A model generated the notes under the pieces. The model did not search any database. It was not told the origin of the DNA and saw only the letters and a program-made list of their open reading frames with translations. A stretch of DNA of 64,000 bases from a virus. Position numbers and translations under genes: made by a program. The stretch's first letter is position 1. Every line of letters starts with the position of its first letter. The stretch covers positions 1 through 64,000 of IMG/VR virus record IMGVR_UViG_3300028802_000008. One strand, given 5' to 3'. Shown in pieces: positions 1 through 64,000 of this stretch.

Positions 1-95
1 AGCGCTCTACGCGGCGTAGCGGCAATCGCGTGCGGAATCGTGGCATTCTGGCAGGGGTCGGGAGAGCGCTCGGGAGAGCGCCGAAAAACGGGAAA

Positions 96-131
96 AGCGC
101 TCCCCTCTCCCGGTCGGGAGAGGGGAGCGCT
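96..131 (-). terminator. Intrinsic terminator of the leftward gene
   Basis: A perfect 16-bp hairpin (arms 96-111 and 116-131, loop GGTC) lies 14 bases beyond the stop codon of the minus-strand gene that ends at 145. On the minus strand it is followed by the T-rich run TTTTCCCGTTTTT, as expected of an intrinsic terminator. The stem is built from the GGGAGAGGGGAGCGCT words that recur throughout the first 3 kb. Confidence 0.7.
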
Positions 132-144
132 CGGTCAGAATCGG

Positions 145-942
145 TCAGACCGGGAGAGCGGCAATCTCGGCGGGTGAGAGATTGCAGATATCCGATACGG
201 TCCGCGCTACGTTCCCGGTGGGACGCAATTCGATGCAATGGTCGTAGGGGTTTTTCCAACCATTCTTTTCCTCTCCCCAACCATCGCAATGTTGAATCGC
301 GTTCGTGAGAGTCGGGAACCTCTCACCATCGGGAGTGACGAACGAGAGATTGACCGGATGACCAGGGGTCAATTCCGATTCGCAATGAATCGTCACCATC
401 GATGGGGGAGTGATTCCCGGCCGACCGAGCGTAACGAATGCCATACCATCGGCGCGGCTATGGTCCCGCGGGATGTTGCGCCGCGTGCGCTTTTTGGTCG
501 CGGCGGTCGCGGCAGGGGTCGGCGCAACCATTGCGGCAACATTCTCGGCGGTCATCGGGGTCACCCGCTCTAGAGCGTTCGCGAACATTGCCGCGACATC
601 ATCGGCGGTCAGACCATCGAACGATTCCACCGATTCGGTAGCGCCGAGACTGAACGCGGCCAGACCATCCACCGCGCGGACGATTCGATCGATGATGACC
701 GCCGCGGGGTCGGGACCGGTCGGCGCGGAGAGGATGACCGGGAGAACGTTCCCGAGCGCCGAATCGGTCGGGATGAGAGCGGCAATCTCCACGATTGCCG
801 ATTGACGCCGAGCGGGTGACCATTCCCGAACGATTGCGATAATCGAATCGTTCTCTCGGTCGGATGCCACGATTGCGGCAACATCGGCGGTCATCGGGAT
901 GGCCGCGGGTGCGGTCGGGGTAGTGCGATTCGGGGTAGACAT
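145..942 (-). CDS. Hypothetical protein, 265 aa, leftward
   Basis: I do not recognise the family. The reading frame is supported by a Shine-Dalgarno-like AGAAAGGGC about 9 bases before the ATG, a good promoter further upstream (-35 TTGCGC, 17-bp spacer, -10 TATAGT) and a terminator hairpin just past the stop. The protein is Ala/Thr/Ile-rich in its first 150 residues, has a short basic stretch (KKRTRRN) near residue 158, and a C-terminal part with a possible beta-rich domain. It is the only minus-strand gene in the left arm and is separated from the rightward genes by about 2 kb of mostly noncoding DNA, so it may be the end gene of a divergent transcription unit. No function is proposed. Confidence 0.6.
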   Translation of the reverse strand: MSTPNRTTPTAPAAIPMTADVAAIVASDRENDSIIAIVREWSPARRQSAIVEIAALIPTDSALGNVLPVILSAPTGPDPAAVIIDRIVRAVDGLAAFSLGATESVESFDGLTADDVAAMFANALERVTPMTAENVAAMVAPTPAATAATKKRTRRNIPRDHSRADGMAFVTLGRPGITPPSMVTIHCESELTPGHPVNLSFVTPDGERFPTLTNAIQHCDGWGEEKNGWKNPYDHCIELRPTGNVARTVSDICNLSPAEIAALPV

Positions 943-998
943 TTTGGATGCCCTTTCTAGGCTGTTGTGTTCGGCCGGGAATCGGCTGAACGGGAACC

Positions 999-1027
999 AC
1001 TATAGGGGTACCGAAAGCCGAGCGCAA
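999..1027 (-). promoter_or_regulatory. Promoter for the leftward gene
   Basis: On the minus strand TTGCGC (1022-1027) and TATAGT (999-1004) are separated by exactly 17 bp. The -10 lies about 57 bases upstream of the ATG at 942. The match to a housekeeping-sigma promoter is good. Confidence 0.65.
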
Positions 1028-1071
1028 CCTATTCGCGATTATCGTTGCGACACTAGGGGATTAGCGCTCCC

Positions 1072-1152
1072 GCGTGCGCTCCCCTCTCCCCTCCACGCGG
1101 CTATCGCGTGCGCTCCCCTCTCCCCTCCACGCGGCTATCGCGTGCGCTCCCC
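1072..1152. repeat. 34-bp tandem repeat, about 2.3 copies
   Basis: The word GCGTGCGCTCCCCT starts at 1072, 1106 and 1140, giving a 34-bp period whose first two units are identical and the third truncated. The repeat is made of the same GCGCTCCCCTCTCCC words as the terminator at 96-131. It runs into further GGGAGGGGTCGGCGCTC words up to about 1360. Confidence 0.75.
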
Positions 1153-1250
1153 TGCCGCGTGCGCTCGGCGCTCGGGAGGGGTCGGCGCTCGGCGCTCGGG
1201 AGCGCTCTCGGGAGGGGTCGGCGCTCGGGAATAGGGGTATTACGCGGGAC

Positions 1251-1296
1251 CGAACATACGTACTAGCCGGCGACGATTTTTCCGTACGTATGTTCG
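1251..1296. repeat. Perfect 13-bp inverted repeat
   Basis: CGAACATACGTAC (1251-1263) is mirrored by GTACGTATGTTCG (1284-1296) with a 20-base AT-richer loop. GGGGTA and TACCCC flank it and could extend the symmetry. It sits in intergenic DNA between divergent transcription units, so an operator or cruciform site is possible. Confidence 0.65.
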
Positions 1297-1468
1297 TACC
1301 CCTCCCGAGCGCTCTCCCGACCCCTCCCGAGCGCTCCCGAGCGCTCCCGGTCGCACGATTCCCGAGCGGTCGCGGCCGATTCCGGAAGGTTGGATTCCGC
1401 GTAATTTCCGCGTTGGCTTTCGCGTTCTCACGCGGTGAGAACGGGTTTTGGAATAGCTTGGAATGGCC

Positions 1469-1510
1469 TGGGGATAACTTACAGTCATTTGGGAATTAGC
1501 TTGTGGACAA
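1469..1510. promoter_or_regulatory. Two DnaA-box-like sites
   Basis: TGTGGACAA at 1502-1510 is the exact reverse complement of TTGTCCACA, the DnaA box described for high-GC actinobacteria. TGGGGATAA at 1469-1477 is one mismatch from the E. coli-type box. They lie in an AT-richer pocket about 450 bp left of three 47-bp direct repeats that carry further TTTGTGG words, so the region is a candidate replication origin. Confidence 0.45.
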
Positions 1511-1534
1511 CTTTCCGAAAAATTTCCCCGGACG

Positions 1535-1569
1535 CTTATGTAGGCAAGCGCTGTTGAGCTTGGAAATTT
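1535..1569 (+). repeat. Dispersed bipartite repeat, copy 1
   Basis: CTTATG, 15 bases, then GAGCTTGGAAATTT. This is one of about a dozen copies of an element whose consensus is CTTATG-N15-GAGCCTGAAAT. The spacer AAGCGCTGTT is also shared with other copies. Confidence 0.6.
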
Positions 1570-1596
1570 CTCCCGGAAAACTTTTCGAGAAATCGC

Positions 1597-1624
1597 TTGC
1601 AAACCCGAAACCGCTTGATATGAT
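1597..1624 (+). promoter_or_regulatory. Rightward promoter, leaderless type
   Basis: TTGCAA (1597-1602), a 16-bp spacer and TATGAT (1619-1624). The expected start of transcription falls at or next to the ATG at 1631, so the transcript of the small gene would be leaderless, a common arrangement in actinobacteria. Confidence 0.55.
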
Positions 1625-1630
1625 GAGGTC

Positions 1631-1777
1631 ATGAAGTCAAACGCACCCACCACACAAACCGCCAAGCCGCTGGCCGACCGGATCGCCGCTTACAAGCCGT
1701 ACGAGCCATTCAAGATGGTGACCGGAATCCGCACCCACCAAGCACACTTGCACGACGGGATGCGAGCCGATGACTGA
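1631..1777 (+). CDS. Small protein, 48 aa, probable leaderless mRNA
   Basis: The family is not recognised. The frame runs ATG to TGA with a strong G/C bias at third codon positions, as in the neighbouring genes, and starts 7 bases after a good -10 hexamer, with no Shine-Dalgarno site. The product is hydrophilic, with a basic/aromatic centre around residues 20-30 (AAYKPYEPFK). It stands alone between the origin-like repeats and the GC-rich low-complexity DNA that follows. It could be an initiator-associated or regulatory miniprotein, but nothing in the sequence decides this. Confidence 0.45.
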   Translation: MKSNAPTTQTAKPLADRIAAYKPYEPFKMVTGIRTHQAHLHDGMRADD

Positions 1778-2159
1778 CGGAAGCGTCGGCTTGCTTCCCG
1801 ACGGGAGCGGGGCTTGCCAAGCGACGGGAGCGGGCGGGATGCGGCTTGGGTAAGCGGCCAGTCGGCGGAGGCGGCTTACAAGCGGAGCGGGAGCGGGCGG
1901 GGCTTGCAAGCGGGAGCGGGGGCGGCTTGGGCTTGCGGAATTTAAGTTAAACTGCTTATTTGTGGCGGCTTGGTTGAGCCTGAAATTTTGGGGAACTTAC
2001 GCTTATTTGTGGCGGCTTGGTTGAGCCTGAAATTTTGGGCAGCTTTCGCTTATTTGTGGAAGCTCGGTTGAGCCTGAAAATATTGGGCTTACAAACACAA
2101 TCCACTACTTGTGGACCGCTTAGGGGGGTCGAACAATTTTGAGCGTTTGGGCCGCTGGG
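1778..2159. other. Noncoding low-complexity and tandem-repeat region
   Basis: No gene is visible. Bases 1778-1935 are an irregular array of GGGAGCGGG and GGCTTGC words. Bases 1940-1960 are AT-rich, then three 47-bp direct repeats follow (1955-2095) with a decayed fourth (2104-2121). A very long transcript beginning near here could include the structured RNA that follows. Confidence 0.6.
1955..2095 (+). repeat. Three 47-bp direct repeats (iteron-like)
   Basis: Units begin at 1955, 2002 and 2049. Each opens with CTTATTTGTGG, continues with GAGCCTGAAA about 20 bases later, and so also carries the dispersed bipartite repeat with its 15-bp spacing. The first two units are nearly identical; the third differs at a few positions. 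A partial fourth unit (ACTTGTGGACCGCTTAGG) is at 2104-2121. The TTTGTGG words resemble the core of DnaA boxes. Confidence 0.75.
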
Positions 2160-2860
2160 TCGATTACTTGTGCTGGCCGCGATAGACTGGCCGCGTAGCG
2201 GTCAGTTCGACCGACCGCCACAAAGTCCCGGAAAGTTGGGACCGCACCTTGACAACCAAAGACCCCGCTGCTGGTGGAACGTCCTAGAGGGATGAACCAC
2301 TACCACCACCTAAGCCCCAGTACTTACTGGCCGTTCGCAAAGCTCAACGGTTTACCCTCGGGTATGACGAAAAGGTATTAGGTGGAGGATGGACCGGCTG
2401 AAAGCTATGGGCTTGAGCATTGCTCGCCTAGTGCTGACAGATTCCCGGTCGGCAGAAAGCATGGCACTTGTGCCCTCTGCTACTGGCGTGACTGCCATAG
2501 GGGGTCTTAGGTGGTGGCACATTGAAAAGTGAAGATATCCGAAAGCACGGAGTAAGTGCAGGCGTTCGTTGACCTATACGGTCGGTGAAATGAGCCCGCG
2601 CTGCCGTAGTAAGTTGACCTAGTGGTGTACCGGGTTAGCGCAACAAGACGACGGAGTGGCTGTCAAAGTCAACCTGAGTCGTAACGTGGAACGAGATCAA
2701 AGTCCGAGGGCTTTGGTGAGGACTGTCCTAGTAACTAGCGCCGATTCCGACCGGTAGAACTAACAATAAGCTACGATCGTAGATGATTAAGTTCCGGGGA
2801 TTAGCTCAATAAAGTAATCGCAAAATCACGAGTAGAGTCCGCACTTACAGATGTGCTTTC
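2160..2860 (+). ncRNA. Giant structured noncoding RNA candidate (GOLLD-like)
   Basis: About 700 bases with no open frame but dense nested complementarity. The clearest helix pairs 2303-2318 with 2501-2517 (16 bp, one bulged base), closing a 180-base domain. Others: 2186-2194 with 2198-2206 (9 bp); 2317-2321 with 2326-2330; 2433-2438 with 2448-2453; 2461-2466 with 2493-2498; 2613-2618 with 2668-2673; 2648-2652 with 2677-2681; 2698-2704 with 2709-2715 (loop CGAG); 2799-2803 with 2815-2819; 2841-2844 with 2853-2856. GAAA-containing single-stranded stretches are frequent. Size, intricacy and phage context fit the GOLLD class, known from lake actinobacteria and phages, but I could not compare with the family alignment. 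ROOL-like or a new class are alternatives. The strand is inferred from the rightward neighbours. Confidence 0.6.
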
Positions 2861-2898
2861 GGTTGCCAATGGTGTCTCTTGGTCGGTTTACGGGACGT

Positions 2899-3012
2899 GG
2901 CAGGGGTCGGGAGAGCGCTCCCGGTCGGGAGGGGATTACCCCTCCCGGTCGGCGCTCTAGTCGGCGCTCGGGAGGGGATTACCCCTCCCGGTCGGCGCTC
3001 CCGACCCCTGCC
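2899..3012. repeat. Large compound palindrome
   Basis: A 14-bp outer inverted repeat (2899-2912 with 2999-3012) encloses two copies, 43 bp apart, of a perfect 22-bp palindrome with arms CGGGAGGGG and CCCCTCCCG around ATTA (2926-2947 and 2969-2990). The remainder is GGTCGGCGCTC words like those near 1200. It lies between the structured RNA and the first gene of the left-arm operon and could be a transcript-end structure, a cruciform, or a protein-binding array. Confidence 0.75.
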
Positions 3013-3014
3013 AT

Positions 3015-3094
3015 CCCGAAAGCATCCGAACTTGTATCGGACGCTTTCGGGGTGCGGGAATCCCCCACGCCCACTTTGACCAGGGAGAAACACT
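3015..3094 (+). promoter_or_regulatory. Hairpin plus conserved leader before the first left-arm gene
   Basis: CCCGAAAGCATCCGA (3015-3029) pairs with 3037-3051 (one mismatch), loop ACTTGTA. It is followed by a mini-hairpin (GTGCGGGAATCCCCCAC) and a leader ending CCAGGGAGAAACACT before the ATG. The same order, long stem, short GGGA/CCC stem, leader with GGGAG or AAGGAG, recurs before other left-arm genes with different stem sequences, which suggests an RNA-level role. Confidence 0.6.
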
Positions 3095-3430
3095 ATGACT
3101 TACCACACGCCCGATGAGATCGCTGCTTACCTTGGTGAGCCGGTCGACTTCACTCACGACATCGGGTTGATCCACACTTGCGTGCGGATTGTCGGGCGCT
3201 TTGCTCCCGGCGATCCTCAACGCGACGCGGTCCTTGTGAACGACGCTGCCGATTCGATCTTTGACTTTGTCGGAGATTACTTGGCAGAGCCGGTGACGGC
3301 CTACTTCGGACATACACTTGCCGAGTACCGTCCGTCACTTTGGAGCCGGACAAAGCGACGCTTTGTTCGGATCATCCAAAGCCTGGACGGCTTGCTGTTC
3401 TCGCTCCGGTCGCTTGGACCGCAGCGATGA
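3095..3430 (+). CDS. Hypothetical protein, 111 aa
   Basis: The family is unknown. The ATG follows a good Shine-Dalgarno (AGGGAGA, spacing about 8) in the conserved leader. The protein is acidic and helical in its first 80 residues and ends in a basic amphipathic segment (SRTKRRFVRII, near residue 86-96) that might touch membrane or nucleic acid. Its stop overlaps the next start as ATGA (3427-3430), so the two are probably translated together. It is the first gene after the structured RNA candidate. Confidence 0.7.
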   Translation: MTYHTPDEIAAYLGEPVDFTHDIGLIHTCVRIVGRFAPGDPQRDAVLVNDAADSIFDFVGDYLAEPVTAYFGHTLAEYRPSLWSRTKRRFVRIIQSLDGLLFSLRSLGPQR

Positions 3431-3633
3431 TCAAAACACTTCCCATTCCAACTGTCCTTATCGGGAACGTCGATGGCGTCAAAGCGTGGATTGCTTTGAC
3501 GTTGGATCGTTCACTTGATTCGATGGAGTTTATCGGAGACGAGATTTACGAATCCGGTCCCATCGACACTTCACTTGACTACCTCGGCCGCATTGACTTG
3601 TGGTCGGACAGTCTCGTGATCGAAAGCCACTGA
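3427..3633 (+). CDS. Hypothetical protein, 68 aa
   Basis: The family is unknown. The start is fixed by the ATGA overlap with the preceding gene. The product is small, acidic and apparently globular, with alternating hydrophobic and acidic residues. It is followed by two hairpins (3643-3664 with a TTCG loop, and 3667-3703), so it is the last gene of a two-gene cassette. Confidence 0.65.
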   Translation: MIKTLPIPTVLIGNVDGVKAWIALTLDRSLDSMEFIGDEIYESGPIDTSLDYLGRIDLWSDSLVIESH

Positions 3634-3642
3634 CACTTTGGC

Positions 3643-3744
3643 GGCACCGACTTCGGTCGGTGTCGTCCCATAAGGCAGCGAACTTGTGTCGCTGCCTTAT
3701 GGGGCGAGGGATAAGCCCACGTCCACTTACCAGGGAGACAAACC
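3643..3744 (+). promoter_or_regulatory. Double hairpin and conserved leader
   Basis: A 9-bp stem with a UUCG tetraloop (3643-3664) is followed at once by a perfect 15-bp stem (3667-3681 with 3689-3703, loop ACTTGTG). Then come the short GGGATAAGCCC stem and a leader ending CCAGGGAGACAAACC. There is no T-run after either stem, so simple termination is unlikely; RNA processing, stabilisation or regulated translation are better guesses. Confidence 0.65.
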
Positions 3745-3945
3745 ATGTTGTTCGTTGTCGAAAGCAACGATCCAGTCCCTTTCATCTTCATGGTGGAAGC
3801 GGAAACGCACAACGATGCTGCTCAAGTGGCAAACGCTTTCCTGCTCTCAAAGGGCTTGATTGACGTGAACTTCAGCACCATCACCTTGGCTGAACTTACT
3901 GCGGAAGTGGTAAGGGAAGCCCAGGATATCTTGACAAGCCACTGA
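3745..3945 (+). CDS. Hypothetical protein, 66 aa
   Basis: The family is unknown. The ATG follows the conserved leader with a GGGAGA ribosome-binding site. The composition suggests a small alpha/beta domain: a hydrophobic strand (residues 1-17), a helix (18-33), a strand and a C-terminal helix, the layout of many small ferredoxin-like or ribbon proteins. It forms a one-gene cassette between two hairpin-leader modules. Confidence 0.65.
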   Translation: MLFVVESNDPVPFIFMVEAETHNDAAQVANAFLLSKGLIDVNFSTITLAELTAEVVREAQDILTSH

Positions 3946-3983
3946 CTTGTCGGGCGGCATAAGCTCAAGGCATGGGCTTGTGT

Positions 3984-4120
3984 CGCCCCACAAGCATTCA
4001 AAGCTAAGTTCAAAAAACAAACCACGCTTATGTGGGTATGTTCGGTTGAGCCTGAAATTTGAACGCTTGTGGGGCGAGGGAAAGTATCCCACGTCTAAAC
4101 CGACACCAAGGAGATACAAA
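3984..4120 (+). promoter_or_regulatory. 19-base stem with the dispersed repeat in its loop, then leader
   Basis: CGCCCCACAAGCATTCAAA (3984-4002) pairs with 4058-4076 at 18 of 19 positions. The 55-base loop is nearly all one extended copy of the bipartite repeat (core 4027-4060). The stem is followed by GGGAAAGTATCCC and a leader ending ACCAAGGAGATACAAA before the ATG at 4121. An alternative stem, GGGCG (3952-3956) with CGCCC (3984-3988), would exclude the main one. Confidence 0.65.
4027..4060 (+). repeat. Dispersed bipartite repeat, loop copy
   Basis: CTTATG-N15-GAGCCTGAAATTT. The 20 bases before it (AAGTTCAAAAAACAAACCAC) recur almost unchanged before the copy at 4575, so these two copies share an element of about 55 bp. 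Confidence 0.7.
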
Positions 4121-4543
4121 ATGCACATCATTGTCATCGGAAATGTCGTGGAGGGATTCAAGTTCTTTGGACCCTTCTCCGACATCAAAACGGAAGCGCA
4201 GGCGATCTTGGACGAGCACCCTGAGGGTGTTTGGACCGAGCTTCAGTCAGTGCCTTCGGACGAGGCAAAGTACCTCAAAAGCTTCGGCATCAAGAAAGTC
4301 GAAGTGGCCCGCGGTACCTTCTGGACTGTGATCCAGTACTTGCACACTTACGGTGATACCGGTTCTTCCGTGATCACCGAAGGTGGCGACCATCACTGGC
4401 TAAGTGAGGACGCAGCCAAATCCGCTAAGCGGGTCTACGAAGTCTGCACCGCTTACCACGGTAAGTCGCCCAGTGAAGTGATGGAGGCTTTCGGGAACTA
4501 CTTCCCGGAAGAGTTCTGGCCCCTTGTGGAGCCGATGTACTGA
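4121..4543 (+). CDS. Hypothetical protein, 140 aa
   Basis: The family is unknown. The start is set by the conserved leader (AAGGAGATACAAA then ATG). The N-terminal 30 residues resemble the strand-helix start of small phage or plasmid proteins that report a time or environmental field (IIVIGNVVEGFKFFGPF then a helix). A central VIQYLHTYGD segment and an amphipathic C-terminal helix are visible. There is no catalytic motif or membrane segment. It is followed by a copy of the dispersed repeat and by the promoter-bearing hairpin of the AAA+ gene. Confidence 0.7.
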   Translation: MHIIVIGNVVEGFKFFGPFSDIKTEAQAILDEHPEGVWTELQSVPSDEAKYLKSFGIKKVEVARGTFWTVIQYLHTYGDTGSSVITEGGDHHWLSEDAAKSAKRVYEVCTAYHGKSPSEVMEAFGNYFPEEFWPLVEPMY

Positions 4544-4574
4544 AGACAAGCCAAAGTTGAAAAACAAACCCACG

Positions 4575-4608
4575 CTTATGTAGGTAAGCGCTGGTGAGCC
4601 TGAAAGTT
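4575..4608 (+). repeat. Dispersed bipartite repeat, copy before the AAA+ gene
   Basis: CTTATG-N15-GAGCCTGAAAGTT with the shared 5' extension AAGTTGAAAAACAAACCCAC. The first part also forms a small hairpin (GCTTA, TAAGC). It abuts the inverted repeat that carries the extended -10 promoter. Confidence 0.7.
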
Positions 4609-4612
4609 GCGC

Positions 4613-4735
4613 GTGAGCCATCGAGCAAGTGTGATATACTTGTTCGATGGTTCACCGGAGCCTTTGTGTTCCCTTGCGATTCTCATTCCGAGAGCCGCAA
4701 GAACAAGCAATACCAAGAGACCATTGGAGGTCATA
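4613..4735 (+). promoter_or_regulatory. Extended -10 promoter inside an 18-bp inverted repeat; leader hairpin
   Basis: Arms 4613-4630 and 4638-4655 pair over 18 bp with two G-T wobbles. The centre reads TGATATACT, an extended -10 (TG at 4632-4633, TATACT at 4635-4640); the -35 position is weak. A second stem-loop (4673-4701, arms CTTGCG and CGCAAG) and TTGGAGG precede the ATG at 4736. A repressor bound to the symmetrical site would cover the -10. Confidence 0.5.
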
Positions 4736-6268
4736 ATGTCAATCACCAAGTCATGCTTGGATTGCCCGTCACTTCTGACGAAGGACGAAGCGGAAACATT
4801 CTTTGGAGTCGCCAACGCGGCTCCGATGTGCTCCCGCTTTGGCCACATCTTCGGACATGTGGGCAATCAAAGTGTGTATCTGGAAGCTGCGACCAAGATG
4901 GCGGCGGGCTGCACGTCTTATGGACAGCCTGCTGCATCGAGCCCAGCTTCCGACCTCACTTTGTCGTGGTTCAACCCAAGGCCGGAGTTGCTCAACGCGA
5001 CTTCGACTGGTCCCAGCTTCTGCGGGGACTGCAAGAACTACGACGAAGTGATGAACGGTTGTGCTGCAACGGGAAGAGTGATCTTCCCGGAGCGCGTCAA
5101 GCAGGAAGCCGTCAACTGCGCTTGGAGCCGTATCGGCGCACCAAGTGAAGCAGTTGGCAGCAAGCTGGACGCGTGGGGCACGGCTGCTCAAGTGTTCGTG
5201 CGGAACGCGACGACGACGCCAAGTGCGCCGCCGCCGCCGCCACCGAAGACGGTCAAGAAAGTGAAAGCCATCTTCGACCCTGCGACTTATTCTTCCGACG
5301 CTCCGGTGACGGAAGATCACAAGAAGCAGGGCATTCGGGCGTGGTTCAAGCTGGAGACAAAGCGAGGCAAGGTCATGTACCTGCCGATCTTTGAAGGATC
5401 GTTCTTCGGTGAGAATGAAGCGTTGATTCCGACTGCCAAGTCGGAGCACGGCGATCCTACCTTGTATATCGACCACGCGAACTTGATCGAAGAGTTCGCC
5501 ATCATGGTCTACAAGAAAGACCTGAACTTGGTCATCGAAGGGGAGCCGGGAACCGGTAAGACGGATGGTTGGCGTTACTTGGCACATCGTCTCAACATGC
5601 CTTTCGTGCGCCTTGCGTACAACGAGGCAAGTGAGTCGGATCAGTTCCTCGGCTTGTACGAGTTCGATCCCATCAAGGGAACGTACTTGAATCCGGGGAT
5701 GCTTCCCGAATGGTGGGTGCAGCAATGCTTCCTCCTTTCGGATGAGCCAAACACGCCAGACTCCAACGCGATCATGCAAGCGTATCGGTCGATGAACGAC
5801 TCCTCAAGGGAGTTGATCGTCTACAAAGAGCGCTTCCGTCGTCACGATTACTGCTTCCACGCGATGGCGATGAATCCACACTGGGACTTCCGGAACATCG
5901 GAACGAAGCCACTTGCCAGTGCGGATTCCCGCAGGCTTGCATTCTTCTGGATGCCAAACCCGGATGAGAAGATGCTTCGACAGATCATCTCTTCCACGGT
6001 TGAGCGTCTTGATGGTGTCGAGCCTGACAAGAAGCTTCTCGATGTGATGATCAAGATCGGCAACGATCTTCGCAACATGTCGAAAGAGGGTACGCTTCCG
6101 GACTTCTGGACCGTATCCCAAGAGATCAAGGTCGCCCGTCTCGTGGATGACTTTGGTCTGGAGGGTGCGTACAAGCGTGCCTACTTCAACTACATCTCGC
6201 CCGACGACGCGGAAGCGGCTTTGGGCGCGATCAAGTCCCACATTCCTTATGGAGCGGACTTCCAGTAA
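4736..6268 (+). CDS. MoxR/CobS-like AAA+ ATPase with N-terminal Cys-rich module
   Basis: A 510-aa ATPase. Residues 1-130 hold many cysteines (CLDC at 7-10, C32, C59, CGDC at 96-99, C109, C128), probably zinc-binding. A proline run (165-170) leads to the AAA+ module: Walker A GEPGTGKT at 269-276, Walker B LLSDE at 333-337, sensor-1 asparagine in AMAMNP near 380, and arginines 399-400 as finger or sensor-2 candidates. MoxR/CobS-type ATPases remodel or load partners carrying a VWA domain; the next gene encodes one, so the two likely act together. The ATG has GGAGG at spacing 6. The zinc module is extra to the usual MoxR architecture and may choose the target. The substrate is unknown; cobalt chelation is unlikely since no cobaltochelatase large subunit is present. 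Confidence 0.85.
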   Translation: MSITKSCLDCPSLLTKDEAETFFGVANAAPMCSRFGHIFGHVGNQSVYLEAATKMAAGCTSYGQPAASSPASDLTLSWFNPRPELLNATSTGPSFCGDCKNYDEVMNGCAATGRVIFPERVKQEAVNCAWSRIGAPSEAVGSKLDAWGTAAQVFVRNATTTPSAPPPPPPKTVKKVKAIFDPATYSSDAPVTEDHKKQGIRAWFKLETKRGKVMYLPIFEGSFFGENEALIPTAKSEHGDPTLYIDHANLIEEFAIMVYKKDLNLVIEGEPGTGKTDGWRYLAHRLNMPFVRLAYNEASESDQFLGLYEFDPIKGTYLNPGMLPEWWVQQCFLLSDEPNTPDSNAIMQAYRSMNDSSRELIVYKERFRRHDYCFHAMAMNPHWDFRNIGTKPLASADSRRLAFFWMPNPDEKMLRQIISSTVERLDGVEPDKKLLDVMIKIGNDLRNMSKEGTLPDFWTVSQEIKVARLVDDFGLEGAYKRAYFNYISPDDAEAALGAIKSHIPYGADFQ

Positions 6269-6277
6269 GCCTGGACC

Positions 6278-6397
6278 GTCGGCTTCCCCTGACAAGGGAG
6301 GCCGAACGGCCCGATGAGCACTCAAAGTTCACGCTTTGAGTGCTCATCGGACTGCAAAGTCCAAAACAACCGACACCAGGCAACCAAGGAGATCAAG
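6278..6397 (+). promoter_or_regulatory. Two hairpins and conserved leader before the VWA gene
   Basis: A 9-bp stem (in 6278-6307) is followed by a perfect 17-bp stem, arms 6311-6327 and 6334-6350, loop TTCACG. A leader containing ACCGACACCAGG and CCAAGGAGATCAAG leads to the ATG. No T-run follows. The architecture matches the other left-arm modules while the stem sequences differ. Confidence 0.65.
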
Positions 6398-8734
6398 ATG
6401 CAAATCACACAGGACAAGTTCGACCAAGGTCGACGTGCTCTGGAGCGCTTCACCAAGCTGATCCAAGTCCGATACAAGCCGCTCTTGCGAGCGGTGACGG
6501 GCAACGAGAAGCTGGACGTGAAGCCTCACTCATCACAAGCGGTGACAGACGGAAAAACCGTCTGGCTCCCGGTCCCCTTGGCGCTTGGAGACGAGACACT
6601 GGAACACGACAAGTCCTTGTGTGGACTGCGTGACTTGGCAGACATGAAAATGCTTTGCCCGATGTGCGAAGTCGAAGATGGGATAGACGCAATGGTCTTC
6701 CACGAATCGGCCCATATCACGGAGAAGTCCTTTGAGAAGCTAAACGGACGGACGTTCCTCAAGATCGTCCAGCCGATAGTCGAGCCTTACCTTGATCAAC
6801 TCCCGCTGGACAAGCGAGACAAGATCGAGCGTGAGATTCGTCAAGAGACCGCTCCGATGATCGCATCGAGCAAGCTGGACCCTTGGCTGCCGTTCGCGTT
6901 GAACATCATCGAAGACATCTACGTCAACCGTCGCTTGTATAAGTACCGGGAGGGTGTGGAAGTTGCGATGAAGCTCACGTCCCGCAAGACATTCGAGAAC
7001 GGAATCGAAGATCTCAATTCCGAAAGCAACCACCTGTGGAAAGACAATGATCCCACCGCGCAAGCGTTGATCAGTGCCTACCTTGCAGGCCAGGGGCTTG
7101 AGGACTTGGGATCTTGTCTGCATCCCGATCACGACCTCACAAACGATCCGGAAGTGTTGGCGATTGTCGGGAAGATTCCCGGCCATTGTGCGATCCAAGA
7201 TCGCGTGGAGTTGGCGATGAAGTTGATGATGCACTTGCGGTCCTTGGGCTATTGCCCGACCAAAAGCACATCTCCTCTTCCTCCTCCTCCTCCTCCGACC
7301 GAGCCGCAAGGCGAAACCGAGCCGCAGCCACCGCAAGGTGAAAGCGAACCGGAGCCGGGTAAGGGTGAGAGTGGTGACCAGGAAGGTGAAGCCGAAGAGG
7401 ATGACGAAGCCGAGAGCAATCACGGCGAAGAGTCAAACGACGAAGCTGATCCTTCCGGGAACCCGGAAGCGTCGGAGTCCGAAGATGAAGGCGACGAAGA
7501 GGAAGATGGAAGCGAAAGCTCCGAGTCTGACTCTATAAGTGAAAGCTCCGTCGAGCCTGAAAATGAGGACGAAGACGAAATGACGGGCAAGGGACGCGGA
7601 CATTCGGAAGAGACCGAAGAGTCTGACGACGACGAAGGCGAAAGCGAAGATGGTCAAGTTGAGGGTCAAATCGGGGAAGAGCCCGTCGAGCCTGAAAATG
7701 AGACCGGAAGCACTGAGCCAACGGAAGAGTCGACTTGGGAGCCTCCGACGGACGATGAGGTTGACGAAGCGCTAAACAGAGCGCGGAAGATGTTGGAAGA
7801 GATCATGGGCCACGATGAATACGGTCCAAGCAACTCCAACTCAAGTCAGGATGGAGACGTGATCAAGCAGGTGATCGAGCAGGCTGGCTTCGACCATCCT
7901 TCCGAAAGCCTGCGTGGCGGCGTCGATCTTCAAACGAAGAACGACTACCCGTACAACGATCCCAACTTGTATGCACCGGAAATCAAGGTGCCCAAGCACA
8001 TGCTGACTCCTCCGCTCTCTCGCTTGCGTGTCGTGTTCTCCTCCAACAAGAAGACCGGAATTGAAAGGTCGCTCAAGTCTGGCACTCGCCTTGACACGAT
8101 GCACTTGTATCGTGCCGGGACGGATGACAAGCGAATCTTTGGAAAGCGCAACGTCCCCAAGAACCGTGACTGGTTCGTGCTTATCGGGTTGGACTTCTCC
8201 GGAAGTACCGATGCAAACGGGGCCGACGCTGCCCACAAGATGGCGGGCCACGCGGTCGGCGAACTTCTCTATCAGCTTGACATCAAGTTCGAGATGTACG
8301 CCCACACAAGTGGAACGAAGCGTGACCAGGATGGCAATACTCAACTCGCTTTGGAGCATGTGCTCATCAAGGGCGTGGATGAGAATTGGAGAGACAAGAG
8401 CGTTCAAAGGATGCTCTTCTCTCAACGCGGTCGTGGCTGCAACTTAGACGGCCACTCGTTGGAACAGTATCGCAAGCGTATCGAAGCTCAACGAGCGACG
8501 GACAAACTCCTCCTCTACTTCACGGACGGCGCAATGCCTGCCTTGAACGCGCATGAGGAACTTCCCATCCTCAAAGAGAACATCGAGATCTTGCGTCGAA
8601 GCCGAACTACCTTGATCGGCGTCGGCTACCGGACGGATTCCCCCAAGCAGCATGGCTTGGACACAATCGAAATCAATGGTCCGGAAGATATTGCTTCCAT
8701 CGTCAAGGGCTTGGAGGATCGTCTCCTGCGCTAA
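6398..8734 (+). CDS. HExxH and VWA/MIDAS protein, CobT/DUF2201-like partner of the MoxR ATPase
   Basis: A 778-aa protein. Residues 1-280 are helical and contain HESAH at 102-106, an HExxH-type metal site seen in putative metallopeptidase-VWA proteins, near a CPMC pair. Residues about 290-450 are a Pro/Glu/Asp/Ser-rich linker, extremely acidic as in CobT. The C-terminal 230 residues form a VWA domain: MIDAS motif DFSGS near 598 and TDG near 706 for metal coordination. MIDAS domains bind client proteins through a divalent ion and are handled by MoxR ATPases. Two GTCGAGCCTGAAAATGAG words in the linker code match the dispersed repeat. Whether the HESAH site is catalytic is unknown. Confidence 0.8.
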   Translation: MQITQDKFDQGRRALERFTKLIQVRYKPLLRAVTGNEKLDVKPHSSQAVTDGKTVWLPVPLALGDETLEHDKSLCGLRDLADMKMLCPMCEVEDGIDAMVFHESAHITEKSFEKLNGRTFLKIVQPIVEPYLDQLPLDKRDKIEREIRQETAPMIASSKLDPWLPFALNIIEDIYVNRRLYKYREGVEVAMKLTSRKTFENGIEDLNSESNHLWKDNDPTAQALISAYLAGQGLEDLGSCLHPDHDLTNDPEVLAIVGKIPGHCAIQDRVELAMKLMMHLRSLGYCPTKSTSPLPPPPPPTEPQGETEPQPPQGESEPEPGKGESGDQEGEAEEDDEAESNHGEESNDEADPSGNPEASESEDEGDEEEDGSESSESDSISESSVEPENEDEDEMTGKGRGHSEETEESDDDEGESEDGQVEGQIGEEPVEPENETGSTEPTEESTWEPPTDDEVDEALNRARKMLEEIMGHDEYGPSNSNSSQDGDVIKQVIEQAGFDHPSESLRGGVDLQTKNDYPYNDPNLYAPEIKVPKHMLTPPLSRLRVVFSSNKKTGIERSLKSGTRLDTMHLYRAGTDDKRIFGKRNVPKNRDWFVLIGLDFSGSTDANGADAAHKMAGHAVGELLYQLDIKFEMYAHTSGTKRDQDGNTQLALEHVLIKGVDENWRDKSVQRMLFSQRGRGCNLDGHSLEQYRKRIEAQRATDKLLLYFTDGAMPALNAHEELPILKENIEILRRSRTTLIGVGYRTDSPKQHGLDTIEINGPEDIASIVKGLEDRLLR

Positions 8735-8741
8735 GGGAGGC

Positions 8742-8855
8742 GACACTCGATCACCGAAAGGTGGTCGAGTGTCCCTCAAGCCAGACAATCTTCACGGATT
8801 GCCTGGCTTGAGGGTCACTCGACCCAAACCGACAATCAAGAGAAACGAGACAATC
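8742..8855 (+). promoter_or_regulatory. GAAA-capped hairpin, second long hairpin and leader
   Basis: Stem 1: 8742-8755 with 8760-8773, 14 bp with one wobble, capped by GAAA, a GNRA tetraloop. Stem 2: 8773-8790 with 8797-8814, 17 of 18 paired. The leader contains ACCGACAATCAAGAG and precedes the ATG at 8856. The tetraloop suggests selection on RNA structure rather than on DNA symmetry. Confidence 0.65.
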
Positions 8856-9812
8856 ATGTCTATCGACACCAAGCTGGCTCAGGCACTTACCGTGCTTGAG
8901 CCGACGGCAGAGGCCATCTTGAAGAACCGTGGAACAGACTTCACGGATCAAGATATCGTCCCCTTCCAGCCGCTCCTGGACTTCCCGATGAGGAAAGTTC
9001 TGGCGTCTTATGAGGGAACGAATTCGTTCTTGATGGACCTCCGTCGTAAGCCGAATTGGACGAACCGCCAAGCTCGTGCAGTGGCAAACATCATGCGCCG
9101 TGAACTTCGGGGTGAGAACAGCAAGTTCGGGACAAACCCGAACAATCCCGTGGCACCGCGCAACTACACTTGCTACTACTGCAACGAAGTGCTCGTTGGG
9201 CTTGACGCCCTGTACGATCACCAAGCGGCGGTCCACCAGAAGGGCAAGCGCTACAGGGGTGAGCAAGTCGGGTCGAACGGCCCGGTTGAAACCACTCACT
9301 TCGGTGCTCCGACTGGGCCGATGGTTCCCGTTCTTCCGGATTACAAGCCGGAACTGAACATCGACTTGCGTACCTTCCTTCCCGGACGGTTCGCGATCGA
9401 AGACAAGACGGGAACCTTGAGGTTCTTCATCATCACCGAATTGAAGCGGCGGACGCGCCTTTGGGGCAAGTTCGTCTGGACGAAGTACGCATACGCCAAC
9501 GAGTACCTTGAGAAAGGTGATCGTACCGTGCGCGAACAAGCCGGTGATACGAAGAAGTTCATCGGCAAGCAGCGGATCAACCAGCCGGTCTACTTTGGCG
9601 AGGAAGAAGCCCTCATCAAAATGATCGCCGACAATCCTACCGAAGCGATGATTCGCTACGGCAAGGAACTTCATCGTTGCGGCTACTGCGGTAAGTCCCT
9701 GACAGACGAACTATCAAGGGAACGCGGTATCGGGCCGGATTGCTGGGAAAACAAGCACATCCCGCAGTTGATCCGCTTGGGCGTTGCTGCTGCCAAAGCA
9801 GCGACGCCGTGA
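8856..9812 (+). CDS. Two-zinc-finger protein, DUF6011-like C-terminus
   Basis: A 318-aa protein whose overall function is unknown. A C2H2-type finger is visible near residues 104-127 (CYYC, then HQAAVH). The C-terminus has a second zinc site (CGYCGKSL then GIGPDCW, about 275-297), a signature like the DUF6011 ribbon seen in many actinophage proteins. The centre (170-250) is basic and aromatic and could contact nucleic acid. It lies between the MoxR/VWA pair and Ku, each separated by the same leader type, so it may be an adaptor of that system. The next gene overlaps its stop (GTGA). Confidence 0.7.
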   Translation: MSIDTKLAQALTVLEPTAEAILKNRGTDFTDQDIVPFQPLLDFPMRKVLASYEGTNSFLMDLRRKPNWTNRQARAVANIMRRELRGENSKFGTNPNNPVAPRNYTCYYCNEVLVGLDALYDHQAAVHQKGKRYRGEQVGSNGPVETTHFGAPTGPMVPVLPDYKPELNIDLRTFLPGRFAIEDKTGTLRFFIITELKRRTRLWGKFVWTKYAYANEYLEKGDRTVREQAGDTKKFIGKQRINQPVYFGEEEALIKMIADNPTEAMIRYGKELHRCGYCGKSLTDELSRERGIGPDCWENKHIPQLIRLGVAAAKAATP

Positions 9813-9985
9813 ACGGCGCAAGGATGATCGGTTGTGAAGTCCACGACCGAAAGAAAAACACAGCGACAGCCAAGCATGTCAACGACAGGCTAAGGCGTCG
9901 GAGCAAGCGAATCGAGAAGGAAAGCATCCACAAGTCCGTCAAGGACGGGTCGCTGCTTTACTCCTCGCTTCACAAGATGGCTTGA
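9809..9985 (+). CDS. Small basic protein, 58 aa
   Basis: The family is unknown. I chose the GTG at 9809 because it overlaps the previous stop as GTGA; an ATG at 9824 would shorten it by five residues. The protein is strongly basic (RLRRRSKRIEK in the middle) and could bind DNA or RNA. It is the last gene before the hairpin module of the Ku gene. Confidence 0.6.
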   Translation: MNGARMIGCEVHDRKKNTATAKHVNDRLRRRSKRIEKESIHKSVKDGSLLYSSLHKMA

Positions 9986-9997
9986 ACATTGCGGATC

Positions 9998-10095
9998 GGG
10001 GAAAAACCCATAAGGCGCGACGCTGTCGAGCCTGGGTTTTTCCCCCTTCCGGAGTATCCAAGCTCCACACCGACAATCAACCAAGGAGACAAACC
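9998..10095 (+). promoter_or_regulatory. 13-bp stem with dispersed repeat in the loop, then Ku leader
   Basis: GGGGAAAAACCCA (9998-10010) pairs perfectly with TGGGTTTTTCCCC (10033-10045); the loop carries a divergent copy of the bipartite repeat (10007-10040). A short GGAG/CTCC stem and the leader ACCGACAATCAACCAAGGAGACAAACC follow, then the ATG at 10096. This repeats the repeat-in-loop design seen at 3984-4076. Confidence 0.65.
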
Positions 10096-10941
10096 ATGAG
10101 CACCAACTTCATTGCGGACGCCCCAGAACCTTCGCGTTCGACGGGCACAATCACCCTTTCTTGGGGATTGCTGAACATTCCGCTTTCGATCTATACCGGA
10201 ACGGAAGAGACGAATGTCAGCCGCAAAGAGTTTGTAGACGGCGACGTTGAAAGGCCCGCGGGTCGAGCAGTGATTGACAAGATCTCGCAAGAGATCATCG
10301 ACTCTTCCCGCGTGGTTCGGATGGCTGAGGCAAGCAACGGAACGTTCGTCGTCCTTACGGATGATGAGCAGGCTGCTTGCACAGGCGTTCGGAACGTTGC
10401 CGAAGTTGTGACTTTCATCGACAACCGTGACATCTTCAACTACATGCCGAACAAGCTGATGCAGGTACGGCCGAAGCGAGACAAGGGAATTCCGAATCCT
10501 GCTGGGGCCAAGGCGTTCTCGCTTCTCATCTCTGCGATGGCAAGCCAGAGCGTCACGGCGCTGGTCAAGGTCGCACTTCGCGGCCCTGCTCAGTACGCGC
10601 TTCTAACGGCGACGGGCGATCTCTTGTTCGTCCATTCGTCCGACGGAGTACGCAAGCCACTTGCGATGGGCTTGACGGCAGTGACTCCTCAAGAGCAGGA
10701 TATGGCAAGGAACTTGATCAGTGCCATCGGCATTGCCCAAGCTCCCCATATTCCAGACGTGACGGCGCAAGCGATCGGACAGTACGTCGATCAGAAGGCA
10801 GGCGGAAACACGCCAGCCATGCAAGCAGCGCCGCCCGCGACCAACGGGACGGACTTGATGGATGAACTGATGAAGTCAATCGAAGCCAAGAAGAACGCTC
10901 CCAAGTGGGGCGCTCCGAGTGGGCTTCCGGTAAACGTATGA
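10096..10941 (+). CDS. Phage Ku-like DNA end-binding protein
   Basis: A 281-aa homologue of bacterial Ku. Ku binds double-strand ends as a ring-shaped homodimer and, in bacteria, recruits LigD for non-homologous end joining. The N-terminus (TITLSWGLLNIPLSIYTGTEE region, residues 17-37) matches the start of the Ku beta-barrel (SISFGLVNVPVKLY type), followed by FVVLTDDE and KAFSLLISAM segments at the expected places. It lacks a long lysine-rich C-terminus and ends with a Met/Asp amphipathic stretch. Mycobacteriophages Omega and Corndog are known to carry Ku, probably to circularise their genomes with host LigD. No ligase gene is seen nearby. The start is set by AAGGAGACAAACC. Confidence 0.82.
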   Translation: MSTNFIADAPEPSRSTGTITLSWGLLNIPLSIYTGTEETNVSRKEFVDGDVERPAGRAVIDKISQEIIDSSRVVRMAEASNGTFVVLTDDEQAACTGVRNVAEVVTFIDNRDIFNYMPNKLMQVRPKRDKGIPNPAGAKAFSLLISAMASQSVTALVKVALRGPAQYALLTATGDLLFVHSSDGVRKPLAMGLTAVTPQEQDMARNLISAIGIAQAPHIPDVTAQAIGQYVDQKAGGNTPAMQAAPPATNGTDLMDELMKSIEAKKNAPKWGAPSGLPVNV

Positions 10942-11216
10942 GGCGTCGTAAGCGAGAGCCGAAGGAACCTCCGGTTCTCAACCTTACGGAGTTGCCTGAC
11001 GACGAGCCACAGAAGTACACAAGGGTCGGCATGACACCGAACATCTTCGATCTGGAAGAAGCACTCAAGCTTCTCAAGAGCGATCATCCGTTCGATGTTC
11101 GGCTGACCCGAAGTCAACTGAAGTGGCTGATGAAAACCTGCGAGAAGGATTTCGATATCAAGTTTCGACATCCTTATCCGGGTGGTGACGTGAAAGAGAG
11201 CGTTGCACCCTGGTAA
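10938..11216 (+). CDS. Hypothetical protein, 92 aa, coupled to Ku
   Basis: The family is unknown. Its ATG overlaps the Ku stop (ATGA), so it is translationally coupled and may work with Ku. It begins with a basic patch (RRRKREPK) and has a helical middle (FDLEEALKLL, RSQLKWLMKTCEKDF). It could be a small DNA-binding accessory protein. Confidence 0.65.
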   Translation: MRRRKREPKEPPVLNLTELPDDEPQKYTRVGMTPNIFDLEEALKLLKSDHPFDVRLTRSQLKWLMKTCEKDFDIKFRHPYPGGDVKESVAPW

Positions 11217-11221
11217 GTAGG

Positions 11222-11311
11222 ACGTAGCGCGAAGGCTGGAAGGGTGCGATCCTTCCAGCCCCGCACGGTACATCCTAAGTACCATCCGACAATCAAACAG
11301 GGAGATACACC
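11222..11311 (+). promoter_or_regulatory. Hairpin and conserved leader
   Basis: A perfect 10-bp stem (11234-11243 with 11251-11260, loop GTGCGAT) sits inside a looser outer pairing, then TCCGACAATCAAACAGGGAGATACACC precedes the ATG at 11312. This is the last of the left-arm hairpin-leader modules. Confidence 0.6.
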
Positions 11312-11512
11312 ATGAGCAAGCGAATCACGGTTTCGCGTGATATCGAGACGACGACCAAAGAGGTCGTCACCATCGAAGTCCCGGACGACTTCCCCTTCCT
11401 GGGGAATCCGTACTTGGACGAAGAGTTCGATCCCTTCAACTACAAGGTGATCGAGGAGCGCGAACAGATCGAAGAGACTCACGAGTGGGGCTCTTGGGAG
11501 ATCGCGTCATGA
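11312..11512 (+). CDS. Hypothetical acidic protein, 66 aa
   Basis: The family is unknown. The start follows the conserved leader. The first 25 residues look like two beta strands (KRITVSRDIETTTKEVVTIEV), the remainder is acidic and Tyr/Trp-containing. The stop overlaps the next start (ATGA). Confidence 0.65.
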   Translation: MSKRITVSRDIETTTKEVVTIEVPDDFPFLGNPYLDEEFDPFNYKVIEEREQIEETHEWGSWEIAS

Positions 11513-11742
11513 CTAGCTTGGAACTGACCCGAGGCAAGCTCGACAAGAGTATCCCGCACGCTTATCTGTTCCTTCCGCTCGTGCAGGAAGGCACGGGCAA
11601 GGAGGGACTGATCACGCCAAGAGCACCATTGACAGTCATCGTTGGCCCCCGAAGCGCGACACGCAAGTCGCAACTCAAGGAGGTCGCCTTCGGCAGCATT
11701 GACGAAATCCTGGAAGCGGGATGGAGGTTTGACGAAGCATGA
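11509..11742 (+). CDS. Hypothetical protein, 77 aa
   Basis: The family is unknown. The start is fixed by the ATGA overlap. The product is mildly basic with a hydrophobic strand (TVIVGP) in the middle. It is part of a three-gene coupled cassette ending in a membrane miniprotein. Confidence 0.6.
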   Translation: MTSLELTRGKLDKSIPHAYLFLPLVQEGTGKEGLITPRAPLTVIVGPRSATRKSQLKEVAFGSIDEILEAGWRFDEA

Positions 11743-11834
11743 TCTGGGGGTACTTGGGTGCCGTTGGCTTCATCATGTTTGTGGGCATCGTCTGCTTCAT
11801 GATCGGCTACGAAATGGGACGACGCCATTGGTAA
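11739..11834 (+). CDS. Single-pass membrane miniprotein, 31 aa
   Basis: The ATG overlaps the previous stop (ATGA). Residues 4-24 form one hydrophobic helix (YLGAVGFIMFVGIVCFMIGY) followed by a basic tail (GRRHW), which predicts the C-terminus in the cytoplasm. A strong terminator follows directly. Function unknown. Confidence 0.6.
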   Translation: MIWGYLGAVGFIMFVGIVCFMIGYEMGRRHW

Positions 11835-11841
11835 GCGGATA

Positions 11842-11871
11842 AGCCCGCCCTCCTTCGGGAAGGCGGGCTTT
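11842..11871 (+). terminator. Intrinsic terminator closing the left-arm operon
   Basis: AAGCCCGCC and GGCGGGCTT pair around an inner TCC-TTCG-GGA stem-loop with one mismatch, followed by TTCGCTTTGTCGTTT. It lies just past the membrane miniprotein gene. Confidence 0.75.
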
Positions 11872-11889
11872 CGCTTTGTCGTTTATTCT

Positions 11890-11955
11890 CTTATAAACAC
11901 CTTGCTTTGCACTTATAAACCCTTTCCTTTGCACTTATAAACGCTTTCACGCGCC
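11890..11955. repeat. Three 22-bp direct repeats (iteron-like)
   Basis: CTTATAAAC begins at 11890, 11912 and 11934, an exact 22-bp period of about two helical turns; units share CTTTGCA or a near form at their ends. GTTTATTCT just before the first unit gives partial dyad symmetry. The array is AT-rich between a terminator and the next gene. Iterons for a replication initiator or a cooperative operator are both possible. Confidence 0.75.
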
Positions 11956-11977
11956 CAAGGAGTACGGTAGGAGAATG

Positions 11978-12042
11978 CTTATGAAGAGAAGTGCTGTTGA
12001 GCTTGGGATTTATGTAGGGCGTTCTGATGAGCCTGAAATATG
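11978..12042 (+). repeat. Two overlapping-phase copies of the dispersed repeat
   Basis: CTTATG-N15-GAGCTTGGGATT at 11978-12010 is followed by TTTATG-N14-GAGCCTGAAAT at 12009-12040. Together they span the start region of the membrane protein gene and encode the short open frame at 11981-12043. Confidence 0.6.
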
Positions 12043-12043
12043 A
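11981..12043 (+). CDS. Possible leader peptide, 20 aa
   Basis: A short frame starts at an ATG with GGAG seven bases upstream (11970-11973) and ends in ATGA overlapping the start of the next gene, so it could couple ribosomes into it. It is made wholly of dispersed-repeat sequence. It may be an accident of the repeat. Confidence 0.3.
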   Translation: MKRSAVELGIYVGRSDEPEI

Positions 12044-12333
12044 AGCAATTATGGGACAACATCCAAAACAATCCTGCCTTCATGCAGAAGGTGAACGGAT
12101 GGTTGACAGTCTTCTGGATCGTGATGGTCCCGGTCTCGATCGCGACCGGCTGGGTCACCAGCGTCGCTTACGTTTCGGCTCTGTCTCTCTGGGCGCTCGT
12201 GACGGGACATTTATCGGCCTGGCAAGCAGCCAGAGTGGAGACACATCAGGACGAGGACAATGACGTAGCGGAAGTAATGGAGGCCATCCGTCGACTCGAC
12301 GCACGGCTTTGCGAGAAGATCGAAGAATCATGA
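12040..12333 (+). CDS. Membrane protein with cytoplasmic coiled tail, 97 aa
   Basis: Two hydrophobic segments (about residues 19-36 and 39-60) are followed by a charged helix (residues 64-97) with heptad-like spacing (AEVMEAIRRLDARLCEKIEE). The layout resembles small phage holins or exclusion proteins, but it is far from the endolysin gene and in a different operon, so I do not call it a holin. The start overlaps a short repeat-derived frame (ATGA). Confidence 0.6.
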   Translation: MKQLWDNIQNNPAFMQKVNGWLTVFWIVMVPVSIATGWVTSVAYVSALSLWALVTGHLSAWQAARVETHQDEDNDVAEVMEAIRRLDARLCEKIEES

Positions 12334-12355
12334 CCCATGCTACCGTGGAGGCTTG

Positions 12356-12787
12356 ATGGCTTACAAGCGTGGACATATGGCTTCCAATTCCAGGGCGTAC
12401 ACGAGAGTCGGAACGCACGACTTTCAAGTTGTGGTGGGAGCCAATCACGAAGATTCTTCCAGTCCTCCAAGCGAACACGACTATGGATGGAAACCGATTT
12501 GGCTCAGAGTGGGTCGTCCGGGAATGAAACAATCAACCTGGATCTCCCTTACAAGTATGACGGTCGAAGAATTGGAAGCAATGAAGACGGTCATCAACCT
12601 CGCCATCGATGATGCACTTGTCATCGCAAGTGATCTCGACCTCAAAGCCATTGAACTTATAAACGAAGGTGCAACCGAGATTCCTTTCCGTGCCTTCGCG
12701 TCATCACCACCTTTCTACGAGCGCCCCATTGACTTGAAATACGTCGACCAAGATCCGTACCAGGACGCTCTTATGAAGGAGGATTGA
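12356..12787 (+). CDS. Hypothetical protein, 143 aa
   Basis: The family is unknown. I chose the ATG at 12356, a few bases after GGAGG. The first 50 residues are basic and low in hydrophobics. Residues 65-105 look helical (TVEELEAMKTVINLAIDDALVIASDL), and the C-terminus is acidic with aromatic residues. The last codons and the following 17 bases form a copy of the dispersed repeat (12770-12804). Confidence 0.6.
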   Translation: MAYKRGHMASNSRAYTRVGTHDFQVVVGANHEDSSSPPSEHDYGWKPIWLRVGRPGMKQSTWISLTSMTVEELEAMKTVINLAIDDALVIASDLDLKAIELINEGATEIPFRAFASSPPFYERPIDLKYVDQDPYQDALMKED

Positions 12788-12804
12788 TTTGAGCCTGAGT
12801 TTTT
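12770..12804 (+). repeat. Dispersed bipartite repeat at the end of the left arm
   Basis: CTTATG-N15-GAGCCTGAGTTTTT, partly within the last codons of the preceding gene. It is the last copy in the left arm; only one more (19483) occurs to the right. Confidence 0.6.
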
Positions 12805-12807
12805 GCC

Positions 12808-12910
12808 TAACCTCTCGCACATAGAGAGGAGGTGACAGGATCTACTCCTGAGGGTCACCGTCAGAGGTCTAGTCCACCATCGGATGCGGTGGCCCTCACT
12901 GAGTTTTTCT
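12808..12910 (+). terminator. Compound hairpin terminator region
   Basis: CCTCTCGCACATAGAGAGG and GGTGAC...GTCACC stems are followed by a larger stem (GAGGG with CCCTC, CCACC with GGTGG inside) and GAGTTTTTCTTG, a T-rich tail. It would end left-arm transcription just before the middle-operon promoter. Confidence 0.55.
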
Positions 12911-12921
12911 TGTCCCTGAGG

Positions 12922-12992
12922 TTGACACCCCTTCTGTAATCGTGTATGGTCTGTTCCTACCGACAACTGATTACAGAATTGGAGACTCACTC
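12922..12992 (+). promoter_or_regulatory. Middle-operon promoter with overlapping operator-like repeat
   Basis: TTGACA (12922-12927), 17-bp spacer, TATGGT (12945-12950). A perfect 9-bp inverted repeat, TTCTGTAAT (12932-12940) and ATTACAGAA (12970-12978), covers the spacer and the initial transcribed region, a natural repressor site. GGAG at 12980-12983 serves the ATG at 12993. This is the best promoter in the window and heads about 45 genes. Confidence 0.7.
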
Positions 12993-13361
12993 ATGGTCGA
13001 ACAGACCACCCACACGAGGGACGCGATCGCGCTCATCCTCCAGATCACTGACGTGGATCAGCTTGATCAGATCCTCGCCGTCGCCACGGAGCGCAGGTTT
13101 GCGCTCTCCGGAGCACCGAACATACCGAAGCCACCCGCACGCATCGTGCTGAAGCAGTCCCCGGCCTGGGTAACGGCTGGAGATTGCGTCCGGGTCAACA
13201 GCCCGAAGAACTACAGCTTTCACGGGCTGGTCGGACGCGTCACCAAGACGACGAATCGCGGCCAACAGCCCAAGGTTCACATCCTGCTGGATGATGGCCA
13301 AAAGCGCACCGGCCTCATCCGCGTCCCGCTCCCTCTCCTGGAAGTGCTGGCACCGTTGTGA
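12993..13361 (+). CDS. Hypothetical protein, 122 aa, first gene of the middle operon
   Basis: The family is unknown. The N-terminal 45 residues are helical (TRDAIALILQITDVDQLDQILAVA region). Residues 60-122 resemble a small SH3-like or KOW-like barrel (AWVTAGDCVRVNS, FHGLVGRVTKTT, KVHILLDDG), common in nucleic-acid- or ribosome-associated proteins. As the first gene behind the main promoter it may be regulatory. The next gene overlaps by GTGA. Confidence 0.7.
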   Translation: MVEQTTHTRDAIALILQITDVDQLDQILAVATERRFALSGAPNIPKPPARIVLKQSPAWVTAGDCVRVNSPKNYSFHGLVGRVTKTTNRGQQPKVHILLDDGQKRTGLIRVPLPLLEVLAPL

Positions 13362-13771
13362 ACAACACCGAACGCTTCCTCTCCGTCATCATGACGGGTG
13401 GCCGCTACATCGACATCTGTGAGGGTCTCGGTGGCTTCCACAACGATGCCTGGATGGAACTCATCCTTGGTCATGGCGACATCACCATGACGCCCGATGG
13501 CAAAGGCTGGGTGATCGATTGCCTGCCACATCAGTCCACGCACATCGACACCGGCATCAGCATCTTGCGTGTCATCCACTTCGACCAGGACTACGAGAAC
13601 TTCCTGTTCGCTCAGGTGTGGGATCGCCGCGACGAGCGCCCGACGTGGAAGTACGCCCTGTTCTACAACACCGGAGCCAACGAATGGGTGCCCGAGGTCA
13701 TCGCGGCCTGGGACGAACGCCCCAAGTTCGCAGTCGTGAGTGCGATCGTTGACGATTGGCCTGTGGCATGA
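13358..13771 (+). CDS. Hypothetical protein, 137 aa
   Basis: The family is unknown. It starts at a GTG overlapping the previous stop (GTGA). Mostly beta-rich and aromatic (for example WKYALFYNTGANEWVPEVIAAW), acidic overall. No catalytic motif is evident. Confidence 0.65.
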   Translation: MNNTERFLSVIMTGGRYIDICEGLGGFHNDAWMELILGHGDITMTPDGKGWVIDCLPHQSTHIDTGISILRVIHFDQDYENFLFAQVWDRRDERPTWKYALFYNTGANEWVPEVIAAWDERPKFAVVSAIVDDWPVA

Positions 13772-13935
13772 CTGCCACTATAATTACAGGTGGCTCGGAC
13801 CCTCATGCAAATAAGCGCACCATGACATGTTCGCGGTGCGAACGGTCTGTACGACCAAGTCACAGCCGATGCTGTGCCGAATGTGCATGGGGGAGTCACT
13901 CCCATTGGTGCAACAAGCGACAGGAATCAAAATGA
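13768..13935 (+). CDS. Cys/His-rich small protein, 55 aa
   Basis: The frame is fused by ATGA overlaps to both the preceding gene and the integrase gene, strong evidence that it is translated. Residues 21-48 contain CSRC, CCAEC and HWC, enough ligands for one or two zinc sites. Its position directly before the integrase suggests a small DNA-binding partner, for example a directionality factor or repressor, but this is inference. An internal ATG at 13822 would give a 37-aa form holding all the cysteines. Confidence 0.6.
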   Translation: MTATIITGGSDPHANKRTMTCSRCERSVRPSHSRCCAECAWGSHSHWCNKRQESK

Positions 13936-14765
13936 GTACCCCCGAAGAGTTCCAGAAGTATGTGTTGGATCGTGGCCGAAGCCACGCCACGGCCATGAAC
14001 TACGCGTCCGACCTCCGCAAGTTCCAAGGGTGGGTTTCCCAGGAAGGGGGTGGGGGGTCAAACTCATTTTCGGATGACGTTGAGGCGTTTATCAATGAGC
14101 TTCGGGGCAACCCTGAAGTTTCGGTGGCGTCGATCCTCCGCTACATGTCATCGTTGCGAAGCTATTGGCAGTACGCGTCGCGCACCGATCCGACGATCAC
14201 GCAACCGTTCGTGGACTACAAGGGACCGCGCACACACAAGCTGTCGTCGCACCCACTGCCCGGAATGATGGCTGACGTGGATGCGATGATCCGGTCGACC
14301 TACCGGCCGCACCACAAGATTCTGATCGCTCTGTGCGGGTACGCGGGCTGTCGCGTGACCGAAGCCCGCAGTATCACGCCCCGATCCTTGTTCCAGGATC
14401 ACCAGGGGAACTGGTGGCTGGGGATCCACGGCAAAGGCGGCACCTATCGGGAAGTTCCCGTCATGGACAAGCTGTTCGACCTGCTGGACGACGCGCCACC
14501 GACCGATCCCGATGAGCCTTATGTCAGGATCAACGATCGAGCGGCAAGAGCGGCCATCACGAACATTGGAGTGCGAGCACGAATCTCACGTCCGGTCGCC
14601 AGCCACGACCTCCGTCACACGTTCGGCTCCTGGGTCTACGGACAGACGAAGGATCTCCGCGTCACTCAGGAACTTCTGGGGCACGCGGACTCCCGAACCA
14701 CTCAGGGCTACACACACATCGACCAGGAAAGGAAGCGAGCGGCAATCATGGGGGCGTTGACGTGA
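13932..14765 (+). CDS. int: Tyrosine site-specific recombinase (integrase)
   Basis: A 277-aa tyrosine recombinase. All catalytic residues are present: R141 (GCRVTEA), K168 (HGKGG), H225 and R228 (HDLRHTFG), H251 (LGHADS) and the nucleophile Y260 (TQGYTH). Residues 1-90 form the SAM-like core-binding domain. There is no long N-terminal arm-binding domain, so it is nearer in size to XerC/D-like or short phage integrases. It cuts and joins att or dimer-resolution sites through a 3'-phosphotyrosine. I chose the ATG that overlaps the Cys-rich gene (ATGA). No att core was identified. Its presence implies a temperate phage or plasmid-prophage lifestyle. Confidence 0.92.
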   Translation: MSTPEEFQKYVLDRGRSHATAMNYASDLRKFQGWVSQEGGGGSNSFSDDVEAFINELRGNPEVSVASILRYMSSLRSYWQYASRTDPTITQPFVDYKGPRTHKLSSHPLPGMMADVDAMIRSTYRPHHKILIALCGYAGCRVTEARSITPRSLFQDHQGNWWLGIHGKGGTYREVPVMDKLFDLLDDAPPTDPDEPYVRINDRAARAAITNIGVRARISRPVASHDLRHTFGSWVYGQTKDLRVTQELLGHADSRTTQGYTHIDQERKRAAIMGALT

Positions 14766-14974
14766 CCCCCGAGATGCTGTTGCTTCAGAAGCACTTCCCA
14801 TTCCGCAAGAACGGTCACTTCCGACTGCCGTTCACCTACAAGGGTGATCAAGTAGCGAAAACTTTCATTCAGGCGCACCTGTGCAACACTTGCGCTGCAA
14901 TCGTCCCATCCACTGGGCTGGTCAAACATGCCAAATACCACGGGGGAGCCATCCCCCAGAAAGAAGGAAGATGA
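14762..14974 (+). CDS. Small zinc-finger-like protein, 70 aa
   Basis: It starts at GTG overlapping the integrase stop (GTGA). CNTC at about 41-44 and HAKYH at about 55-59 form a plausible C2H2 zinc site. The N-terminal half is basic and aromatic. Coupled to the integrase gene, it may modulate recombination or transcription; function unproven. Confidence 0.6.
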   Translation: MTPEMLLLQKHFPFRKNGHFRLPFTYKGDQVAKTFIQAHLCNTCAAIVPSTGLVKHAKYHGGAIPQKEGR

Positions 14975-15544
14975 ATGAGGAAACGTGCGGTTCGGACCGC
15001 GTTACGAAACGTCCTATTGATCGGAGTAGTAGGTATGGCTGCTGGATGCACGCCAGAAGAAATGAATGCCTGGCTCGCCTGGCACGATGCAGATCCCGAA
15101 TCCGCTATCGCCTGGATCGAGCGACCCGAGGTTGCCGAAGACCTCACTCTCGACGCCAACCAGGATGGGGAGTTAGTCCAAGCTGAGAGGCTGGCCCCGC
15201 CACCACCACCAGTTCCGACCGGTCTGAACGGACTTCCGTTTGCGTCCGGTGGCCTGAGTGACTGCGCCGAAATGATGTTCTACGCCAACCAAGTTGGTCT
15301 CCCCGGTCGCTTTGAGGGCATCGGCTGGAGAGAATCCAACTGTCGAAATGAAGATGGAGTTCACACGTCGTGCTGCTGGGGGTATTGGCAGCTTCACCGG
15401 ATGCACTTGCCGAAGCCCCAGTGTGACGCCTGGTCGGCATCGGACATCAACAGTGATGATCCCCTTGAAAAACAACGCCAAGCTTGTGTCGCCAAGGCAC
15501 TTTATGATGCGGCGGGATTGAGTCCTTGGAGCGCAACAACATGA
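14975..15544 (+). CDS. Lipoprotein with lysozyme/transglycosylase-like domain
   Basis: A 189-aa protein. It has a basic N-terminus, a hydrophobic core (VLLIGVVGMAAG) and a lipobox cysteine at about residue 25, so it should be lipid-anchored outside the cytoplasmic membrane. After a Pro-rich linker (74-81), residues 92-189 resemble lysozyme-like/SLT domains: a GIGWRESNC segment with the candidate catalytic Glu, then CCWGYWQLH. Phage lipoproteins of this kind can block DNA entry of rival phages (Ltp-type exclusion) or act in lysis. Its gene is far from the lysis cassette, which favours exclusion. The last residues are duplicated at the end of the following HNH gene. Confidence 0.7.
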   Translation: MRKRAVRTALRNVLLIGVVGMAAGCTPEEMNAWLAWHDADPESAIAWIERPEVAEDLTLDANQDGELVQAERLAPPPPPVPTGLNGLPFASGGLSDCAEMMFYANQVGLPGRFEGIGWRESNCRNEDGVHTSCCWGYWQLHRMHLPKPQCDAWSASDINSDDPLEKQRQACVAKALYDAAGLSPWSATT

Positions 15545-15978
15545 CACCTTGCCGTGAATACCAGGGCACCATCAGCAGCGCGGGGTATGGGGTTCGACAT
15601 GGTGAAGCCGCCAAAAGATTCCAAACGGCCTACGTCCATCGACAGATCATGATCATGGCTGGTCACAACATCGAAGGGAAGGAGGTCATGCACATCTGTG
15701 ACAATCCTCGTTGCTTCCGGTACGACCATCTCCGGGTGGGAACTCACGCTGAGAACATGGCTGATATGAAAGCGAAGGGGAGATACAAGGACAGGTCTCA
15801 AGGGAAGTTGACTCCCATCCCTCACGGGACCAACGCTGGGTATGCCCGTCATCAACATCGAGGCGAGATACCTTGTGATCAATGCAAAAAGGCGCGTCAG
15901 GAGTACGACCGTGAACGTCGTGTCGCAAAAGCACTTTATGATGCGGCGGGGATGTCGCCCTGGAGTGCGACCTCATAG
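15541..15978 (+). CDS. HNH homing-type endonuclease
   Basis: A 145-aa HNH nuclease of the phage homing type: VMHICDNPRCFRYDHLRVGT (about residues 50-69) holds the His and Asn-region residues of the HNH fold, and a C-terminal CDQCKK adds zinc ligands. It starts inside the lysozyme-like gene (ATGA overlap). Its last 18 codons repeat the end of that gene (VAKALYDAAG, SPWSAT) with 20 identical bases and synonymous changes elsewhere. This is what an endonuclease gene inserted near the 3' end of the lipoprotein gene would leave. It probably promotes its own spread by cutting alleles lacking it. Confidence 0.8.
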   Translation: MTPCREYQGTISSAGYGVRHGEAAKRFQTAYVHRQIMIMAGHNIEGKEVMHICDNPRCFRYDHLRVGTHAENMADMKAKGRYKDRSQGKLTPIPHGTNAGYARHQHRGEIPCDQCKKARQEYDRERRVAKALYDAAGMSPWSATS

Positions 15979-15992
15979 AACAGGAGGCAATC

Positions 15993-16622
15993 ATGACCGC
16001 CAAGGTCTCAGCCAAGATTTGGGTCTGCAAATACGGATGTCCTTACGTCTACAGATCGACCATTCCGATCTCGGCGAACGCTCACTTCTGCCCGAAACGC
16101 AAGGGGGAACATGTGGAGTCGATTCCGCAGAAAGAAGTTCCCGAAATTGCTTGTGTTTCGGACGATGACCCTGTACCTTCACTAACACCACAAGCACCAA
16201 CGTCCAAGGAGGACACAGATATGGCAACAACCCGAGCCGAACCCAAGGAATCGGCCACGAAGCCCAAGCTCAAGGCAGTGCCCAAGGAGGCAACTGTCGA
16301 GAAGAAGGGTCGTCGTTCGATGGGTGGTCGCGGTTGGCTCGCTACGAAGGTCGAAGCGTACCTTCGTACACGCCCGACCGAGACCGTCTCGGTCGGCGAG
16401 ATCGTGAAGTCGATCAAGAACGTCGAAGGCGAGCATCCGTCAACGGGAGCCGTCGCCGCAGTCATCCTCCGATGGGGTGAGGCGGGATACATCAAGGTCA
16501 AGAATGAGCGTCCGCTCTCGTTCAATGGGTACACGGCCAAGTGGAAGGAATCCAGCTTGGATGCGTTCCTGGAGTTTGAGAAGACGAGGCGCGCCAAGGC
16601 CAAGGCGGCTGCGAAGGCTTGA
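15993..16622 (+). CDS. Zinc-ribbon plus winged-helix-like basic protein, 209 aa
   Basis: The ATG has AGGAGG upstream. Residues 1-35 hold Cys12, Cys16, His31 and Cys33, a possible zinc site. A Pro/Glu/Lys-rich linker follows. Residues 115-185 look like a winged helix (WLATKVEAYLRTRPTETVSV then VAAVILRWGEAGYIKV). The C-terminus is Lys/Ala-rich (RAKAKAAAKA), like histone-type tails that bind DNA. An in-frame ATG at 16221 with its own AAGGAGG site would give a second product of 133 residues lacking the zinc part. A DNA-binding architectural or regulatory role is likely. Confidence 0.65.
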   Translation: MTAKVSAKIWVCKYGCPYVYRSTIPISANAHFCPKRKGEHVESIPQKEVPEIACVSDDDPVPSLTPQAPTSKEDTDMATTRAEPKESATKPKLKAVPKEATVEKKGRRSMGGRGWLATKVEAYLRTRPTETVSVGEIVKSIKNVEGEHPSTGAVAAVILRWGEAGYIKVKNERPLSFNGYTAKWKESSLDAFLEFEKTRRAKAKAAAKA

Positions 16623-16876
16623 GTCAAGCCAGGCCGTCCGTAACGCTCCCGGCCCACACTTTCTTCTACACGACGGATCAGGTCGCACTGATTCTGAACG
16701 TGGAAGAGGCGTGGGTCCGGGAGCGTTGCTACCTCGTAGGCAGAATGCCCGACACCCATGTTCGGAGCAAGTTGCAAGTCGTCAATCTCGCGGAGCCGAA
16801 TGAACGGCCTCGATGGAGGATCAGTGATCGCGAACTCACTCGCTGGCTGATCCGGAAAGGGTACCAAGTCTCATGA
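16619..16876 (+). CDS. Excisionase/MerR-like helix-turn-helix protein
   Basis: An 85-aa protein starting at TTG overlapping the previous stop (TTGA). The pattern FYTTDQVALILNVEEAWVR, a basic middle, then RWRISDRELTRWL matches the small winged HTH of the excisionase family, in which the C-terminal segment reads the wing. It may be a directionality factor for the integrase or an operon regulator. Confidence 0.65.
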   Translation: MSQARPSVTLPAHTFFYTTDQVALILNVEEAWVRERCYLVGRMPDTHVRSKLQVVNLAEPNERPRWRISDRELTRWLIRKGYQVS

Positions 16877-17487
16877 ATGAGACGACCCGTTTACTGAAGT
16901 TCAATTCAGAGATGTTGTTGTGGTTCGACCTGGAGACCACCGGGTTGGACGAGAAGACCGAGGTCATCCTGGAAGTGGGGTGGGGGATCACCGGGTTCGA
17001 CCTGGAGTGGATTCTTGAACCCATCAGTTACTTGGTCGACGCGAACATCATTTTTCAACCCACCAGGGTCGAAGTAAAAGGACTGGGGAAAGCTCACGAT
17101 GTCGATCCCTACGTCTACAAGATGCACCAGCAATCTGGACTGTGGCAAGACCTGATGGACAAGAAACGTCTGTCATTGTCAGAAGTCGAGCGCACCATCC
17201 TCTCGGTGCTGAACATCAACTCCAAAGCCAAGATCACGATGGCCGGTGCGGGAGTCGCCCAGTACGACATGCGGTGGATCAAGTACCACATGCCTGATCT
17301 GCACGCACGCTTGACCTACTACACGATCGACACCGGCATCCACGAACGTGTGGAGAGCCTGGTGAGGCGTCGCGAGATCCGAGGGCCGAGTTCAACCGCC
17401 AAGCATCGCTCCGTGGACGACATTCTTCAGAGCCACGAACGACTTATCCGCTACCGAACTGAAGTCCTGACCGGTGTGGCACGGTGA
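16873..17487 (+). CDS. Oligoribonuclease-like DEDDh 3'-5' exonuclease
   Basis: A 204-aa protein. DEDDh motifs are in order: Asp19/Glu21 (FDLETTG), Asp about 131 (QYDMRW) and His177/Asp181 (KHRSVDD). Length and spacing fit oligoribonuclease rather than the DnaQ proofreading subunit. Orn degrades 2-5 nt RNA fragments to mononucleotides and ends cyclic-di-GMP turnover; in a phage it may recycle nucleotides from host RNA. ATGA overlap with the HTH gene and GTGA with the next. Confidence 0.85.
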   Translation: MNETTRLLKFNSEMLLWFDLETTGLDEKTEVILEVGWGITGFDLEWILEPISYLVDANIIFQPTRVEVKGLGKAHDVDPYVYKMHQQSGLWQDLMDKKRLSLSEVERTILSVLNINSKAKITMAGAGVAQYDMRWIKYHMPDLHARLTYYTIDTGIHERVESLVRRREIRGPSSTAKHRSVDDILQSHERLIRYRTEVLTGVAR

Positions 17488-17582
17488 GTGTTGGTGACAC
17501 CATCAAGATTGCTCTCGTCATCGCCACCACCTTCGCTGTGATCTGTTGGATCGTGATCGACTACATCAAGGATGAAGAATGA
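17484..17582 (+). CDS. Single-pass membrane miniprotein, 32 aa
   Basis: Begins at GTG overlapping the exonuclease stop (GTGA) and ends overlapping the next ATG (ATGA). Residues 7-26 are one hydrophobic helix (IKIALVIATTFAVICWIVID), flanked by Asp and an acidic tail. Function unknown. Confidence 0.55.
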   Translation: MSVGDTIKIALVIATTFAVICWIVIDYIKDEE

Positions 17583-17743
17583 GCAAGCGCATCAAGGTCA
17601 CCGGGTACATCAGTCTCTCCGTTCTGCCCGAGGAATACCAAGACCTCAACCACGAGACTGGGCTGTCCGAGAAGGGATACTTGGACATCGGAGAAGTGGT
17701 TGAGTACATGGAGGACATCATCACTGAGGTAGTCGAAGAGTGA
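17579..17743 (+). CDS. Small acidic protein, 54 aa
   Basis: Linked by ATGA and GTGA overlaps to both neighbours, which supports translation. Acidic C-terminal helix (EVVEYMEDIITEVVEE). The family is unknown. Confidence 0.55.
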   Translation: MSKRIKVTGYISLSVLPEEYQDLNHETGLSEKGYLDIGEVVEYMEDIITEVVEE

Positions 17744-18120
17744 GAGACCTGCTTTACATCGCTGGGCCTTACAGTCACCCCGATCCGGTCGAGAACACTC
17801 ACCGGGCCTGTCGAGTGGCTACGGCGATCTTTGAGCAGACGTTGTGGGTGCCGATGCTCCCGCACATCACACTGGCTTGGCACTTGGTCACGCCGCGACC
17901 GGTGGAGTTCTGGTATGCACTCGACCTCCACCATCTCGCGGCGTGCAAGGCAATTGTACGACTGCCCGGTGATTCGACGGGCGCGGACGCCGAAATGCAA
18001 TTCGCTGAAGGGCTAGGAATCGAAGAATTTTCCTTCTGGGAATTGCCTCTGAATATCCGAAATCTCTGGTTGCTATCCGAATCAAGAAGCGCTATGGTGG
18101 GACATGAAGACATTCACTAA
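17740..18120 (+). CDS. Nucleoside 2-deoxyribosyltransferase-like protein
   Basis: A 126-aa protein with the NDT/DUF4406 pattern: an N-terminal LLYIAGPYSHP strand-loop, a helix with an Asn/Arg start (ENTHRACRVATAIF), an IVRLPGDSTGADAEMQFAEGLGI segment whose Glu aligns with the family nucleophile, and short length. These enzymes exchange bases on deoxynucleosides or hydrolyse nucleoside phosphates and serve in phage base modification or salvage. It begins at GTG (GTGA overlap). Confidence 0.75.
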   Translation: MRDLLYIAGPYSHPDPVENTHRACRVATAIFEQTLWVPMLPHITLAWHLVTPRPVEFWYALDLHHLAACKAIVRLPGDSTGADAEMQFAEGLGIEEFSFWELPLNIRNLWLLSESRSAMVGHEDIH

Positions 18121-18214
18121 TGTCGTAGCCATCACTCTGGTGGTCGCGACTGCCATCCTGGTACTGTCGCTAATCGCTTGGACAGTCATCAGCATCTGGT
18201 CGGCTATCCTCTGA
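18104..18214 (+). CDS. Single-pass membrane miniprotein, 36 aa
   Basis: The ATG lies inside the 3' end of the previous gene. Almost the whole product (residues 7-36) is hydrophobic (VVAITLVVATAILVLSLIAW), predicting one membrane helix. Function unknown; it is one of several such miniproteins in the operon. Confidence 0.5.
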   Translation: MKTFTNVVAITLVVATAILVLSLIAWTVISIWSAIL

Positions 18215-18237
18215 CCACTACTCGCTCAGGAGGAACA

Positions 18238-18720
18238 ATGAGCACACCGAAACGAACAAACCGCAAGGGCGACTCTCAGGGTCTCCCGCAGGCGACCACC
18301 GGCCCGATCGCACACGATCTGGTGTCGAACGATCTGACGATCCACGCGGTCGGTAGGTACGTCGAAGACATCGATGAGTTGTACGACAGTCTCATGGACG
18401 GGGCCATCCTCGTTCACAGGATTCGTATGCGAGGGTCGAAGCCGGTGGGATACGTCGAAGACATCACCGCTGACATCGATGCTCGCTTGAAGCTGGGGAT
18501 CGAACGCTACGGGCAACCGCTCCAACCGTTCAATGGTCGCGACATGCTGCTGGATGCTTACGAAGAGATCCTGGATGCGCTCGTGTACCTGCGTGCTGCT
18601 CTCTATGAGATCGACCACGAGAAGAATCCGCGGCCTGCGATCTTCGGCGACAAGGTCACCGAGGCGAAGCAGATGGCTGACAACGACGACGCCAAGCCAA
18701 TCAAGCGGGCAGAACCCTGA
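18238..18720 (+). CDS. MazG-like nucleotide pyrophosphohydrolase
   Basis: A 160-aa protein. The segment from about residue 80 to 125 (RLKLGIERYGQPLQPFNGRD, then DAYEEILDALVYLRAALYE) is the actinophage form of the MazG/dUTPase-like all-alpha NTP pyrophosphohydrolase: an acidic helix pair with EExxDxxxY spacing for Mg2+. Such enzymes hydrolyse (d)NTPs or alarmones such as ppGpp. AGGAGG gives a firm start at 18238. Confidence 0.7.
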   Translation: MSTPKRTNRKGDSQGLPQATTGPIAHDLVSNDLTIHAVGRYVEDIDELYDSLMDGAILVHRIRMRGSKPVGYVEDITADIDARLKLGIERYGQPLQPFNGRDMLLDAYEEILDALVYLRAALYEIDHEKNPRPAIFGDKVTEAKQMADNDDAKPIKRAEP

Positions 18721-19058
18721 TGCCGTATGGGTTGGCAATTGACCTTGACGCGATCAAATGCGTTGACCTGGGACATCGATGGAGTGAGACCTTCTACGGT
18801 CGGGCACCGGCAGGAAAGCGACGGGGGAACCCGATCCGCTGCTGCGTGTGCGACACCTGTGGGTCCGGGCGCATCGAGTACCTGAAGTGGGACGGCAAAG
18901 TCTTTGACCGTGACTACGACCCAGACGATGCGTACCTCGCGAACGCTCGTCTCCTGGGGCCATTCCGGGACCGACGCACGGTCCTGCGTAAGGCCAAGAA
19001 CGACCGACTGAAGAAGGAAGGGAATCGAGGAATCCTCAATGGCCAAGCAGATGACTGA
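18720..19058 (+). CDS. Cys-rich small protein, 112 aa
   Basis: TGATG overlap with the previous gene. CCVCDTCGSGR around residues 41-51 forms a likely zinc knuckle; the rest is basic at the C-terminus (RRTVLRKAKNDRLKKEG). A nucleic-acid-binding role is plausible; the family is not recognised. Confidence 0.65.
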   Translation: MPYGLAIDLDAIKCVDLGHRWSETFYGRAPAGKRRGNPIRCCVCDTCGSGRIEYLKWDGKVFDRDYDPDDAYLANARLLGPFRDRRTVLRKAKNDRLKKEGNRGILNGQADD

Positions 19059-19401
19059 CCAAGCAAAAGAGAACATGCAGTTGGGGGCCAAGGCGATGCG
19101 CGCCATCGAGGCGTACCTCGTTTACATCAACCAGTACAAGACCCGTGGTCGCCCTTTGAGCAGTGAATCTCTTGAGAACAAGATCGCTGACGAGGCTCGT
19201 CTCGCTCAGAAGGTGATCCTGATCGCCAAGTTGCATGAGGCGATCCGTCGCGAAGAGTTGGCCCAGGAGGAAGAGGCTCTGAAGAAGGAGTTCGTCAAGT
19301 ACGCTCCCTGGTTCTCGGAGCAGCACGGCGTGACGTATCCGGCATGGCGGGAGATCGGCGTGTCAGCCTTCGTACTTGCAGAAGCAGGGATCAAGCCGTA
19401 A
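19039..19401 (+). CDS. Helical hypothetical protein, 120 aa
   Basis: Overlaps the previous gene by 20 bases. Largely helical with charged repeats (AIRREELAQEEEALKKEF) and a C-terminal alanine-rich helix. The family is unknown. The stop overlaps the next start (TAATG). Confidence 0.65.
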   Translation: MAKQMTDQAKENMQLGAKAMRAIEAYLVYINQYKTRGRPLSSESLENKIADEARLAQKVILIAKLHEAIRREELAQEEEALKKEFVKYAPWFSEQHGVTYPAWREIGVSAFVLAEAGIKP

Positions 19402-19649
19402 TGGCCAACTGCGACATCTGCTTGAAGTCCAAGGGATGTTCGCGGCCACTGAATCATGCGGGGCGTTGCAACGACGTTCTAACTTATGTCTGCCTGTGCC
19501 ATGAGCCTGAAATTGAGGTTCTCAAGGTGTGGAGAAGCGTTTGTGGCGATGCACTTCAGTGCAGGAAATGTCACCGTTGCGTGGACCCACAGCATGGTCT
19601 ACAGTTGCCTCTCCCCGCGAGCACCAAATCGAACCTCGCTGGAACTTGA
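19401..19649 (+). CDS. Cys/His-rich protein, 82 aa
   Basis: Contains CDIC (about 4-7), a GCSRPLNHAGRC finger-like segment resembling host GC-rich HNH-associated zinc knuckles, CLC, and CRKCHRC (about 55-61), enough for two zinc sites. A copy of the dispersed repeat (19483-19514) lies in its coding sequence. Function unknown. Confidence 0.6.
   Translation: MANCDICLKSKGCSRPLNHAGRCNDVLTYVCLCHEPEIEVLKVWRSVCGDALQCRKCHRCVDPQHGLQLPLPASTKSNLAGT
19483..19514 (+). repeat. Dispersed bipartite repeat inside a gene
   Basis: CTTATG-N14-GAGCCTGAAATT. This is the only copy right of 12.8 kb and lies in a coding sequence of the middle operon, with spacing one base shorter than the standard. Confidence 0.5.
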
Positions 19650-19685
19650 CAGTCGAAACATACACAACAGATAAGGATGCAAGAC

Positions 19686-20561
19686 ATGGCAAAAGCCGAC
19701 GCAATAGACGTGGTGGACGACGACGAGAAAGTGGCGGTTCCCGCCATCCCGGCCAGCGACATCGATGGCCTGGAAGATGTCGATGAGACCGACATCACGA
19801 TTCCGCGACTCACCATCGACCACAAGAATGGTTGGTTCGTGGACTCACAGACCAACGAAACCTTCACCGAGTTCCAGTGCATCATGCTTGGACTGGTGAA
19901 GCAGCGTGTGCTGTGGCCTCCGACTCCCGGCGAAGAGGGTGACGGTCCACTCTGCCGGTCAGTTGACTTCACCACTGGCTCTCCGTATCTCTCTGGATGG
20001 GTGGAGAAGTACAACGGGATCACGGCTCAGAAGCAGTCAGGGTTCACCATCCAGGAGGTCGAGGATGGCAATCTGCCTTGCAACAACTGCGGACTGAAAG
20101 AGTGGGATTCCCATCCCACCGGCACCACGCCGTGGTGCAATGAGCAGTTCGTCTTTCCCATCATCCGCATCACGGATGAGGGCGGCTACATGCCTGCCCT
20201 GCTCACGTTCCAGAAGACTGGACTGAAGCCCTGCAAGTCCTACATCTCGGGTTTCAAGTCCTCACGACGCCCGCTGTACTCGGCCCTGACACTGATCTCG
20301 GCCATCCATCAGCGCAAGGGCACCGTGGAGTACGTCACCCCCAGCTTCACGCGCCTCAGCGACTCGGACCCGACCGAATGGCCGAAGTATTCGGAATCGC
20401 TGCACAACATTCGGGATTTCATCACGACTCCCCGGACGATGGAGGAAGCGGTGACGACCGAGGAAAAGGAAGAGGAAGAGACGACGCCAACGCCCACACC
20501 AACGGCTGCGGCACCGACGGCTCCCGTCATCGATGACGAGGACGAGGACGAACCCTTCTGA
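19686..20561 (+). CDS. Single-stranded DNA-binding-like protein with SSB-type tail
   Basis: A 291-aa protein. The body contains a zinc-ribbon-like CNNCG...WCN segment (about 134-151) and beta-rich aromatic segments expected of an OB-fold ssDNA-binding core. It ends in a Thr/Pro/Ala linker and an acidic tip DDEDEDEPF, very like the DDDIPF tip by which bacterial SSBs recruit partner proteins. The start at 19686 has AAGGA at a workable distance; a second ATG at 19677 is possible. It should coat ssDNA during replication or recombination, with the SNF2 helicase and clamp nearby. No sequence family could be tested. Confidence 0.65.
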   Translation: MAKADAIDVVDDDEKVAVPAIPASDIDGLEDVDETDITIPRLTIDHKNGWFVDSQTNETFTEFQCIMLGLVKQRVLWPPTPGEEGDGPLCRSVDFTTGSPYLSGWVEKYNGITAQKQSGFTIQEVEDGNLPCNNCGLKEWDSHPTGTTPWCNEQFVFPIIRITDEGGYMPALLTFQKTGLKPCKSYISGFKSSRRPLYSALTLISAIHQRKGTVEYVTPSFTRLSDSDPTEWPKYSESLHNIRDFITTPRTMEEAVTTEEKEEEETTPTPTPTAAAPTAPVIDDEDEDEPF

Positions 20562-20735
20562 CAAGATCACTGTGAGGGAGAGGGGTAGTTTAGTCCCTTG
20601 ATGCTATGGATAAGCACTCTCCCTCGCAGTACAAGGTGACAGGGGGGAGGGGGTCTTCCGAAGACGGGCGGGAACCCTCCCCCTCTCTGTCAATAGCGTT
20701 GGTCCTATCCGGGATCGACTTATCAAGGAGTAACA
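20562..20735 (+). promoter_or_regulatory. Structured intergenic element
   Basis: Two stems are visible: GAGGGAGAG (20573-20581) with CTCTCCCTC near 20622, and GGGGGAGGG (20643-20651) with CCCTCCCCC (20675-20683) around an inner GTCTTCCGAAGAC hairpin. AAGGAG then precedes the ATG at 20736. It is the largest gap in the first part of the operon and may hold a terminator and a new start of transcription; no clear promoter was found. Confidence 0.45.
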
Positions 20736-21146
20736 ATGGCAAGTTTAATGGTTCCCTCAGTCGAAGTTCTGAGGAAGATGACCGATCAAGAACTACTCAC
20801 TCTGCGGACTGACATCGCTGCTGATCTCGGACTGATCCAGGGTCAGATCCGATTCAACGATGAGATCAAGGATGAGGAATGGAAGAAGCGCACAGGGATG
20901 GCGGCTCACTACCGCGAACAGGGTCTCCGAACGATCAAGAACATCCTCGCTGAGCGGCACGAATACCATGCCGTCCTGCTGAGTTCGTGGATGAAATGCC
21001 TGACCACCGTGGCTGACGCCGCCGAAGCTGTCATCGAGAAATACGAATACGACGCCGAGGATGAGCCGGAATACGTCACCTTGGAAAAGGCGATCGAGTT
21101 GTATCAGAGCTTCCGGGTGAGCGCAGAGATCACGGCCGACGCATGA
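20736..21146 (+). CDS. Helical hypothetical protein, 136 aa
   Basis: CAAGGAG gives the start. The protein is all-alpha with acidic and basic heptads (DQELLTLRTDIAADLGLIQG; IEKYEYDAEDEPEYVTLEKAI). The family is unknown. It is linked by ATGA to the next gene. Confidence 0.65.
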   Translation: MASLMVPSVEVLRKMTDQELLTLRTDIAADLGLIQGQIRFNDEIKDEEWKKRTGMAAHYREQGLRTIKNILAERHEYHAVLLSSWMKCLTTVADAAEAVIEKYEYDAEDEPEYVTLEKAIELYQSFRVSAEITADA

Positions 21147-21370
21147 AGATTCACGTCACCTTCGACGCTGACGATCTGATCAATCTTCAGTTCACCGGTA
21201 ACACATCAGGAGCAACGGGCCGTCAGTACATGACTCAGGGCAAGGACAGAGAGTCCCGTCCTTCGTTCTACGCCGAAGGCGCAGAACTGCGTCAGATCGC
21301 TGACCACTTCGATCAACTTGCCACCGAGGCGGGGTACCCGCCCCATTGGCGAATCGAGGTCGGATTGTGA
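21143..21370 (+). CDS. Hypothetical protein, 75 aa
   Basis: ATGA overlap upstream and GTGA downstream. A possible small beta-alpha domain: KIHVTFDADDLINLQFTG strands, then a helix ELRQIADHFDQLATEAG. The family is unknown. Confidence 0.6.
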   Translation: MKIHVTFDADDLINLQFTGNTSGATGRQYMTQGKDRESRPSFYAEGAELRQIADHFDQLATEAGYPPHWRIEVGL

Positions 21371-21651
21371 GACGTATGAAGTGGCTGATTCCCGCACTGC
21401 TCGTGCTCGCCGCGTGCGGCACGGACGGCGAAGAGTTCAACGATGCCCCCAAGCTGAACAACGTGGACACTGGTGCAGTACGCATCAGCTTCCCCGACGG
21501 GTTCAGCAACGTGGCAGCGAAGTGTTTCGGCACCGACATGGTCTACTCATCCACCAACTCCCCCTCAGGGAGCGGGCGTTCGATGGCCGTGTCGTCCAAT
21601 CACCCGTGGTGCGCCGACGGGATTCTGACCGAGGAAGAGCAGAAGCAATGA
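21367..21651 (+). CDS. Small lipoprotein, 94 aa
   Basis: Starts at GTG (GTGA overlap). A signal peptide (RRMKWLIPALLVLAAC) ends in a lipobox with the Cys about residue 17, so the mature part is membrane-anchored outside. The remainder is Ser/Asn-rich with two more cysteines. It could be a superinfection or surface-modifying lipoprotein. Confidence 0.65.
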   Translation: MRRMKWLIPALLVLAACGTDGEEFNDAPKLNNVDTGAVRISFPDGFSNVAAKCFGTDMVYSSTNSPSGSGRSMAVSSNHPWCADGILTEEEQKQ

Positions 21652-23069
21652 CCGGCGCAACCCGGAAGTCTCTCGTCAAGGTCAAGGACGAGGTTGACTT
21701 CTACCAGCATCAGGTGGACGGCGTTCGTCTGGGCAACCGGATGGCGTCGTTCATCCTGGCTGACGAGATGGGCTTGGGGAAGTCCCTCACTGCGGCCACC
21801 GTGGCGGCGATCGACTTTGAACGTGGGTACGCGCAGCGAGTTCTGATCATCTGTCCGTCGTTCCTCAAGTGGAACTGGGCAGAGGAACTCGATCACATGA
21901 CCCACTTCACTTACACGATCTATCACGGGACTCCAAAAGAAAGAGAGAAGATCCGCGACGATTTCGATTCTGACATCCTTATTACCAACTACGAGCAGAT
22001 CGTCAACGACTTCGACGCTCTGAACGTGATGGGATGGGACATCGTCATCGTGGATGAGGCTCACTTCATCAAGAGTAAATCCTCTAAAAGGTCGAAGGCT
22101 ATCCGGCAACTGAAGCGCGGGCGTATGTTCCTGCTGACCGGCTCGCCGATGCTCAACCGTCCCGATGAACTGTGGGCGCTCTTGAACGCTTGCGACCCCA
22201 ACCGGTTCGCCCGGTACTACCCGTTCGTCAACCGATTCTGTGTGATGGGTGGGTGGCAGTCCAAGCAGATCGTCGGAGCCAAGAACAAGGACGAACTGCG
22301 CGGCCTACTGTCGGAGTACATGGTCCGACGGCTCAAGAAGGATTGCCTGGATCTCCCGGACAAGCAGGTCATCTCCATCATCGTGGAACTGCACCCGGAG
22401 CAGCGGAAGATCTACGACAAGATGGACGCTGAGCTTCGTATCGACATCCCGAACGACCCGGACCCGATGGAGGCTGAGAACATCCTGGTGAAGATGCTTC
22501 GGCTGAAGCAGATATGTGCCACGCCTGCGTCGATCGGACTCCCCGACGACTCGTACAAGTTGGACAAGGCGATGGAGATGATCACCGAGTTCGTCACCGA
22601 TCCCGACGACCACACACCGGTCGTGGTGTTCACACAATTTCGTGCCGTCCAGACGGCTATGGGGTCACGTCTGGACGGCGCTGGCATACCGTACTGGGTG
22701 CTGAACGGCGACACGCCGAAGGACAAACGGATCGAACTGGTGAACGAGTGGGCGGCTCACCCGCAGCCTGGCGTCATCATGATCATGCTCCAGATGGGGG
22801 TGGGGCTCAACCTCACCGCGGCCAACAAGGCGATCTTCATCGATCGTCTGTACGTTCCCAAACTGAATGAGCAGGCCGAGGATCGCATCCACCGCATCGG
22901 GGCCGATCTCACCAAGCCGGTTCAGGTGTTCAACATCATCGCCAAGAACACGGTCGAGGAACGGATTGAGAAGATCCTGGCGGCGAAGCGAAAGCTGTTC
23001 GATTCGGTGGTCGAGGTCGACGCAGACTGGAAGCGTGAACTCATCAAGCAACTGGCGAACGCGTCATGA
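21648..23069 (+). CDS. SNF2-family DNA translocase/helicase
   Basis: A 473-aa protein with the full SNF2 core: motif I DEMGLGKS (39-46), motif II DEAH (about 135-138), motif III LLTGSPMLN, and the C-terminal RecA lobe with VVFTQFRA, GVGLNLTAAN and RIHRIGA (motifs IV-VI). It is a minimal core without accessory domains. Phage SNF2 proteins translocate on duplex DNA to remodel protein-DNA complexes in replication or recombination. ATGA overlaps on both sides. Confidence 0.93.
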   Translation: MTGATRKSLVKVKDEVDFYQHQVDGVRLGNRMASFILADEMGLGKSLTAATVAAIDFERGYAQRVLIICPSFLKWNWAEELDHMTHFTYTIYHGTPKEREKIRDDFDSDILITNYEQIVNDFDALNVMGWDIVIVDEAHFIKSKSSKRSKAIRQLKRGRMFLLTGSPMLNRPDELWALLNACDPNRFARYYPFVNRFCVMGGWQSKQIVGAKNKDELRGLLSEYMVRRLKKDCLDLPDKQVISIIVELHPEQRKIYDKMDAELRIDIPNDPDPMEAENILVKMLRLKQICATPASIGLPDDSYKLDKAMEMITEFVTDPDDHTPVVVFTQFRAVQTAMGSRLDGAGIPYWVLNGDTPKDKRIELVNEWAAHPQPGVIMIMLQMGVGLNLTAANKAIFIDRLYVPKLNEQAEDRIHRIGADLTKPVQVFNIIAKNTVEERIEKILAAKRKLFDSVVEVDADWKRELIKQLANAS

Positions 23070-23380
23070 GATCGGTCATCCCACCCCCCAGATCAACCAC
23101 GCCTTATCAGAACTACATGAAGGGTGTGCAGTTCGACTGCGTGGACTGCGGCCACCACACCCAGTTGATGGGAGAGTATTACACCCTCGTCAAGTCAGTG
23201 TGGTGGGAAGCCGTCGACAAGCGACCGGACATGCACACCGTCATGCTGTGCATCGGTTGCTTGGAAGAACGTTTGGGTCGCCGGTTGACGCCGGGAGATT
23301 TTGACCCCACCCTCTGGGTGAACCGACGCCCAGAAGAACATTCACTCAGACTCAAAGATCGCCTCAGGAGGGCAAAATGA
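23066..23380 (+). CDS. Zinc-ribbon protein, 104 aa
   Basis: CVDCGHH (about 24-30) and CIGCLEERLGRRL (about 66-78) form a four-cysteine ribbon very common in phage early proteins. ATGA-coupled to the helicase gene. The C-terminus is basic. DNA-binding is probable; the exact role is unknown. Confidence 0.65.
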   Translation: MRSVIPPPRSTTPYQNYMKGVQFDCVDCGHHTQLMGEYYTLVKSVWWEAVDKRPDMHTVMLCIGCLEERLGRRLTPGDFDPTLWVNRRPEEHSLRLKDRLRRAK

Positions 23381-23583
23381 GAAGGTTCAACCTCAAAGAC
23401 AGCCACGGGAATCTCCACTTCATAGAATCGGAGATCATCGAGTTCGATGAGAACGGATCAGTCACGTTCCTGGAGTCGGACAATTCCGACGCCCTGATCG
23501 CCTGCTTCGCTCCCGGAGCGTGGCACGCGGTCTTCACCATCCCGGATCAACCGGAACCTCTCGCCCCTCCGACCAATGGATGA
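23377..23583 (+). CDS. Hypothetical protein, 68 aa
   Basis: ATGA-coupled. Beta-rich, acidic; the family is unknown. Confidence 0.55.
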   Translation: MRRFNLKDSHGNLHFIESEIIEFDENGSVTFLESDNSDALIACFAPGAWHAVFTIPDQPEPLAPPTNG

Positions 23584-23770
23584 GAAGGAACAAGTCGAGA
23601 TGGCACTCTCGGCGCTGACATACATCCGCCAACGGTGGTACGGCCAAGGCCAGGACAAGCCTGGATGGGCGCACCACACCGTTCACATCGACAGCATGAT
23701 CACGGAACTCAAAGTTCTACGCACCCGACTGGAGACCCAATGCTCAACCCCAACAAGTACATTGTCCTGA
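23576..23770 (+). CDS. Hypothetical helical protein, 64 aa
   Basis: Overlaps the previous gene by 8 bases and the next by 31. Two helices (QVEMALSALTYIRQRWYG; DSMITELKVLRTRLE). The large downstream overlap leaves the C-terminal residues doubtful. The family is unknown. Confidence 0.5.
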   Translation: MDEKEQVEMALSALTYIRQRWYGQGQDKPGWAHHTVHIDSMITELKVLRTRLETQCSTPTSTLS

Positions 23771-24045
23771 GGCGCAGCAATCTCAGCCGCAATCTCATCC
23801 AGACGATCGAGGACGAGAACCTTGCCATCGAGGACGCCGTCGTCATCCGCAAACAAGATGTCTTCGCCGAAGCGGGACTGCACGCCTACGCAGCCAATGT
23901 CCTGACCGGGATCGAGATGCTTGCCTTGTTCCCCAACCTGGCTCAGCATATCGACGTGGAGCACCTTCAAGACCTGGCTGACTTCTTCCATGAACAGGCG
24001 GTCTCGTGTTCTCAGGACACGTTCTTTCGTAAACTTCCAGATTGA
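23740..24045 (+). CDS. Hypothetical helical protein, 101 aa
   Basis: The start at 23740 has GGAG eight bases upstream. All-alpha with hydrophobic helices (AYAANVLTGIEMLALFPNLA). The family is unknown. Confidence 0.6.
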   Translation: MLNPNKYIVLRRSNLSRNLIQTIEDENLAIEDAVVIRKQDVFAEAGLHAYAANVLTGIEMLALFPNLAQHIDVEHLQDLADFFHEQAVSCSQDTFFRKLPD

Positions 24046-24239
24046 TGAGCGAACCTCCCGAGACCTACACTCTGACCGAGGTAGCCCGACTGTTCCGACA
24101 GGACTATCGGGACATCAAGATACGGGCCGCGAAGGGGGAGTTTGAGTACACCATTGACGAGCGAGGCCATTACCGGTTCACTCGTGAATCCATCCTCCAA
24201 CATCTGGAAGAACTCCAGATCAGGAACAACCGCATTTAG
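24045..24239 (+). CDS. Small MerR/excisionase-like HTH protein, 64 aa
   Basis: TGATG overlap. TYTLTEVARLFRQDYRDIK then HYRFTRESILQHLEEL fits the winged HTH of excisionases: N-terminal HTH, wing, and a C-terminal reading segment. It is a second excisionase-type regulator in this operon. Confidence 0.65.
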   Translation: MSEPPETYTLTEVARLFRQDYRDIKIRAAKGEFEYTIDERGHYRFTRESILQHLEELQIRNNRI

Positions 24240-24250
24240 AAAGCTGCTTG

Positions 24251-25357
24251 ATGGCTAATTCCCACATCGCCACCGTCTCGGCCGCACTGCTGCACGAGGC
24301 ACTGAACAGAGCGAACAAGGTTGCCCCCACCAAGGGGAATGCTATGGACCGCGCTGCTGGCATCCAGATCGACTTCCGACTGGACGAGGCCCATATCCGG
24401 GCCACCGATCTCGATGTCACCTTCTACCAGAAGATCCCGGTCGAACAGGTCAGCGAGGAATGCGTCTTGCGTCTGTCGTCGGTGGTGCCACCGTTCGTGG
24501 CATCGCTGTCGATGGACAAGAATCAGGTGATCCGATTCTTCCGGAACGACCAGAAGCGCATCATCATCCAGTACGGCAAGACTCGGACCAAAGCGACCAT
24601 TCCCATGATCGTCGGGGAGTACCCGACGGTGAACTGGTACGACTACGAAGTGATGACCGACGCCAGTGACCTTGGCAGCAAGATCGCATCGGTTGCGTGG
24701 GCCACCGAGAACGACGCATCGGGCGTGCTGTCCGGGATCAAGATCGATGGCAAGTGGCTGGAGGCTCTGTCCTCCAAGAACGCTGCTCGCATCCAGTGCG
24801 AGGTCGAGAGCGACGTGACGGTGATCGCCGTCCTGAAGTCTCTCGTTCCTCTGGTCAAGTCCGGTTCCCGGCTGCGGATGATGACCCAGGAGGGTCGCAT
24901 CATCGTCGCGCTGGATGAGATGACCCAGGTGACATCCACCACGGTGCTGGGGGAGTGGCCGAATCTCGTGGAACGACTGGAACGCTTTGAGTTCCCGAAC
25001 TCGGTGACGATCCGCAAGACACGGTTCGCCGAGGCACTGGGACGCATCCTGAGCTTCGTTCGCAACGACCGACTGCCACGAGCCAAGGTAACCATCACCA
25101 ATGACTCCATCGACGTGGTGCTGTCTGGCACCTTGAATGGTGACGTGCAGGACTCCTGCGCTATCTCCAGCCGGGAAGGGATCGAAGAAGATGTAGAGTT
25201 CACCTTCAACCCGACATGGCTGTTGGAGGCCATCGACACGTTCCCCGGAGCCTCCGTCAAGATCGAATACAACGGAAACCTTCAGCCAATCCGGCTGAGC
25301 GAACCATCCACAAGTTATGAGGCATACGTCATGCCCATGAGAGACATCGATGAGTGA
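24251..25357 (+). CDS. dnaN: DNA polymerase III sliding clamp (beta subunit) homologue
   Basis: A 368-aa protein of clamp length with three repeated subdomains: the start (HIATVSAALLHEALNRANKV), the middle IASVAWATENDASGVLSGIKI (the typical ...RPVLNGIxI site), and the end SYEAYVMPMRD, which matches the YLVMPMR C-terminal signature. It should form a homodimeric ring around DNA and tether the polymerase. Phages of actinobacteria seldom bring their own clamp, so it may replace or redirect the host one. I chose the ATG at 24251. Confidence 0.9.
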   Translation: MANSHIATVSAALLHEALNRANKVAPTKGNAMDRAAGIQIDFRLDEAHIRATDLDVTFYQKIPVEQVSEECVLRLSSVVPPFVASLSMDKNQVIRFFRNDQKRIIIQYGKTRTKATIPMIVGEYPTVNWYDYEVMTDASDLGSKIASVAWATENDASGVLSGIKIDGKWLEALSSKNAARIQCEVESDVTVIAVLKSLVPLVKSGSRLRMMTQEGRIIVALDEMTQVTSTTVLGEWPNLVERLERFEFPNSVTIRKTRFAEALGRILSFVRNDRLPRAKVTITNDSIDVVLSGTLNGDVQDSCAISSREGIEEDVEFTFNPTWLLEAIDTFPGASVKIEYNGNLQPIRLSEPSTSYEAYVMPMRDIDE

Positions 25358-25363
25358 GGAACA

Positions 25364-25822
25364 ATGACCAAGAATCCTGGACCTGACAGCCTGTATCCCT
25401 ACGCCGGATCAAGTGGTTGGTCAGGCACCGACACCAGCAAGGCGTCGGCCGACAAAGATGATGCCGAGGGGCGCACCCTTCGCCGTCACCAGATCACGAT
25501 GGGTCACCTGGCCAATGCCGGTCCCCGTGGGGCGACGGTCAAGGAACTGCGTGACACCTACACCGAAGATCATCACGGCCGATGGTCGGCAGCGTTGAGC
25601 CGAGCCCACAAGATGGGGTACATCTGCATGTTGGAAGACAAGCGTGTCGGTTGTCATGTGTACGTCCTGCCCGAGTGGGTGGGCGACCGCGTCACCATCG
25701 CTCCCCGTCCCCGTCGGATGTCCGAAGTAGTTCGCGGAGAGTTGAAGGCTCTGGCCGAGGCTGGTGACCTGGATGGCATCCTAGAGTACTTGGATGATTC
25801 GCTCGTAACCGCCCCGGCATGA
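25364..25822 (+). CDS. Possible winged-helix protein, 152 aa
   Basis: GGAACAATG start after a short gap. A central segment (about 45-100: TMGHLANAGPRGATVKELRD, then WSAALSRAHKMGYICML) resembles a winged helix. Basic/Ser-rich N-terminus, helical acidic C-terminus. Could be regulatory; the family is not certain. Confidence 0.55.
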   Translation: MTKNPGPDSLYPYAGSSGWSGTDTSKASADKDDAEGRTLRRHQITMGHLANAGPRGATVKELRDTYTEDHHGRWSAALSRAHKMGYICMLEDKRVGCHVYVLPEWVGDRVTIAPRPRRMSEVVRGELKALAEAGDLDGILEYLDDSLVTAPA

Positions 25823-25911
25823 GGGACATACTCGCCATCCTCCTTGCTGGTGTCGTGGTTCCCGCCGTCTACTGCTACATGCGGTATCGATTCATGAACA
25901 GTGATCTCTGA
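25819..25911 (+). CDS. Single-pass membrane miniprotein, 30 aa
   Basis: ATGA and TGATG overlaps tie it to both neighbours. Residues 4-20 are hydrophobic (ILAILLAGVVVPAVYCY). Function unknown. Confidence 0.5.
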   Translation: MRDILAILLAGVVVPAVYCYMRYRFMNSDL

Positions 25912-26063
25912 TGAGGGACCACACCTACAACCCCAGCCGGAAGGTGGACATCACCGAGCCGGTCTTGGAGTACGACGGTGAAGTCATCAGGCCAGCATCC
26001 CATCCCAAGCGCGACCGCTCTCGGAACCGCCAAGCGAAGTTGTCCCGGAAGAGGAACCGATGA
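25911..26063 (+). CDS. Small basic protein, 50 aa
   Basis: TGATG and ATGA overlaps. The C-terminal half is strongly basic (KRDRSRNRQAKLSRKRNR), fit for nucleic-acid binding. The family is unknown. Confidence 0.55.
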   Translation: MRDHTYNPSRKVDITEPVLEYDGEVIRPASHPKRDRSRNRQAKLSRKRNR

Positions 26064-26395
26064 GTAAAATCAAGCTGGCCTGCGGCGAAGTGTGGCCTTC
26101 GCGGTCGGGATGCACTGCGTGGGGATCGCGGTCATCTCACGGATGCCGACTCGACCCAGGCCACGACGGTATCCACCGCTGCCTCTGCGGACGCCCAAAG
26201 CCAGAGAGCGACCGTTACCCGTCAGTAACGGACGAACCATGCGAGTGCTGCGAACGAGAAGTCCTGACACGCCTGCGGCACGACTTCGATGACCCAGACG
26301 TAATCGTGGCGCTATGCGATGAGTGCTCGGCTGTGCTGGAGCACAGAGTCGGTTACCCGTCAGTAACGACGGACGATGGCAAGATCGCGCCATGA
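26060..26395 (+). CDS. Zinc-finger-like protein with GYPSVT repeats, 111 aa
   Basis: Cys/His-rich: CTAWG, HGC, CLCG, CECCERE, CDEC. Two copies of an 18-bp near-palindromic repeat are embedded in the gene and encode RYPSVT and GYPSVT. The protein probably binds zinc; function unknown. Confidence 0.55.
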   Translation: MSKIKLACGEVWPSRSGCTAWGSRSSHGCRLDPGHDGIHRCLCGRPKPESDRYPSVTDEPCECCEREVLTRLRHDFDDPDVIVALCDECSAVLEHRVGYPSVTTDDGKIAP

Positions 26396-26606
26396 AAGAA
26401 CGCGAATGGGTCTGCAATATTCTCCGCTGGCGCGTACGCATCTACATCGGAAGCTCGATGCACTCCGAGCGTCGCGTCCGAACCTGGCACTCCGACACCG
26501 GCAGCCGCGGCATCTACGCCGTCCCGTGGGAGATCGACAACCACGACGGGCGAGTGTTCGGCGCACAGTACCGCCGCCACCGATGAGCGGTTACCCGTCA
26601 GTAGCG
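26213..26606. repeat. Three copies of GGTTACCCGTCAGTAACG
   Basis: Copies at 26213-26230, 26351-26368 and 26589-26606. The core GTTAC-CCGTCA-GTAAC is an inverted repeat; the third copy has G for A near its end. Two copies lie in coding DNA and one spans an intergenic junction. Spacing is irregular (138 and 238 bp). Confidence 0.7.
26392..26586 (+). CDS. Hypothetical basic protein, 64 aa
   Basis: ATGA-coupled. Arg/Trp/His-rich with beta-strand-like alternation (ILRWRVRIYIGSSMHSERRV). The family is unknown. Confidence 0.55.
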   Translation: MKEREWVCNILRWRVRIYIGSSMHSERRVRTWHSDTGSRGIYAVPWEIDNHDGRVFGAQYRRHR

Positions 26607-26635
26607 TCCGAGGAGACCTCGTGAGGAGGAGAACC

Positions 26636-26920
26636 ATGAAGAGTAACCAAGGGATCGTCTACATCACAAGGAACGGAAGGGCTCTGACCGGTGCGGAAAT
26701 TGAAGTGCTCGTGGCACAATCCGAAGTCGCAGAATTTGAAATGGCCGATCGCTTCCCACCGGGTCGCACGGAGCCAGATGCCGATTCCCGCATGGCGGCT
26801 CGCGCCATCAACCAGCAGTACCAAGCCCTCATTCTGGAGGGGATGGATGATGATGTGGCCGTCCGAATCATCGGAATGATGCTCGCCAACGCCGCTGCCC
26901 TGTATGAGCAGGGGGAATGA
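26636..26920 (+). CDS. Hypothetical helical protein, 94 aa
   Basis: AGGAGG gives the start at 26636. A short basic N-terminus, then helices, with an Ala-rich C-terminal helix (GMMLANAAALYEQG). The family is unknown. Confidence 0.6.
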   Translation: MKSNQGIVYITRNGRALTGAEIEVLVAQSEVAEFEMADRFPPGRTEPDADSRMAARAINQQYQALILEGMDDDVAVRIIGMMLANAAALYEQGE

Positions 26921-27036
26921 TCGCCCAGGATCGGCCGCTCAGCGTCCATTTCCGGGGCGAAACCCCCCTTTCTGGTATCCCGGTGGGGTCCAAATCGCCT
27001 ACGAACGCTCAGGAGGGACCAAATGCCACACCTTGA
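26917..27036 (+). CDS. Doubtful small frame, 39 aa
   Basis: An ATGA-coupled frame fills the gap before the next gene and overlaps it by 14 bases. Gly/Pro/Ser-rich without clear structure. The overlap supports it; the composition does not. Confidence 0.3.
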   Translation: MIAQDRPLSVHFRGETPLSGIPVGSKSPTNAQEGPNATP

Positions 27037-27379
27037 GGAGCCGAAGATGGTGTTCGTCGTTGCCCAAGGCAGCGATCCGACCGAGATAGTCGACCGCGAG
27101 GTCGCTGTCGTCAACTACCTCATGACCACGCATCCGGGACATGTGTTCCTGTGTCGTGGCAGCTTCGTGCTGATCGAACTGAGGTTCGCCCGCCCACTCC
27201 AGGAGTGGTCGGACTTCTACGTCAACTTGGTAGATCGTTGTGACGCCCTGTATTGCGTGGACGACTACCGCCGCCACCCGTTGGCCGACTTTGCTCTTGA
27301 GAACTACATGCCGATCCTGGGTGACGCTATGGATCTGGAACTGTTCCTGTCAGGGCTCAGCGTTCAAGATTCGGATTAA
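27023..27379 (+). CDS. Hypothetical protein, 118 aa
   Basis: CAGGAGGG gives the start. Alternating strands and helices with VDRCDALYCVDD in the middle, which faintly recalls the nucleoside deoxyribosyltransferase/TIR-like fold (an Asp-rich loop after a strand). No catalytic residue is certain. Followed by a 114-base gap with no clear gene. Confidence 0.55.
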   Translation: MPHLEEPKMVFVVAQGSDPTEIVDREVAVVNYLMTTHPGHVFLCRGSFVLIELRFARPLQEWSDFYVNLVDRCDALYCVDDYRRHPLADFALENYMPILGDAMDLELFLSGLSVQDSD

Positions 27380-27493
27380 GCAATAGATCGCACCCATGAG
27401 AGCCAACGTCGCGAGCACCAACGGAACGACCACATGAGACCAATGATTCGATCCCTGTGGCTCTTTCACGCCCGAGAGTCTGCCTGATCACAA

Positions 27494-27967
27494 ATGCACA
27501 AGGGATGGTATTGGATCACGGGAATCAACCCGGAACCCTGGACGCCCGGAACCGCCTTCCGATACGGAGGAGGGAGAGGAGCCGGGATCGCCAAGCAGGG
27601 CAAGCTCAGGGCGTACCAGGAGGCCGTGGGGGAGGAGTTCGCGTACCAGAACCCTCACTACGTTCCGATGATCGGTGAGTTGTCACTCACTTTCTACTTC
27701 TGGAGATCCACGGCTCACGGGAACGTGGCTGATGCCACCAACCTGCTCAAGTCCACCGAGGATGCACTTCAGCAGATTCTGTACGTCAACGATCGGCAGA
27801 ACCGGCACGTCGCGAGCACGATCATGGAGCAGTCTCCCGAGACGGCTCCGCATATCTTGATCACTATCGGCGCATGGGAGCGCCCGGAGATCGAAGTACC
27901 GGCAGGAGTCATCATCCCGAAGTACGCTGACATCGACTGGAAGCCACCAGACGACGACCTGTTCTGA
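27494..27967 (+). CDS. rusA: RusA-like Holliday junction resolvase
   Basis: A 157-aa protein. NVADATNLLKSTEDAL followed by LYVNDRQN (about residues 76-101) is the conserved acidic core of the RusA family, where Asp residues bind Mg2+ at four-way junctions. Length and the SLTFYFW strand fit. It would resolve recombination intermediates before packaging. TGATG overlap with the next frame. Confidence 0.8.
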   Translation: MHKGWYWITGINPEPWTPGTAFRYGGGRGAGIAKQGKLRAYQEAVGEEFAYQNPHYVPMIGELSLTFYFWRSTAHGNVADATNLLKSTEDALQQILYVNDRQNRHVASTIMEQSPETAPHILITIGAWERPEIEVPAGVIIPKYADIDWKPPDDDLF

Positions 27968-28137
27968 TGTTGTGGATCTGGATAATACTTGTCGTAATCT
28001 ACACTTTTACTATCGCTCTACGTCCATATCTTGAAGAGGAACTTCATGCAAACCGTCCCCGACCACCCGGCGAAGTACAGTCAACCGATCCTGAGAACGA
28101 TCGAGACGATCCTTTTAGCCGAAAGCCTCAAATCTGA
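27967..28137 (+). CDS. Membrane-anchored small protein, 56 aa
   Basis: TGATG overlap with rusA. Residues 2-18 are one hydrophobic helix (LWIWIILVVIYTFTIAL) followed by a charged hydrophilic tail. It overlaps the first 92 bases of the methyltransferase gene in another frame, so only the N-terminal part is well supported. Confidence 0.45.
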   Translation: MLWIWIILVVIYTFTIALRPYLEEELHANRPRPPGEVQSTDPENDRDDPFSRKPQI

Positions 28138-28750
28138 TCACGAGATCACGGTCTTCGATTGCTTCGGTGGCACCGGCCTGATCCATTCGCTTGCGATGCC
28201 TGGGTTCATCCGAACTGAGGCGATCGAGATCGAGCCTGAGTGGGCCGCGTCTCACCCACTCACCAAGGTGGGCAACGCCCTCCATGTCGATGTCCCCGAT
28301 GACCACTACGACGTGATCTGCACGTCCCCGACTTACGGGAACCGGATGGCCGACCACCACGAGGCCAGGGACGACTCCAAGAGGATGACGTACCGGCATC
28401 AGCTTGGCCGGATGCCCAACCCGGACTCGTCAGCCACTCTCCCGTGGGGGCAGAAGTATTGGGACTTCCACAGGAAGGTGTGGATCGAGCAGAGTCGGAT
28501 TCTCCGTCCGGGTGGACTGTTCATCCTGAACACCAAGGATTTCTACCGCACCCGGACGCTCAAAGGAGCCCGCGTCCAGGAACTGGTCGAGGTCACCAGA
28601 TGGCACGTCGAGTTCCTGCTGACGCTTGGGTACAAAGTGATCTCCACCACGCCCGTGCCGGTCAATGGCATGAGGATGGGAACCAACCACAAGAAGCGCG
28701 TCCCCCATGAGATGGTCGTGGGCCTGAGGAAGAGCAATGTACGGCGGTGA
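28046..28750 (+). CDS. DNA methyltransferase (N4/N6 amino type), SPTY variant
   Basis: A 234-aa protein. Motif I VFDCFGGTGL (about 36-45) binds S-adenosylmethionine; motif IV TSPTYGNRM (about 93-101) is a variant of the usual (S/N/D)PP(Y/F), with Thr in place of the second Pro. The order (I before IV) is gamma/alpha-like. GAGGAA precedes the ATG. Probably protects phage DNA from restriction or marks it. No cognate restriction enzyme is nearby. Confidence 0.75.
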   Translation: MQTVPDHPAKYSQPILRTIETILLAESLKSDHEITVFDCFGGTGLIHSLAMPGFIRTEAIEIEPEWAASHPLTKVGNALHVDVPDDHYDVICTSPTYGNRMADHHEARDDSKRMTYRHQLGRMPNPDSSATLPWGQKYWDFHRKVWIEQSRILRPGGLFILNTKDFYRTRTLKGARVQELVEVTRWHVEFLLTLGYKVISTTPVPVNGMRMGTNHKKRVPHEMVVGLRKSNVRR

Positions 28751-28964
28751 AATTGTCCGCTTCGTGGACGCCAAGCCAGGCGACCACTCGTTCGTCTACG
28801 GCGGCGAGTACATCACCGACAACATGGATGTGGGATGGGTCACCGACCTGGAATACTTCGATGAACGGGACGGCGAGATCAAGCTCAAGCGTCAGATATG
28901 GCAACTGATCTCCGAGGACGAGATCGTCCTGCCTGATCCTTTCCCACTGGAGGACGACGAATGA
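28737..28964 (+). CDS. Hypothetical acidic protein, 75 aa
   Basis: Overlaps the methyltransferase gene by 14 bases. Beta-rich start (GEIVRFVDAKPG) with acidic, Trp-containing C-terminus ending LEDDE. The family is unknown; such acidic proteins can be DNA mimics, but there is no direct evidence. Confidence 0.55.
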   Translation: MYGGEIVRFVDAKPGDHSFVYGGEYITDNMDVGWVTDLEYFDERDGEIKLKRQIWQLISEDEIVLPDPFPLEDDE

Positions 28965-29065
28965 GTCGAAGCGCCGCAATGAACGTCGTCATCGTGGCGA
29001 CGCTGTTCATCCTGATGGTCGTCTTGTTCGTCATCGCTGGCTGGATCTTGAACGGAGCACTATGA
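28961..29065 (+). CDS. Single-pass membrane miniprotein, 34 aa
   Basis: ATGA overlaps on both sides. Residues 8-28 are a hydrophobic helix (NVVIVATLFILMVVLFVIAG). Function unknown. Confidence 0.55.
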   Translation: MSRSAAMNVVIVATLFILMVVLFVIAGWILNGAL

Positions 29066-29298
29066 AAGTCCATGTCTACAAGATCCGGAAGGACGACTTC
29101 CGAGAGAAGAAGGATCTCCATTTCTGCACCCACTGCAAGGGGTGGTACGGTATCCCCCACTACGGACTCCACTGTCAAGAGGACAGAGCGTCCGACTTCC
29201 CGATCGGATGTGCCTGTCGATTCTGCAAGCAGAAGCTGGGCGTGCCCGTGACGGGAGAGTACGGATTCTTCTCAATTGCTAAGGAATGGCAACCATGA
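29062..29298 (+). CDS. Zinc-ribbon protein, 78 aa
   Basis: CTHC (about 22-25), HC (about 37-38) and CACRFC (about 50-55) give at least one zinc site. ATGA-coupled to the next methyltransferase gene. It may assist it in DNA recognition; unproven. Confidence 0.6.
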   Translation: MKVHVYKIRKDDFREKKDLHFCTHCKGWYGIPHYGLHCQEDRASDFPIGCACRFCKQKLGVPVTGEYGFFSIAKEWQP

Positions 29299-30002
29299 AT
29301 GAAGTACTGCACGGTGATTGTCGGGAGCTTCTCTCGATTCTCACATGGAACCGTGAAGTCAACTGTCTACTGACGGACCCGCCTTACGGAGTCGACTTCC
29401 AGTCGACCTACGGAAAGAACGAGACCGACCGCGAGAACTATCAGCGCAAGATCGCTGACGACCACGGGGTAGATGATGCGATCGAGAGCTTCGATGACAC
29501 CCTGAAGCTGATCATTCCCGCTATGGCTGATCTATGTGAGATCTATGTGTTCTCCGCTTGGCAAGTCGCTCCGGAGTGGCAGAAGTATCTTGAGTCACTT
29601 TCGGCTCACGGGCTCGACCTCAGGCAACTGCTGATCTGGGACAAGGGGTATCCGGGGATCGGCGATGTCAAGTACAACTGGGGGGCCGGTCACGAGTTCA
29701 TCTACTACCTCAAGAAGGGCCGTCGGCGGGTGCCGTACCGGCGCTCCGGGATCATCGCCGTCAACAAGGTTCGCCCTGGCACCAACGTCCACCCGACACA
29801 GAAGCCGGTGGCGTTGCTCAAACTGCTGATCGAGTACAGCACCGACCCCGGTGAGTTCGTCTTTGACCCCTACGCCGGGTCGGGTTCGACCATCGTGGCT
29901 GCTCAGGAATGCGGGCGGGACGCGATGGGGATCGAGATCGAGGAAGATTACGTCGATACGGCGCGCAACAGACTCTCGCAAGGCGGCTTGTTCAGCGTGT
30001 AA
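29295..30002 (+). CDS. Beta-class DNA methyltransferase (N4/N6)
   Basis: A 235-aa protein with motif IV TDPPYG (about 29-34) first and motif I FDPYAGSGSTIVAA (about 190-203) last, then GIEI, the order of beta-class amino-methyltransferases such as M.HinfI/CcrM. The KPVALLKLLIEYS segment before motif I is typical. Modifies adenine-N6 or cytosine-N4 in an unknown site. ATGA-coupled start. Confidence 0.88.
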   Translation: MNEVLHGDCRELLSILTWNREVNCLLTDPPYGVDFQSTYGKNETDRENYQRKIADDHGVDDAIESFDDTLKLIIPAMADLCEIYVFSAWQVAPEWQKYLESLSAHGLDLRQLLIWDKGYPGIGDVKYNWGAGHEFIYYLKKGRRRVPYRRSGIIAVNKVRPGTNVHPTQKPVALLKLLIEYSTDPGEFVFDPYAGSGSTIVAAQECGRDAMGIEIEEDYVDTARNRLSQGGLFSV

Positions 30003-30012
30003 CCTGACCGGC

Positions 30013-30285
30013 ATGTCAGAACCTGATGTGCCACAGAGCACGACACGACGGATTGAGCCGTTCGTGATCATCCCCGGCATCCAGCGCGATGGGTATCCGG
30101 AGCCAGAGAATCCTCCTTCCTTCCGCGACTACGTTCGCAAGCAGCAACAGGAAATGGCTGATCCCACTGAGGATCAACTCGCTCTGCGTCGTTGGGTGGA
30201 TGACGGTGGGTACGAGAAGAAGCCACTTATGACCTTTGACCCCGACGAGGCAGAGTTCCCAGAAGCAGACATCCCTGAGGTCTGA
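30013..30285 (+). CDS. Hypothetical acidic protein, 90 aa
   Basis: Pro/Asp/Glu-rich, no cysteines, probably extended at both ends with a helix in the centre (QLALRRWVDDGG). TGATG overlap with the WhiB gene. The family is unknown. Confidence 0.55.
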   Translation: MSEPDVPQSTTRRIEPFVIIPGIQRDGYPEPENPPSFRDYVRKQQQEMADPTEDQLALRRWVDDGGYEKKPLMTFDPDEAEFPEADIPEV

Positions 30286-30569
30286 TGCTGGAAGCCCCCT
30301 GGCGTCGTAAGGCCAAATGCTTCGGGCTGGACCCGAACATGTTTGTTCCTTCGACACCCGGTGGCTCACTCAACCCCGCCAAGAACATCTGCAACGGCCG
30401 AGACGGACTTCCTCCCTGTCCCGTCCGCCAAGAATGCAATACCTTCGCCAACGATCACAGTTTGATCGGCGTCTACGGCGGGGTCGTCCACTCATCCCGT
30501 TCGACGGAGATCGTCGTGTTCGTTGAGATCCAGGATAGCCGACCGCACCGGAGCCCCCAAGCTCCTTGA
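30285..30569 (+). CDS. whiB: WhiB-family transcription factor
   Basis: A 94-aa protein with WhiB features: WRRKAKC, MFVPS, Cys12, Cys36, CPVRQEC (45-51) and the GVYGGVVHSSR turn. WhiB proteins carry an oxygen- or NO-sensitive [4Fe-4S] cluster and bind the housekeeping sigma factor; they occur only in actinobacteria and their phages, and phage copies can displace host WhiB and block superinfection. Odd point: WhiB usually has C-x2-C before CPVRxxC, whereas here eight residues separate Cys36 from Cys45. Confidence 0.85.
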   Translation: MLEAPWRRKAKCFGLDPNMFVPSTPGGSLNPAKNICNGRDGLPPCPVRQECNTFANDHSLIGVYGGVVHSSRSTEIVVFVEIQDSRPHRSPQAP

Positions 30570-30710
30570 TACTGTGGTCGAGTCCCCACTCGCCCGACAA
30601 CAACACATAACTCGTGTCAGGGAAGCCCAGCACGATAGCAAGCTTCAACCATCACGACGGACGAGTGGGGACACTGGACCTAGACACACGAAGTCTGTAG
30701 CGTCCTTCAC
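30570..30710 (+). other. Gap with a long-range 11-bp stem
   Basis: GTCCCCACTCG (30582-30592) pairs perfectly with CGAGTGGGGAC (30662-30672), enclosing 69 bases. No gene is seen. It may be a small structured RNA, a processing site or an operator before the membrane protein gene. Confidence 0.5.
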
Positions 30711-30899
30711 ATGCTCTCTGTAGATGACGGTTTCTTCAACGGCAACTTCAACCTTGCCGATCTCCTGTTCTTCCTCGCCGCGATTGCGTTCGCCGTCGCA
30801 TTCGTAATCCTGGCGACGAAGCCGAAGCCGAAGCCGATCGACTCGGCGCTGATAGCAGCAGGTCTCACCTGTCTCGCTGTCGCCTTGCTGGCTCTATGA
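30711..30899 (+). CDS. Two-segment membrane protein, 62 aa
   Basis: Two hydrophobic helices (about 16-35 and 44-62) with a KPKPKPKP basic turn between, so both ends face the outside or periplasmic side. The size and topology fit a small holin-like or host-membrane-modifying protein. It is the last rightward gene before the convergent terminator. Confidence 0.6.
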   Translation: MLSVDDGFFNGNFNLADLLFFLAAIAFAVAFVILATKPKPKPIDSALIAAGLTCLAVALLAL

Positions 30900-30901
30900 C
30901 A

Positions 30902-30941
30902 AGACCCCCCGCCCGACTGGAACTGGTCGTTTGGGGGGTCT
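30902..30941. terminator. Bidirectional terminator between convergent arms
   Basis: AGACCCCCC (30902-30910) pairs with GGGGGGTCT (30933-30941) around an inner CGAC/GTCG stem. It separates the rightward middle operon from the leftward late operon. Confidence 0.7.
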
Positions 30942-30983
30942 CGGAAGTACAGAGATTACTGAACCCGTGAGGGTGATGCAACC

Positions 30984-31298
30984 TCAGAATGCAGCAGGGT
31001 GGACGCGTACGTCGATCCAGGCCAACTGATCCTCAGGCCACGTCTTGCCGTCGATGTGAAGCTTCAAGTCGTAACGTCCCTCGGTTCGGTTGCTCAACCA
31101 AGATTGAAGTGGAACCGTCACAATCTTGTCATCTGCGTTGAGCACCGAACCGGGGAGACCTACCACGGTCGAATCTTCTCCCGAGAGGTCAGCCGTGATC
31201 ACGGCTCCCGGAAGCAACAAAGCGAGTCCTGACAATTGGATGGCGATGCTATCGCTGTCGCCCTTGTATCGGACCCAGGACACTGGCATGGCGGTCAT
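30984..31298 (-). CDS. Tail-associated beta-rich protein, 104 aa
   Basis: The last late gene, ATGA-coupled to the giant tail protein gene upstream of it. The pattern (SWVRYKGDSDSIAIQLSG, ITADL, KIVTVPLQSWLSNRTEGRYD, DLKLHIDGKTW) is typical of phage beta-sandwich proteins near baseplates or tail tips. Probably a virion accessory protein or a chaperone of the tail protein. Confidence 0.6.
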   Translation of the reverse strand: MTAMPVSWVRYKGDSDSIAIQLSGLALLLPGAVITADLSGEDSTVVGLPGSVLNADDKIVTVPLQSWLSNRTEGRYDLKLHIDGKTWPEDQLAWIDVRVHPAAF

Positions 31299-34200
31299 GG
31301 CACGAGAATACCTTTCTCCGATGTAGCAGGTCTGATTACAGTTCGCTTGTCCTTGCGTTCCATCTCGCGCTCCTCATCGATCCGGATACAGGCGCGCAGA
31401 GCATCCAGCCGTCGCATCTCCAGCTTGTAGCCACTGAGGATGGTGTGCCCGAAGAGGCACAGGGCAGCAGCCGCCATCGTGTCGCGCCCGTCGACCGCAC
31501 CAAACCCGCCAGCGGAGTTCCCTGGAGGGGAGTGCAGCCCGACCGCAGCAAAGGTGTCCCGACCTTCCCCCACAAGGACGGTAGAGGAGAAGGTCGGGAC
31601 AACATGGACGACGGCAGCGGCCATCGTGTCGGAGCCGTCAGTAAGTTCCAGAGTGCTCTCGTGGAGCGGAGGAGTACCTACACCAACAGCAACAAGCGTG
31701 TCTGGCTTGTCGGCGAGAACCAGTGTGCTTGAATGAACCGGAGGAACAGTGACGGCTTCCGCAACGAGGTCGTCACGCCCATCCGGAACAGCCAACGTGC
31801 CGGTGAGGGTCGGAGGCGTCGTGGAGGCCGTCGCCACCATCGTGTCGAGGCCGTCCGTGATCCCCAGGACGCCAGCACCGACCGCACCGGCCACCACATT
31901 GGCCACCAGCGTGTCCAAACCGTCCGAGAGGTCTACGGAGGCCGTGTGCAGTGGTACGACAGCGGATACGGACGCTGAGAGGGTGTCGCGGCCGTCCGTG
32001 AACACCACGGTGGACGTGGCGAGCGGAACAGCAGCCGTGGCAGTCGCATCGAGGTTGTCTGCGCCGTCGATGAACCCCAAGGTGCTCGTGAAGATCGGGA
32101 TCTCGCTCTGCGCCGACCCCACCATCGTGTCGCGGTTGTCGCCCCCCGACATCGTGCTGAGAAGCATCGGGACGACGGTGTCGGCAAAGGCACGCATCGT
32201 GTCTTGGCCGTCGGGGAGAACGAAGATCAGAACATTGACGGCAAGGAAGTCGGGTGTGGCTTCCAGGGTGTCTACGCCGTCGGAGACGACCAAAGCTGCC
32301 GAGATCGTCGGGATGGTGCGGGTGGCCGCAGCCACCATCGTGTCCAGACCGTCCGAGACGGTGAACGCGGCAGCGGAGTTGCCCGGAGCAGCACTTGTTC
32401 CGACAGCACCGATCTGATCCGGTGCTTCGGTGATGACCAAGGATGACGTGAAGGTGGGAACGACAGTGGAGGCCGTCGCCACCATCGTGTCCGGAGCCTC
32501 GGTGATGACGAGGGCGCTGACCAATGTCGGGACATCAGCCGTGGCTTGCGCCACCATCGTGTCCGTGCGATCGGTGAGAACGATCGACGCATCGTTGATC
32601 GGGATGACTTGGAGGACAGCGACGAGAGTGTCCCGGCCATCGGTGACGACCAGCGCACCGGAGAACGTCGGGATGGCCGCTGTGGCGGTCGCTACAAGTG
32701 TGTCTTCGCCGTCAGTGACGGTGATCGCCCCTGCCGAATCTCCCGGAGGCGCGTGGTTCGCCGTGGCGACCATGTCGTCCACGCCGTCGGTGAGAACCAG
32801 AGTCGAATCGAAGGTCGGGATGAATGCCGAAGCCGAAGCGACAAGGGTGTCCCGGCTGTCGGTGGCAGCAGCAGTACCCAGCAGGGTCGGCGGCTCCGTG
32901 TCGACGGAAGTCGCAAGCGTGTCGATGCGGTCGACAACGACCAAGGTTCCCGTGAGCGTCGGGGGAGTCGTCGTGACGACGACGGCAAGAGTGTCCGGAT
33001 TGTCCGACACCGAGAGGGTCGATGCCTGCTCAGGTGGTGCCGCCGTTGGGACGCTTGTAAGCGTGTCAGCGTTGTCGGTGAGCGCCAGAGTCGACGTGTA
33101 CGTCGGAGCAGTGGTGGAGACCGTGAGCGCAAGAGTGTCGAGACCGTCGAAGAGGGAGAGGAAGGCGTTGAGACCGGGAGGCGTGGAGACTCCGGTCGAG
33201 GCGATCGTGTCCGCAGCTTCGGTGTAGAGCAGGGACGTGACATTCGGCGGGGGAAGCGATTCGGACGCAGCGACAAGAGTGTCTCGGTTGTCGGTCTGGG
33301 CGAAGGTCGACAGGTGCGTCGGAACGACCGTCTCGGCCGGTGCAACGAGGGTGTCGACGCGGTCGGAGATGGAAAGTGTGCTTGTGAATGTCGGAACTGT
33401 GGCGTCTACCGTCGTGACGATCGCGTCGAGGCCGTCAGTGCGTGCAAGCGAAGATGTCTGGAACTCTCCAGCGGTCGCTGCCGCCACCAGCGTGTCTGGC
33501 TGATCGGTGAGAGCCAGAGTGCCGGTGAAGATGGGTGCGGTCGTGGTTCCCGCAGCCGTGATCGTGTCGATGTTGTCGGTGAGGACCAGAGTGCCGGTGT
33601 GAATCGGAACAGTGGATGAACCCGAAGCGACCAACGTGTCTGGGTTGTCGGTTGCGGAAGCTAAACCTATGAAGATTGGAACCGTTCTGTCACCGGAAGC
33701 AACGAGCGTGTCCGCTCCGTCGGTGAGGGCGAGCGTGCCGGTGTACGTCGGAGCCGTCGTGGAGGGTGTCGCCACCAGCGCGTCGGCTCCGTCGGTGAGA
33801 TCCAACGTTGCCGTCTGGACGGTCCCGGCCGTTGCCGTCGCCACCATCGTGTCGACGCCGTCGGTGACGGTGATGATGGCTGCACCGAAGGTTCCGGCCG
33901 TTGCGGTCGCGACCAGGGTGTCCTGGCCGTCAGTGACGACGACATTCTCCGAAGTGAAGACTGGAACGGTTCGGCTGGCAGCAGCCACCATCGTGTCGAG
34001 GCCGTCGGTCGCTACCAGAGCACCCGTAGTGATGCCGAGGGCTTCGACCGAAGCCTCAAGTGTGTCTACGCCGTCGGTGCGAGCGACAGTCGAGTCAAAG
34101 GTGGGTACGGTCGTGGAACCCGTAGCCGCAAGCTCATCCGGGTCATCGGTTGCCGACAGAGTGGACTGGAACAGTTGCTGAGCGTTGACCGACGCTGCCA

Positions 34201-37200
34201 AGGTGTCTCGACCGTCGACCAGGATGAGGTCAGTCTCATAAGTACCTGGCTCCTCAGCCGAGACCGAAGCACCGATGACATCAAGCCGATCTGAGACATC
34301 CAGGGTTGCGGTGCGAACAGCGGTGAACGTGACACCGGAAGTGAGGGTGTCCGCTCCGTCGGTGAGCGCCAAGGTTCCCGTGAAGACCGGTACCTGCGTG
34401 TCAACGGTTGGCGCAAGCGTGTCTCGACCATCGGTCGTCGCGATGATCCCCCGATAGACATCCACCCTTGACGCCAACGTGTCCCGACCATCGGTCGGAG
34501 CCATCGATCCTGACGACGACCCCGCAGCCCCAAGCGATACGATGAGTTGAGGGATGACACCTTGAGTGACGGTCGGCGCGCCAGCCTCGGCTACGGGGAC
34601 AACCCTGAAGGCGAACGAATCACTGTCCTCAAGCCCAAGGAAGTTGGTCTGGATCGAGAACACCAACTCCGTGTAGTTGTTCCCCGACCACCCGACATCG
34701 TCTGCTCGTCCATCCTCGGTGACTCGGCCTGCTACGAAGGTTCCGGTACCGGCTGACAGTCGAGCCGTGGTGGCGTTCTGATCCGTCAGGTTCACAGAAT
34801 CGGTGTAAGCAATGATCCCGGCATTCGGGACCGGCGCGTACAGGACCGGTGGGAACGAATCGTATTCAAGCTGCCAATCAGTCGTACTTGGGATAGGCAA
34901 GTCGTTCGTGGACTGAAGCTGCACACGAAGTTGCAAGTTCTGCACGACATCACTGATCGCCGCAGCCGAGTTCTCGGCCGCAGCCGCAGCCGAACTGGTC
35001 TCCGTGCCGTCGAAGTAGAATCTGTACTTGGAAACAGTGACGGCGGGGACGTACTCGGTGACGACTTGCGGAAGCTGAATCCAGGTATCGCCGGTCGTGT
35101 TCGCGACTGGTCCGTTGTAGACCAGAGAGGCAGTACGCCCTGATGATAGCGGGCTGATGTCTTCGTCGTCTATGAATACTCGCAAGCGAAGTCGCTTGCC
35201 CGTCGCTACGGCTGTAGTCGCGCCAGCCAACCATCCCTTGATGGCCGTCTCAGCAGTTGGAAGCCTTCCGTTTTGTTGGTTGACCCAGTTCCCACCCGGA
35301 GCAGGCGTATTCACAATGCTGCCAGCACCCCAGATCACAGCCCCTGAACCGTCAGCGTTGCAGATCGCCAATTCCGCCCGACACGAAGCCGTACCGGAAG
35401 TGGACTGGAATATCCGGAGGTTGAGTCCAACCAACCCATCCAAGGTGAAAGCATTCAATGTCTTGGAATACCACTCCAGCGGATTCGCACCCGGCGTAGA
35501 TGTCCATTGGATTGCTGGGGTCCACCCTAGAACTGTGTTGACTTGAGCCGTAGCGGAGATCGGTCCACGATCGGTCCACATCTCCTTCTCATTCATGGGG
35601 CCGTCGCGGAGAACTTCAACCCAAACCTGAGCAACCGTCAGGCTGGTGTAGTTGTTCAGACCGAAGGTGGTTGAACCTCCTGCGACACCTTGCCAGTCGA
35701 TGATGTTCTGGCCGAAAGCTGTGCCATCACCCGCAGCACGACGTGCAGTCACCGTGCCGGAAGCCGCCAGGGGGGTCTTTCCATTCGGGTTAAGTGAGTT
35801 GAAGTCTGCACAGAAGTAGAGGAGCGTCGAGTTCCTTTGCAATATCGCGGTCTGGGATGCCTCTGTTCGGGAGTTCCCACCATTCGCCTCACCGATCGCG
35901 CCAGGTACGACCCAGGCGCACAAACCGGAAGCCGAATTTCCCGAAAGGATGGTGAAGTTCGCTGAGATGGTCTGGTTGGTCTGAGACGATGCCGCCACGG
36001 CCACCCATATCCACGCAGAGCACTCAGTCGTGCCACCAGTCGATGCAGCAGCATTAACCTGCTGGAACAACAAGTTGGCATTCGTCGGAACACTGAACCC
36101 TTGCGAGTTGATGGAAGATTCTGTTCCACCAGCGACGTAGATCCGGTCACCGGCATTCCAACTGACACCCGTGATCGTTCGCTGCGTTCCGGTGGGGTAG
36201 CCGGTGAACCACGTCGCCGACTCGTAGAACGCAAGATTGGCGGGAGCAGCGGGTGTTCCCGTATCGATACTCGCGGTGTCCTTGAGATACAACTTGGACC
36301 CGTTCGGTTCCGTTTTTTGAACGGCGAAGGGTTGAGCGAACTTGACATAAGCTTCACTGGCTGCTCCTGCCGCACCACCGATAGCAGTAGTCGCCGTACC
36401 CGAAGCCATGTTCTGACCTGCCGGGGCGTCATCGAAGAAAATGCGTGCCCGAAGTCGATCACCCTTCAGAAGGTTGGTCGAGGTTGCGGTCGCGGTGAAG
36501 TTCATCTTGGTTGAAGTACCGGTAGATGGAACAACGTTGGTCGATCTGAAGATCTCAGAGACAATGTTGCCCTGAGAATCCATCCTGTCCACGACGCAGT
36601 TGACAGCGGAGTTGGCTGCGCCAGCAGTACCCATCTGCCAAAGTTGAAGATCAACATTGCCCGAGATCGTCACATTGCGATCGATCGGCAGAGTGATCCA
36701 ATGATGTATCTGTTGGGTGGCGAAATCAACTTCGATACCGGGAATCGGTCCTGGGACCGTAGCGACATTGGGCGACGAAACAACCCCTAACGGAGCGTCA
36801 CCCCAGAGCCAGGTCAGATGAGGAAGAAGCGTGCCTCTCAAGATGAAAGCGCGATCTCCCCTGTTGATACCGGGGTGTGGCCCGGTGTCAGCAAACCAGA
36901 ACTGAGCGACGATCGGTGTCGCTTCAGCGGTGAACGACCACGAGTGGTTGAAGGCGGCTGTGCCTTCCGACATCTCTGCTTCGCCAGTAGAACCGGTGGC
37001 GCTGATCGCCCACTGGTGATTGAGGAATGCCTGTCCGACAGGGTTCCTCTTGCCGACCGCGGTGAGGCCGCTCGACCAGTTGAATGCCGCGGTGCCTTCA
37101 CTTCCGTTCTCACCGGTCGCCGTGAGATTCCAATTGTGACTGAAGGAAGCGGTACCTTGCTTGACGCCCGCAACGGGTGCCACGCCTGTGGCGGTCATCG

Positions 37201-40200
37201 TCCAGTTGTGATTGAACGACGCGGTTCCCTGCTGATCCCGGACAACGTCAATCGTCGGCGTGACGCCGTAAGTCAGTCCTGTCGTCGCTCCGTTGCGGAG
37301 GACACGGAAGCGGATGGTGTCGCCGCCAATGAATGCTGGCTTGCTGATCTGCACCGGGTAGACGAGTTCGGTGAAGTTGTTGCCAGGGAAGCCGAAGTCA
37401 TCAACCAAGCCGTCTTCGGACACCCTGCCGGAAGAGAAGGTACCGGTGCCACCGGTCAAACGATTGGTGGTGGCCTGGCCGTCGGTCAGAGACGGGTCGT
37501 TGTAGGGAGCGACCGACGCTGAAGCAACGCGTGTCTGCACTCGGAAGATCAAGTCATTGGCGGAATTCGCAGTCCACGTTCCCGCAGCCACTCGGGTCAT
37601 CTGGTTGCCGCCATGAGCAGGTGACAAATCGGAGCCGTATCCCCAGGCATTAGTACCATCGAAGGCAGCACTTGCTGTGAGCACGATGACGTACCGGGTA
37701 CCATTCACCAAGGTGAACGTCCCATCGAAATCGAAGTATTCCCACTGTCTGGTGGTGGTGAACGTTCCCGCAGTTCGGACGGTAGAGGTCGCTAGGAGCG
37801 TGGCACCAACACTGCTTGTACCGTAGGTACCCGAATGGGAGAACAACTCAGCCTTGATCGTTGAAGTTGGAGCCCCGAGCCGACAGGCCCAAAAACCGGC
37901 CCTCCACAGAGGCTGTCCGTTGCCGGTGAACGATTGGCCTATCGATACTTGGTTGACTGCCGAGATCGATGACGTGACCGACAGATTCGCCTCACCATAA
38001 ACATCGACATCGGCAAAGGTGTACCCGACATCTGCCCACGTCCCGACGCCGTTCTTCTCCCACTGAAGCTGCCAATCGTCGGTGGCGGGAAGCGGTGCTG
38101 CCGTCGTGGATTGCAACCGCACACGCAATTGACCAATCCCGTCACCCGTGTTCAGGTTGCCGAGGATGGAAGTATTCTGGGCACCCAGCGCGACGCTGCC
38201 CGACTCTGTGCCTTGGTCGTAGAACCGGTATGCCGCTTGATTGACCCCGACCGTAGCCGCGACCAAGTTGACGGTCGGGGTTTGACTGTACGTCATTCCC
38301 GTCGTCGCACCGTTCCTCAGGACACGGAAGCGAACGGAGTCACCGCTGACGAATGCCGCCGCATTCATCTGGACCGGGTAGAGCAATTCAGTGAACCCGT
38401 TCGCCGCGAAGCCCACATCGTCAACGAGGCCATCCTCAGACACCTTGCCCGCAGAGAAGGTGCCCGTGCCACCGGTCAAACGATTGGTAGTGGCCTGGCC
38501 GTCGGTCAGAGACGGGTCGTTGTAGGGGATTGTCGGGCCGTCGTAGACCCTGAAGAGCAAATCTTCGTTGATCTGAGTCCACGAAGTATCGAACTGAGAT
38601 CTTCTGCCAAGATGCGAAGAGATAGTGTCAGCGGTTACCAAGAGGCTGTTCGGACTCGTCATGCCACTGGCTTCAACTGCGATGACGTAACCGACACCCT
38701 TGGTCAATGTGAGACTTCCGTCGAAGTCGAACCGCACCCAGGATGCTGTGAGCGAAATCGAACTCGCTAATTTCGCCGTCGAAGTGGCAAGCGCAGTACC
38801 GGTGGCCATTCCGTCGATGCCACCTGTCGTGGTGGCGTAGAGGGTGGCCGTGACATTTCCGGACACAGTCCCTTGTCGTGCCAACCAGAAGTCAGCCCGA
38901 GTCAACTTCGCCCCTGCACCGAGGAATGATTGGCCCTCACGGATATAACCAGCTACCGGGTCACCGAGAATGATCACCTGCGGCGACTGCGGAGTCAAGT
39001 AAGAATCAAGAACTCCAAGATCGAGCCATATCCCGGTTGAGTTCTTCTCGAACTGGAGTTGCCAATCGTCGGTGGCGGGGAGCGGCGCGATATTCGTGGA
39101 CTGAAGCAGCACACGCAACTGACCGAGGCCGTCACCAAGGGTGATGTCGCCAGTGTGCGCGGTGTTCTGTGCAGCGAGGGCAACGCTGGTGTTCTCAGCC
39201 CCCTGATCAAAGAACCGGTACCCCGCTTGAGTCACGGCGGGAAGCGTCCTTGTGACGTTGATCGTCGGGGTAGACGAGTACGTCATCGTGTCACTGATGG
39301 CGTCGTTCCTCAGGATGCGGAAGCGGAGTACATCACCATTGGTGAGGTCGGCCTGTATCAGCTTGACGGTATACAGCAACTCTGTGTAGTTGTTCGCCGA
39401 CCAGCCGACATCATCGGTGAAGCCGTCCTCCGCAACCTTACCCGCAACGAAGGTACCAGTGCCCGCTCCGAGTCGGTTGGTGGTAGCCGCTGCATTGGTG
39501 AGGTATGCTGAGTCATACGCCCTCGCCGTAGTCGTAACGGCATCAACATCTGTCCACGTCCCATTGGCATTCTTCTCCCACTGAAGACACCAATCATCAG
39601 TGGCGGGGACGAGAGTAGTCGTCGTGGACTGCAACCTCATCCGCAGTTGAGTATTGACATCACCTTGTGTGACATCGATCGTGGGAGCCGTGTTCACACC
39701 GGCAAGCGCCGTGCTGCCTGTCTCTGTGCCGTCGTTGTAGAAGCCATACGCAGCCTGTGTGACTGCGACCGGAGTGATGTCCTTGACTTCAACTTGAGCC
39801 GTCGACCACACATCGGAGCGGGAGACCGTCACCGAGACGGTCGCGGCACTGGTCGTCGTGTTCAAGCGATAGGTGCCGTAAGCTGGACGTGTGCCATTGG
39901 CGTCAATGAGTGTGTGGCCGGTCGGTGTCGGGATTACGACATCCGGACGAACACCGTTGGCGAAGCGGAGAACCTGTGAAGTACCGTCAGCGACCTGAAG
40001 CGTCATTGCCGCCCAAGTGATCGACGTGGACGTGGCCCCCTGGTTGGCGCTTATTCCAGGAAGGCACTCCTTCCCGGCCGCGGGTCGGATCGTGGTGGAG
40101 ACGCACCGGGCAGCACCAGTGAACGTCGGCATCGTCCAGACGCCGTCGTACTCACGGTACGACACCATGATCGACGGCGAGACGTTCCTGCTGACGCATG

Positions 40201-40339
40201 TCGTCCAGCCAGCGGGCAGCGTCGCCAGAGTGGCCGTCGTGCCGTAGGCCGCGACCATGACATAGTCGCCGCTTGCTGTGCCCGCGGGCAAGGTGGCTGA
40301 AGTTGTACCCGGTGTCCCGTTGGCTACCCAGGTTGCCAT
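31295..40339 (-). CDS. Giant tail fibre/minor tail protein with repeat arrays, 3014 aa
   Basis: The longest gene here. Order: an N-terminal beta domain (1-180); three copies of a module of 170-230 residues beginning VTQAxYxFxDxG and holding LRVRLQSTxxxPxPATDDWQLQWEK, each with NRLxGGTGTFxxGKVxEDG, plus a fourth diverged copy near 1780-1900; five short SFNHxW repeats (about 1030-1130); jelly-roll-like segments; then 43 tandem units of about 24 residues with the core LTDGxDTLVA (about residues 1945-2960); and a basic C-terminus. It forms an extended surface fibre, presumably for host binding. There are no membrane helices and no self-cleaving S74 motif. Confidence 0.85.
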   Translation of the reverse strand: MATWVANGTPGTTSATLPAGTASGDYVMVAAYGTTATLATLPAGWTTCVSRNVSPSIMVSYREYDGVWTMPTFTGAARCVSTTIRPAAGKECLPGISANQGATSTSITWAAMTLQVADGTSQVLRFANGVRPDVVIPTPTGHTLIDANGTRPAYGTYRLNTTTSAATVSVTVSRSDVWSTAQVEVKDITPVAVTQAAYGFYNDGTETGSTALAGVNTAPTIDVTQGDVNTQLRMRLQSTTTTLVPATDDWCLQWEKNANGTWTDVDAVTTTARAYDSAYLTNAAATTNRLGAGTGTFVAGKVAEDGFTDDVGWSANNYTELLYTVKLIQADLTNGDVLRFRILRNDAISDTMTYSSTPTINVTRTLPAVTQAGYRFFDQGAENTSVALAAQNTAHTGDITLGDGLGQLRVLLQSTNIAPLPATDDWQLQFEKNSTGIWLDLGVLDSYLTPQSPQVIILGDPVAGYIREGQSFLGAGAKLTRADFWLARQGTVSGNVTATLYATTTGGIDGMATGTALATSTAKLASSISLTASWVRFDFDGSLTLTKGVGYVIAVEASGMTSPNSLLVTADTISSHLGRRSQFDTSWTQINEDLLFRVYDGPTIPYNDPSLTDGQATTNRLTGGTGTFSAGKVSEDGLVDDVGFAANGFTELLYPVQMNAAAFVSGDSVRFRVLRNGATTGMTYSQTPTVNLVAATVGVNQAAYRFYDQGTESGSVALGAQNTSILGNLNTGDGIGQLRVRLQSTTAAPLPATDDWQLQWEKNGVGTWADVGYTFADVDVYGEANLSVTSSISAVNQVSIGQSFTGNGQPLWRAGFWACRLGAPTSTIKAELFSHSGTYGTSSVGATLLATSTVRTAGTFTTTRQWEYFDFDGTFTLVNGTRYVIVLTASAAFDGTNAWGYGSDLSPAHGGNQMTRVAAGTWTANSANDLIFRVQTRVASASVAPYNDPSLTDGQATTNRLTGGTGTFSSGRVSEDGLVDDFGFPGNNFTELVYPVQISKPAFIGGDTIRFRVLRNGATTGLTYGVTPTIDVVRDQQGTASFNHNWTMTATGVAPVAGVKQGTASFSHNWNLTATGENGSEGTAAFNWSSGLTAVGKRNPVGQAFLNHQWAISATGSTGEAEMSEGTAAFNHSWSFTAEATPIVAQFWFADTGPHPGINRGDRAFILRGTLLPHLTWLWGDAPLGVVSSPNVATVPGPIPGIEVDFATQQIHHWITLPIDRNVTISGNVDLQLWQMGTAGAANSAVNCVVDRMDSQGNIVSEIFRSTNVVPSTGTSTKMNFTATATSTNLLKGDRLRARIFFDDAPAGQNMASGTATTAIGGAAGAASEAYVKFAQPFAVQKTEPNGSKLYLKDTASIDTGTPAAPANLAFYESATWFTGYPTGTQRTITGVSWNAGDRIYVAGGTESSINSQGFSVPTNANLLFQQVNAAASTGGTTECSAWIWVAVAASSQTNQTISANFTILSGNSASGLCAWVVPGAIGEANGGNSRTEASQTAILQRNSTLLYFCADFNSLNPNGKTPLAASGTVTARRAAGDGTAFGQNIIDWQGVAGGSTTFGLNNYTSLTVAQVWVEVLRDGPMNEKEMWTDRGPISATAQVNTVLGWTPAIQWTSTPGANPLEWYSKTLNAFTLDGLVGLNLRIFQSTSGTASCRAELAICNADGSGAVIWGAGSIVNTPAPGGNWVNQQNGRLPTAETAIKGWLAGATTAVATGKRLRLRVFIDDEDISPLSSGRTASLVYNGPVANTTGDTWIQLPQVVTEYVPAVTVSKYRFYFDGTETSSAAAAAENSAAAISDVVQNLQLRVQLQSTNDLPIPSTTDWQLEYDSFPPVLYAPVPNAGIIAYTDSVNLTDQNATTARLSAGTGTFVAGRVTEDGRADDVGWSGNNYTELVFSIQTNFLGLEDSDSFAFRVVPVAEAGAPTVTQGVIPQLIVSLGAAGSSSGSMAPTDGRDTLASRVDVYRGIIATTDGRDTLAPTVDTQVPVFTGTLALTDGADTLTSGVTFTAVRTATLDVSDRLDVIGASVSAEEPGTYETDLILVDGRDTLAASVNAQQLFQSTLSATDDPDELAATGSTTVPTFDSTVARTDGVDTLEASVEALGITTGALVATDGLDTMVAAASRTVPVFTSENVVVTDGQDTLVATATAGTFGAAIITVTDGVDTMVATATAGTVQTATLDLTDGADALVATPSTTAPTYTGTLALTDGADTLVASGDRTVPIFIGLASATDNPDTLVASGSSTVPIHTGTLVLTDNIDTITAAGTTTAPIFTGTLALTDQPDTLVAAATAGEFQTSSLARTDGLDAIVTTVDATVPTFTSTLSISDRVDTLVAPAETVVPTHLSTFAQTDNRDTLVAASESLPPPNVTSLLYTEAADTIASTGVSTPPGLNAFLSLFDGLDTLALTVSTTAPTYTSTLALTDNADTLTSVPTAAPPEQASTLSVSDNPDTLAVVVTTTPPTLTGTLVVVDRIDTLATSVDTEPPTLLGTAAATDSRDTLVASASAFIPTFDSTLVLTDGVDDMVATANHAPPGDSAGAITVTDGEDTLVATATAAIPTFSGALVVTDGRDTLVAVLQVIPINDASIVLTDRTDTMVAQATADVPTLVSALVITEAPDTMVATASTVVPTFTSSLVITEAPDQIGAVGTSAAPGNSAAAFTVSDGLDTMVAAATRTIPTISAALVVSDGVDTLEATPDFLAVNVLIFVLPDGQDTMRAFADTVVPMLLSTMSGGDNRDTMVGSAQSEIPIFTSTLGFIDGADNLDATATAAVPLATSTVVFTDGRDTLSASVSAVVPLHTASVDLSDGLDTLVANVVAGAVGAGVLGITDGLDTMVATASTTPPTLTGTLAVPDGRDDLVAEAVTVPPVHSSTLVLADKPDTLVAVGVGTPPLHESTLELTDGSDTMAAAVVHVVPTFSSTVLVGEGRDTFAAVGLHSPPGNSAGGFGAVDGRDTMAAAALCLFGHTILSGYKLEMRRLDALRACIRIDEEREMERKDKRTVIRPATSEKGILVP
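31450..34504 (-). repeat. 43-unit tandem repeat array in the tail gene
   Basis: Each unit is about 72 bp and encodes a variant of LxxTDGxDTLVAxAxxxxPxx. I counted 43 units by eye. Units vary at most positions but keep D-x-x-DT and the following small residue. The array is the source of many spurious open frames on the plus strand. Confidence 0.85.
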
Positions 40340-40363
40340 TGGATCAACCTCCCGGTTGGGAGA

Positions 40364-40708
40364 TTACGTCGAAGATCCGTTGATGACGAGGTTGGTGATG
40401 GTGTATTCCCCGGCCGAGTTGAAGGTCAAGTCACCGGCCAAAGCGGCCGACCCGTAGAAGGTGCCACCCGTCTCAGCCGACCAAAGCCCGACGTAAGTGG
40501 CAGGGTTGTTCGCTCCTCCACCCGCGAACACCTTGTTCGTGATGGTCAGATCGCCGGTAGACGGAGCGGGCCAAGTCGCCGCGATTCTTGCCGATGACGC
40601 CGGGTTGGTGCCACCCGATCCGGGGTCGGCCGAATGAATGGCAAGCCACGGCGCGGCGTTGCCCATCGCGGTCGCCCCGATGTTGACCAGAGCGTCCAGG
40701 ATTGCCAT
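40364..40708 (-). CDS. Virion-associated protein, 114 aa
   Basis: Gly/Ala/Thr-rich with the pattern APWLAIHSADPG then TYVGLWS, which recurs in actinophage tail-tip proteins encoded next to tail fibres. The ATG overlaps the stop of the gene above it. Probably a minor tail protein. Confidence 0.6.
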   Translation of the reverse strand: MAILDALVNIGATAMGNAAPWLAIHSADPGSGGTNPASSARIAATWPAPSTGDLTITNKVFAGGGANNPATYVGLWSAETGGTFYGSAALAGDLTFNSAGEYTITNLVINGSST

Positions 40709-41112
40709 CAGGGTGTTCCGTCAGTGATCACCGCCGAGGAACAGGCAACGGTTCCACCCGCCACGATCGCTGCGTTGAAGTTCAGATCGCCCGAGCCGAC
40801 ACCGGCCGTCATGTCAACCACGGCTGTCGTGCCGTCCGCCTTCCAGAAGCGAGCCCACGTCGGGGTGCCGGAAGCCGCCGCCGTAGCGGAAGTGATGGGG
40901 TTCAGCGTCAGAACACCACCGGCTGCACCAGGGGCAAAGGTCGCGTTGAGGGTCATCTCGGCGAGCATGGTCGCGCCACCGATGGCGGCTCCGACAGCAG
41001 GCTTGGTGCCTGAGTACACGCGGAACTTGCCCGACGCGCCAACTCCGTTGGTTCCGGAGGAGATTTGATCGAGACGAGCATTGCGAAGGGATGTGACGTA
41101 TCCGAGGGCCAT
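40708..41112 (-). CDS. Virion-associated protein, 134 aa
   Basis: Gly/Ala/Thr-rich beta protein (RFWKADGTTAVVDMT, SGDLNFNAA) like small tail proteins that trimerise or decorate. Paired with the 114-aa gene downstream. Probably a minor tail protein. Confidence 0.6.
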   Translation of the reverse strand: MALGYVTSLRNARLDQISSGTNGVGASGKFRVYSGTKPAVGAAIGGATMLAEMTLNATFAPGAAGGVLTLNPITSATAAASGTPTWARFWKADGTTAVVDMTAGVGSGDLNFNAAIVAGGTVACSSAVITDGTP

Positions 41113-41115
41113 GAC

Positions 41116-41265
41116 TTATTCTTCCTCACCGGCATCGATTCGGGCCTGACGTTCGTCGGCTTCGCGCACAAGGCGGTCGGCTTCCTCTTGAGTCATGCCT
41201 TGGGGGAGTGTTGAGATGCCATTGCCCCCGACGGATAGATTCTCTTTGTTCTCTTCGTTTGACAT
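41116..41265 (-). CDS. Small acidic protein, 49 aa
   Basis: A short frame on the minus strand between the collagen-like gene and the tail genes, with AAGGAG some 13 bases before the ATG. The second half is a charged helix (TQEEADRLVREADERQARID). Function unknown. Confidence 0.5.
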   Translation of the reverse strand: MSNEENKENLSVGGNGISTLPQGMTQEEADRLVREADERQARIDAGEEE

Positions 41266-41339
41266 GCGAACTACTTATCTCCTTGAAAGGACGCTTTGCG
41301 ACACTCTATTCCCTGGTCACGATCCACGCCAGGATTGAA

Positions 41340-42217
<878 letters not shown>

Positions 42218-42220
42218 GCT

Positions 42221-42499
42221 TCATCCCGACTGCCCTTCGGTGGCCGCGGCGAGGTCACGCAACGGCTGGAGGGGCACCACTTCGGCCCGTGTGAACAGTT
42301 CGTTTATGGCCGCTGCCGCGGCAGCGATGACGCCTGTGACTATGCCCGCCACCGCACCGTCGTACACATCGGCTCCCAGCAAAATGGCATTGACAGCAGC
42401 GATGAACGTGAACAAGATGTTCATGACACGAACCGGCTCCCGTTGCCACAGTGACCTGACCGGCGTGGAGCGGACGACCGGCGTGTCGTCGTCGGACAT
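42221..42499 (-). CDS. Holin candidate A, 92 aa
   Basis: After a hydrophilic N-terminus (residues 1-24) there are two hydrophobic helices (NILFTFIAAVNAILLGADVY, then GIVTGVIAAAAAAINELF) and a short tail, matching small type II holins. The ATG overlaps the endolysin stop. Confidence 0.65.
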   Translation of the reverse strand: MSDDDTPVVRSTPVRSLWQREPVRVMNILFTFIAAVNAILLGADVYDGAVAGIVTGVIAAAAAAINELFTRAEVVPLQPLRDLAAATEGQSG

Positions 42500-43311
42500 C
42501 AGTCCCAGTCTCCTGCGTTGGCCTGCACCTTGATGCCGTCCTCCATCGCCTGCCACGTCTTGGCACCGCACCATCCGTCAGCGGTCTGACCCAGCACAGC
42601 TTGGACATTCTTCAGAGCGCCCACAGACTGTGATCCGAAGTTGCCATCTTCGACCACTCCCTGCCCGGAGAGAAGGTTGATCTGTTGCTGGCACATCTTA
42701 GCCATCTTGCCCTGACTGCCTTGCTTGACATCCTTGCGGTATCCGTTCACGGTGAACACTCCTGTTGGCGTTGGTGGTATCGGTGTCGGCTCCACGGGTG
42801 GCGGCGTTGGCTCCGGTTCGCCTGGAAGTTCCCAAGTCGGAAGATCCCAGGTATACAAGTTCGGCAACACTGTGGCGTATCTGCGTGATGCGCTGATCTC
42901 CGTCGGCTGGATGTGCCACGGCTCTTTGTTCACATTGCGGAATGTGCGGAATCCGAACTTTCCGCAATGCTCCTCCATCCAGTTCCAAGACACATTCGGC
43001 ACCATGTCGATCGCCAGAGCCGTCGCGCTCTCGGGACTGACGGGACAGGACTCGTGCCACGAGTTCCCCGGTGAGGCGAAGCCGCTCGTCGGGGTAACCG
43101 GCTGCACACGCCAACCTCCACCCACTCCAAGTGGGATACCGAGGCTGTACGCCGTGAAGATCAGGTGTTGCAGGCGTCGCTGAACCTCCGGATGCAGGAG
43201 ATGAACCGTCTTCTTGGTCAGCATCTGCTCCCAAGTGAGCATGGTGCCCATGCCCTGTGGGCCACCCTCCGGTGGCCGCGAATACCCGTAAGGGAACGTC
43301 GCGTCGCTCAT
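42499..43311 (-). CDS. Endolysin: M15-type peptidase plus peptidoglycan-binding domain
   Basis: A 270-aa protein. The catalytic part (about 1-140) holds GGGWRVQP, NSWHESCP, ALAIDMV and EPWHIQP, the His-His/Asp-His zinc pattern of the VanY/M15 D-Ala-D-Ala peptidases. A Pro-rich linker (about 168-188) leads to a PG-binding domain (about 193-265: VKQGSQGKMAKMCQQQINLL, DGNFGSQSVGALKNVQ). It would cut host peptide cross-links at lysis, released by the adjacent holins. Confidence 0.82.
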   Translation of the reverse strand: MSDATFPYGYSRPPEGGPQGMGTMLTWEQMLTKKTVHLLHPEVQRRLQHLIFTAYSLGIPLGVGGGWRVQPVTPTSGFASPGNSWHESCPVSPESATALAIDMVPNVSWNWMEEHCGKFGFRTFRNVNKEPWHIQPTEISASRRYATVLPNLYTWDLPTWELPGEPEPTPPPVEPTPIPPTPTGVFTVNGYRKDVKQGSQGKMAKMCQQQINLLSGQGVVEDGNFGSQSVGALKNVQAVLGQTADGWCGAKTWQAMEDGIKVQANAGDWD

Positions 43312-43445
43312 GACGGCTCCTTGTCGGGGAACAGAACTCGGATGTCGACGTGTGCGGGATCGTTGAGGTACTCCTCGCGATCGCTCAGGTCGTCGCCGAT
43401 GTCAGGCACGTCATCGCCAGGGATCTTGGCAGTCTTCTTAGCCAT
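43308..43445 (-). CDS. Small acidic protein, 45 aa
   Basis: GGAG 5-6 bases before ATG at 43445; ATGA-coupled to the endolysin gene. Acidic (DDVPDIGDDLSDREEY). Function unknown. Confidence 0.55.
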   Translation of the reverse strand: MAKKTAKIPGDDVPDIGDDLSDREEYLNDPAHVDIRVLFPDKEPS

Positions 43446-43484
43446 TTCTCCAGCATACCGATAACAAAGATCTTGAGTCATGGA

Positions 43485-43514
43485 TTGACCACGAGCCCCG
43501 CGACCCGGTATATT
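43485..43514 (+). promoter_or_regulatory. Promoter of the inserted nuclease gene
   Basis: TTGACC (43485-43490), 18-bp spacer, TATATT (43509-43514), close to the housekeeping consensus. It reads away from the late operon into the plus-strand nuclease gene. Confidence 0.7.
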
Positions 43515-43557
43515 GGAGCCCAATCAAGGGGAATCTCCAAACATCCTTGGTTGTCGG

Positions 43558-43594
43558 GACAGAGGCCGTTCGCTCACTGCGAGCGGCCTCTGTC
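43558..43594 (+). terminator. Attenuator-like hairpin before the nuclease gene
   Basis: GACAGAGGCCG (43558-43568) pairs with CGGCCTCTGTC (43584-43594) around an inner CGCTC/GAGCG stem, followed by ATCTTTAG. It lies between the promoter and the GAGGAG of the nuclease gene, so it could terminate or regulate that transcript. Confidence 0.6.
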
Positions 43595-43622
43595 ATCTTT
43601 AGTATCTTCCCTGAGGAGCGTC

Positions 43623-44741
43623 ATGGAACCGAGAACTCTGTCAGCATCATCGATCAAGTGCTTCGAAGATTGCGAAGCCATGTACCACGCCCACTACATC
43701 GACCGGGTAAAGGAACGATCGGGTGCCGCGGCTGATCTCGGAACCAGCGTCCACACAGCCTGCGAAGAGTGGGTGAACGCTGGCGCTCCCGCCGATGTCG
43801 ACCTCCTGCTCAAGCAGTTCGACCAGGATGCGATCATGCACGGGCTGAACCAGGAGATGATCAAGGACGGCCGCAAAATGCTCCGGGACTTCTACGATCG
43901 CTGGCAGGAGTTCCCGCCCCACGAGGTTCTCACGACCGAAGTGAAAGAGACGTTCCCGCTCAAGGTTGGCAACAAGACAGTCCAGGTCACCTACATCTGG
44001 GACCGCGGTGATCGGATGCCCGACGGCTCGATCGATGTCATCGACTACAAGACGTGGCGGAAGGTGCTCGACGCTGAGGACATGCGCTCAACCATCCAGG
44101 TGCGGATCTACGCCCTGAGCGCCGCCATCAAATACAAGAGAGACGAGCCCCCGGCGATCTGGGTGACGCTCGATCAGATGCGAACCGGCCCCGTGAGCGT
44201 GAAGTTCACCCGTGAGGACAACCAGGCCACCTGGCGCTACTTGAAAGACGTGTACCAGCGCATCCTGGCCAGCGATGGCACGAAGATGACGATCAACGAG
44301 AACTGCCGGTACTGCGTCCGCAAAGCCGACTGCCCCGAACTCGCTCGTGCAATCGAAGTCGGCAACATCGTCAAGCTCCGCAACGATCCAATGCGAGCCG
44401 CGACACGTCTGGCCGAACTCAAAGCTGCCCGGAACGCAGTCAGCGACACGATCGCTCAATTGGAAGACTTCATGAGTGAACTACTCGATGAGCATGAAGT
44501 TCCCGTGATCAACTACGAGACCGGGGTACAGGTCAAGCTGGAGGTTCGCAAGAGCCGCAAAATTGAGCACCACGGGGTCAACCGGGTGCTCAATCTCGAC
44601 CCGCTGGCACGTCTGAGTCTGCCAGAAATCGATGAGATCCTCGCCGGAGATCAGATCACCGACGAACAGAAGTGGGAACTTCGCAAGTACGTCACCACGA
44701 CAGCCAACGCCAAGGCAACTGCGGTCTTCCCCAAACGCTAA
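43623..44741 (+). CDS. RecB/Cas4-type PD-(D/E)xK nuclease with Fe-S cysteines
   Basis: A 372-aa nuclease. The start (LSASSIKCFEDCEAMYHAHY) matches the RecB/Cas4 N-terminus, AADLGTSVHTACEEW the conserved GTxxH helix, and VIDYKTW (about 138-144) the D-x-K catalytic motif. CRYCVRKADC (about 226-235) with an N-terminal Cys fits the [4Fe-4S] cluster of AddB/Cas4-type exonucleases. A C-terminal coiled region follows. It is a plus-strand gene inside the minus-strand late operon with its own promoter, hairpin and GAGGAG, and its stop overlaps that of the S74 gene by 4 bases. Likely a DNA-processing exonuclease acquired as an independent cassette. Confidence 0.82.
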   Translation: MEPRTLSASSIKCFEDCEAMYHAHYIDRVKERSGAAADLGTSVHTACEEWVNAGAPADVDLLLKQFDQDAIMHGLNQEMIKDGRKMLRDFYDRWQEFPPHEVLTTEVKETFPLKVGNKTVQVTYIWDRGDRMPDGSIDVIDYKTWRKVLDAEDMRSTIQVRIYALSAAIKYKRDEPPAIWVTLDQMRTGPVSVKFTREDNQATWRYLKDVYQRILASDGTKMTINENCRYCVRKADCPELARAIEVGNIVKLRNDPMRAATRLAELKAARNAVSDTIAQLEDFMSELLDEHEVPVINYETGVQVKLEVRKSRKIEHHGVNRVLNLDPLARLSLPEIDEILAGDQITDEQKWELRKYVTTTANAKATAVFPKR

Positions 44742-46531
44742 TTCTGATGTCCGGGTGGCAGTTCAGCTTCCAGCGTTTCGATTCGCTGCACAAGATGGGC
44801 AACGATGTCCCACAACTCTGTGGTGATCACGGCATACGAAATCCCCATCGGTTCATTTTGCAAGTCGTAAGCGATCGCTTTGGGCAACGCTGTCATCAAT
44901 TCTTCTGCAATGAACCCACGCTGATCCTTGCTGCGCGTATACGCACCACAAGGTACTTCCGCCGTACCGCAGCACTTATCAGACTCAGTGCAATCATGCG
45001 GAACGGACTCAATATGATTAGGTGACAACTCAAGAGGTTGATGCCCCATCGCCTTCCAGCGACGGTTGACGTCGCGGAAGCGCTCATTACCTCTGATATG
45101 AAGCTCACCAACCTCGGCGTCGTACACGACGGTGCGAACGTTCTTGAGCGCTTCATATGCCTTGTCTCGATGTTCTGACGTAGCCGAACGTACATTCACC
45201 TTCAAATCACGCGATGAAGGCTTAACGAAATCTCCAGCCTTGATCCAGTTGTAGTCAGTGGCATTATTGTTCTTGAACTCAAACATCTCACCGACGCCAC
45301 CGTTGACTTGCATAGTCGGTGCAAAGCCATAAGGCGTCACCCATGCCGCATACCCGCAGACGAGTCCACCGGAGCGAGCCTGCATTCCCATGCTGGTGTG
45401 GCCTCCCGCGCTATTCACCCAGTTCGTGATGCAAGGACCAGCATTGGAAATGAACTGTCTTCCGGCCGTAACGTCCATAGTCGTCGCGACAGCGTAAGCG
45501 CTAAAACCAACCGTGGAAGTCACGCCCCCGTTGTTGATGATAAGTTGATCGTCGCTGTTGCCTCCGATTCGCAACGTGCTGTACGCACGAAGGTGTGCAT
45601 TCGACGTTGAAGAGACGTGATCCAAGAGGAAGTAACCGCAGTTCCCGATGTAGCAAGTCCAGCCAGTATCTGATGCCCAAGGCCCAATCCTGATCCGGTG
45701 TCCGGTCTTGGACGTACCATTGAAGTAGTTGCGAACATAGGTGTCTGTGTCCGACGAGACATAGCCGCCTTCGGCGCGGACATAACTCGCGCCAGTAATC
45801 GCGCCTGTAACAGAAAGAGCGCCCGCTACGTTCGCCGCGCCGTCGGTATTGAATGTGCCAGCCACGTTCACTCCAGCAGAATGAACTTGTACTTGGTGAG
45901 CACCGTCGTTGGCACCGGCCCGGATAAACACAGCCCCACCCGTATTTGCCGAGACGAATGAGTTGGTCCCATCAGCCAGAAGAACATAAGCTGTCGCTGC
46001 GTAAGACGCAGGATGCAACGTAAGATATGCGCCAGCGTGACCAGGGTGCATCTGCATGACCCAACCACCCAAGGTGGTCGGGTTGTTCGGATTCTGAATC
46101 GTGAGGATGTCTTTGCCAGCAATCCGGTGGAAGATCTTTCCACCGCTGGGAACATCATCACCCTGGTTGATGCCAACCGACAAAACGTCTTCGATGTAGA
46201 GAGCACCTGGGCGACCCGATATGCGGACAGTCTGACCAGCGAACGGCTGAGCACTCCCGTAGGGGACAGGGAAGGTCGGGGCTTCTCCCGGCCATTGACA
46301 GAACGCTACGCGCAGTGTGGCGTGGACGCTGATGACCGTCGCATACCTGACCTGTGGACGCTGTTCATCCACCACTTCGTGGGCGTAGCTACGAATGATG
46401 TCCCGCATCTGCGCGGCGCTGTTGAAGGTGGAAAGCGAACTGGTCGCACGAGTCGCGGTCGGTGTCGCGATGACAGCAGACGTGGATCTCGCCCCAGATC
46501 GGCGGTACACGGAAAGAGAGGTTGTGACCAT
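44738..46531 (-). CDS. Tail spike/fibre with C-terminal S74 self-cleaving chaperone
   Basis: A 597-aa protein. The N-terminal 130 residues attach to the virion; the middle (200-420) is Gly/Ala/Asn-rich beta helix-like. The C-terminal ~160 residues begin PSSRDLKVNVRSAT, the catalytic Ser region of the peptidase S74 intramolecular chaperone, and contain RGFIAEELMTALPKAI and a terminal coiled coil (TTELWDIVAHLVQRIETLEA). The chaperone aids trimerisation and is then cleaved off. A CCGTAEVPCG insertion in that domain may bind metal. A receptor-binding fibre is likely. Confidence 0.85.
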   Translation of the reverse strand: MVTTSLSVYRRSGARSTSAVIATPTATRATSSLSTFNSAAQMRDIIRSYAHEVVDEQRPQVRYATVISVHATLRVAFCQWPGEAPTFPVPYGSAQPFAGQTVRISGRPGALYIEDVLSVGINQGDDVPSGGKIFHRIAGKDILTIQNPNNPTTLGGWVMQMHPGHAGAYLTLHPASYAATAYVLLADGTNSFVSANTGGAVFIRAGANDGAHQVQVHSAGVNVAGTFNTDGAANVAGALSVTGAITGASYVRAEGGYVSSDTDTYVRNYFNGTSKTGHRIRIGPWASDTGWTCYIGNCGYFLLDHVSSTSNAHLRAYSTLRIGGNSDDQLIINNGGVTSTVGFSAYAVATTMDVTAGRQFISNAGPCITNWVNSAGGHTSMGMQARSGGLVCGYAAWVTPYGFAPTMQVNGGVGEMFEFKNNNATDYNWIKAGDFVKPSSRDLKVNVRSATSEHRDKAYEALKNVRTVVYDAEVGELHIRGNERFRDVNRRWKAMGHQPLELSPNHIESVPHDCTESDKCCGTAEVPCGAYTRSKDQRGFIAEELMTALPKAIAYDLQNEPMGISYAVITTELWDIVAHLVQRIETLEAELPPGHQN

Positions 46532-46539
46532 GACTTGTC

Positions 46540-47736
46540 CTATCCAACTAGGGCGACACGTTTGGCAGATCCGGACATGGAGCCCAGACCCAGAGGAATG
46601 CTGAAGCTTGAAAGCAGGAACCGAGTCGGATCTCCGGGAGCCGAATCATCGATCAAAGTCTCCACGGCATCCCCGGCTTCCAGCCAGGGTGCGGCAATCG
46701 ATTCCAAGCTCATGTCGTATTGCTCCAGACCAGCCACCTTCAACAGAGACGTGGCGTTGGCCAGAGCAGTGGCGTTGTCCGGAACGGATTCACTTGGGAA
46801 CATGTTCATTCTCCGTCCCACCTTGGCAATCCTGGTCGGACTGTTCGCGTTGTTGTTCTCCGCTCGACCCATCACGAGAGCATTGTTGGTCGAACTCCCG
46901 TGGACGATCACATCGTTGAACATGAAGGCATCAGTCGTCGTTCGACTGAAGTTCACCAAGTTGGCATCCAGACCCGTGCGGAACGTATACGACACCGGAG
47001 CCGTGAACGGATCGACATTCGGTCGAAAGGTCAGATACCCCTGACCACTGAAGAACAATTCAAAGCCAATTCCCTGAGCCAAGCCTTCCATCACGTTCCA
47101 CCGCGTATCACCACGACTGTAAGGCATATCAGCCAAGAGGACGTTCGTCGTGGGAGCGAAGTTCTTCTTGGTGACACCCGCATTCGTAGCCATCGTGGAG
47201 ATCACCGTCCCCACATTCAGCCCAGCAGCGAAAGTAATCGTGTCCGGGAACTTGTCCATCATCAACTTCTTGGTGAAGTCGCGAGCCGTTACTTGCAGCG
47301 TCCGAGGGAAGTGTGGGCGCTGGATGTTGTCAGGAATGAACTCACCCATGTAGGTCATATAGAAGTCGCCATTGTCGAGGCGAATCCCCTTGCAGACATG
47401 AATGATCTTGTCGTACCAGAAGAATCCCGGACCATATCCGAGGTCTCCATCAGCATCGTTGAGAGTGATCTCCAGGTTCCGACGTTCCGATCGAGTCATG
47501 TCCACACTGACTGATCCGGATTCCACGGCAACATATTCGCGCCAAGGTGTCACATTGTCGGATTCGTAGATATCCGCCCAAGCCACCACCGTCACATGAT
47601 CAGCTTCAAACTGATCGATGATGTCGAAGGTTGGTGTGACGCCGTAGATGATGTTCGGTGGCTCGTAGATGGTCTCGCGGATTCCCTCTTGACCACCTTC
47701 ACCAAATCCTGGACGAGCGAAGAAGATTGTTGCCAT
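46540..47736 (-). CDS. Minor tail protein, baseplate hub-like, 398 aa
   Basis: The pattern (WREYVAVESGSVSVDMTRSERRN, EITLNDADGDLGYGP, FFWYDKIIHVCKGIRL, then LQVTARDFTKKLM) resembles DUF5047-type and gp27/hub-like proteins of actinophage tails. Located two genes below the distal-tail protein, as usual. It probably forms the tail-tip hub. Confidence 0.7.
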   Translation of the reverse strand: MATIFFARPGFGEGGQEGIRETIYEPPNIIYGVTPTFDIIDQFEADHVTVVAWADIYESDNVTPWREYVAVESGSVSVDMTRSERRNLEITLNDADGDLGYGPGFFWYDKIIHVCKGIRLDNGDFYMTYMGEFIPDNIQRPHFPRTLQVTARDFTKKLMMDKFPDTITFAAGLNVGTVISTMATNAGVTKKNFAPTTNVLLADMPYSRGDTRWNVMEGLAQGIGFELFFSGQGYLTFRPNVDPFTAPVSYTFRTGLDANLVNFSRTTTDAFMFNDVIVHGSSTNNALVMGRAENNNANSPTRIAKVGRRMNMFPSESVPDNATALANATSLLKVAGLEQYDMSLESIAAPWLEAGDAVETLIDDSAPGDPTRFLLSSFSIPLGLGSMSGSAKRVALVG

Positions 47737-48933
47737 CTACATCTGCCGAGAATAGAAGTTTACCACAAGGTCGCTGACGGACGTGAACGTGGGTGTTCCA
47801 CTCGTCACCAGCACCCCGAAGATGTTTGCTGTGGTCGTCGTGACGAACGGCATCTCGATGTCGCCCCCCACGAACCTTCCGGTGCAAGCCGAACCAGACG
47901 CCGTGTCGCGATAGTCGGCCGTAAGGAAATCAACATGACCAATCAGCAGAGCCGTATCCAAGCTGGCATCCAGCATGTCGAATGGAGCGTTGTCCGTTGA
48001 GACCAAGGTTGGAGTGAGGGTGAACAGCCACATCGTGAATGGTGCCTTCACCTTGGACTTGTCCACGATGAGGACGTTCCTGACGTACCCAGAACGACCA
48101 AGTGCCAACGTGGCATTCGTGAACGTCATGACGCCACCCACCTGATCGCCAGCGGTGTAGGGGGTCAACGTGATGGCCGGAGTCGCGCTGATCCTGATCA
48201 TTCTTTCGTGGACGACCGAGACGACAGCACCGTTGCGATCTGCCCACATCGGCACCATGTCGCCATCAGCACTCATCGCCACCGGCTGAATGTTGTTGGC
48301 GCGAGCACCGTTGTAGATCGGGTTACCGAGGACAGGGAGGTCAGTAGCAACTTGTCCGCCGACACCCGAATTGGTGTGAGTCGCAGCGATCGCCATCGCC
48401 CTCAAACGAACGTTGGCCGTGCCGCTCGTGAACGCTGTCGCACGAACACGAACTCGATCTGCACCAGCAGTGGGAATGATGCACAAGCTCACACCGTTGG
48501 TCGGAATGGCTTGAGTTGTGTTCACTGCGCCGTCCAAGACGTAGTGACCATTCACGGCCCACCAAGTCACACCATCATCTGCGGATGTCTCGTAAGCAAC
48601 GGTGAGACCGGCATACGTTCCACTGAAGTAGGCGTAGACGACGGCTGCACCTTCAGTTGTGATCACCACAGTTCCTGCTGTTGCCACAATGGTGGAAGTG
48701 ACGGACTCCATCAAGGCGTTGGGCGTCGATTGGAGTCGACCGTTGTGATCAACAGAAATGTCAGCGAGGTTCCCCGTGGGGTCATCCAAGACGCTCATGG
48801 AATCCCGACGCCGAGCCAGCAAGACATTCAACTGAGCGATTCCCGTGGCACCACTCTTTGTGATCTCGTCCCCGAGAACGTCATAGTCAGGCCCAGTCGT
48901 GCCGTTCTTGACGGTCACACTTTTAATGGTCAT
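47737..48933 (-). CDS. Minor tail protein, 398 aa
   Basis: Beta-rich, Thr/Val-rich throughout, with MESVTSTIVATAGTVVITTEG followed by repeated strand patterns. No enzymatic motif. Its position between FN3-rich and hub-like tail genes marks it as a tail-tip component. Adjacent gene ends touch (1 base apart). Confidence 0.65.
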   Translation of the reverse strand: MTIKSVTVKNGTTGPDYDVLGDEITKSGATGIAQLNVLLARRRDSMSVLDDPTGNLADISVDHNGRLQSTPNALMESVTSTIVATAGTVVITTEGAAVVYAYFSGTYAGLTVAYETSADDGVTWWAVNGHYVLDGAVNTTQAIPTNGVSLCIIPTAGADRVRVRATAFTSGTANVRLRAMAIAATHTNSGVGGQVATDLPVLGNPIYNGARANNIQPVAMSADGDMVPMWADRNGAVVSVVHERMIRISATPAITLTPYTAGDQVGGVMTFTNATLALGRSGYVRNVLIVDKSKVKAPFTMWLFTLTPTLVSTDNAPFDMLDASLDTALLIGHVDFLTADYRDTASGSACTGRFVGGDIEMPFVTTTTANIFGVLVTSGTPTFTSVSDLVVNFYSRQM

Positions 48934-48942
48934 GCCAATCCT

Positions 48943-51348
48943 TTAAGCTGTGATCTCAGTGTAAGTAATATTGACGGTCGTCATTTCTGACAGCCCAACT
49001 CCAGCCAGGCGGGTGATGCGAGCACTTTCCAAACCCACGGACCACACATCCCCGAATGGGTTGCGAAGGAACAATTCACACCCGGAATCTCGCAGTTCCT
49101 CAAGGATCAACCTCTGAAGACGAGCCGACTGCTGTGGAACGTCGCGGAAGGTTGCCGTGAGAGATCCGGTGTATCCAAATCTTGTTCCATATTCCACACG
49201 ACGACCGCGACCAATCAACTTGGTCACAGCCATCTCCTGCTCATCCTCAAAGTCATCAGCAGTGACGTGGTGCAGAGTGAGGTTCATGTCCATTTCAGGA
49301 CACACGATTATGTATTGAGGGCAGTCACCGTAGAACGGGGAGATCGGGTAAGCCGACTCCACGTTTGCTCCCTGATTGAAGGAGACTTGAACGACTGAGT
49401 ATTCAAGGTTGGTTCGCGTCGGCGCAGAGTAATCGTTGAAGCTTCTCGTATCGACAGAGAAGAACGCCAACTCCTGCCACGTCATGTAGCCCTTCGGACG
49501 ACGAAGAACTCTCCAACCCACCCAAGCCGCATCTCGGGAACTATCAGACCAATCGAGAATCACCAATCCATACCCCCCGAATCGACTGGTATCCAACGTG
49601 AAGATAGGGGTAGCGGGAAGAAGGTAAGCGGAAGTGAAGTTGTTGGTGACCGTCCTTGTCAGCCCAGACGAATCCGTCACAACCAGGGTGACGGAATAAG
49701 GCTTATCCACCAGAACCACAGGATTTTCCAACCTGTAGGAAGTCGCGTTCCCCGACACAGTGCCTGAGTCAGCAACGACAAGCTGACCGTTCACGTCGGT
49801 GACGTACACTCGGTAGTTCACTTGAGTTCGACCCGCAGAAGCTGCGAAGCTCCATGTGATGGTCGGCTGAGCCGTGTTGATTACCTGACCGTTCGTCGGA
49901 GAGGTCAACGTCACCGTTGGAAGATCGCGCAGGAAGAATCCCTGATCGATGGAATAAGCACCGACGACGTTGTCCTGGTCGTAGACCCTGACACGCCAGC
50001 GAAGCTCCGTATCCTTCCAAGTGGCATCCAGCGCAGTCCAGGTGCCGGTCTGGCTCCCGGAGACGACGATTCCTGTCGTCTTGACGGTGCCCGGAGCGGA
50101 GGCCTTCCACAACTCGGCCTCATACTTGAGTTGGAAGTCCTGTGGATCTGGATCTTGGAACTGCCAGGTACCGATCGCCGTGTTGTTCGCCAAATAAGCG
50201 ATACTCGTGCCCGAACCAGGGAGACGATTAGCCGTGGTCGGTGGATGCGTGATGGCAAAGGAGACCACGGTGGAGAGGGCACTCACCACCCCGAACTCAT
50301 CCGTGGCCTTACATCGTAGATACCAAGTACCCTGAGGCAATCGTCCTGCGCCGTAGGTGGGAGTGAACGGCAGCGACTTACTCGTCTCGTAAGTCGTCTC
50401 AGCATAGGAAGCATAGGTCGCAGCGAAGTTGCTGGTGGTCGACAGTTCCCATGTTCGGATCATCTTGACACTGCTCGCCATAGCAGCGACCGTGGCATTG
50501 AACGTCGGCCGCGATGTCGTCTGCGTGGTGGTCGGAGCAACGTTCGTCGGCACCGACACCGGGATCGCCATCGTGAAGGCTGAGAATGCCGACCAGGCAC
50601 CCGCTGTCGTCTTGACGGCACCTGAACCGTTGTACGTCCTGACAAAGAAGCGATAAGCTGCACCGTTGCTGAGATCGCCACTGGAGAGCCAACTGGAAGT
50701 CGTACTCGTGACGACGCCGGAATCCACCGTGTTCGGTGACGTATCGACGTTGAACCCACCGACCGTGGCTTGAGCCAAAGTGAAGATCTTGACCTGGAAG
50801 CCAGCCTGCGTCCCACCCGTGGCCGCATCATTGTGTGTCCAGGTCAGCGTTGGACGACGACTGGTGGTCAGCCCCGTGGCGGCGAGAGCAGTCGGAGCAG
50901 TCGGGATTCCAAAGTAGGTGACATCCAGATACGCCTCGTAGAAGCGGGCAACAGTGTTCGCGCCCGTGACGTGGACCGAACCGAACACCTGCACGTCAGC
51001 CCCCGCCGACGTGACCGCCACCGGAGTGGTATTGACCGTGGTGTACTCAGTCGCCAGGCTCGCTGTGTGGGTGTGGTCGCTGTAGCCCGTGGCCAAAGCG
51101 AAGTAACAAGCCGTCGCGGTGCGAATGCCGAATCGCCGAGATGTCACCACGTTCCCAATCGGAACAGTGAAGTAATAACCGACGTATCCGTCCTGACCAT
51201 TCAGCGGAAGCCAGCCAGCCACGTTGGTGGTCTGCGTATACGAAGCATCCAGGTCGTCGCTAGCAGCCAGGATGTGGGTGGCAGCGCCGACCAGAACACC
51301 CGAAACGTCAGGTGTGACGTTGGTGGGTCGAAGAGTAGCTGTGGTCAT
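48943..51348 (-). CDS. Minor tail protein with fibronectin-III-like domains, 801 aa
   Basis: Residues 1-150 form an N-terminal beta domain. Residues about 150-560 hold at least four FN3-like units (for example PTLTWTHNDAATGG, PTITWSFAASAGRTQVNY). The C-terminal ~150 residues (NLTLHHVTADDFEDEQE, GRRVEYGTRFGYTGSLTATF) resemble distal-tail/Dit-like proteins. FN3 units on virions aid weak carbohydrate binding. ATGA-coupled to the tape measure gene. Confidence 0.75.
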   Translation of the reverse strand: MTTATLRPTNVTPDVSGVLVGAATHILAASDDLDASYTQTTNVAGWLPLNGQDGYVGYYFTVPIGNVVTSRRFGIRTATACYFALATGYSDHTHTASLATEYTTVNTTPVAVTSAGADVQVFGSVHVTGANTVARFYEAYLDVTYFGIPTAPTALAATGLTTSRRPTLTWTHNDAATGGTQAGFQVKIFTLAQATVGGFNVDTSPNTVDSGVVTSTTSSWLSSGDLSNGAAYRFFVRTYNGSGAVKTTAGAWSAFSAFTMAIPVSVPTNVAPTTTQTTSRPTFNATVAAMASSVKMIRTWELSTTSNFAATYASYAETTYETSKSLPFTPTYGAGRLPQGTWYLRCKATDEFGVVSALSTVVSFAITHPPTTANRLPGSGTSIAYLANNTAIGTWQFQDPDPQDFQLKYEAELWKASAPGTVKTTGIVVSGSQTGTWTALDATWKDTELRWRVRVYDQDNVVGAYSIDQGFFLRDLPTVTLTSPTNGQVINTAQPTITWSFAASAGRTQVNYRVYVTDVNGQLVVADSGTVSGNATSYRLENPVVLVDKPYSVTLVVTDSSGLTRTVTNNFTSAYLLPATPIFTLDTSRFGGYGLVILDWSDSSRDAAWVGWRVLRRPKGYMTWQELAFFSVDTRSFNDYSAPTRTNLEYSVVQVSFNQGANVESAYPISPFYGDCPQYIIVCPEMDMNLTLHHVTADDFEDEQEMAVTKLIGRGRRVEYGTRFGYTGSLTATFRDVPQQSARLQRLILEELRDSGCELFLRNPFGDVWSVGLESARITRLAGVGLSEMTTVNITYTEITA

Positions 51349-54300
51349 CTCACTTGTCCCAGAGACTTGAGGTTGGTAATGAATCGATCAGCATCATGCG
51401 GATCTGTGATGTTCGGGAAGGACAGATCACCATAGAAGTTGAGCGTAACGTTCTCGCCACTCTCTGATTTGCCGTGCAGTGGCGTCACTTGAATAGCTTC
51501 ATCATGCAATCCTTCGCCCACCCTCAGGAGGGTTCCTCCATTGGTGCGAGGAACAACCAGTCCGCCGCGAGCAAGGGCGGCATGGACGTGGTTGATGTGC
51601 TCACGCATGAGAGCAGGAGAGAAGCTGTGATCCGCTCCCCGGAAGACGTTCGTCGCCCCCGGTCCACCGTAAATCAGTTCCTTCAATTGAGGCTTGAAGG
51701 CGCGGTAGATGGCATGGTTGATATCCAACAAGTCATGAGGACTGTAGTTGATCATGCCCGACGGCCCCGAAAGGTCGATGGCTCGATCCTTGCCGTGCCA
51801 AGAAGGCTGACCAGTGTTTCGGGTGATAGCTCCGGGGCGGTAGGTGCTCAGAATCTTGTACGGAATTCCCAACGCCTGAAGGACTGGAGGAATGGCCCTC
51901 CACGAACCTGCCCCCGCCTCCACCTGAGGAGGCAATCGCTTGCTTGCTTCCTCATTCCAAGCATTGTCTGCTCCCGTGATCCAGTCATTGACTGCATTCA
52001 GTACGCCTTGTCCTGAATCCTTGAGGAACTTATTGGGAATGCGATTGACAGCTTGCTGAGCAAGCCAGTGAGCAGGATTCCAGAGAGTCTCAATAGCTTT
52101 GTCCTTGAGGAATCCTGTCACCTTGCCGATACCGCTCTTCGCTGCATTGAACCCATTTTTGACGATGTCGCCGATGCCAAAGAGGTCCATGTTGGAATAA
52201 CCCTGCTCATCTTCACCGAACACATGTCCGAGTTCGGAGTAGAGGCCGCGAGCACGCTGACGATACTTGGGATCGGTCGGGATGACGAACTCGGGGAAGA
52301 TGTTCGATCCTTCGCCCACCAGAGCGCGCATTCCGGCAACGGCACCACCCTCTTCGCCAACCACACCACCCTTGGCGAACCGCGGTACGGCTCCACCCGA
52401 GCCGCCGCCGCCGCCATTCACTGCTGCATCGGATTCTCCCGTATCGAAGTTCCATTTGAGGGCATTCAGGCTGACTGGGTCCATATGGCTGACTTTGTGG
52501 CCAATGCCCAACAGGGACGCCACAGCATTCACCGCATCGGCAACCAAGTTGAACGCACCGATGAATCCGTTGATACCGCCAGCGATCGTGTCCAGAATTC
52601 CGTTCCAAACCCCAGAGATAAGCGATCCGATCGCCTCCATGATCGGCTTGATGACACTGTTGTAGAGCCATCTCAGCGCAGCCTGAACAGGAGTCAATAT
52701 CTCCTGGAATCCAGCGAAGATTCCTCTGATCGCGTCGTAACCAATTTGAACGATCGACGTGATCGCATTCATCACCGGCTGCATGACGTTGTCCCTCAGC
52801 CAGTTCATAGCGGGGGTGATCAAGTTGTCAACAACCCACCTGACCTGATCTCCAAACCATCTGAAGGCTGGCACCACAAGCGTATCGATGATGTAGTCGA
52901 TGGCAGTGAAGATCTCTTCCATGACAGCCCACATCCCCTGGATGGCTTTCCAGACGATGTCGGCAACGTCAACAACCCTGTCACGAAACCAATCAAATGC
53001 CTTGACAACGACGTTCCTGATTATCCAGTCCAGGATGTCGAAGACATCTGTGATGAAATCCACCATGATCCCGATGGCAGTGGAAATCCATCCCGCGACA
53101 TCGTCAATGTGGTCCCATACCAATCCGAAGACATCGATGAGAAGGTGGAGATAGTCCACCCAGAGATCGAAGTATTCCTGAATGATCCACCAAGCCGCCT
53201 GGATGATCTTCCAAATAAGTGTGAACACGATCTCCACAGTGACGAAGATCAACTGCAAGATCGGAATGATGTACCCATCGATGTAGCCCCAGAGAGTCTG
53301 GAAGATCGGGTAAATGATATTCCAAGCTGCCATGATGGCTCCGGAGATCGCTCCCCAGACCGTCGCAAAGACATCGACCAATCCTCCCACTACGGAAGCA
53401 ATGGCACCGAATACCGGCATGATCACGCTGTTCCAAATGGTGCTGAGAACTCCTCCGACGCCCCGGAAGAAACCGATGACCGCTCCCACTACGCCGCGGA
53501 AGAAGCCCCAGATGGCCGAACCCAGATCAGTGAAGAAGTCCCATATCGACGTAGAGAAATCGACAGTAGACCCACCCAGAGAAGCGAAGAAGTCAGCTAC
53601 CGGCTGAACAAGATTATCCATCAACCATTGACCGATGCCCAGGAGCACATCGTACATCGGCTTCAAGATGTGGTCATAAGTCCACTTCGCTACGGGGCCA
53701 GCGACGTAGGCGATCGCCGCGCCGAGGGCTGCGGCGATCAGAGGACCGAATGGACCGAACACAAGGATGAGCACTGCCGCCAAAGCACCGATCAACAACT
53801 GTGGCCAATGCTGCTTCATCCAGTCAGGAATAGACTTGAAGACTTCAATAGCCTTATCTTTCCACCCCTTGAGCTTGTCGATGCTGTCTCCGAATGCGGC
53901 GAAGATATCGAAGTCGCCCATTTTCTTCATTGCTTCATCGATCTCAGTTTCCAACTCCTTGTTGAAAGCCTCGATGTCAAACAGATCACCCTCGCGACCG
54001 AGAGTCGAATCTCCACCAGCAACGTCGAAGTCGACTCCTTCACCGGCAGCAAAGAGACTTTCCTCATCACCCTTCTTGGTCTTTTCGATGTTGGCCGCGG
54101 TCTCAGCCATCGAGATGTAGTCCGCCATCTCGGATTCCATCTCAGAGATCAAGTCTTTGATGTCTCGATACGCATCTTCAAGTTGATCCAACTTGGTCTG
54201 CTCAATATCAAGCTGGTCACCCACCAACTCCTGCGCCGCAGCAGCTTCCTTGGCGACCGCCTGTGCTTCTTTCTGCTTCTGCACCAATCCGTCGTATTGT

Positions 54301-57020
54301 GGTTGAAGTTCATTAACAATCTTCTGCTGTTCAGTGATACCCGCGATGATCTCATCGAAAGTCAACTCTTCAACGCCATTGACCATCTGATCGATCTCAC
54401 GAACCAGCGGATCGAATGTGATGGACTTCGTCAGGTCAAGGAATCGACCCTCCAGATCCAACTCATCAAGTTGATCCTGAATAGCCTGGATCTCATTCTG
54501 AGAATCCTGGAGTCCACCCTTCTGATCCTCCAGAGCCTTGATCTGCTCATCGTAAGCACCGAGAACATCGGAGCCAGCCCCCGCCAATCGGAGGTCTTCG
54601 CGCTTGCCTCGCAGCATCTCGATGTCCGCGTTGAGTGCTGCCCATTTCTCTTGGATCTTTTCGATCGATGTCCCGGCTCGCTCAAACTCCAAGAGCCTCA
54701 AGTTGAGAACATTCTGCGCCTGAGAGTTGGCGAAGATCTGATCTTCCATGTCCCTCATGCCAGCGATAGGAGCACTGGCGAAATCGTTCAGCTTGCTCTT
54801 GGCAGCGTCCAGTCGCTCCCCAACAGCGTCCAACTCGTCCGTGATGGCATCGACCACATCATTGGCCTCGTCCATTCGTTGGGTCGCGGCGTCGTAGGCA
54901 CGGCTCAGATCGTCCACGATCCGGCTCTGTGCCTCGATTTCGACGGTCAACGGCTCCAATGCGGCGTACAACTCGTCAATGCTGTCCGCCATCACCGCAG
55001 CGGCGTTTCCAGCAGCCGGGTTCATTGCCGTGATCTTCGCCACATCAGCATCAGTCTTGGTGCGCCGGAACCCGGTGATGTCATTGCTGGCAACGGCCCG
55101 GAACGCTCCCAGCGACGCCATCGCCCGAGCCACGGTGGCCGGAATCGACTTCAACCGATCGTACTCATCCAGGATGGTCGACACACCCGCCCTCACGTTG
55201 TCGACCAGCGACGGTGAGTGACGAGCAAAAGGATTCAGGTACGACAGAAGATCAACCACAACTTCCATCGCCCGCCCCAGAACGTGGATAACGTTCGTGA
55301 AGACCTCCGCCATGATGGAAGGCAATTCAGCAATGGCATCCACGATGCTCTGGAAGACCCGAATGAAGGGGTCTTCGATGTCTGTCGTGAGAACCAAGGC
55401 AATGGCCGCGGCAACAGCAACGATGATGGCGAGCACAGCCCAGACCGGAATACCGAGAGTGCCAGCAATAGCGCCAACGATCGTCCACAGACCCGTCAGG
55501 ATCGGCTGCACCACCAGCTTGTAGAATTGGATACCGATGTACCTGAAGGCTCTGGCCAACGTCTTGGCTCGTCTCCACACCAACGTACTGAAGACATCAA
55601 TGACTGCCATGAGGTTCAGCAACGACCCAATGACGATCAGAATCGGACCAACGATCGCGACGAGCGCCAGCCCGTACAAGATGATCCCTCGGGTCTTGGG
55701 GCTCAACTTGGCGAAGGCATCCGCCAACTGACGGATGAAGTTCACGATGTTCATGATGACCGGGATCAACGGTATGAAGGCCGACGCCATCGAGTTCTTG
55801 ATCGAATTGGTCATGATGTCCCACTTTTTAGGGTTGGAATCAAGAACCTGCATCAACTCTTTCTGATACTGCTCCGCGTCATCTACTGGGCCGTTGGCCG
55901 CTTCCATCGCTTTGGCGAAGTATCCGGTGGAGGACGACACGTCATCCATCAGAACGTCGAAGCGCGAGACCTGCCACCGGGACGCGATCGTGCTGGAAGC
56001 AATTCCTCTCTGAGCCGTGGAGAGATTGTCCCACTGACCCGCAAGCATCTTAATCTTCTGAGTGGCAGTGGCACCCAGCCAGGAGGGATCGGAGACCGTA
56101 AACCCAATCTCCTTCAAGACATCAACTGTCTCCTGCGTGGGATCTTGCAACCGAGAGAAGATCGTCTTGAGGGCGTTACCGGCTTGAGCCGCACTGCCTG
56201 TCGCCGGAACGAGAGCCGCAGCGAACCCCGCCAATTCATCAATCGTCACACCAGCAGAACGAGCAGAACCGCTGGCTCGCTGAAAGACCTCCACCAAGCC
56301 CGCCATCGTGATGCCGGTCTCGTTTTCCACGATGTTCATGATCGACATCGCCTTGTGGAGTTCACTCACTCCACCAGCAGCGTCATAAGTCGACAGACGC
56401 CATTGGGCTTGGATCGCGATCAAGGCCTCCGTGGCTGAGGCCGCGTCCATCTCACCCAGAATCATGAGTTCCAAGGTGGCCCTGGTGTTCTCTGCGAGCC
56501 CTCGACCAGACGAACCAGCCGATGCCCAGGCAGCGCCGATGTCGATGACATCGGTCTGGAGTACGCCGAACCGTGTGCTCAAAAGCTCAAACGATTTGGA
56601 CAAAGCCTCGGTCTCAGCCTTGAGCACGTTCTGATCTTCACCCAGGTTGCCATAGACCTTACGGACCTGAGTCATGGATCTCTCAAGGTCCATGTTGAAC
56701 GAGAACAACGCCTTCCCCGCCAATACCAACGGGAGGGTAAAGTTGAACGCCAACTGACGCCCAACCCAAGTCATGTTCTTGCCCGCTTTACTCAGGGCAT
56801 TGTTCGCCAACAGACTAGAGAAGCTCTGCTGAGCTTTTACCGCTTCTCGGAGCTTACCCAAGTAAGCACCCATGCCCGAAGCATTGGCACTCAACCCTTT
56901 GGCGTTTGCTCCCAGCGCACCACCAGCACCGATCGCCTTTGCAGCGGCAGCGGTGGCAGCGAGTTGAGCTTGCGCCTGCTTCGCTGCCACCCTGACGACG
57001 ATGTTGAGAGTTGCGTTCAT
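51345..57020 (-). CDS. Tail tape measure protein with C-terminal peptidase-like domain, 1891 aa
   Basis: Standard TMP layout: N-terminal phage-tail-minor-core (LFSFNMDLERSMTQVRKVYG, about 108-128), hydrophobic helices near 440-545, coiled coils (about 690-1000), more hydrophobic segments near 1110-1150, then repeated amphipathic IWDFFTDLGSAIWGFF-type stretches. The C-terminus (about 1680-1830) has SWHGKDRAIDLS and HINHVHAA, the H-x6-D and H-x-H spacing of M15/VanY-type peptidases, so the tip may digest peptidoglycan during injection. At about 1.5 angstrom per residue it predicts a tail close to 280 nm. It lies next to the frameshifted chaperone gene. Confidence 0.92.
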   Translation of the reverse strand: MNATLNIVVRVAAKQAQAQLAATAAAAKAIGAGGALGANAKGLSANASGMGAYLGKLREAVKAQQSFSSLLANNALSKAGKNMTWVGRQLAFNFTLPLVLAGKALFSFNMDLERSMTQVRKVYGNLGEDQNVLKAETEALSKSFELLSTRFGVLQTDVIDIGAAWASAGSSGRGLAENTRATLELMILGEMDAASATEALIAIQAQWRLSTYDAAGGVSELHKAMSIMNIVENETGITMAGLVEVFQRASGSARSAGVTIDELAGFAAALVPATGSAAQAGNALKTIFSRLQDPTQETVDVLKEIGFTVSDPSWLGATATQKIKMLAGQWDNLSTAQRGIASSTIASRWQVSRFDVLMDDVSSSTGYFAKAMEAANGPVDDAEQYQKELMQVLDSNPKKWDIMTNSIKNSMASAFIPLIPVIMNIVNFIRQLADAFAKLSPKTRGIILYGLALVAIVGPILIVIGSLLNLMAVIDVFSTLVWRRAKTLARAFRYIGIQFYKLVVQPILTGLWTIVGAIAGTLGIPVWAVLAIIVAVAAAIALVLTTDIEDPFIRVFQSIVDAIAELPSIMAEVFTNVIHVLGRAMEVVVDLLSYLNPFARHSPSLVDNVRAGVSTILDEYDRLKSIPATVARAMASLGAFRAVASNDITGFRRTKTDADVAKITAMNPAAGNAAAVMADSIDELYAALEPLTVEIEAQSRIVDDLSRAYDAATQRMDEANDVVDAITDELDAVGERLDAAKSKLNDFASAPIAGMRDMEDQIFANSQAQNVLNLRLLEFERAGTSIEKIQEKWAALNADIEMLRGKREDLRLAGAGSDVLGAYDEQIKALEDQKGGLQDSQNEIQAIQDQLDELDLEGRFLDLTKSITFDPLVREIDQMVNGVEELTFDEIIAGITEQQKIVNELQPQYDGLVQKQKEAQAVAKEAAAAQELVGDQLDIEQTKLDQLEDAYRDIKDLISEMESEMADYISMAETAANIEKTKKGDEESLFAAGEGVDFDVAGGDSTLGREGDLFDIEAFNKELETEIDEAMKKMGDFDIFAAFGDSIDKLKGWKDKAIEVFKSIPDWMKQHWPQLLIGALAAVLILVFGPFGPLIAAALGAAIAYVAGPVAKWTYDHILKPMYDVLLGIGQWLMDNLVQPVADFFASLGGSTVDFSTSIWDFFTDLGSAIWGFFRGVVGAVIGFFRGVGGVLSTIWNSVIMPVFGAIASVVGGLVDVFATVWGAISGAIMAAWNIIYPIFQTLWGYIDGYIIPILQLIFVTVEIVFTLIWKIIQAAWWIIQEYFDLWVDYLHLLIDVFGLVWDHIDDVAGWISTAIGIMVDFITDVFDILDWIIRNVVVKAFDWFRDRVVDVADIVWKAIQGMWAVMEEIFTAIDYIIDTLVVPAFRWFGDQVRWVVDNLITPAMNWLRDNVMQPVMNAITSIVQIGYDAIRGIFAGFQEILTPVQAALRWLYNSVIKPIMEAIGSLISGVWNGILDTIAGGINGFIGAFNLVADAVNAVASLLGIGHKVSHMDPVSLNALKWNFDTGESDAAVNGGGGGSGGAVPRFAKGGVVGEEGGAVAGMRALVGEGSNIFPEFVIPTDPKYRQRARGLYSELGHVFGEDEQGYSNMDLFGIGDIVKNGFNAAKSGIGKVTGFLKDKAIETLWNPAHWLAQQAVNRIPNKFLKDSGQGVLNAVNDWITGADNAWNEEASKRLPPQVEAGAGSWRAIPPVLQALGIPYKILSTYRPGAITRNTGQPSWHGKDRAIDLSGPSGMINYSPHDLLDINHAIYRAFKPQLKELIYGGPGATNVFRGADHSFSPALMREHINHVHAALARGGLVVPRTNGGTLLRVGEGLHDEAIQVTPLHGKSESGENVTLNFYGDLSFPNITDPHDADRFITNLKSLGQVR

Positions 57021-57023
57021 GGT

Positions 57024-57820
57024 CTACTTCCTGCGAGCCTTCCGGGCATCCATCGCCTGCTGGCGAGCCCTTGCTTTGTTGTTGATCCTGTCGATCATGA
57101 CAAAATCATCAAGCAATGCCGGTTGCTGATCGTAGATCCCACCGGCCACCGGCAGATGAGCCCACTTCATGGACTGACATTGGAGGTAGAGCCTCAGGGA
57201 CTCATGAACTCGACCCTCTACGGGTTTTTGATTGAAGTACGACTCCGCTTGAGCCTCTAGGACTCTTTTCCCTCGGCCTCTTTCAACTTCGTCTCAAGCA
57301 TCTCCTCAAGGTCGGAGATCTGTTCGCGGATGTCCTCGATCGTGACATCACCCAGCAGCCAGGGATTCTTCTCCCTGACATCCTTCTCGATCACGTCGAT
57401 GACTCTCGGTGGAGCCGACTCCAGGAACCTGGCAAGATTCTGACCAGTGAAGTTGATGGGAACCAGTTCCCCATCCTTGTTCTTGGTCATGAGGTTCCAG
57501 CCGACGATGGCCTGCTTCAGCAGCGAATGTCGCTCATCGCCGGTCGCCATCTTCATGTAGGCGTCGCCGCCCTTCTGAAGACGAACCTCACGGTTCACCT
57601 GATTCATGTACGACCGGCGAGCGCCCTCATTCAGAACCTGATGGTCGATGTACGACTTGCCATCCGGAAGCTGCACACGGTGGACAACCTCAAAGCCGAA
57701 GTAGTCAACCTGGGTGTATTCGTCAAGCGATACCCCGGCTTCCTTCATCGCCTCCAGTGTCCGTTGCTGACGTTCCTGTTCGGCGATCTCTGCGGCTTCG
57801 GTGTCGATATCTGTTTCCAT
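57024..57820 (-). CDS. Tail assembly chaperone, frameshifted long form (G-T type)
   Basis: Ribosomes slipping -1 at GGGAAAA (57266-57272) leave the upstream frame just before its stop and continue through an open frame to TAG at 57024-57026, five bases before the tape measure ATG. The extension begins RVLEAQAESYFN and ends with a basic helix (RINNKARARQQAMDARKARRK). This is the universal long chaperone of long-tailed phages, which binds the tape measure while the short form caps it. Confidence 0.85.
57257..57820 (-). CDS. Tail assembly chaperone, short form (G type), 187 aa
   Basis: The unshifted product, upstream of the tape measure and downstream of the tail tube gene, as in lambda (gpG). 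Helical with an acidic C-terminus (IREQISDLEEMLETKLKEAEG). Its last codons contain the slippery heptamer. Confidence 0.85.
   Translation of the reverse strand: METDIDTEAAEIAEQERQQRTLEAMKEAGVSLDEYTQVDYFGFEVVHRVQLPDGKSYIDHQVLNEGARRSYMNQVNREVRLQKGGDAYMKMATGDERHSLLKQAIVGWNLMTKNKDGELVPINFTGQNLARFLESAPPRVIDVIEKDVREKNPWLLGDVTIEDIREQISDLEEMLETKLKEAEGKES
57266..57272 (-). promoter_or_regulatory. Programmed -1 frameshift site GGGAAAA
   Basis: In the zero frame the heptamer reads G GGA AAA, the X XXY YYZ form required for tandem slippage. It occurs four codons before the zero-frame stop, and the -1 frame stays open for about 80 codons up to the next gene. Confidence 0.85.
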
Positions 57821-57865
57821 AGTAGAGCCTCCTGTGCTCTTGTGGTTTGTTGTGAATCTTGCGGA

Positions 57866-58894
57866 TCAGGGAACCTGCGTGTAGCTGTTCTTCACGGCCA
57901 CAGTCATGATCGGGCTGGCGGCGTTGTAGCGGACGGCCCGGATCTCGATGTCGTGCTCCAGGATGTCGTCACCACTGGGATCAACCGAGAACGGAGCGAT
58001 GATCGCGGTCGGAATGGTGAAGATGCAGGAGTACTTGGTGCCAGCAGGCGTGGTAGCGGGGATGTCCTCGTAGGACGAGATCGTGATGACCACGTCGTCT
58101 TTGAAGGACTGGCCCGACGGTGTCGTGGCGGATGGCCCACCCCACATAGCCGTCTTCCACAGCGCCGCGTCGTTCGGTCGGATCGTCACCGACATCGTGA
58201 TCTCACGACGCTTCTCGGTGAGGTCACCCAGGAACAGCGAGCCAAGGCGGAAGTCGTCGTCCTCGATGTTGTTGTTGATGTCGAGCGAGAAGCTCTTGGC
58301 CGGAAGGTTGGCACCGTTCCACGCCACACCGATGTTGGTGCCGACCACCAGGGGGCTGGTGTCACGGCGCTGAGCGACTGACGCCGTCGCCGTGGTCGTC
58401 GCCTGCGTCAGAGCAATGAAGCCTGCCGTCGACATCAGGTAGCCGTTGGCGTCGGCCTCCAGGTGGAACGTGTTGATCTTGGCATCGGTGTATTTGAACA
58501 CTTCGAAGCTGTTGGTGATCTTCTCTTCCACGGAGATCCAGGGAAGACCGGTCGTATCGGCCGGGGTGATCGTGTGAGTGAAGCCCGTGGCCGCTGTACC
58601 GGCCGTTGCCTTGGTGCCAAGAGCACCGTAGAGAAGCAACGACAGCGATTCCATGCGGGCGTACACGTCGTACTCACCGGAGTACGCGATTGGCCCAAGC
58701 TGGGCATCGGGGATGTCTCGTGAACCACCGATTTCCGGATCGGGAATCAGAAGTTCACGGTTGCCACCCAGCGCGCCCGAACGGACGTAGAGGAACACGC
58801 CCTGGTTGGGAGCGACCGCACCGGGGTCGGCATACACTCCCTTGGTGGCCTGAGTACGAATGCCGACATGACCGGCCTGTGCGATGAGACCCAT
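57866..58894 (-). CDS. Major tail (tube) protein, 342 aa
   Basis: Beta-rich protein between tail-completion and chaperone genes. Segments such as GHVGIRTQATKGVYADPGA at the start and YSGEYDVYARMESLSLLLYGALG fit the tail tube proteins of actinophages, and a C-terminal IRAVRYNAASPIMTVAV fits the same family. It polymerises into the non-contractile tail tube around the tape measure. Copies per virion should be many. Confidence 0.8.
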   Translation of the reverse strand: MGLIAQAGHVGIRTQATKGVYADPGAVAPNQGVFLYVRSGALGGNRELLIPDPEIGGSRDIPDAQLGPIAYSGEYDVYARMESLSLLLYGALGTKATAGTAATGFTHTITPADTTGLPWISVEEKITNSFEVFKYTDAKINTFHLEADANGYLMSTAGFIALTQATTTATASVAQRRDTSPLVVGTNIGVAWNGANLPAKSFSLDINNNIEDDDFRLGSLFLGDLTEKRREITMSVTIRPNDAALWKTAMWGGPSATTPSGQSFKDDVVITISSYEDIPATTPAGTKYSCIFTIPTAIIAPFSVDPSGDDILEHDIEIRAVRYNAASPIMTVAVKNSYTQVP

Positions 58895-58899
58895 CTAGA

Positions 58900-59238
58900 T
58901 CACTCCTTGTTTTCCTGGGCGGCGGCTGCTGCCTGACGGTCGGCTTCGGCGGCTGCTTCTGCATCCGCTGCGGCGGCGGCTTCCGCCTCCTTGGCAGCGG
59001 CGAATGCCTCAGCATCCTGCTCTGCCTGAGTCTTGACGTTCGCGGCCTGCTCATCGGCTTCCTTGAGAGCCCGGAGTTGCCCCTCCAGAGACAACTCTTC
59101 CTCTGCGAGAGCCCCAAGCTGGTAGTCAAGGGTGGCTTCGGCGTTGGCGATCGCCTGCTGCACTTTGTAATCGGCGATCTCCTGACGGAGAGCATCGATC
59201 CTCTCGTGCTTGCTATCGATCTCTTCCTGGGTTGCCAT
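58900..59238 (-). CDS. Coiled-coil Ala/Glu-rich protein, 112 aa
   Basis: Wholly helical (residues 1-70 heptads, then EAEAAAAADAEAAAEADRQ). Lies between tail-terminator-like and tail-tube genes. Could be a tail assembly or scaffolding factor; no family recognised. Confidence 0.6.
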   Translation of the reverse strand: MATQEEIDSKHERIDALRQEIADYKVQQAIANAEATLDYQLGALAEEELSLEGQLRALKEADEQAANVKTQAEQDAEAFAAAKEAEAAAAADAEAAAEADRQAAAAAQENKE

Positions 59239-59246
59239 AGTCGCTC

Positions 59247-59735
59247 CTACTTCGTGATTTCCGTTGTGATGATGAACTCGGTCTTACATAGAAACGTGAA
59301 CCCAACACCTACTCTGCCTACCATGAACTCTTGACGGAGAACGTCATACTTCTTTACTCTTTCGACACTTCCCATGAAGGTCTCTGTCAACCCGCCCAAA
59401 GCTACATGGAACTCCTGATCCCGGTACAGTATTGCCCGAATGGCCTTGGAGTCGATGGAGTAGACGCGACGCCCTTCGATGGCGTCACCGTGGATGTTCA
59501 AGTTGTGAATCGCGATGTTGTAGACCGATTCGTAAGGTTCTCTGTTGGGGACACCCATCAACTTCTCGTCGGGATTCGCCACCCAAGTCGATGGAAACAC
59601 GCCGATCGTTCGATTCGGGTCAGTGGGATTCAGCGGCCGACCGACGATGGTGTACTCGCCGTCGAAGTTGAGATTGCGATTGAAGGCATCGATCATCGGA
59701 TCGATGAACCCCATCGGGAACAGGTCGACAGCCAT
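59247..59735 (-). CDS. Tail terminator-like protein, 162 aa
   Basis: Position directly before the tail tube gene, and a size and strand-rich pattern (YTIVGRPLNPTD, RTIGVFPSTWV, VGFTFLCKTEFIIT) fit the minor tail/terminator proteins that cap the tube. Family not certain. TGATG-type contact with the preceding gene. Confidence 0.65.
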   Translation of the reverse strand: MAVDLFPMGFIDPMIDAFNRNLNFDGEYTIVGRPLNPTDPNRTIGVFPSTWVANPDEKLMGVPNREPYESVYNIAIHNLNIHGDAIEGRRVYSIDSKAIRAILYRDQEFHVALGGLTETFMGSVERVKKYDVLRQEFMVGRVGVGFTFLCKTEFIITTEITK

Positions 59736-60304
59736 CAGACGATCGATCCCATACTGGACAGGAAGCCCACCAGATTCATGATGTGATTCATGAGCATCAC
59801 CATGATGGCCTTCTCGTCATATGCCGAGATCGCGAGAACAGGCCGGGGGGGAGTGTAAGTAACATCCCCCATGAGCGGATTGAACTCAGTATGACCCTCC
59901 TGGGCCGTTCTCAACTTCTTGGTCATCACTTCGTCGCCGGAATCACCAGGAATGGCAAGAGATGCGCCAAGAGGATCGATGCTGGTCTCGTGGTTGCCCA
60001 GCAAGTGCTCCAACATCTCACTGGTTCGATCGTTGATCGCCCAGTCGTCGTACTGCCCCATCGCATGACGAATGCGAAGCGTAGATTCCTTCAACGGAAG
60101 CCAATCCACTTCGATTCCGTTGTAAGCGAATCGTTCCAGAATCCTCTCAGCCAGCCACGGTTGAACATCTCGATTGAGGAAGATCACAAGCTGCGGCGGA
60201 CTCACAGCCAACTGCGACATCGTCAAAAGCTGCTGCACCGATGTCTGGTCAACTTCAATTGCGAAGGCACCAGTCTGATACTTGGTGATCATCCCGGCAA
60301 CCAT
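59735..60304 (-). CDS. Tail completion / head-tail joining protein, 189 aa
   Basis: The start is set by the TGATG overlap with the preceding gene. A helix-rich N-terminal half (LAERILERFAYNGIEVDWLP), a middle AINDRTSEMLEHLLGNHE and a long C-terminus recall virion morphogenesis (gpG/gp10-like) proteins that join tail and head. Confidence 0.65.
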   Translation of the reverse strand: MVAGMITKYQTGAFAIEVDQTSVQQLLTMSQLAVSPPQLVIFLNRDVQPWLAERILERFAYNGIEVDWLPLKESTLRIRHAMGQYDDWAINDRTSEMLEHLLGNHETSIDPLGASLAIPGDSGDEVMTKKLRTAQEGHTEFNPLMGDVTYTPPRPVLAISAYDEKAIMVMLMNHIMNLVGFLSSMGSIV

Positions 60305-60831
60305 CAGAACTCCCCCGGATGCCAATTCTCCACAGGGAAGTCAAGAGACGAAGGCGTCATGAAGTTCAACTCAAACATCCGAACACCGCTGACCTCGTCC
60401 CGCACCGACGCGCCAGGAACGCGAGCCAGAGGATCAGCAATCTCCGCATCAGCGATGTCGCCTCGGGCGTTGCCGTCGCCGTCGACCCGCTCTGCCCCAA
60501 CCAAGATGACATCGCTGTTGGCGATGGCCATCAACTCCATCAAGCCTTCCTTGACGAGTTGAAGACCATACGCGTGCACCGATGTCTCGGAGATTGCCGC
60601 CGTAGCGGCCATCAGGATGCGGCCCGAACACAGCTTGCGATGGATCGACCGAATCAGACTTCCCTGACTATTGGGAAGCGCTGCAATGTTGATGGGGACG
60701 ACGTAAATGACACCCAGCTTGGAGTCGATTTCCTCTTGGGTCATCTCCAAGTATTGCTGGGCGTTGATCGTTGAGGGGAGAACGTTGGTCAACTCCCCGA
60801 GCAACAACTCATTTACTTCGACGTAGGACAT
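60304..60831 (-). CDS. Head-tail connector protein, 175 aa
   Basis: Mixed alpha/beta protein with DxxGxA-type loops (GAERVDGDGNARGDIADAEI). Gene order, after the SAP-domain gene below the capsid, matches the head-tail adaptor of actinophages. Function assigned from synteny only. Confidence 0.6.
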   Translation of the reverse strand: MSYVEVNELLLGELTNVLPSTINAQQYLEMTQEEIDSKLGVIYVVPINIAALPNSQGSLIRSIHRKLCSGRILMAATAAISETSVHAYGLQLVKEGLMELMAIANSDVILVGAERVDGDGNARGDIADAEIADPLARVPGASVRDEVSGVRMFELNFMTPSSLDFPVENWHPGEF

Positions 60832-60844
60832 GACCCCTCAAGGC

Positions 60845-61228
60845 TCACGCCTCGGCAGCGGCGATGGCGTCCACCAGTTCGTCATGATCCATCGAGGAAC
60901 GACCCGAGATGTTGAGTTCCCCGGCCCTGGCCCGAAGCTCAGTCAAGGTCAAAGAGTCGAGGTCTTCCTCCTCGTCCAAGCCCTCTTCCTCGGCGGGAGC
61001 ATCTTCCTTGACGACGTTGGAGGTCTCCTTGATCGGGTAGTAGTCGGTCCACTCCCCTGGCTCAGCGACCGCGCACGCCTCCGTGTTGTCGATGATCAAC
61101 TGCTTCTCTTCATCGATCGGACCCGGCTCGCCAGTCGGCGAAGCCGAGTTCTGGTAGTCGGGGTCAACGCCGACATAGACGCTGTCCTCGTTCACTTCTT
61201 CTGCATCGGTCACTTCGACATCACTCAT
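60845..61228 (-). CDS. Acidic protein with SAP/Rho-N-like domain, 127 aa
   Basis: A very acidic middle (APAEEEGLDEEEDLDSL) leads to a C-terminal helical domain (LTLTELRARAGELNISGRSS, DELVDAIAAAEA) of the Rho-N/SAP type, which binds nucleic acid. Found after the capsid gene in many actinophages and may link capsid to DNA or tail. Confidence 0.65.
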   Translation of the reverse strand: MSDVEVTDAEEVNEDSVYVGVDPDYQNSASPTGEPGPIDEEKQLIIDNTEACAVAEPGEWTDYYPIKETSNVVKEDAPAEEEGLDEEEDLDSLTLTELRARAGELNISGRSSMDHDELVDAIAAAEA

Positions 61229-61258
61229 TGGATTCTCCTGTCAGAACGGAAAGGTGGA

Positions 61259-62383
61259 TCACGGAATCACGTCCATCGTGAACGTCAGTTCCATCAGCGG
61301 GAAGACCGGGAAGGCCTTGATGCCGGTGCCTCGGTTGAGACCCCACGGATCGCTGGTCTCCTGCTCCCACTCGTAGAAGCCACTCTGCCAGTTCCCCTCG
61401 GGGTGCGGGCTGGTGAGCATCTTGCCAAGGCCAAGCTCGTTGCCGATCTCGGACACGTCGTCGTTGCTGGGCAGGAACAGGACACGGTTCTGCGGGAAGA
61501 ACCGGGTGTTGGTGATCGTGGCACCACCAACCGGACGCGTGCGGTACACGGCGTCGTAGGTCTGGAACGTGACACCGGTTGCCCGCTCCACGACTGCCTG
61601 AGCCGCCTGCGGCCCCCATCCATCGAGGATGTAGTCGAGGTCGACAGGACCGCCACCGGACGTGTTCACCATGCCCGAACGGGCGATGAACCGGGTGCTG
61701 TTCTGGAGCGAGTTGATCACCTTGCGGCTGGCGATCGCACGGCTCATGCGAATGCCGTAAGTGTCGAACATGAAGTCCTGAACCGCCATGATGTCGGCGA
61801 TCGGGTCCGAGTTGACCGTGCTCCACAAGCCACCGGCCGGGACTTGCGCCTGCTGACCGGCCGGTCGCCCGTAGTTGATGGAGAAGGCGATCTTGCCGTC
61901 GTCGTAGGCGATGGCCCCGGTGCTCATGGCGGACATTGTCAGCCATTCCAGCCGGTTGTCGATACGACGACGGCGAAGCGCGTCCTCACGGGCGAGCTTG
62001 TTGTTGAAGTCCGACACCATGTTGCCCACGGTGAGCGGTGCGGCCACGTTGGACCCGAGAGTGGACTGCACGAGCAGGCTCTCGCGGTACTTGGTGACAT
62101 CGCTGGCCGAGTAGTGATCCTTCTGCGCCCAGTCCACGACCGATGCACGGCCCTGGCCTCCGAAGAGCAAGTCCTTCTGAGCCAGTTCCGACTCTGCGTC
62201 CTCGGCGCGAGCCGCAACGAGACCGTCGGTCAGACCCTTGGCGTAGTCGAAGATGACATCATCGGCCGACACATCCATGAAGGGGAAAAGTTGAAGTCCG
62301 ATATGAGTCTTGGGGGGCTCGATCTCACGGATCGTGCCCAGTGCGACTTCTTTGCGGACCAGCCGGTCTGTTGAAGTTGGCAT
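61259..62383 (-). CDS. Major capsid protein (lambda gpE type), 374 aa
   Basis: A 374-aa protein with gpE-family features: FPFMDVSADDVIFDYAKG near residue 33-50, TVGNMVSDFNNKLAREDALRRRR, MFDTYGIRMSRAIASRKV, and the C-terminal FPVFPLMELTFTMDVI strand. HK97-fold protein that builds the shell, assisted by the preceding decoration and protease/scaffold genes. No N-terminal delta domain appears. Confidence 0.88.
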   Translation of the reverse strand: MPTSTDRLVRKEVALGTIREIEPPKTHIGLQLFPFMDVSADDVIFDYAKGLTDGLVAARAEDAESELAQKDLLFGGQGRASVVDWAQKDHYSASDVTKYRESLLVQSTLGSNVAAPLTVGNMVSDFNNKLAREDALRRRRIDNRLEWLTMSAMSTGAIAYDDGKIAFSINYGRPAGQQAQVPAGGLWSTVNSDPIADIMAVQDFMFDTYGIRMSRAIASRKVINSLQNSTRFIARSGMVNTSGGGPVDLDYILDGWGPQAAQAVVERATGVTFQTYDAVYRTRPVGGATITNTRFFPQNRVLFLPSNDDVSEIGNELGLGKMLTSPHPEGNWQSGFYEWEQETSDPWGLNRGTGIKAFPVFPLMELTFTMDVIP

Positions 62384-62394
62384 GTTCTTCTACC

Positions 62395-63075
62395 TCACTT
62401 GAAGATCAGTTGGACTTGCGTGAGGGCCAGGATGGCATCACGCGTGGCATTGGACAGGGCAATCGGAGCACCCGCAGCGTTGTACTCCAGGCACCATGCC
62501 TGCACCACGGTGGCCTCATAGGTCACGGCGATGTCGACATCACGCTCCAGCAGCATCCACGGAACGAAGGTGTCAGCGACACCGACGATGTTGGCGGCGG
62601 TCTGACGACCGTCCGTGGCTCCAGCCTGGAACACACCGAACTTGCCGGTGTAGGTACCTGACGTGATCTTGGCGATCACCGTGCCTGGCTGGAGAATCTT
62701 GGAGACATCTGCGCCTCCGGTCACGGTGCCGGTTGCCGCGCCCGTCACCACGTCAGCGGCAACACGCTCAAAGGAGAACGTGGTGGCTGAACCGACCGCC
62801 GAGACCGTGCGCCGTCCATCGAAGGTGGCGTTGGCGATCGCCACGACGACCGAATCTCCCACGGAGAACCCGTGAGCGGTGCTGGTAGTGATCGTTGCGA
62901 CGTTCGACGTGAGCACACGGTTGGTCGCCGTCTTGACGCTGCCGTCAACCGTGCTCGCCGGGAACACGGCCGCAGCGATCGTCGCGCTGTCCGTCTTGAC
63001 ATCCTGAGTTGAACGCAGGTATGCGTTCTTCCCGAACGGCGTGCGAGCCGCCTTGTTGGCTGTGAAGCTTGGCAT
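62395..63075 (-). CDS. Head decoration protein with inserted beta domain, 226 aa
   Basis: N-terminus (1-45) and C-terminus (about 115-226, QPGTVIAKITSGTYTGKFGV, VPWMLLERDVDIAV, TVVQAWCLEYNA) match lambda gpD-like decoration proteins. Between them about 70 residues (about 48-115: NVATITTSTAHGFSVGDSVV, FDGRRTVSAVG) form a separate beta barrel known as a repeat in tail and surface proteins. It probably sits on capsid trimers and exposes the extra domain. Confidence 0.75.
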   Translation of the reverse strand: MPSFTANKAARTPFGKNAYLRSTQDVKTDSATIAAAVFPASTVDGSVKTATNRVLTSNVATITTSTAHGFSVGDSVVVAIANATFDGRRTVSAVGSATTFSFERVAADVVTGAATGTVTGGADVSKILQPGTVIAKITSGTYTGKFGVFQAGATDGRQTAANIVGVADTFVPWMLLERDVDIAVTYEATVVQAWCLEYNAAGAPIALSNATRDAILALTQVQLIFK

Positions 63076-63087
63076 CTGATCTTCTCC

Positions 63088-64000
63088 TTACTTGGAAGAC
63101 GTGAGGGTCTGGAGTTCGATGAACGAGGACTTCTTCGCGAGATCATCCTCGGAAATCCCGGTGGCTCGGTGGTTGGCCACGATGCCCTGGAGAATGCTGA
63201 TGCGATCCTCCGCGGCGTCACCGGGGGCGGGAGTTCCACCCTGACCCAGATCGTGCTTGCCGAACAGGTTGGCCGGGGCCATCCCTTCAAAGCCAGTCTT
63301 GAAGGCCGTGAACTGATCAGCATTCATCGTCTTCACAAGTCCGTGGAATGCCACGCCCTGTGGGCCGGTGATGACCTTGCCCGAGACCAGGCCATCCACG
63401 AACGCTGCTCGTGCGCTGTCGATCGATTCTGTACGGAACGTCTCCAGTTCCGTGATGTGTTGCTGCACCCTGGCGTAGTCGTTGACCTCCACGCCATCAA
63501 GGCGGAACGACTGCACCTGGAACTGAGCGTTGCCGTGAGCGCCGACCGGCTCGGGCTGCTGCACCGGGGGCTGTGTGGCTTCCGCGGGCGGTTCCGCAGG
63601 CGGTTCTGCGGGCGGCGGCGTCGCGGGCGGTTCCGCGGGCGGGGTCGCGGGCGGATCAGCAGGCGGAACCTGAGCGGCTGGAGTCTTCGTGTCTGTAGCC
63701 ATATCTTCTCCTGAGTTGGCAATCCGGTAAAGTCCTTCGACCGCCGGGTGATCTACAAAGGCGAGACCAAGGACGACAGGATCATACTTGGTTCCGTCAT
63801 TCGCGATGTAAGCACCGATTTCGATCGAACGATTACGCCACTTCTTCGCATCCCACTTTTCCTTGTCCGCTTGGGAAGTGAACTCCCAATCAGCAAAGAG
63901 GAAATCACCAAACCGACGAACGTTGGTGATGTACCCCACAACGTCTTTGATCGACTGGGTGTGATCCTCCCGAAGTGGCACGTTCGGAACGATGTTGGCG
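63088..64000 (-). CDS. Capsid maturation protease/scaffold, partial (5' end off window)
   Basis: The frame is open to the right edge, so the true start lies beyond 64000. The visible N-terminal part (PLREDHTQSIKDVVGYITNV, FADWEFTSQ, RSIEIGAYI, LGLAFVDHPAVEG) is typical of Mu-like/DUF2213-type prohead proteases. A Pro/Ala/Glu linker (about 100-135) leads to a helical scaffold-like C-terminus (RVQQHITELETF, AFKTGFEGM). It should cleave and scaffold the procapsid. No frameshift or internal start was identified. Confidence 0.75.
   Translation of the reverse strand, partial: ANIVPNVPLREDHTQSIKDVVGYITNVRRFGDFLFADWEFTSQADKEKWDAKKWRNRSIEIGAYIANDGTKYDPVVLGLAFVDHPAVEGLYRIANSGEDMATDTKTPAAQVPPADPPATPPAEPPATPPPAEPPAEPPAEATQPPVQQPEPVGAHGNAQFQVQSFRLDGVEVNDYARVQQHITELETFRTESIDSARAAFVDGLVSGKVITGPQGVAFHGLVKTMNADQFTAFKTGFEGMAPANLFGKHDLGQGGTPAPGDAAEDRISILQGIVANHRATGISEDDLAKKSSFIELQTLTSSK

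Follow-up and report, generated by a model that had tools for sequence, protein, structure and literature searches.

A non-coding segment and probable control hub in an actinophage genome, more safely read as regulatory DNA than as a proven giant RNA

Our analysis shows that positions 2101-2900 of this virus record are genuinely non-coding; they lie within the control hub of an actinophage. The segment is more safely read as a region of DNA-level control than as a proven giant RNA, because it folds no better than ordinary genes and no relative of it was found. DNA-level control is also the most economical reading, and we consider it probable that the hub acts at the DNA level between the early and the late genes of a phage related to the Gordonia CS/DF phages. 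The parent IMG/VR record comprises 77,319 bases, of which the window analysed here, i.e. the whole stretch studied, covers bases 1-64000; coordinates are those of the window unless the record or another sequence is named.

The region sits between leftward late genes and rightward early genes, with the ORF 145-942 on the minus strand on one side and the early genes from 3095 onward on the plus strand on the other; in the record, the terminase is encoded on the minus strand and the ATPase on the plus strand. Tandem elements, the non-coding body, hairpins and genes follow each other in this order, a layout that would suit an RNA gene as well as a control region. The features of the hub and its surroundings are as follows:

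145-942, minus strand: leftward ORF of 265 aa flanking the hub on the side of the late genes, without a family match, codon score positive over most of its length
1533-1568, plus strand: single hub element, dyad CGCTTATGTAGGCAAGCG then TTGAGCTTGGAAATT, upstream of the promoter-like site at 1597 and of the ORF at 1631
1597-1624, plus strand: sigma-70-like promoter site TTGCAA-16-TATGAT, just 5' of the ATG at 1631
1631-1777, plus strand: possible small ORF, 48 aa, coding according to the codon model, no family match
1954-2094, plus strand: 47-bp element in three tandem copies (GCTTATTTGTGG..GGTTGAGCCTGAAATTTTGGG), directly 5' of the non-coding segment
2101-2900, plus strand: largely repeat-free non-coding segment, candidate RNA or control DNA, with the most non-coding composition in the first 5 kb
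2898-3054, no strand assigned: strong hairpins rich in GC that close the region (GGCAGGGGTCGGGAG..CTCCCGACCCCTGCC), including 18-nt arms at 3012-3029/3037-3054
3095-3430, plus strand: first larger rightward early ORF past the region, 111 aa, no family match
4025-4060, plus strand: lone copy of the hub element ahead of the ORF at 4121
4573-4608, plus strand: another lone copy of the hub element, ahead of the ATPase gene
4736-6268, plus strand: AAA ATPase (PF07728, phrog_5424), used as the anchor for finding related phages
6314-8734, plus strand: CobT-like protein (phrog_5298), partner of the ATPase

Further copies of the 47-bp element precede early genes, and the hairpins at 2898-3054 fold with a z-score of about -8 to -10. 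Intergenic hairpins with the loop ACTTGTR are recurrent ahead of early genes, at 3012-3054 and 3670-3705. Elsewhere the phage encodes a Ku-like protein with a Ku70/Ku80 beta-barrel domain (PF02735, E 8e-13; ORF 9982-10941, plus strand), a SNF2-type helicase (21318-23069, plus strand), a homologue of the DNA polymerase III beta clamp (24248-25357, plus strand), and a tyrosine recombinase (PF00589; 13827-14765, plus strand), which makes a temperate lifestyle or a resolvase function possible. On the minus strand of the record, an AEP-TOTE primase domain at 71.9-72.8 kb (L008:11899-12759), near the GC-skew minimum at 72.3 kb, adjoins a CHC2 zinc-ribbon/DUF3987 protein at 69.7-71.9 kb (L008:9680-11920).

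The preliminary description of this DNA reported about 700 bases devoid of any open frame, and this is borne out by the data. At a 60-aa threshold, 1910-2844 is the longest ORF-free gap of the window; each of the six frames of 1901-2900 contains 11-21 stops, and in the codon model the best of the six frames scores between -0.10 and -0.24 per codon, compared with a mean of +0.21 inside long ORFs. The codon model was trained on the long ORFs of the same phage, and among the values printed for the first 5 kb those of 2101-2900 are the lowest. No family match was detected in Pfam for the two longest frames of the region, and no conserved protein frame was found across related phages. Stops, codon score and the Pfam search of these two short frames rule out a hidden protein. 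They also argue against the view that the region is a long leader of the early operon, or the remains of a lost gene, devoid of a function of its own: the codon score is far below coding in all six frames, each of which carries stops, and the two longest frames resemble no known family. The promoter-like site at 1597, a weak one (one found versus 1.6 expected by chance), does read toward the region and the first larger early ORF begins at 3095. Among the readings considered here we hold this one to be the least probable.

One pairing within the segment clearly exceeds chance. The 16-bp helix with a single bulge noted earlier between 2303-2318 and 2501-2517 pairs as described, with 12 Watson-Crick pairs (2303-2314/2506-2517), a bulged U at 2505, and the remainder formed by 2315-2318/2501-2504. 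None of the 60 shuffles and none of the 24 genome windows attained its duplex energy of -32.8 kcal/mol, and the frequency of a 12-bp Watson-Crick stem spanning >150 nt was 0.3% among dinucleotide shuffles and 3.3% among genome windows. The arms of this helix, the motif they contain, and the arms of a second predicted long-range helix are:

2303-2318, plus strand: 5' helix arm, holding an inverted copy of the motif TTAGGTGGWGG (from sequence and duplex energy)
2378-2388, plus strand: second copy of TTAGGTGGWGG, preferred predicted partner of 2306-2313 (from the ensemble fold)
2501-2517, plus strand: 3' helix arm, holding the third copy of the motif (from sequence and duplex energy)
2539-2559, plus strand: 5' arm of the second predicted long-range helix (domain II, 11+8 bp, P ~0.97), pairing with 2841-2862
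2841-2862, plus strand: 3' partner arm, pairing with 2539-2559 in the same predicted helix

The 11-bp motif occurs exactly three times in the 64-kb window, always inside 2303-2517 (215 bases), inverted at 2303 and direct at 2378 and 2507. Since the helix arms are copies of this thrice-present motif, the 5' arm is able to pair with either direct copy. In the predicted ensemble the helix 2303-2318/2501-2517 has P = 0.13, because 2306-2313 prefers 2378-2385 (P 0.86 for the alternative partner at 2378) and 2501-2508 prefers 2259-2266; according to the same prediction, forcing the helix costs only 2.2 kcal/mol. The three-copy motif could be a two-state RNA switch, or it could simply represent three protein-binding sites.

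The dense nested complementarity claimed for the region did not rise above background: both its energy and its long-range pairing are ordinary for this genome. The whole region folds with a z-score of about -3.0 to -3.6 over runs (-3.4 on the plus strand, -3.6 on the minus strand); background 300-nt genome windows have a mean z of -1.3, 19% of them lie lower than -3, and one coding window, in the ATPase gene, goes down to z -7.9. As many as 53% of the other 800-nt genome windows have an equal or lower minimum energy, and the count of 31 confident pairs spanning >250 nt is also attained in 14% of genome windows and 9% of shuffles. Both strands fold equally well relative to shuffles, i.e. there is no strand preference, whereas a functional RNA rich in G-U pairs would tend to favour its own strand. 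The domain II helix is not significant, being reached by 18% of shuffles. Nor is the closing helix predicted for 2102-2126/2876-2900, which at -27.5 kcal/mol falls short of the best duplex of five of six shuffles. If the region is an RNA, its best predicted outer boundaries, marked by this non-significant helix, would be about 2102-2900 and not 2160-2860. Single-sequence folding is uninformative for this genome, and following the comparison with genome windows the whole-region z-score was discarded as evidence of RNA.

These results bear on the possibility, which we regard as unlikely but worth weighing, that an orphan large structured RNA of ~700-800 nt with two big domains would be made from the plus strand of the hub. 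Such an RNA might possibly adopt two mutually exclusive folds, with CCACCACCUAAG at 2303-2314 paired either to 2506-2517 or to 2378-2385, and by analogy it would act as GOLLD or ROOL do, being an abundant RNA of the phage that perhaps forms an RNA-only assembly, while belonging to neither family. It would fit a segment that is strongly non-coding, almost repeat-free (in contrast to the hub elsewhere) and of G>A>C>U composition, that follows directly on three tandem elements and precedes strong hairpins, and that contains a helix above all shuffles as well as predicted end-to-end and domain-closing helices with P 0.96-0.99. On the other hand, fold energy and long-range pairing lie inside the genome background, helices as good as the end-closing and domain II ones also arise in shuffles, neither strand is preferred, no homologue was found, so that there is no covariation, and the strong helix can be explained by the three-copy motif. 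A more specific version, in which the region would encode a giant phage RNA (~0.8 kb) of a new, orphan class, built of two large domains, the 5' one switching between two exclusive long-range pairings predicted by the models, appears to us more doubtful still.

Membership in GOLLD, ROOL or another Rfam family was rejected on the basis of covariance-model searches. A scan against Rfam at gathering thresholds gave no match, and at E<=10 the interval 1900-3100 yielded only weak matches outside the core (2861-3063), none of them to GOLLD, ROOL, OLE or HEARO, the four families suggested as a check in the preliminary description. The models of GOLLD (RF02032, conserved 3' region) and ROOL (RF03087) detected nothing at E<=10, either in 1900-3100 or in the whole record; these dedicated searches are weak negatives on their own, as no control genome (14 in the case of GOLLD) passed the cut-off. 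According to ARAGORN, the window contains no tRNA or tmRNA. GOLLD is a phage-encoded RNA of about 800 nt without an ORF, and ROOL is likewise phage-encoded, large and without an ORF; both are often located near tRNA islands (PMC12286853), an association that for GOLLD is frequent and not obligatory. Our region resembles GOLLD in its presence in a virus record, its ORF-free stretch 1910-2844, and a putative size of about 800 nt, and it shares with ROOL the phage origin, large size and lack of an ORF. It differs from both in having no covariance-model match at E<=10, and from GOLLD also in having no tRNA in the window and no covariation support, and the suggested GOLLD membership is therefore unsupported.

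No homologue of 2101-2900 was found in the phage, plasmid, IMG/VR or bacterial sequences searched. Searches with blastn against phages and plasmids and single-sequence scans of IMG/VR with the ATPase and the CobT-like protein yielded none, and comparison with the whole records of 18 related phages and two further ones gave no credible match. The 16-mers of the region, and a 17-mer in genome contigs, had matches without credible extended similarity, and all 36 matches of a 16-mer of the 47-bp element were unrelated. A covariance model of 2391-2518 produced no credible second match. The 395 genomes of the class of an Arthrobacter also contained no homologue, in a search that had no positive control. 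The close IMG/VR relatives G001 and G002, whose terminases (91% and 77%, respectively) are much closer than those of cultured phages, show no match to the first 18 kb and 43 kb of this record, hence the homologous region apparently lies outside their contigs.

The ATPase and CobT-like genes exhibit ~30% identity to those of Gordonia, Tsukamurella and Rhodococcus phages, and the terminase is closest, among cultured phages, to those of Jumbo and Camerico (45-47%). Codon-model gene calls identified a large non-coding region of 0.75-2.6 kb in all relatives examined, Perlina, Demosthenes and Gmala1 included (e.g. 754 nt in GTE7, 1,663 in Monty, 1,917 in G009, 2,527 in G008 and 2,587 in G003); in Jumbo and Camerico such regions are present at both ends. 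In Monty and in two metagenome phages, G003 and G008, the hub coincides with the early/late divergence; this placement follows from where, and on which strand, the ATPase and the terminase are encoded, and refers to these three only. Copies of the Monty hub are present in 69 Gordonia phage records, and none of the matches listed carries an annotated feature there. The alignment of this hub contains numerous short repeats, together with conserved inverted repeats of local extent on both strands, and shows no nested fold of ~700 nt. Within this hub (Monty 14018-15680, L080), columns 1050-1350 of an 11-phage alignment contain a conserved multi-branched element of ~120 nt with z -5 to -7 on both strands. 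In Gordonia phage GTE7 (JN035618.1, L002:1722-1790), we also found a match to the Pistol ribozyme above the gathering score, just after Orf83.

The tetranucleotide CTAG is strongly avoided in our record (0.3/kb genome-wide) and in relatives (0.07/kb in G001), yet reaches 6.25/kb in our hub, and it is enriched in the hubs of most relatives, including Monty, Jumbo and Demosthenes, though not in those of GTE7 and Perlina. As most relatives' hubs share this enrichment, it was rejected as a signature of RNA. Thus, our hub resembles those of the Gordonia CS/DF phages (Monty, Jumbo, Demosthenes, GTE7) in the ATPase/CobT pair, the similar terminases and the large non-coding region, as well as in the position at the divergence (Monty), the CTAG richness (Monty, Jumbo, Demosthenes) and the presence of repeats and hairpins. 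It differs in that 2101-2900 shares no detectable sequence similarity with them and in that the Monty hub is richer in repeats. Equivalence of the hubs is based on position and composition, since no sequence relative of ours was found.

Actinophages offer a further precedent, as non-RepA mycobacteriophages are reported to possess non-coding, transcribed RNA origins of 400-500 nt adjoining parABS (PMC7157519). By analogy, a non-coding RNA of ~400-500 nt near the hub would prime or license replication. Our region is likewise a non-coding segment of an actinophage, situated in the hub, and the cumulative GC-skew minimum (72.3 kb of the record) is ~7 kb away; however, the known cases are transcribed and lie next to parABS, and no origin hallmark was shown here. 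We consider an RNA-based origin very improbable.

The interpretation of the region as a DNA-level control hub draws on the relatives' non-coding hubs, the CTAG enrichment, the ordinary fold energy and the lack of strand preference. It is further suggested by the fact that the sole significant helix pairs copies of the 11-bp motif, three of which are present in both orientations, by the 47-bp element upstream of early genes, and by the GC-skew minimum at a distance of ~7 kb. Several observations fit it less well: 2101-2900 is nearly repeat-free, its G>A>C>U composition and its flanking tandem elements and hairpins would likewise be in keeping with an RNA gene, a search for strict DnaA boxes gave none, the hubs of GTE7 and Perlina are not enriched in CTAG, and the relationship to other hubs is one of position and composition, not of sequence. 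As a control hub, 2101-2900 would work mainly as DNA, between leftward (late) and rightward (early) transcription. The 47-bp elements at 1954-2094 and the single copies at 1533, 4025 and 4573 would be candidate binding sites for an early regulator or an initiator, and the 11-bp motif copies at 2303, 2378 and 2507 a second set of candidate sites. The GC-rich hairpins at 2898-3054 may end or pause transcription ahead of the first larger early gene, and the hub may also contain a replication origin or a packaging start. We infer these roles, i.e. protein binding, regulation, origin or packaging, and likewise any transcript, from the arrangement of the elements.

Given that even a coding window of this genome reaches z -7.9, single-sequence folding cannot prove a giant RNA here. 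Should the region encode a structured RNA after all, the very short list of known giant RNA classes from phages (GOLLD, ROOL) would grow, and the question of whether RNAs of this kind form cages could be tested afresh. As it stands, the region marks a non-coding, CTAG-rich hub, with no annotated feature among the matches listed, that is present in several actinophages.
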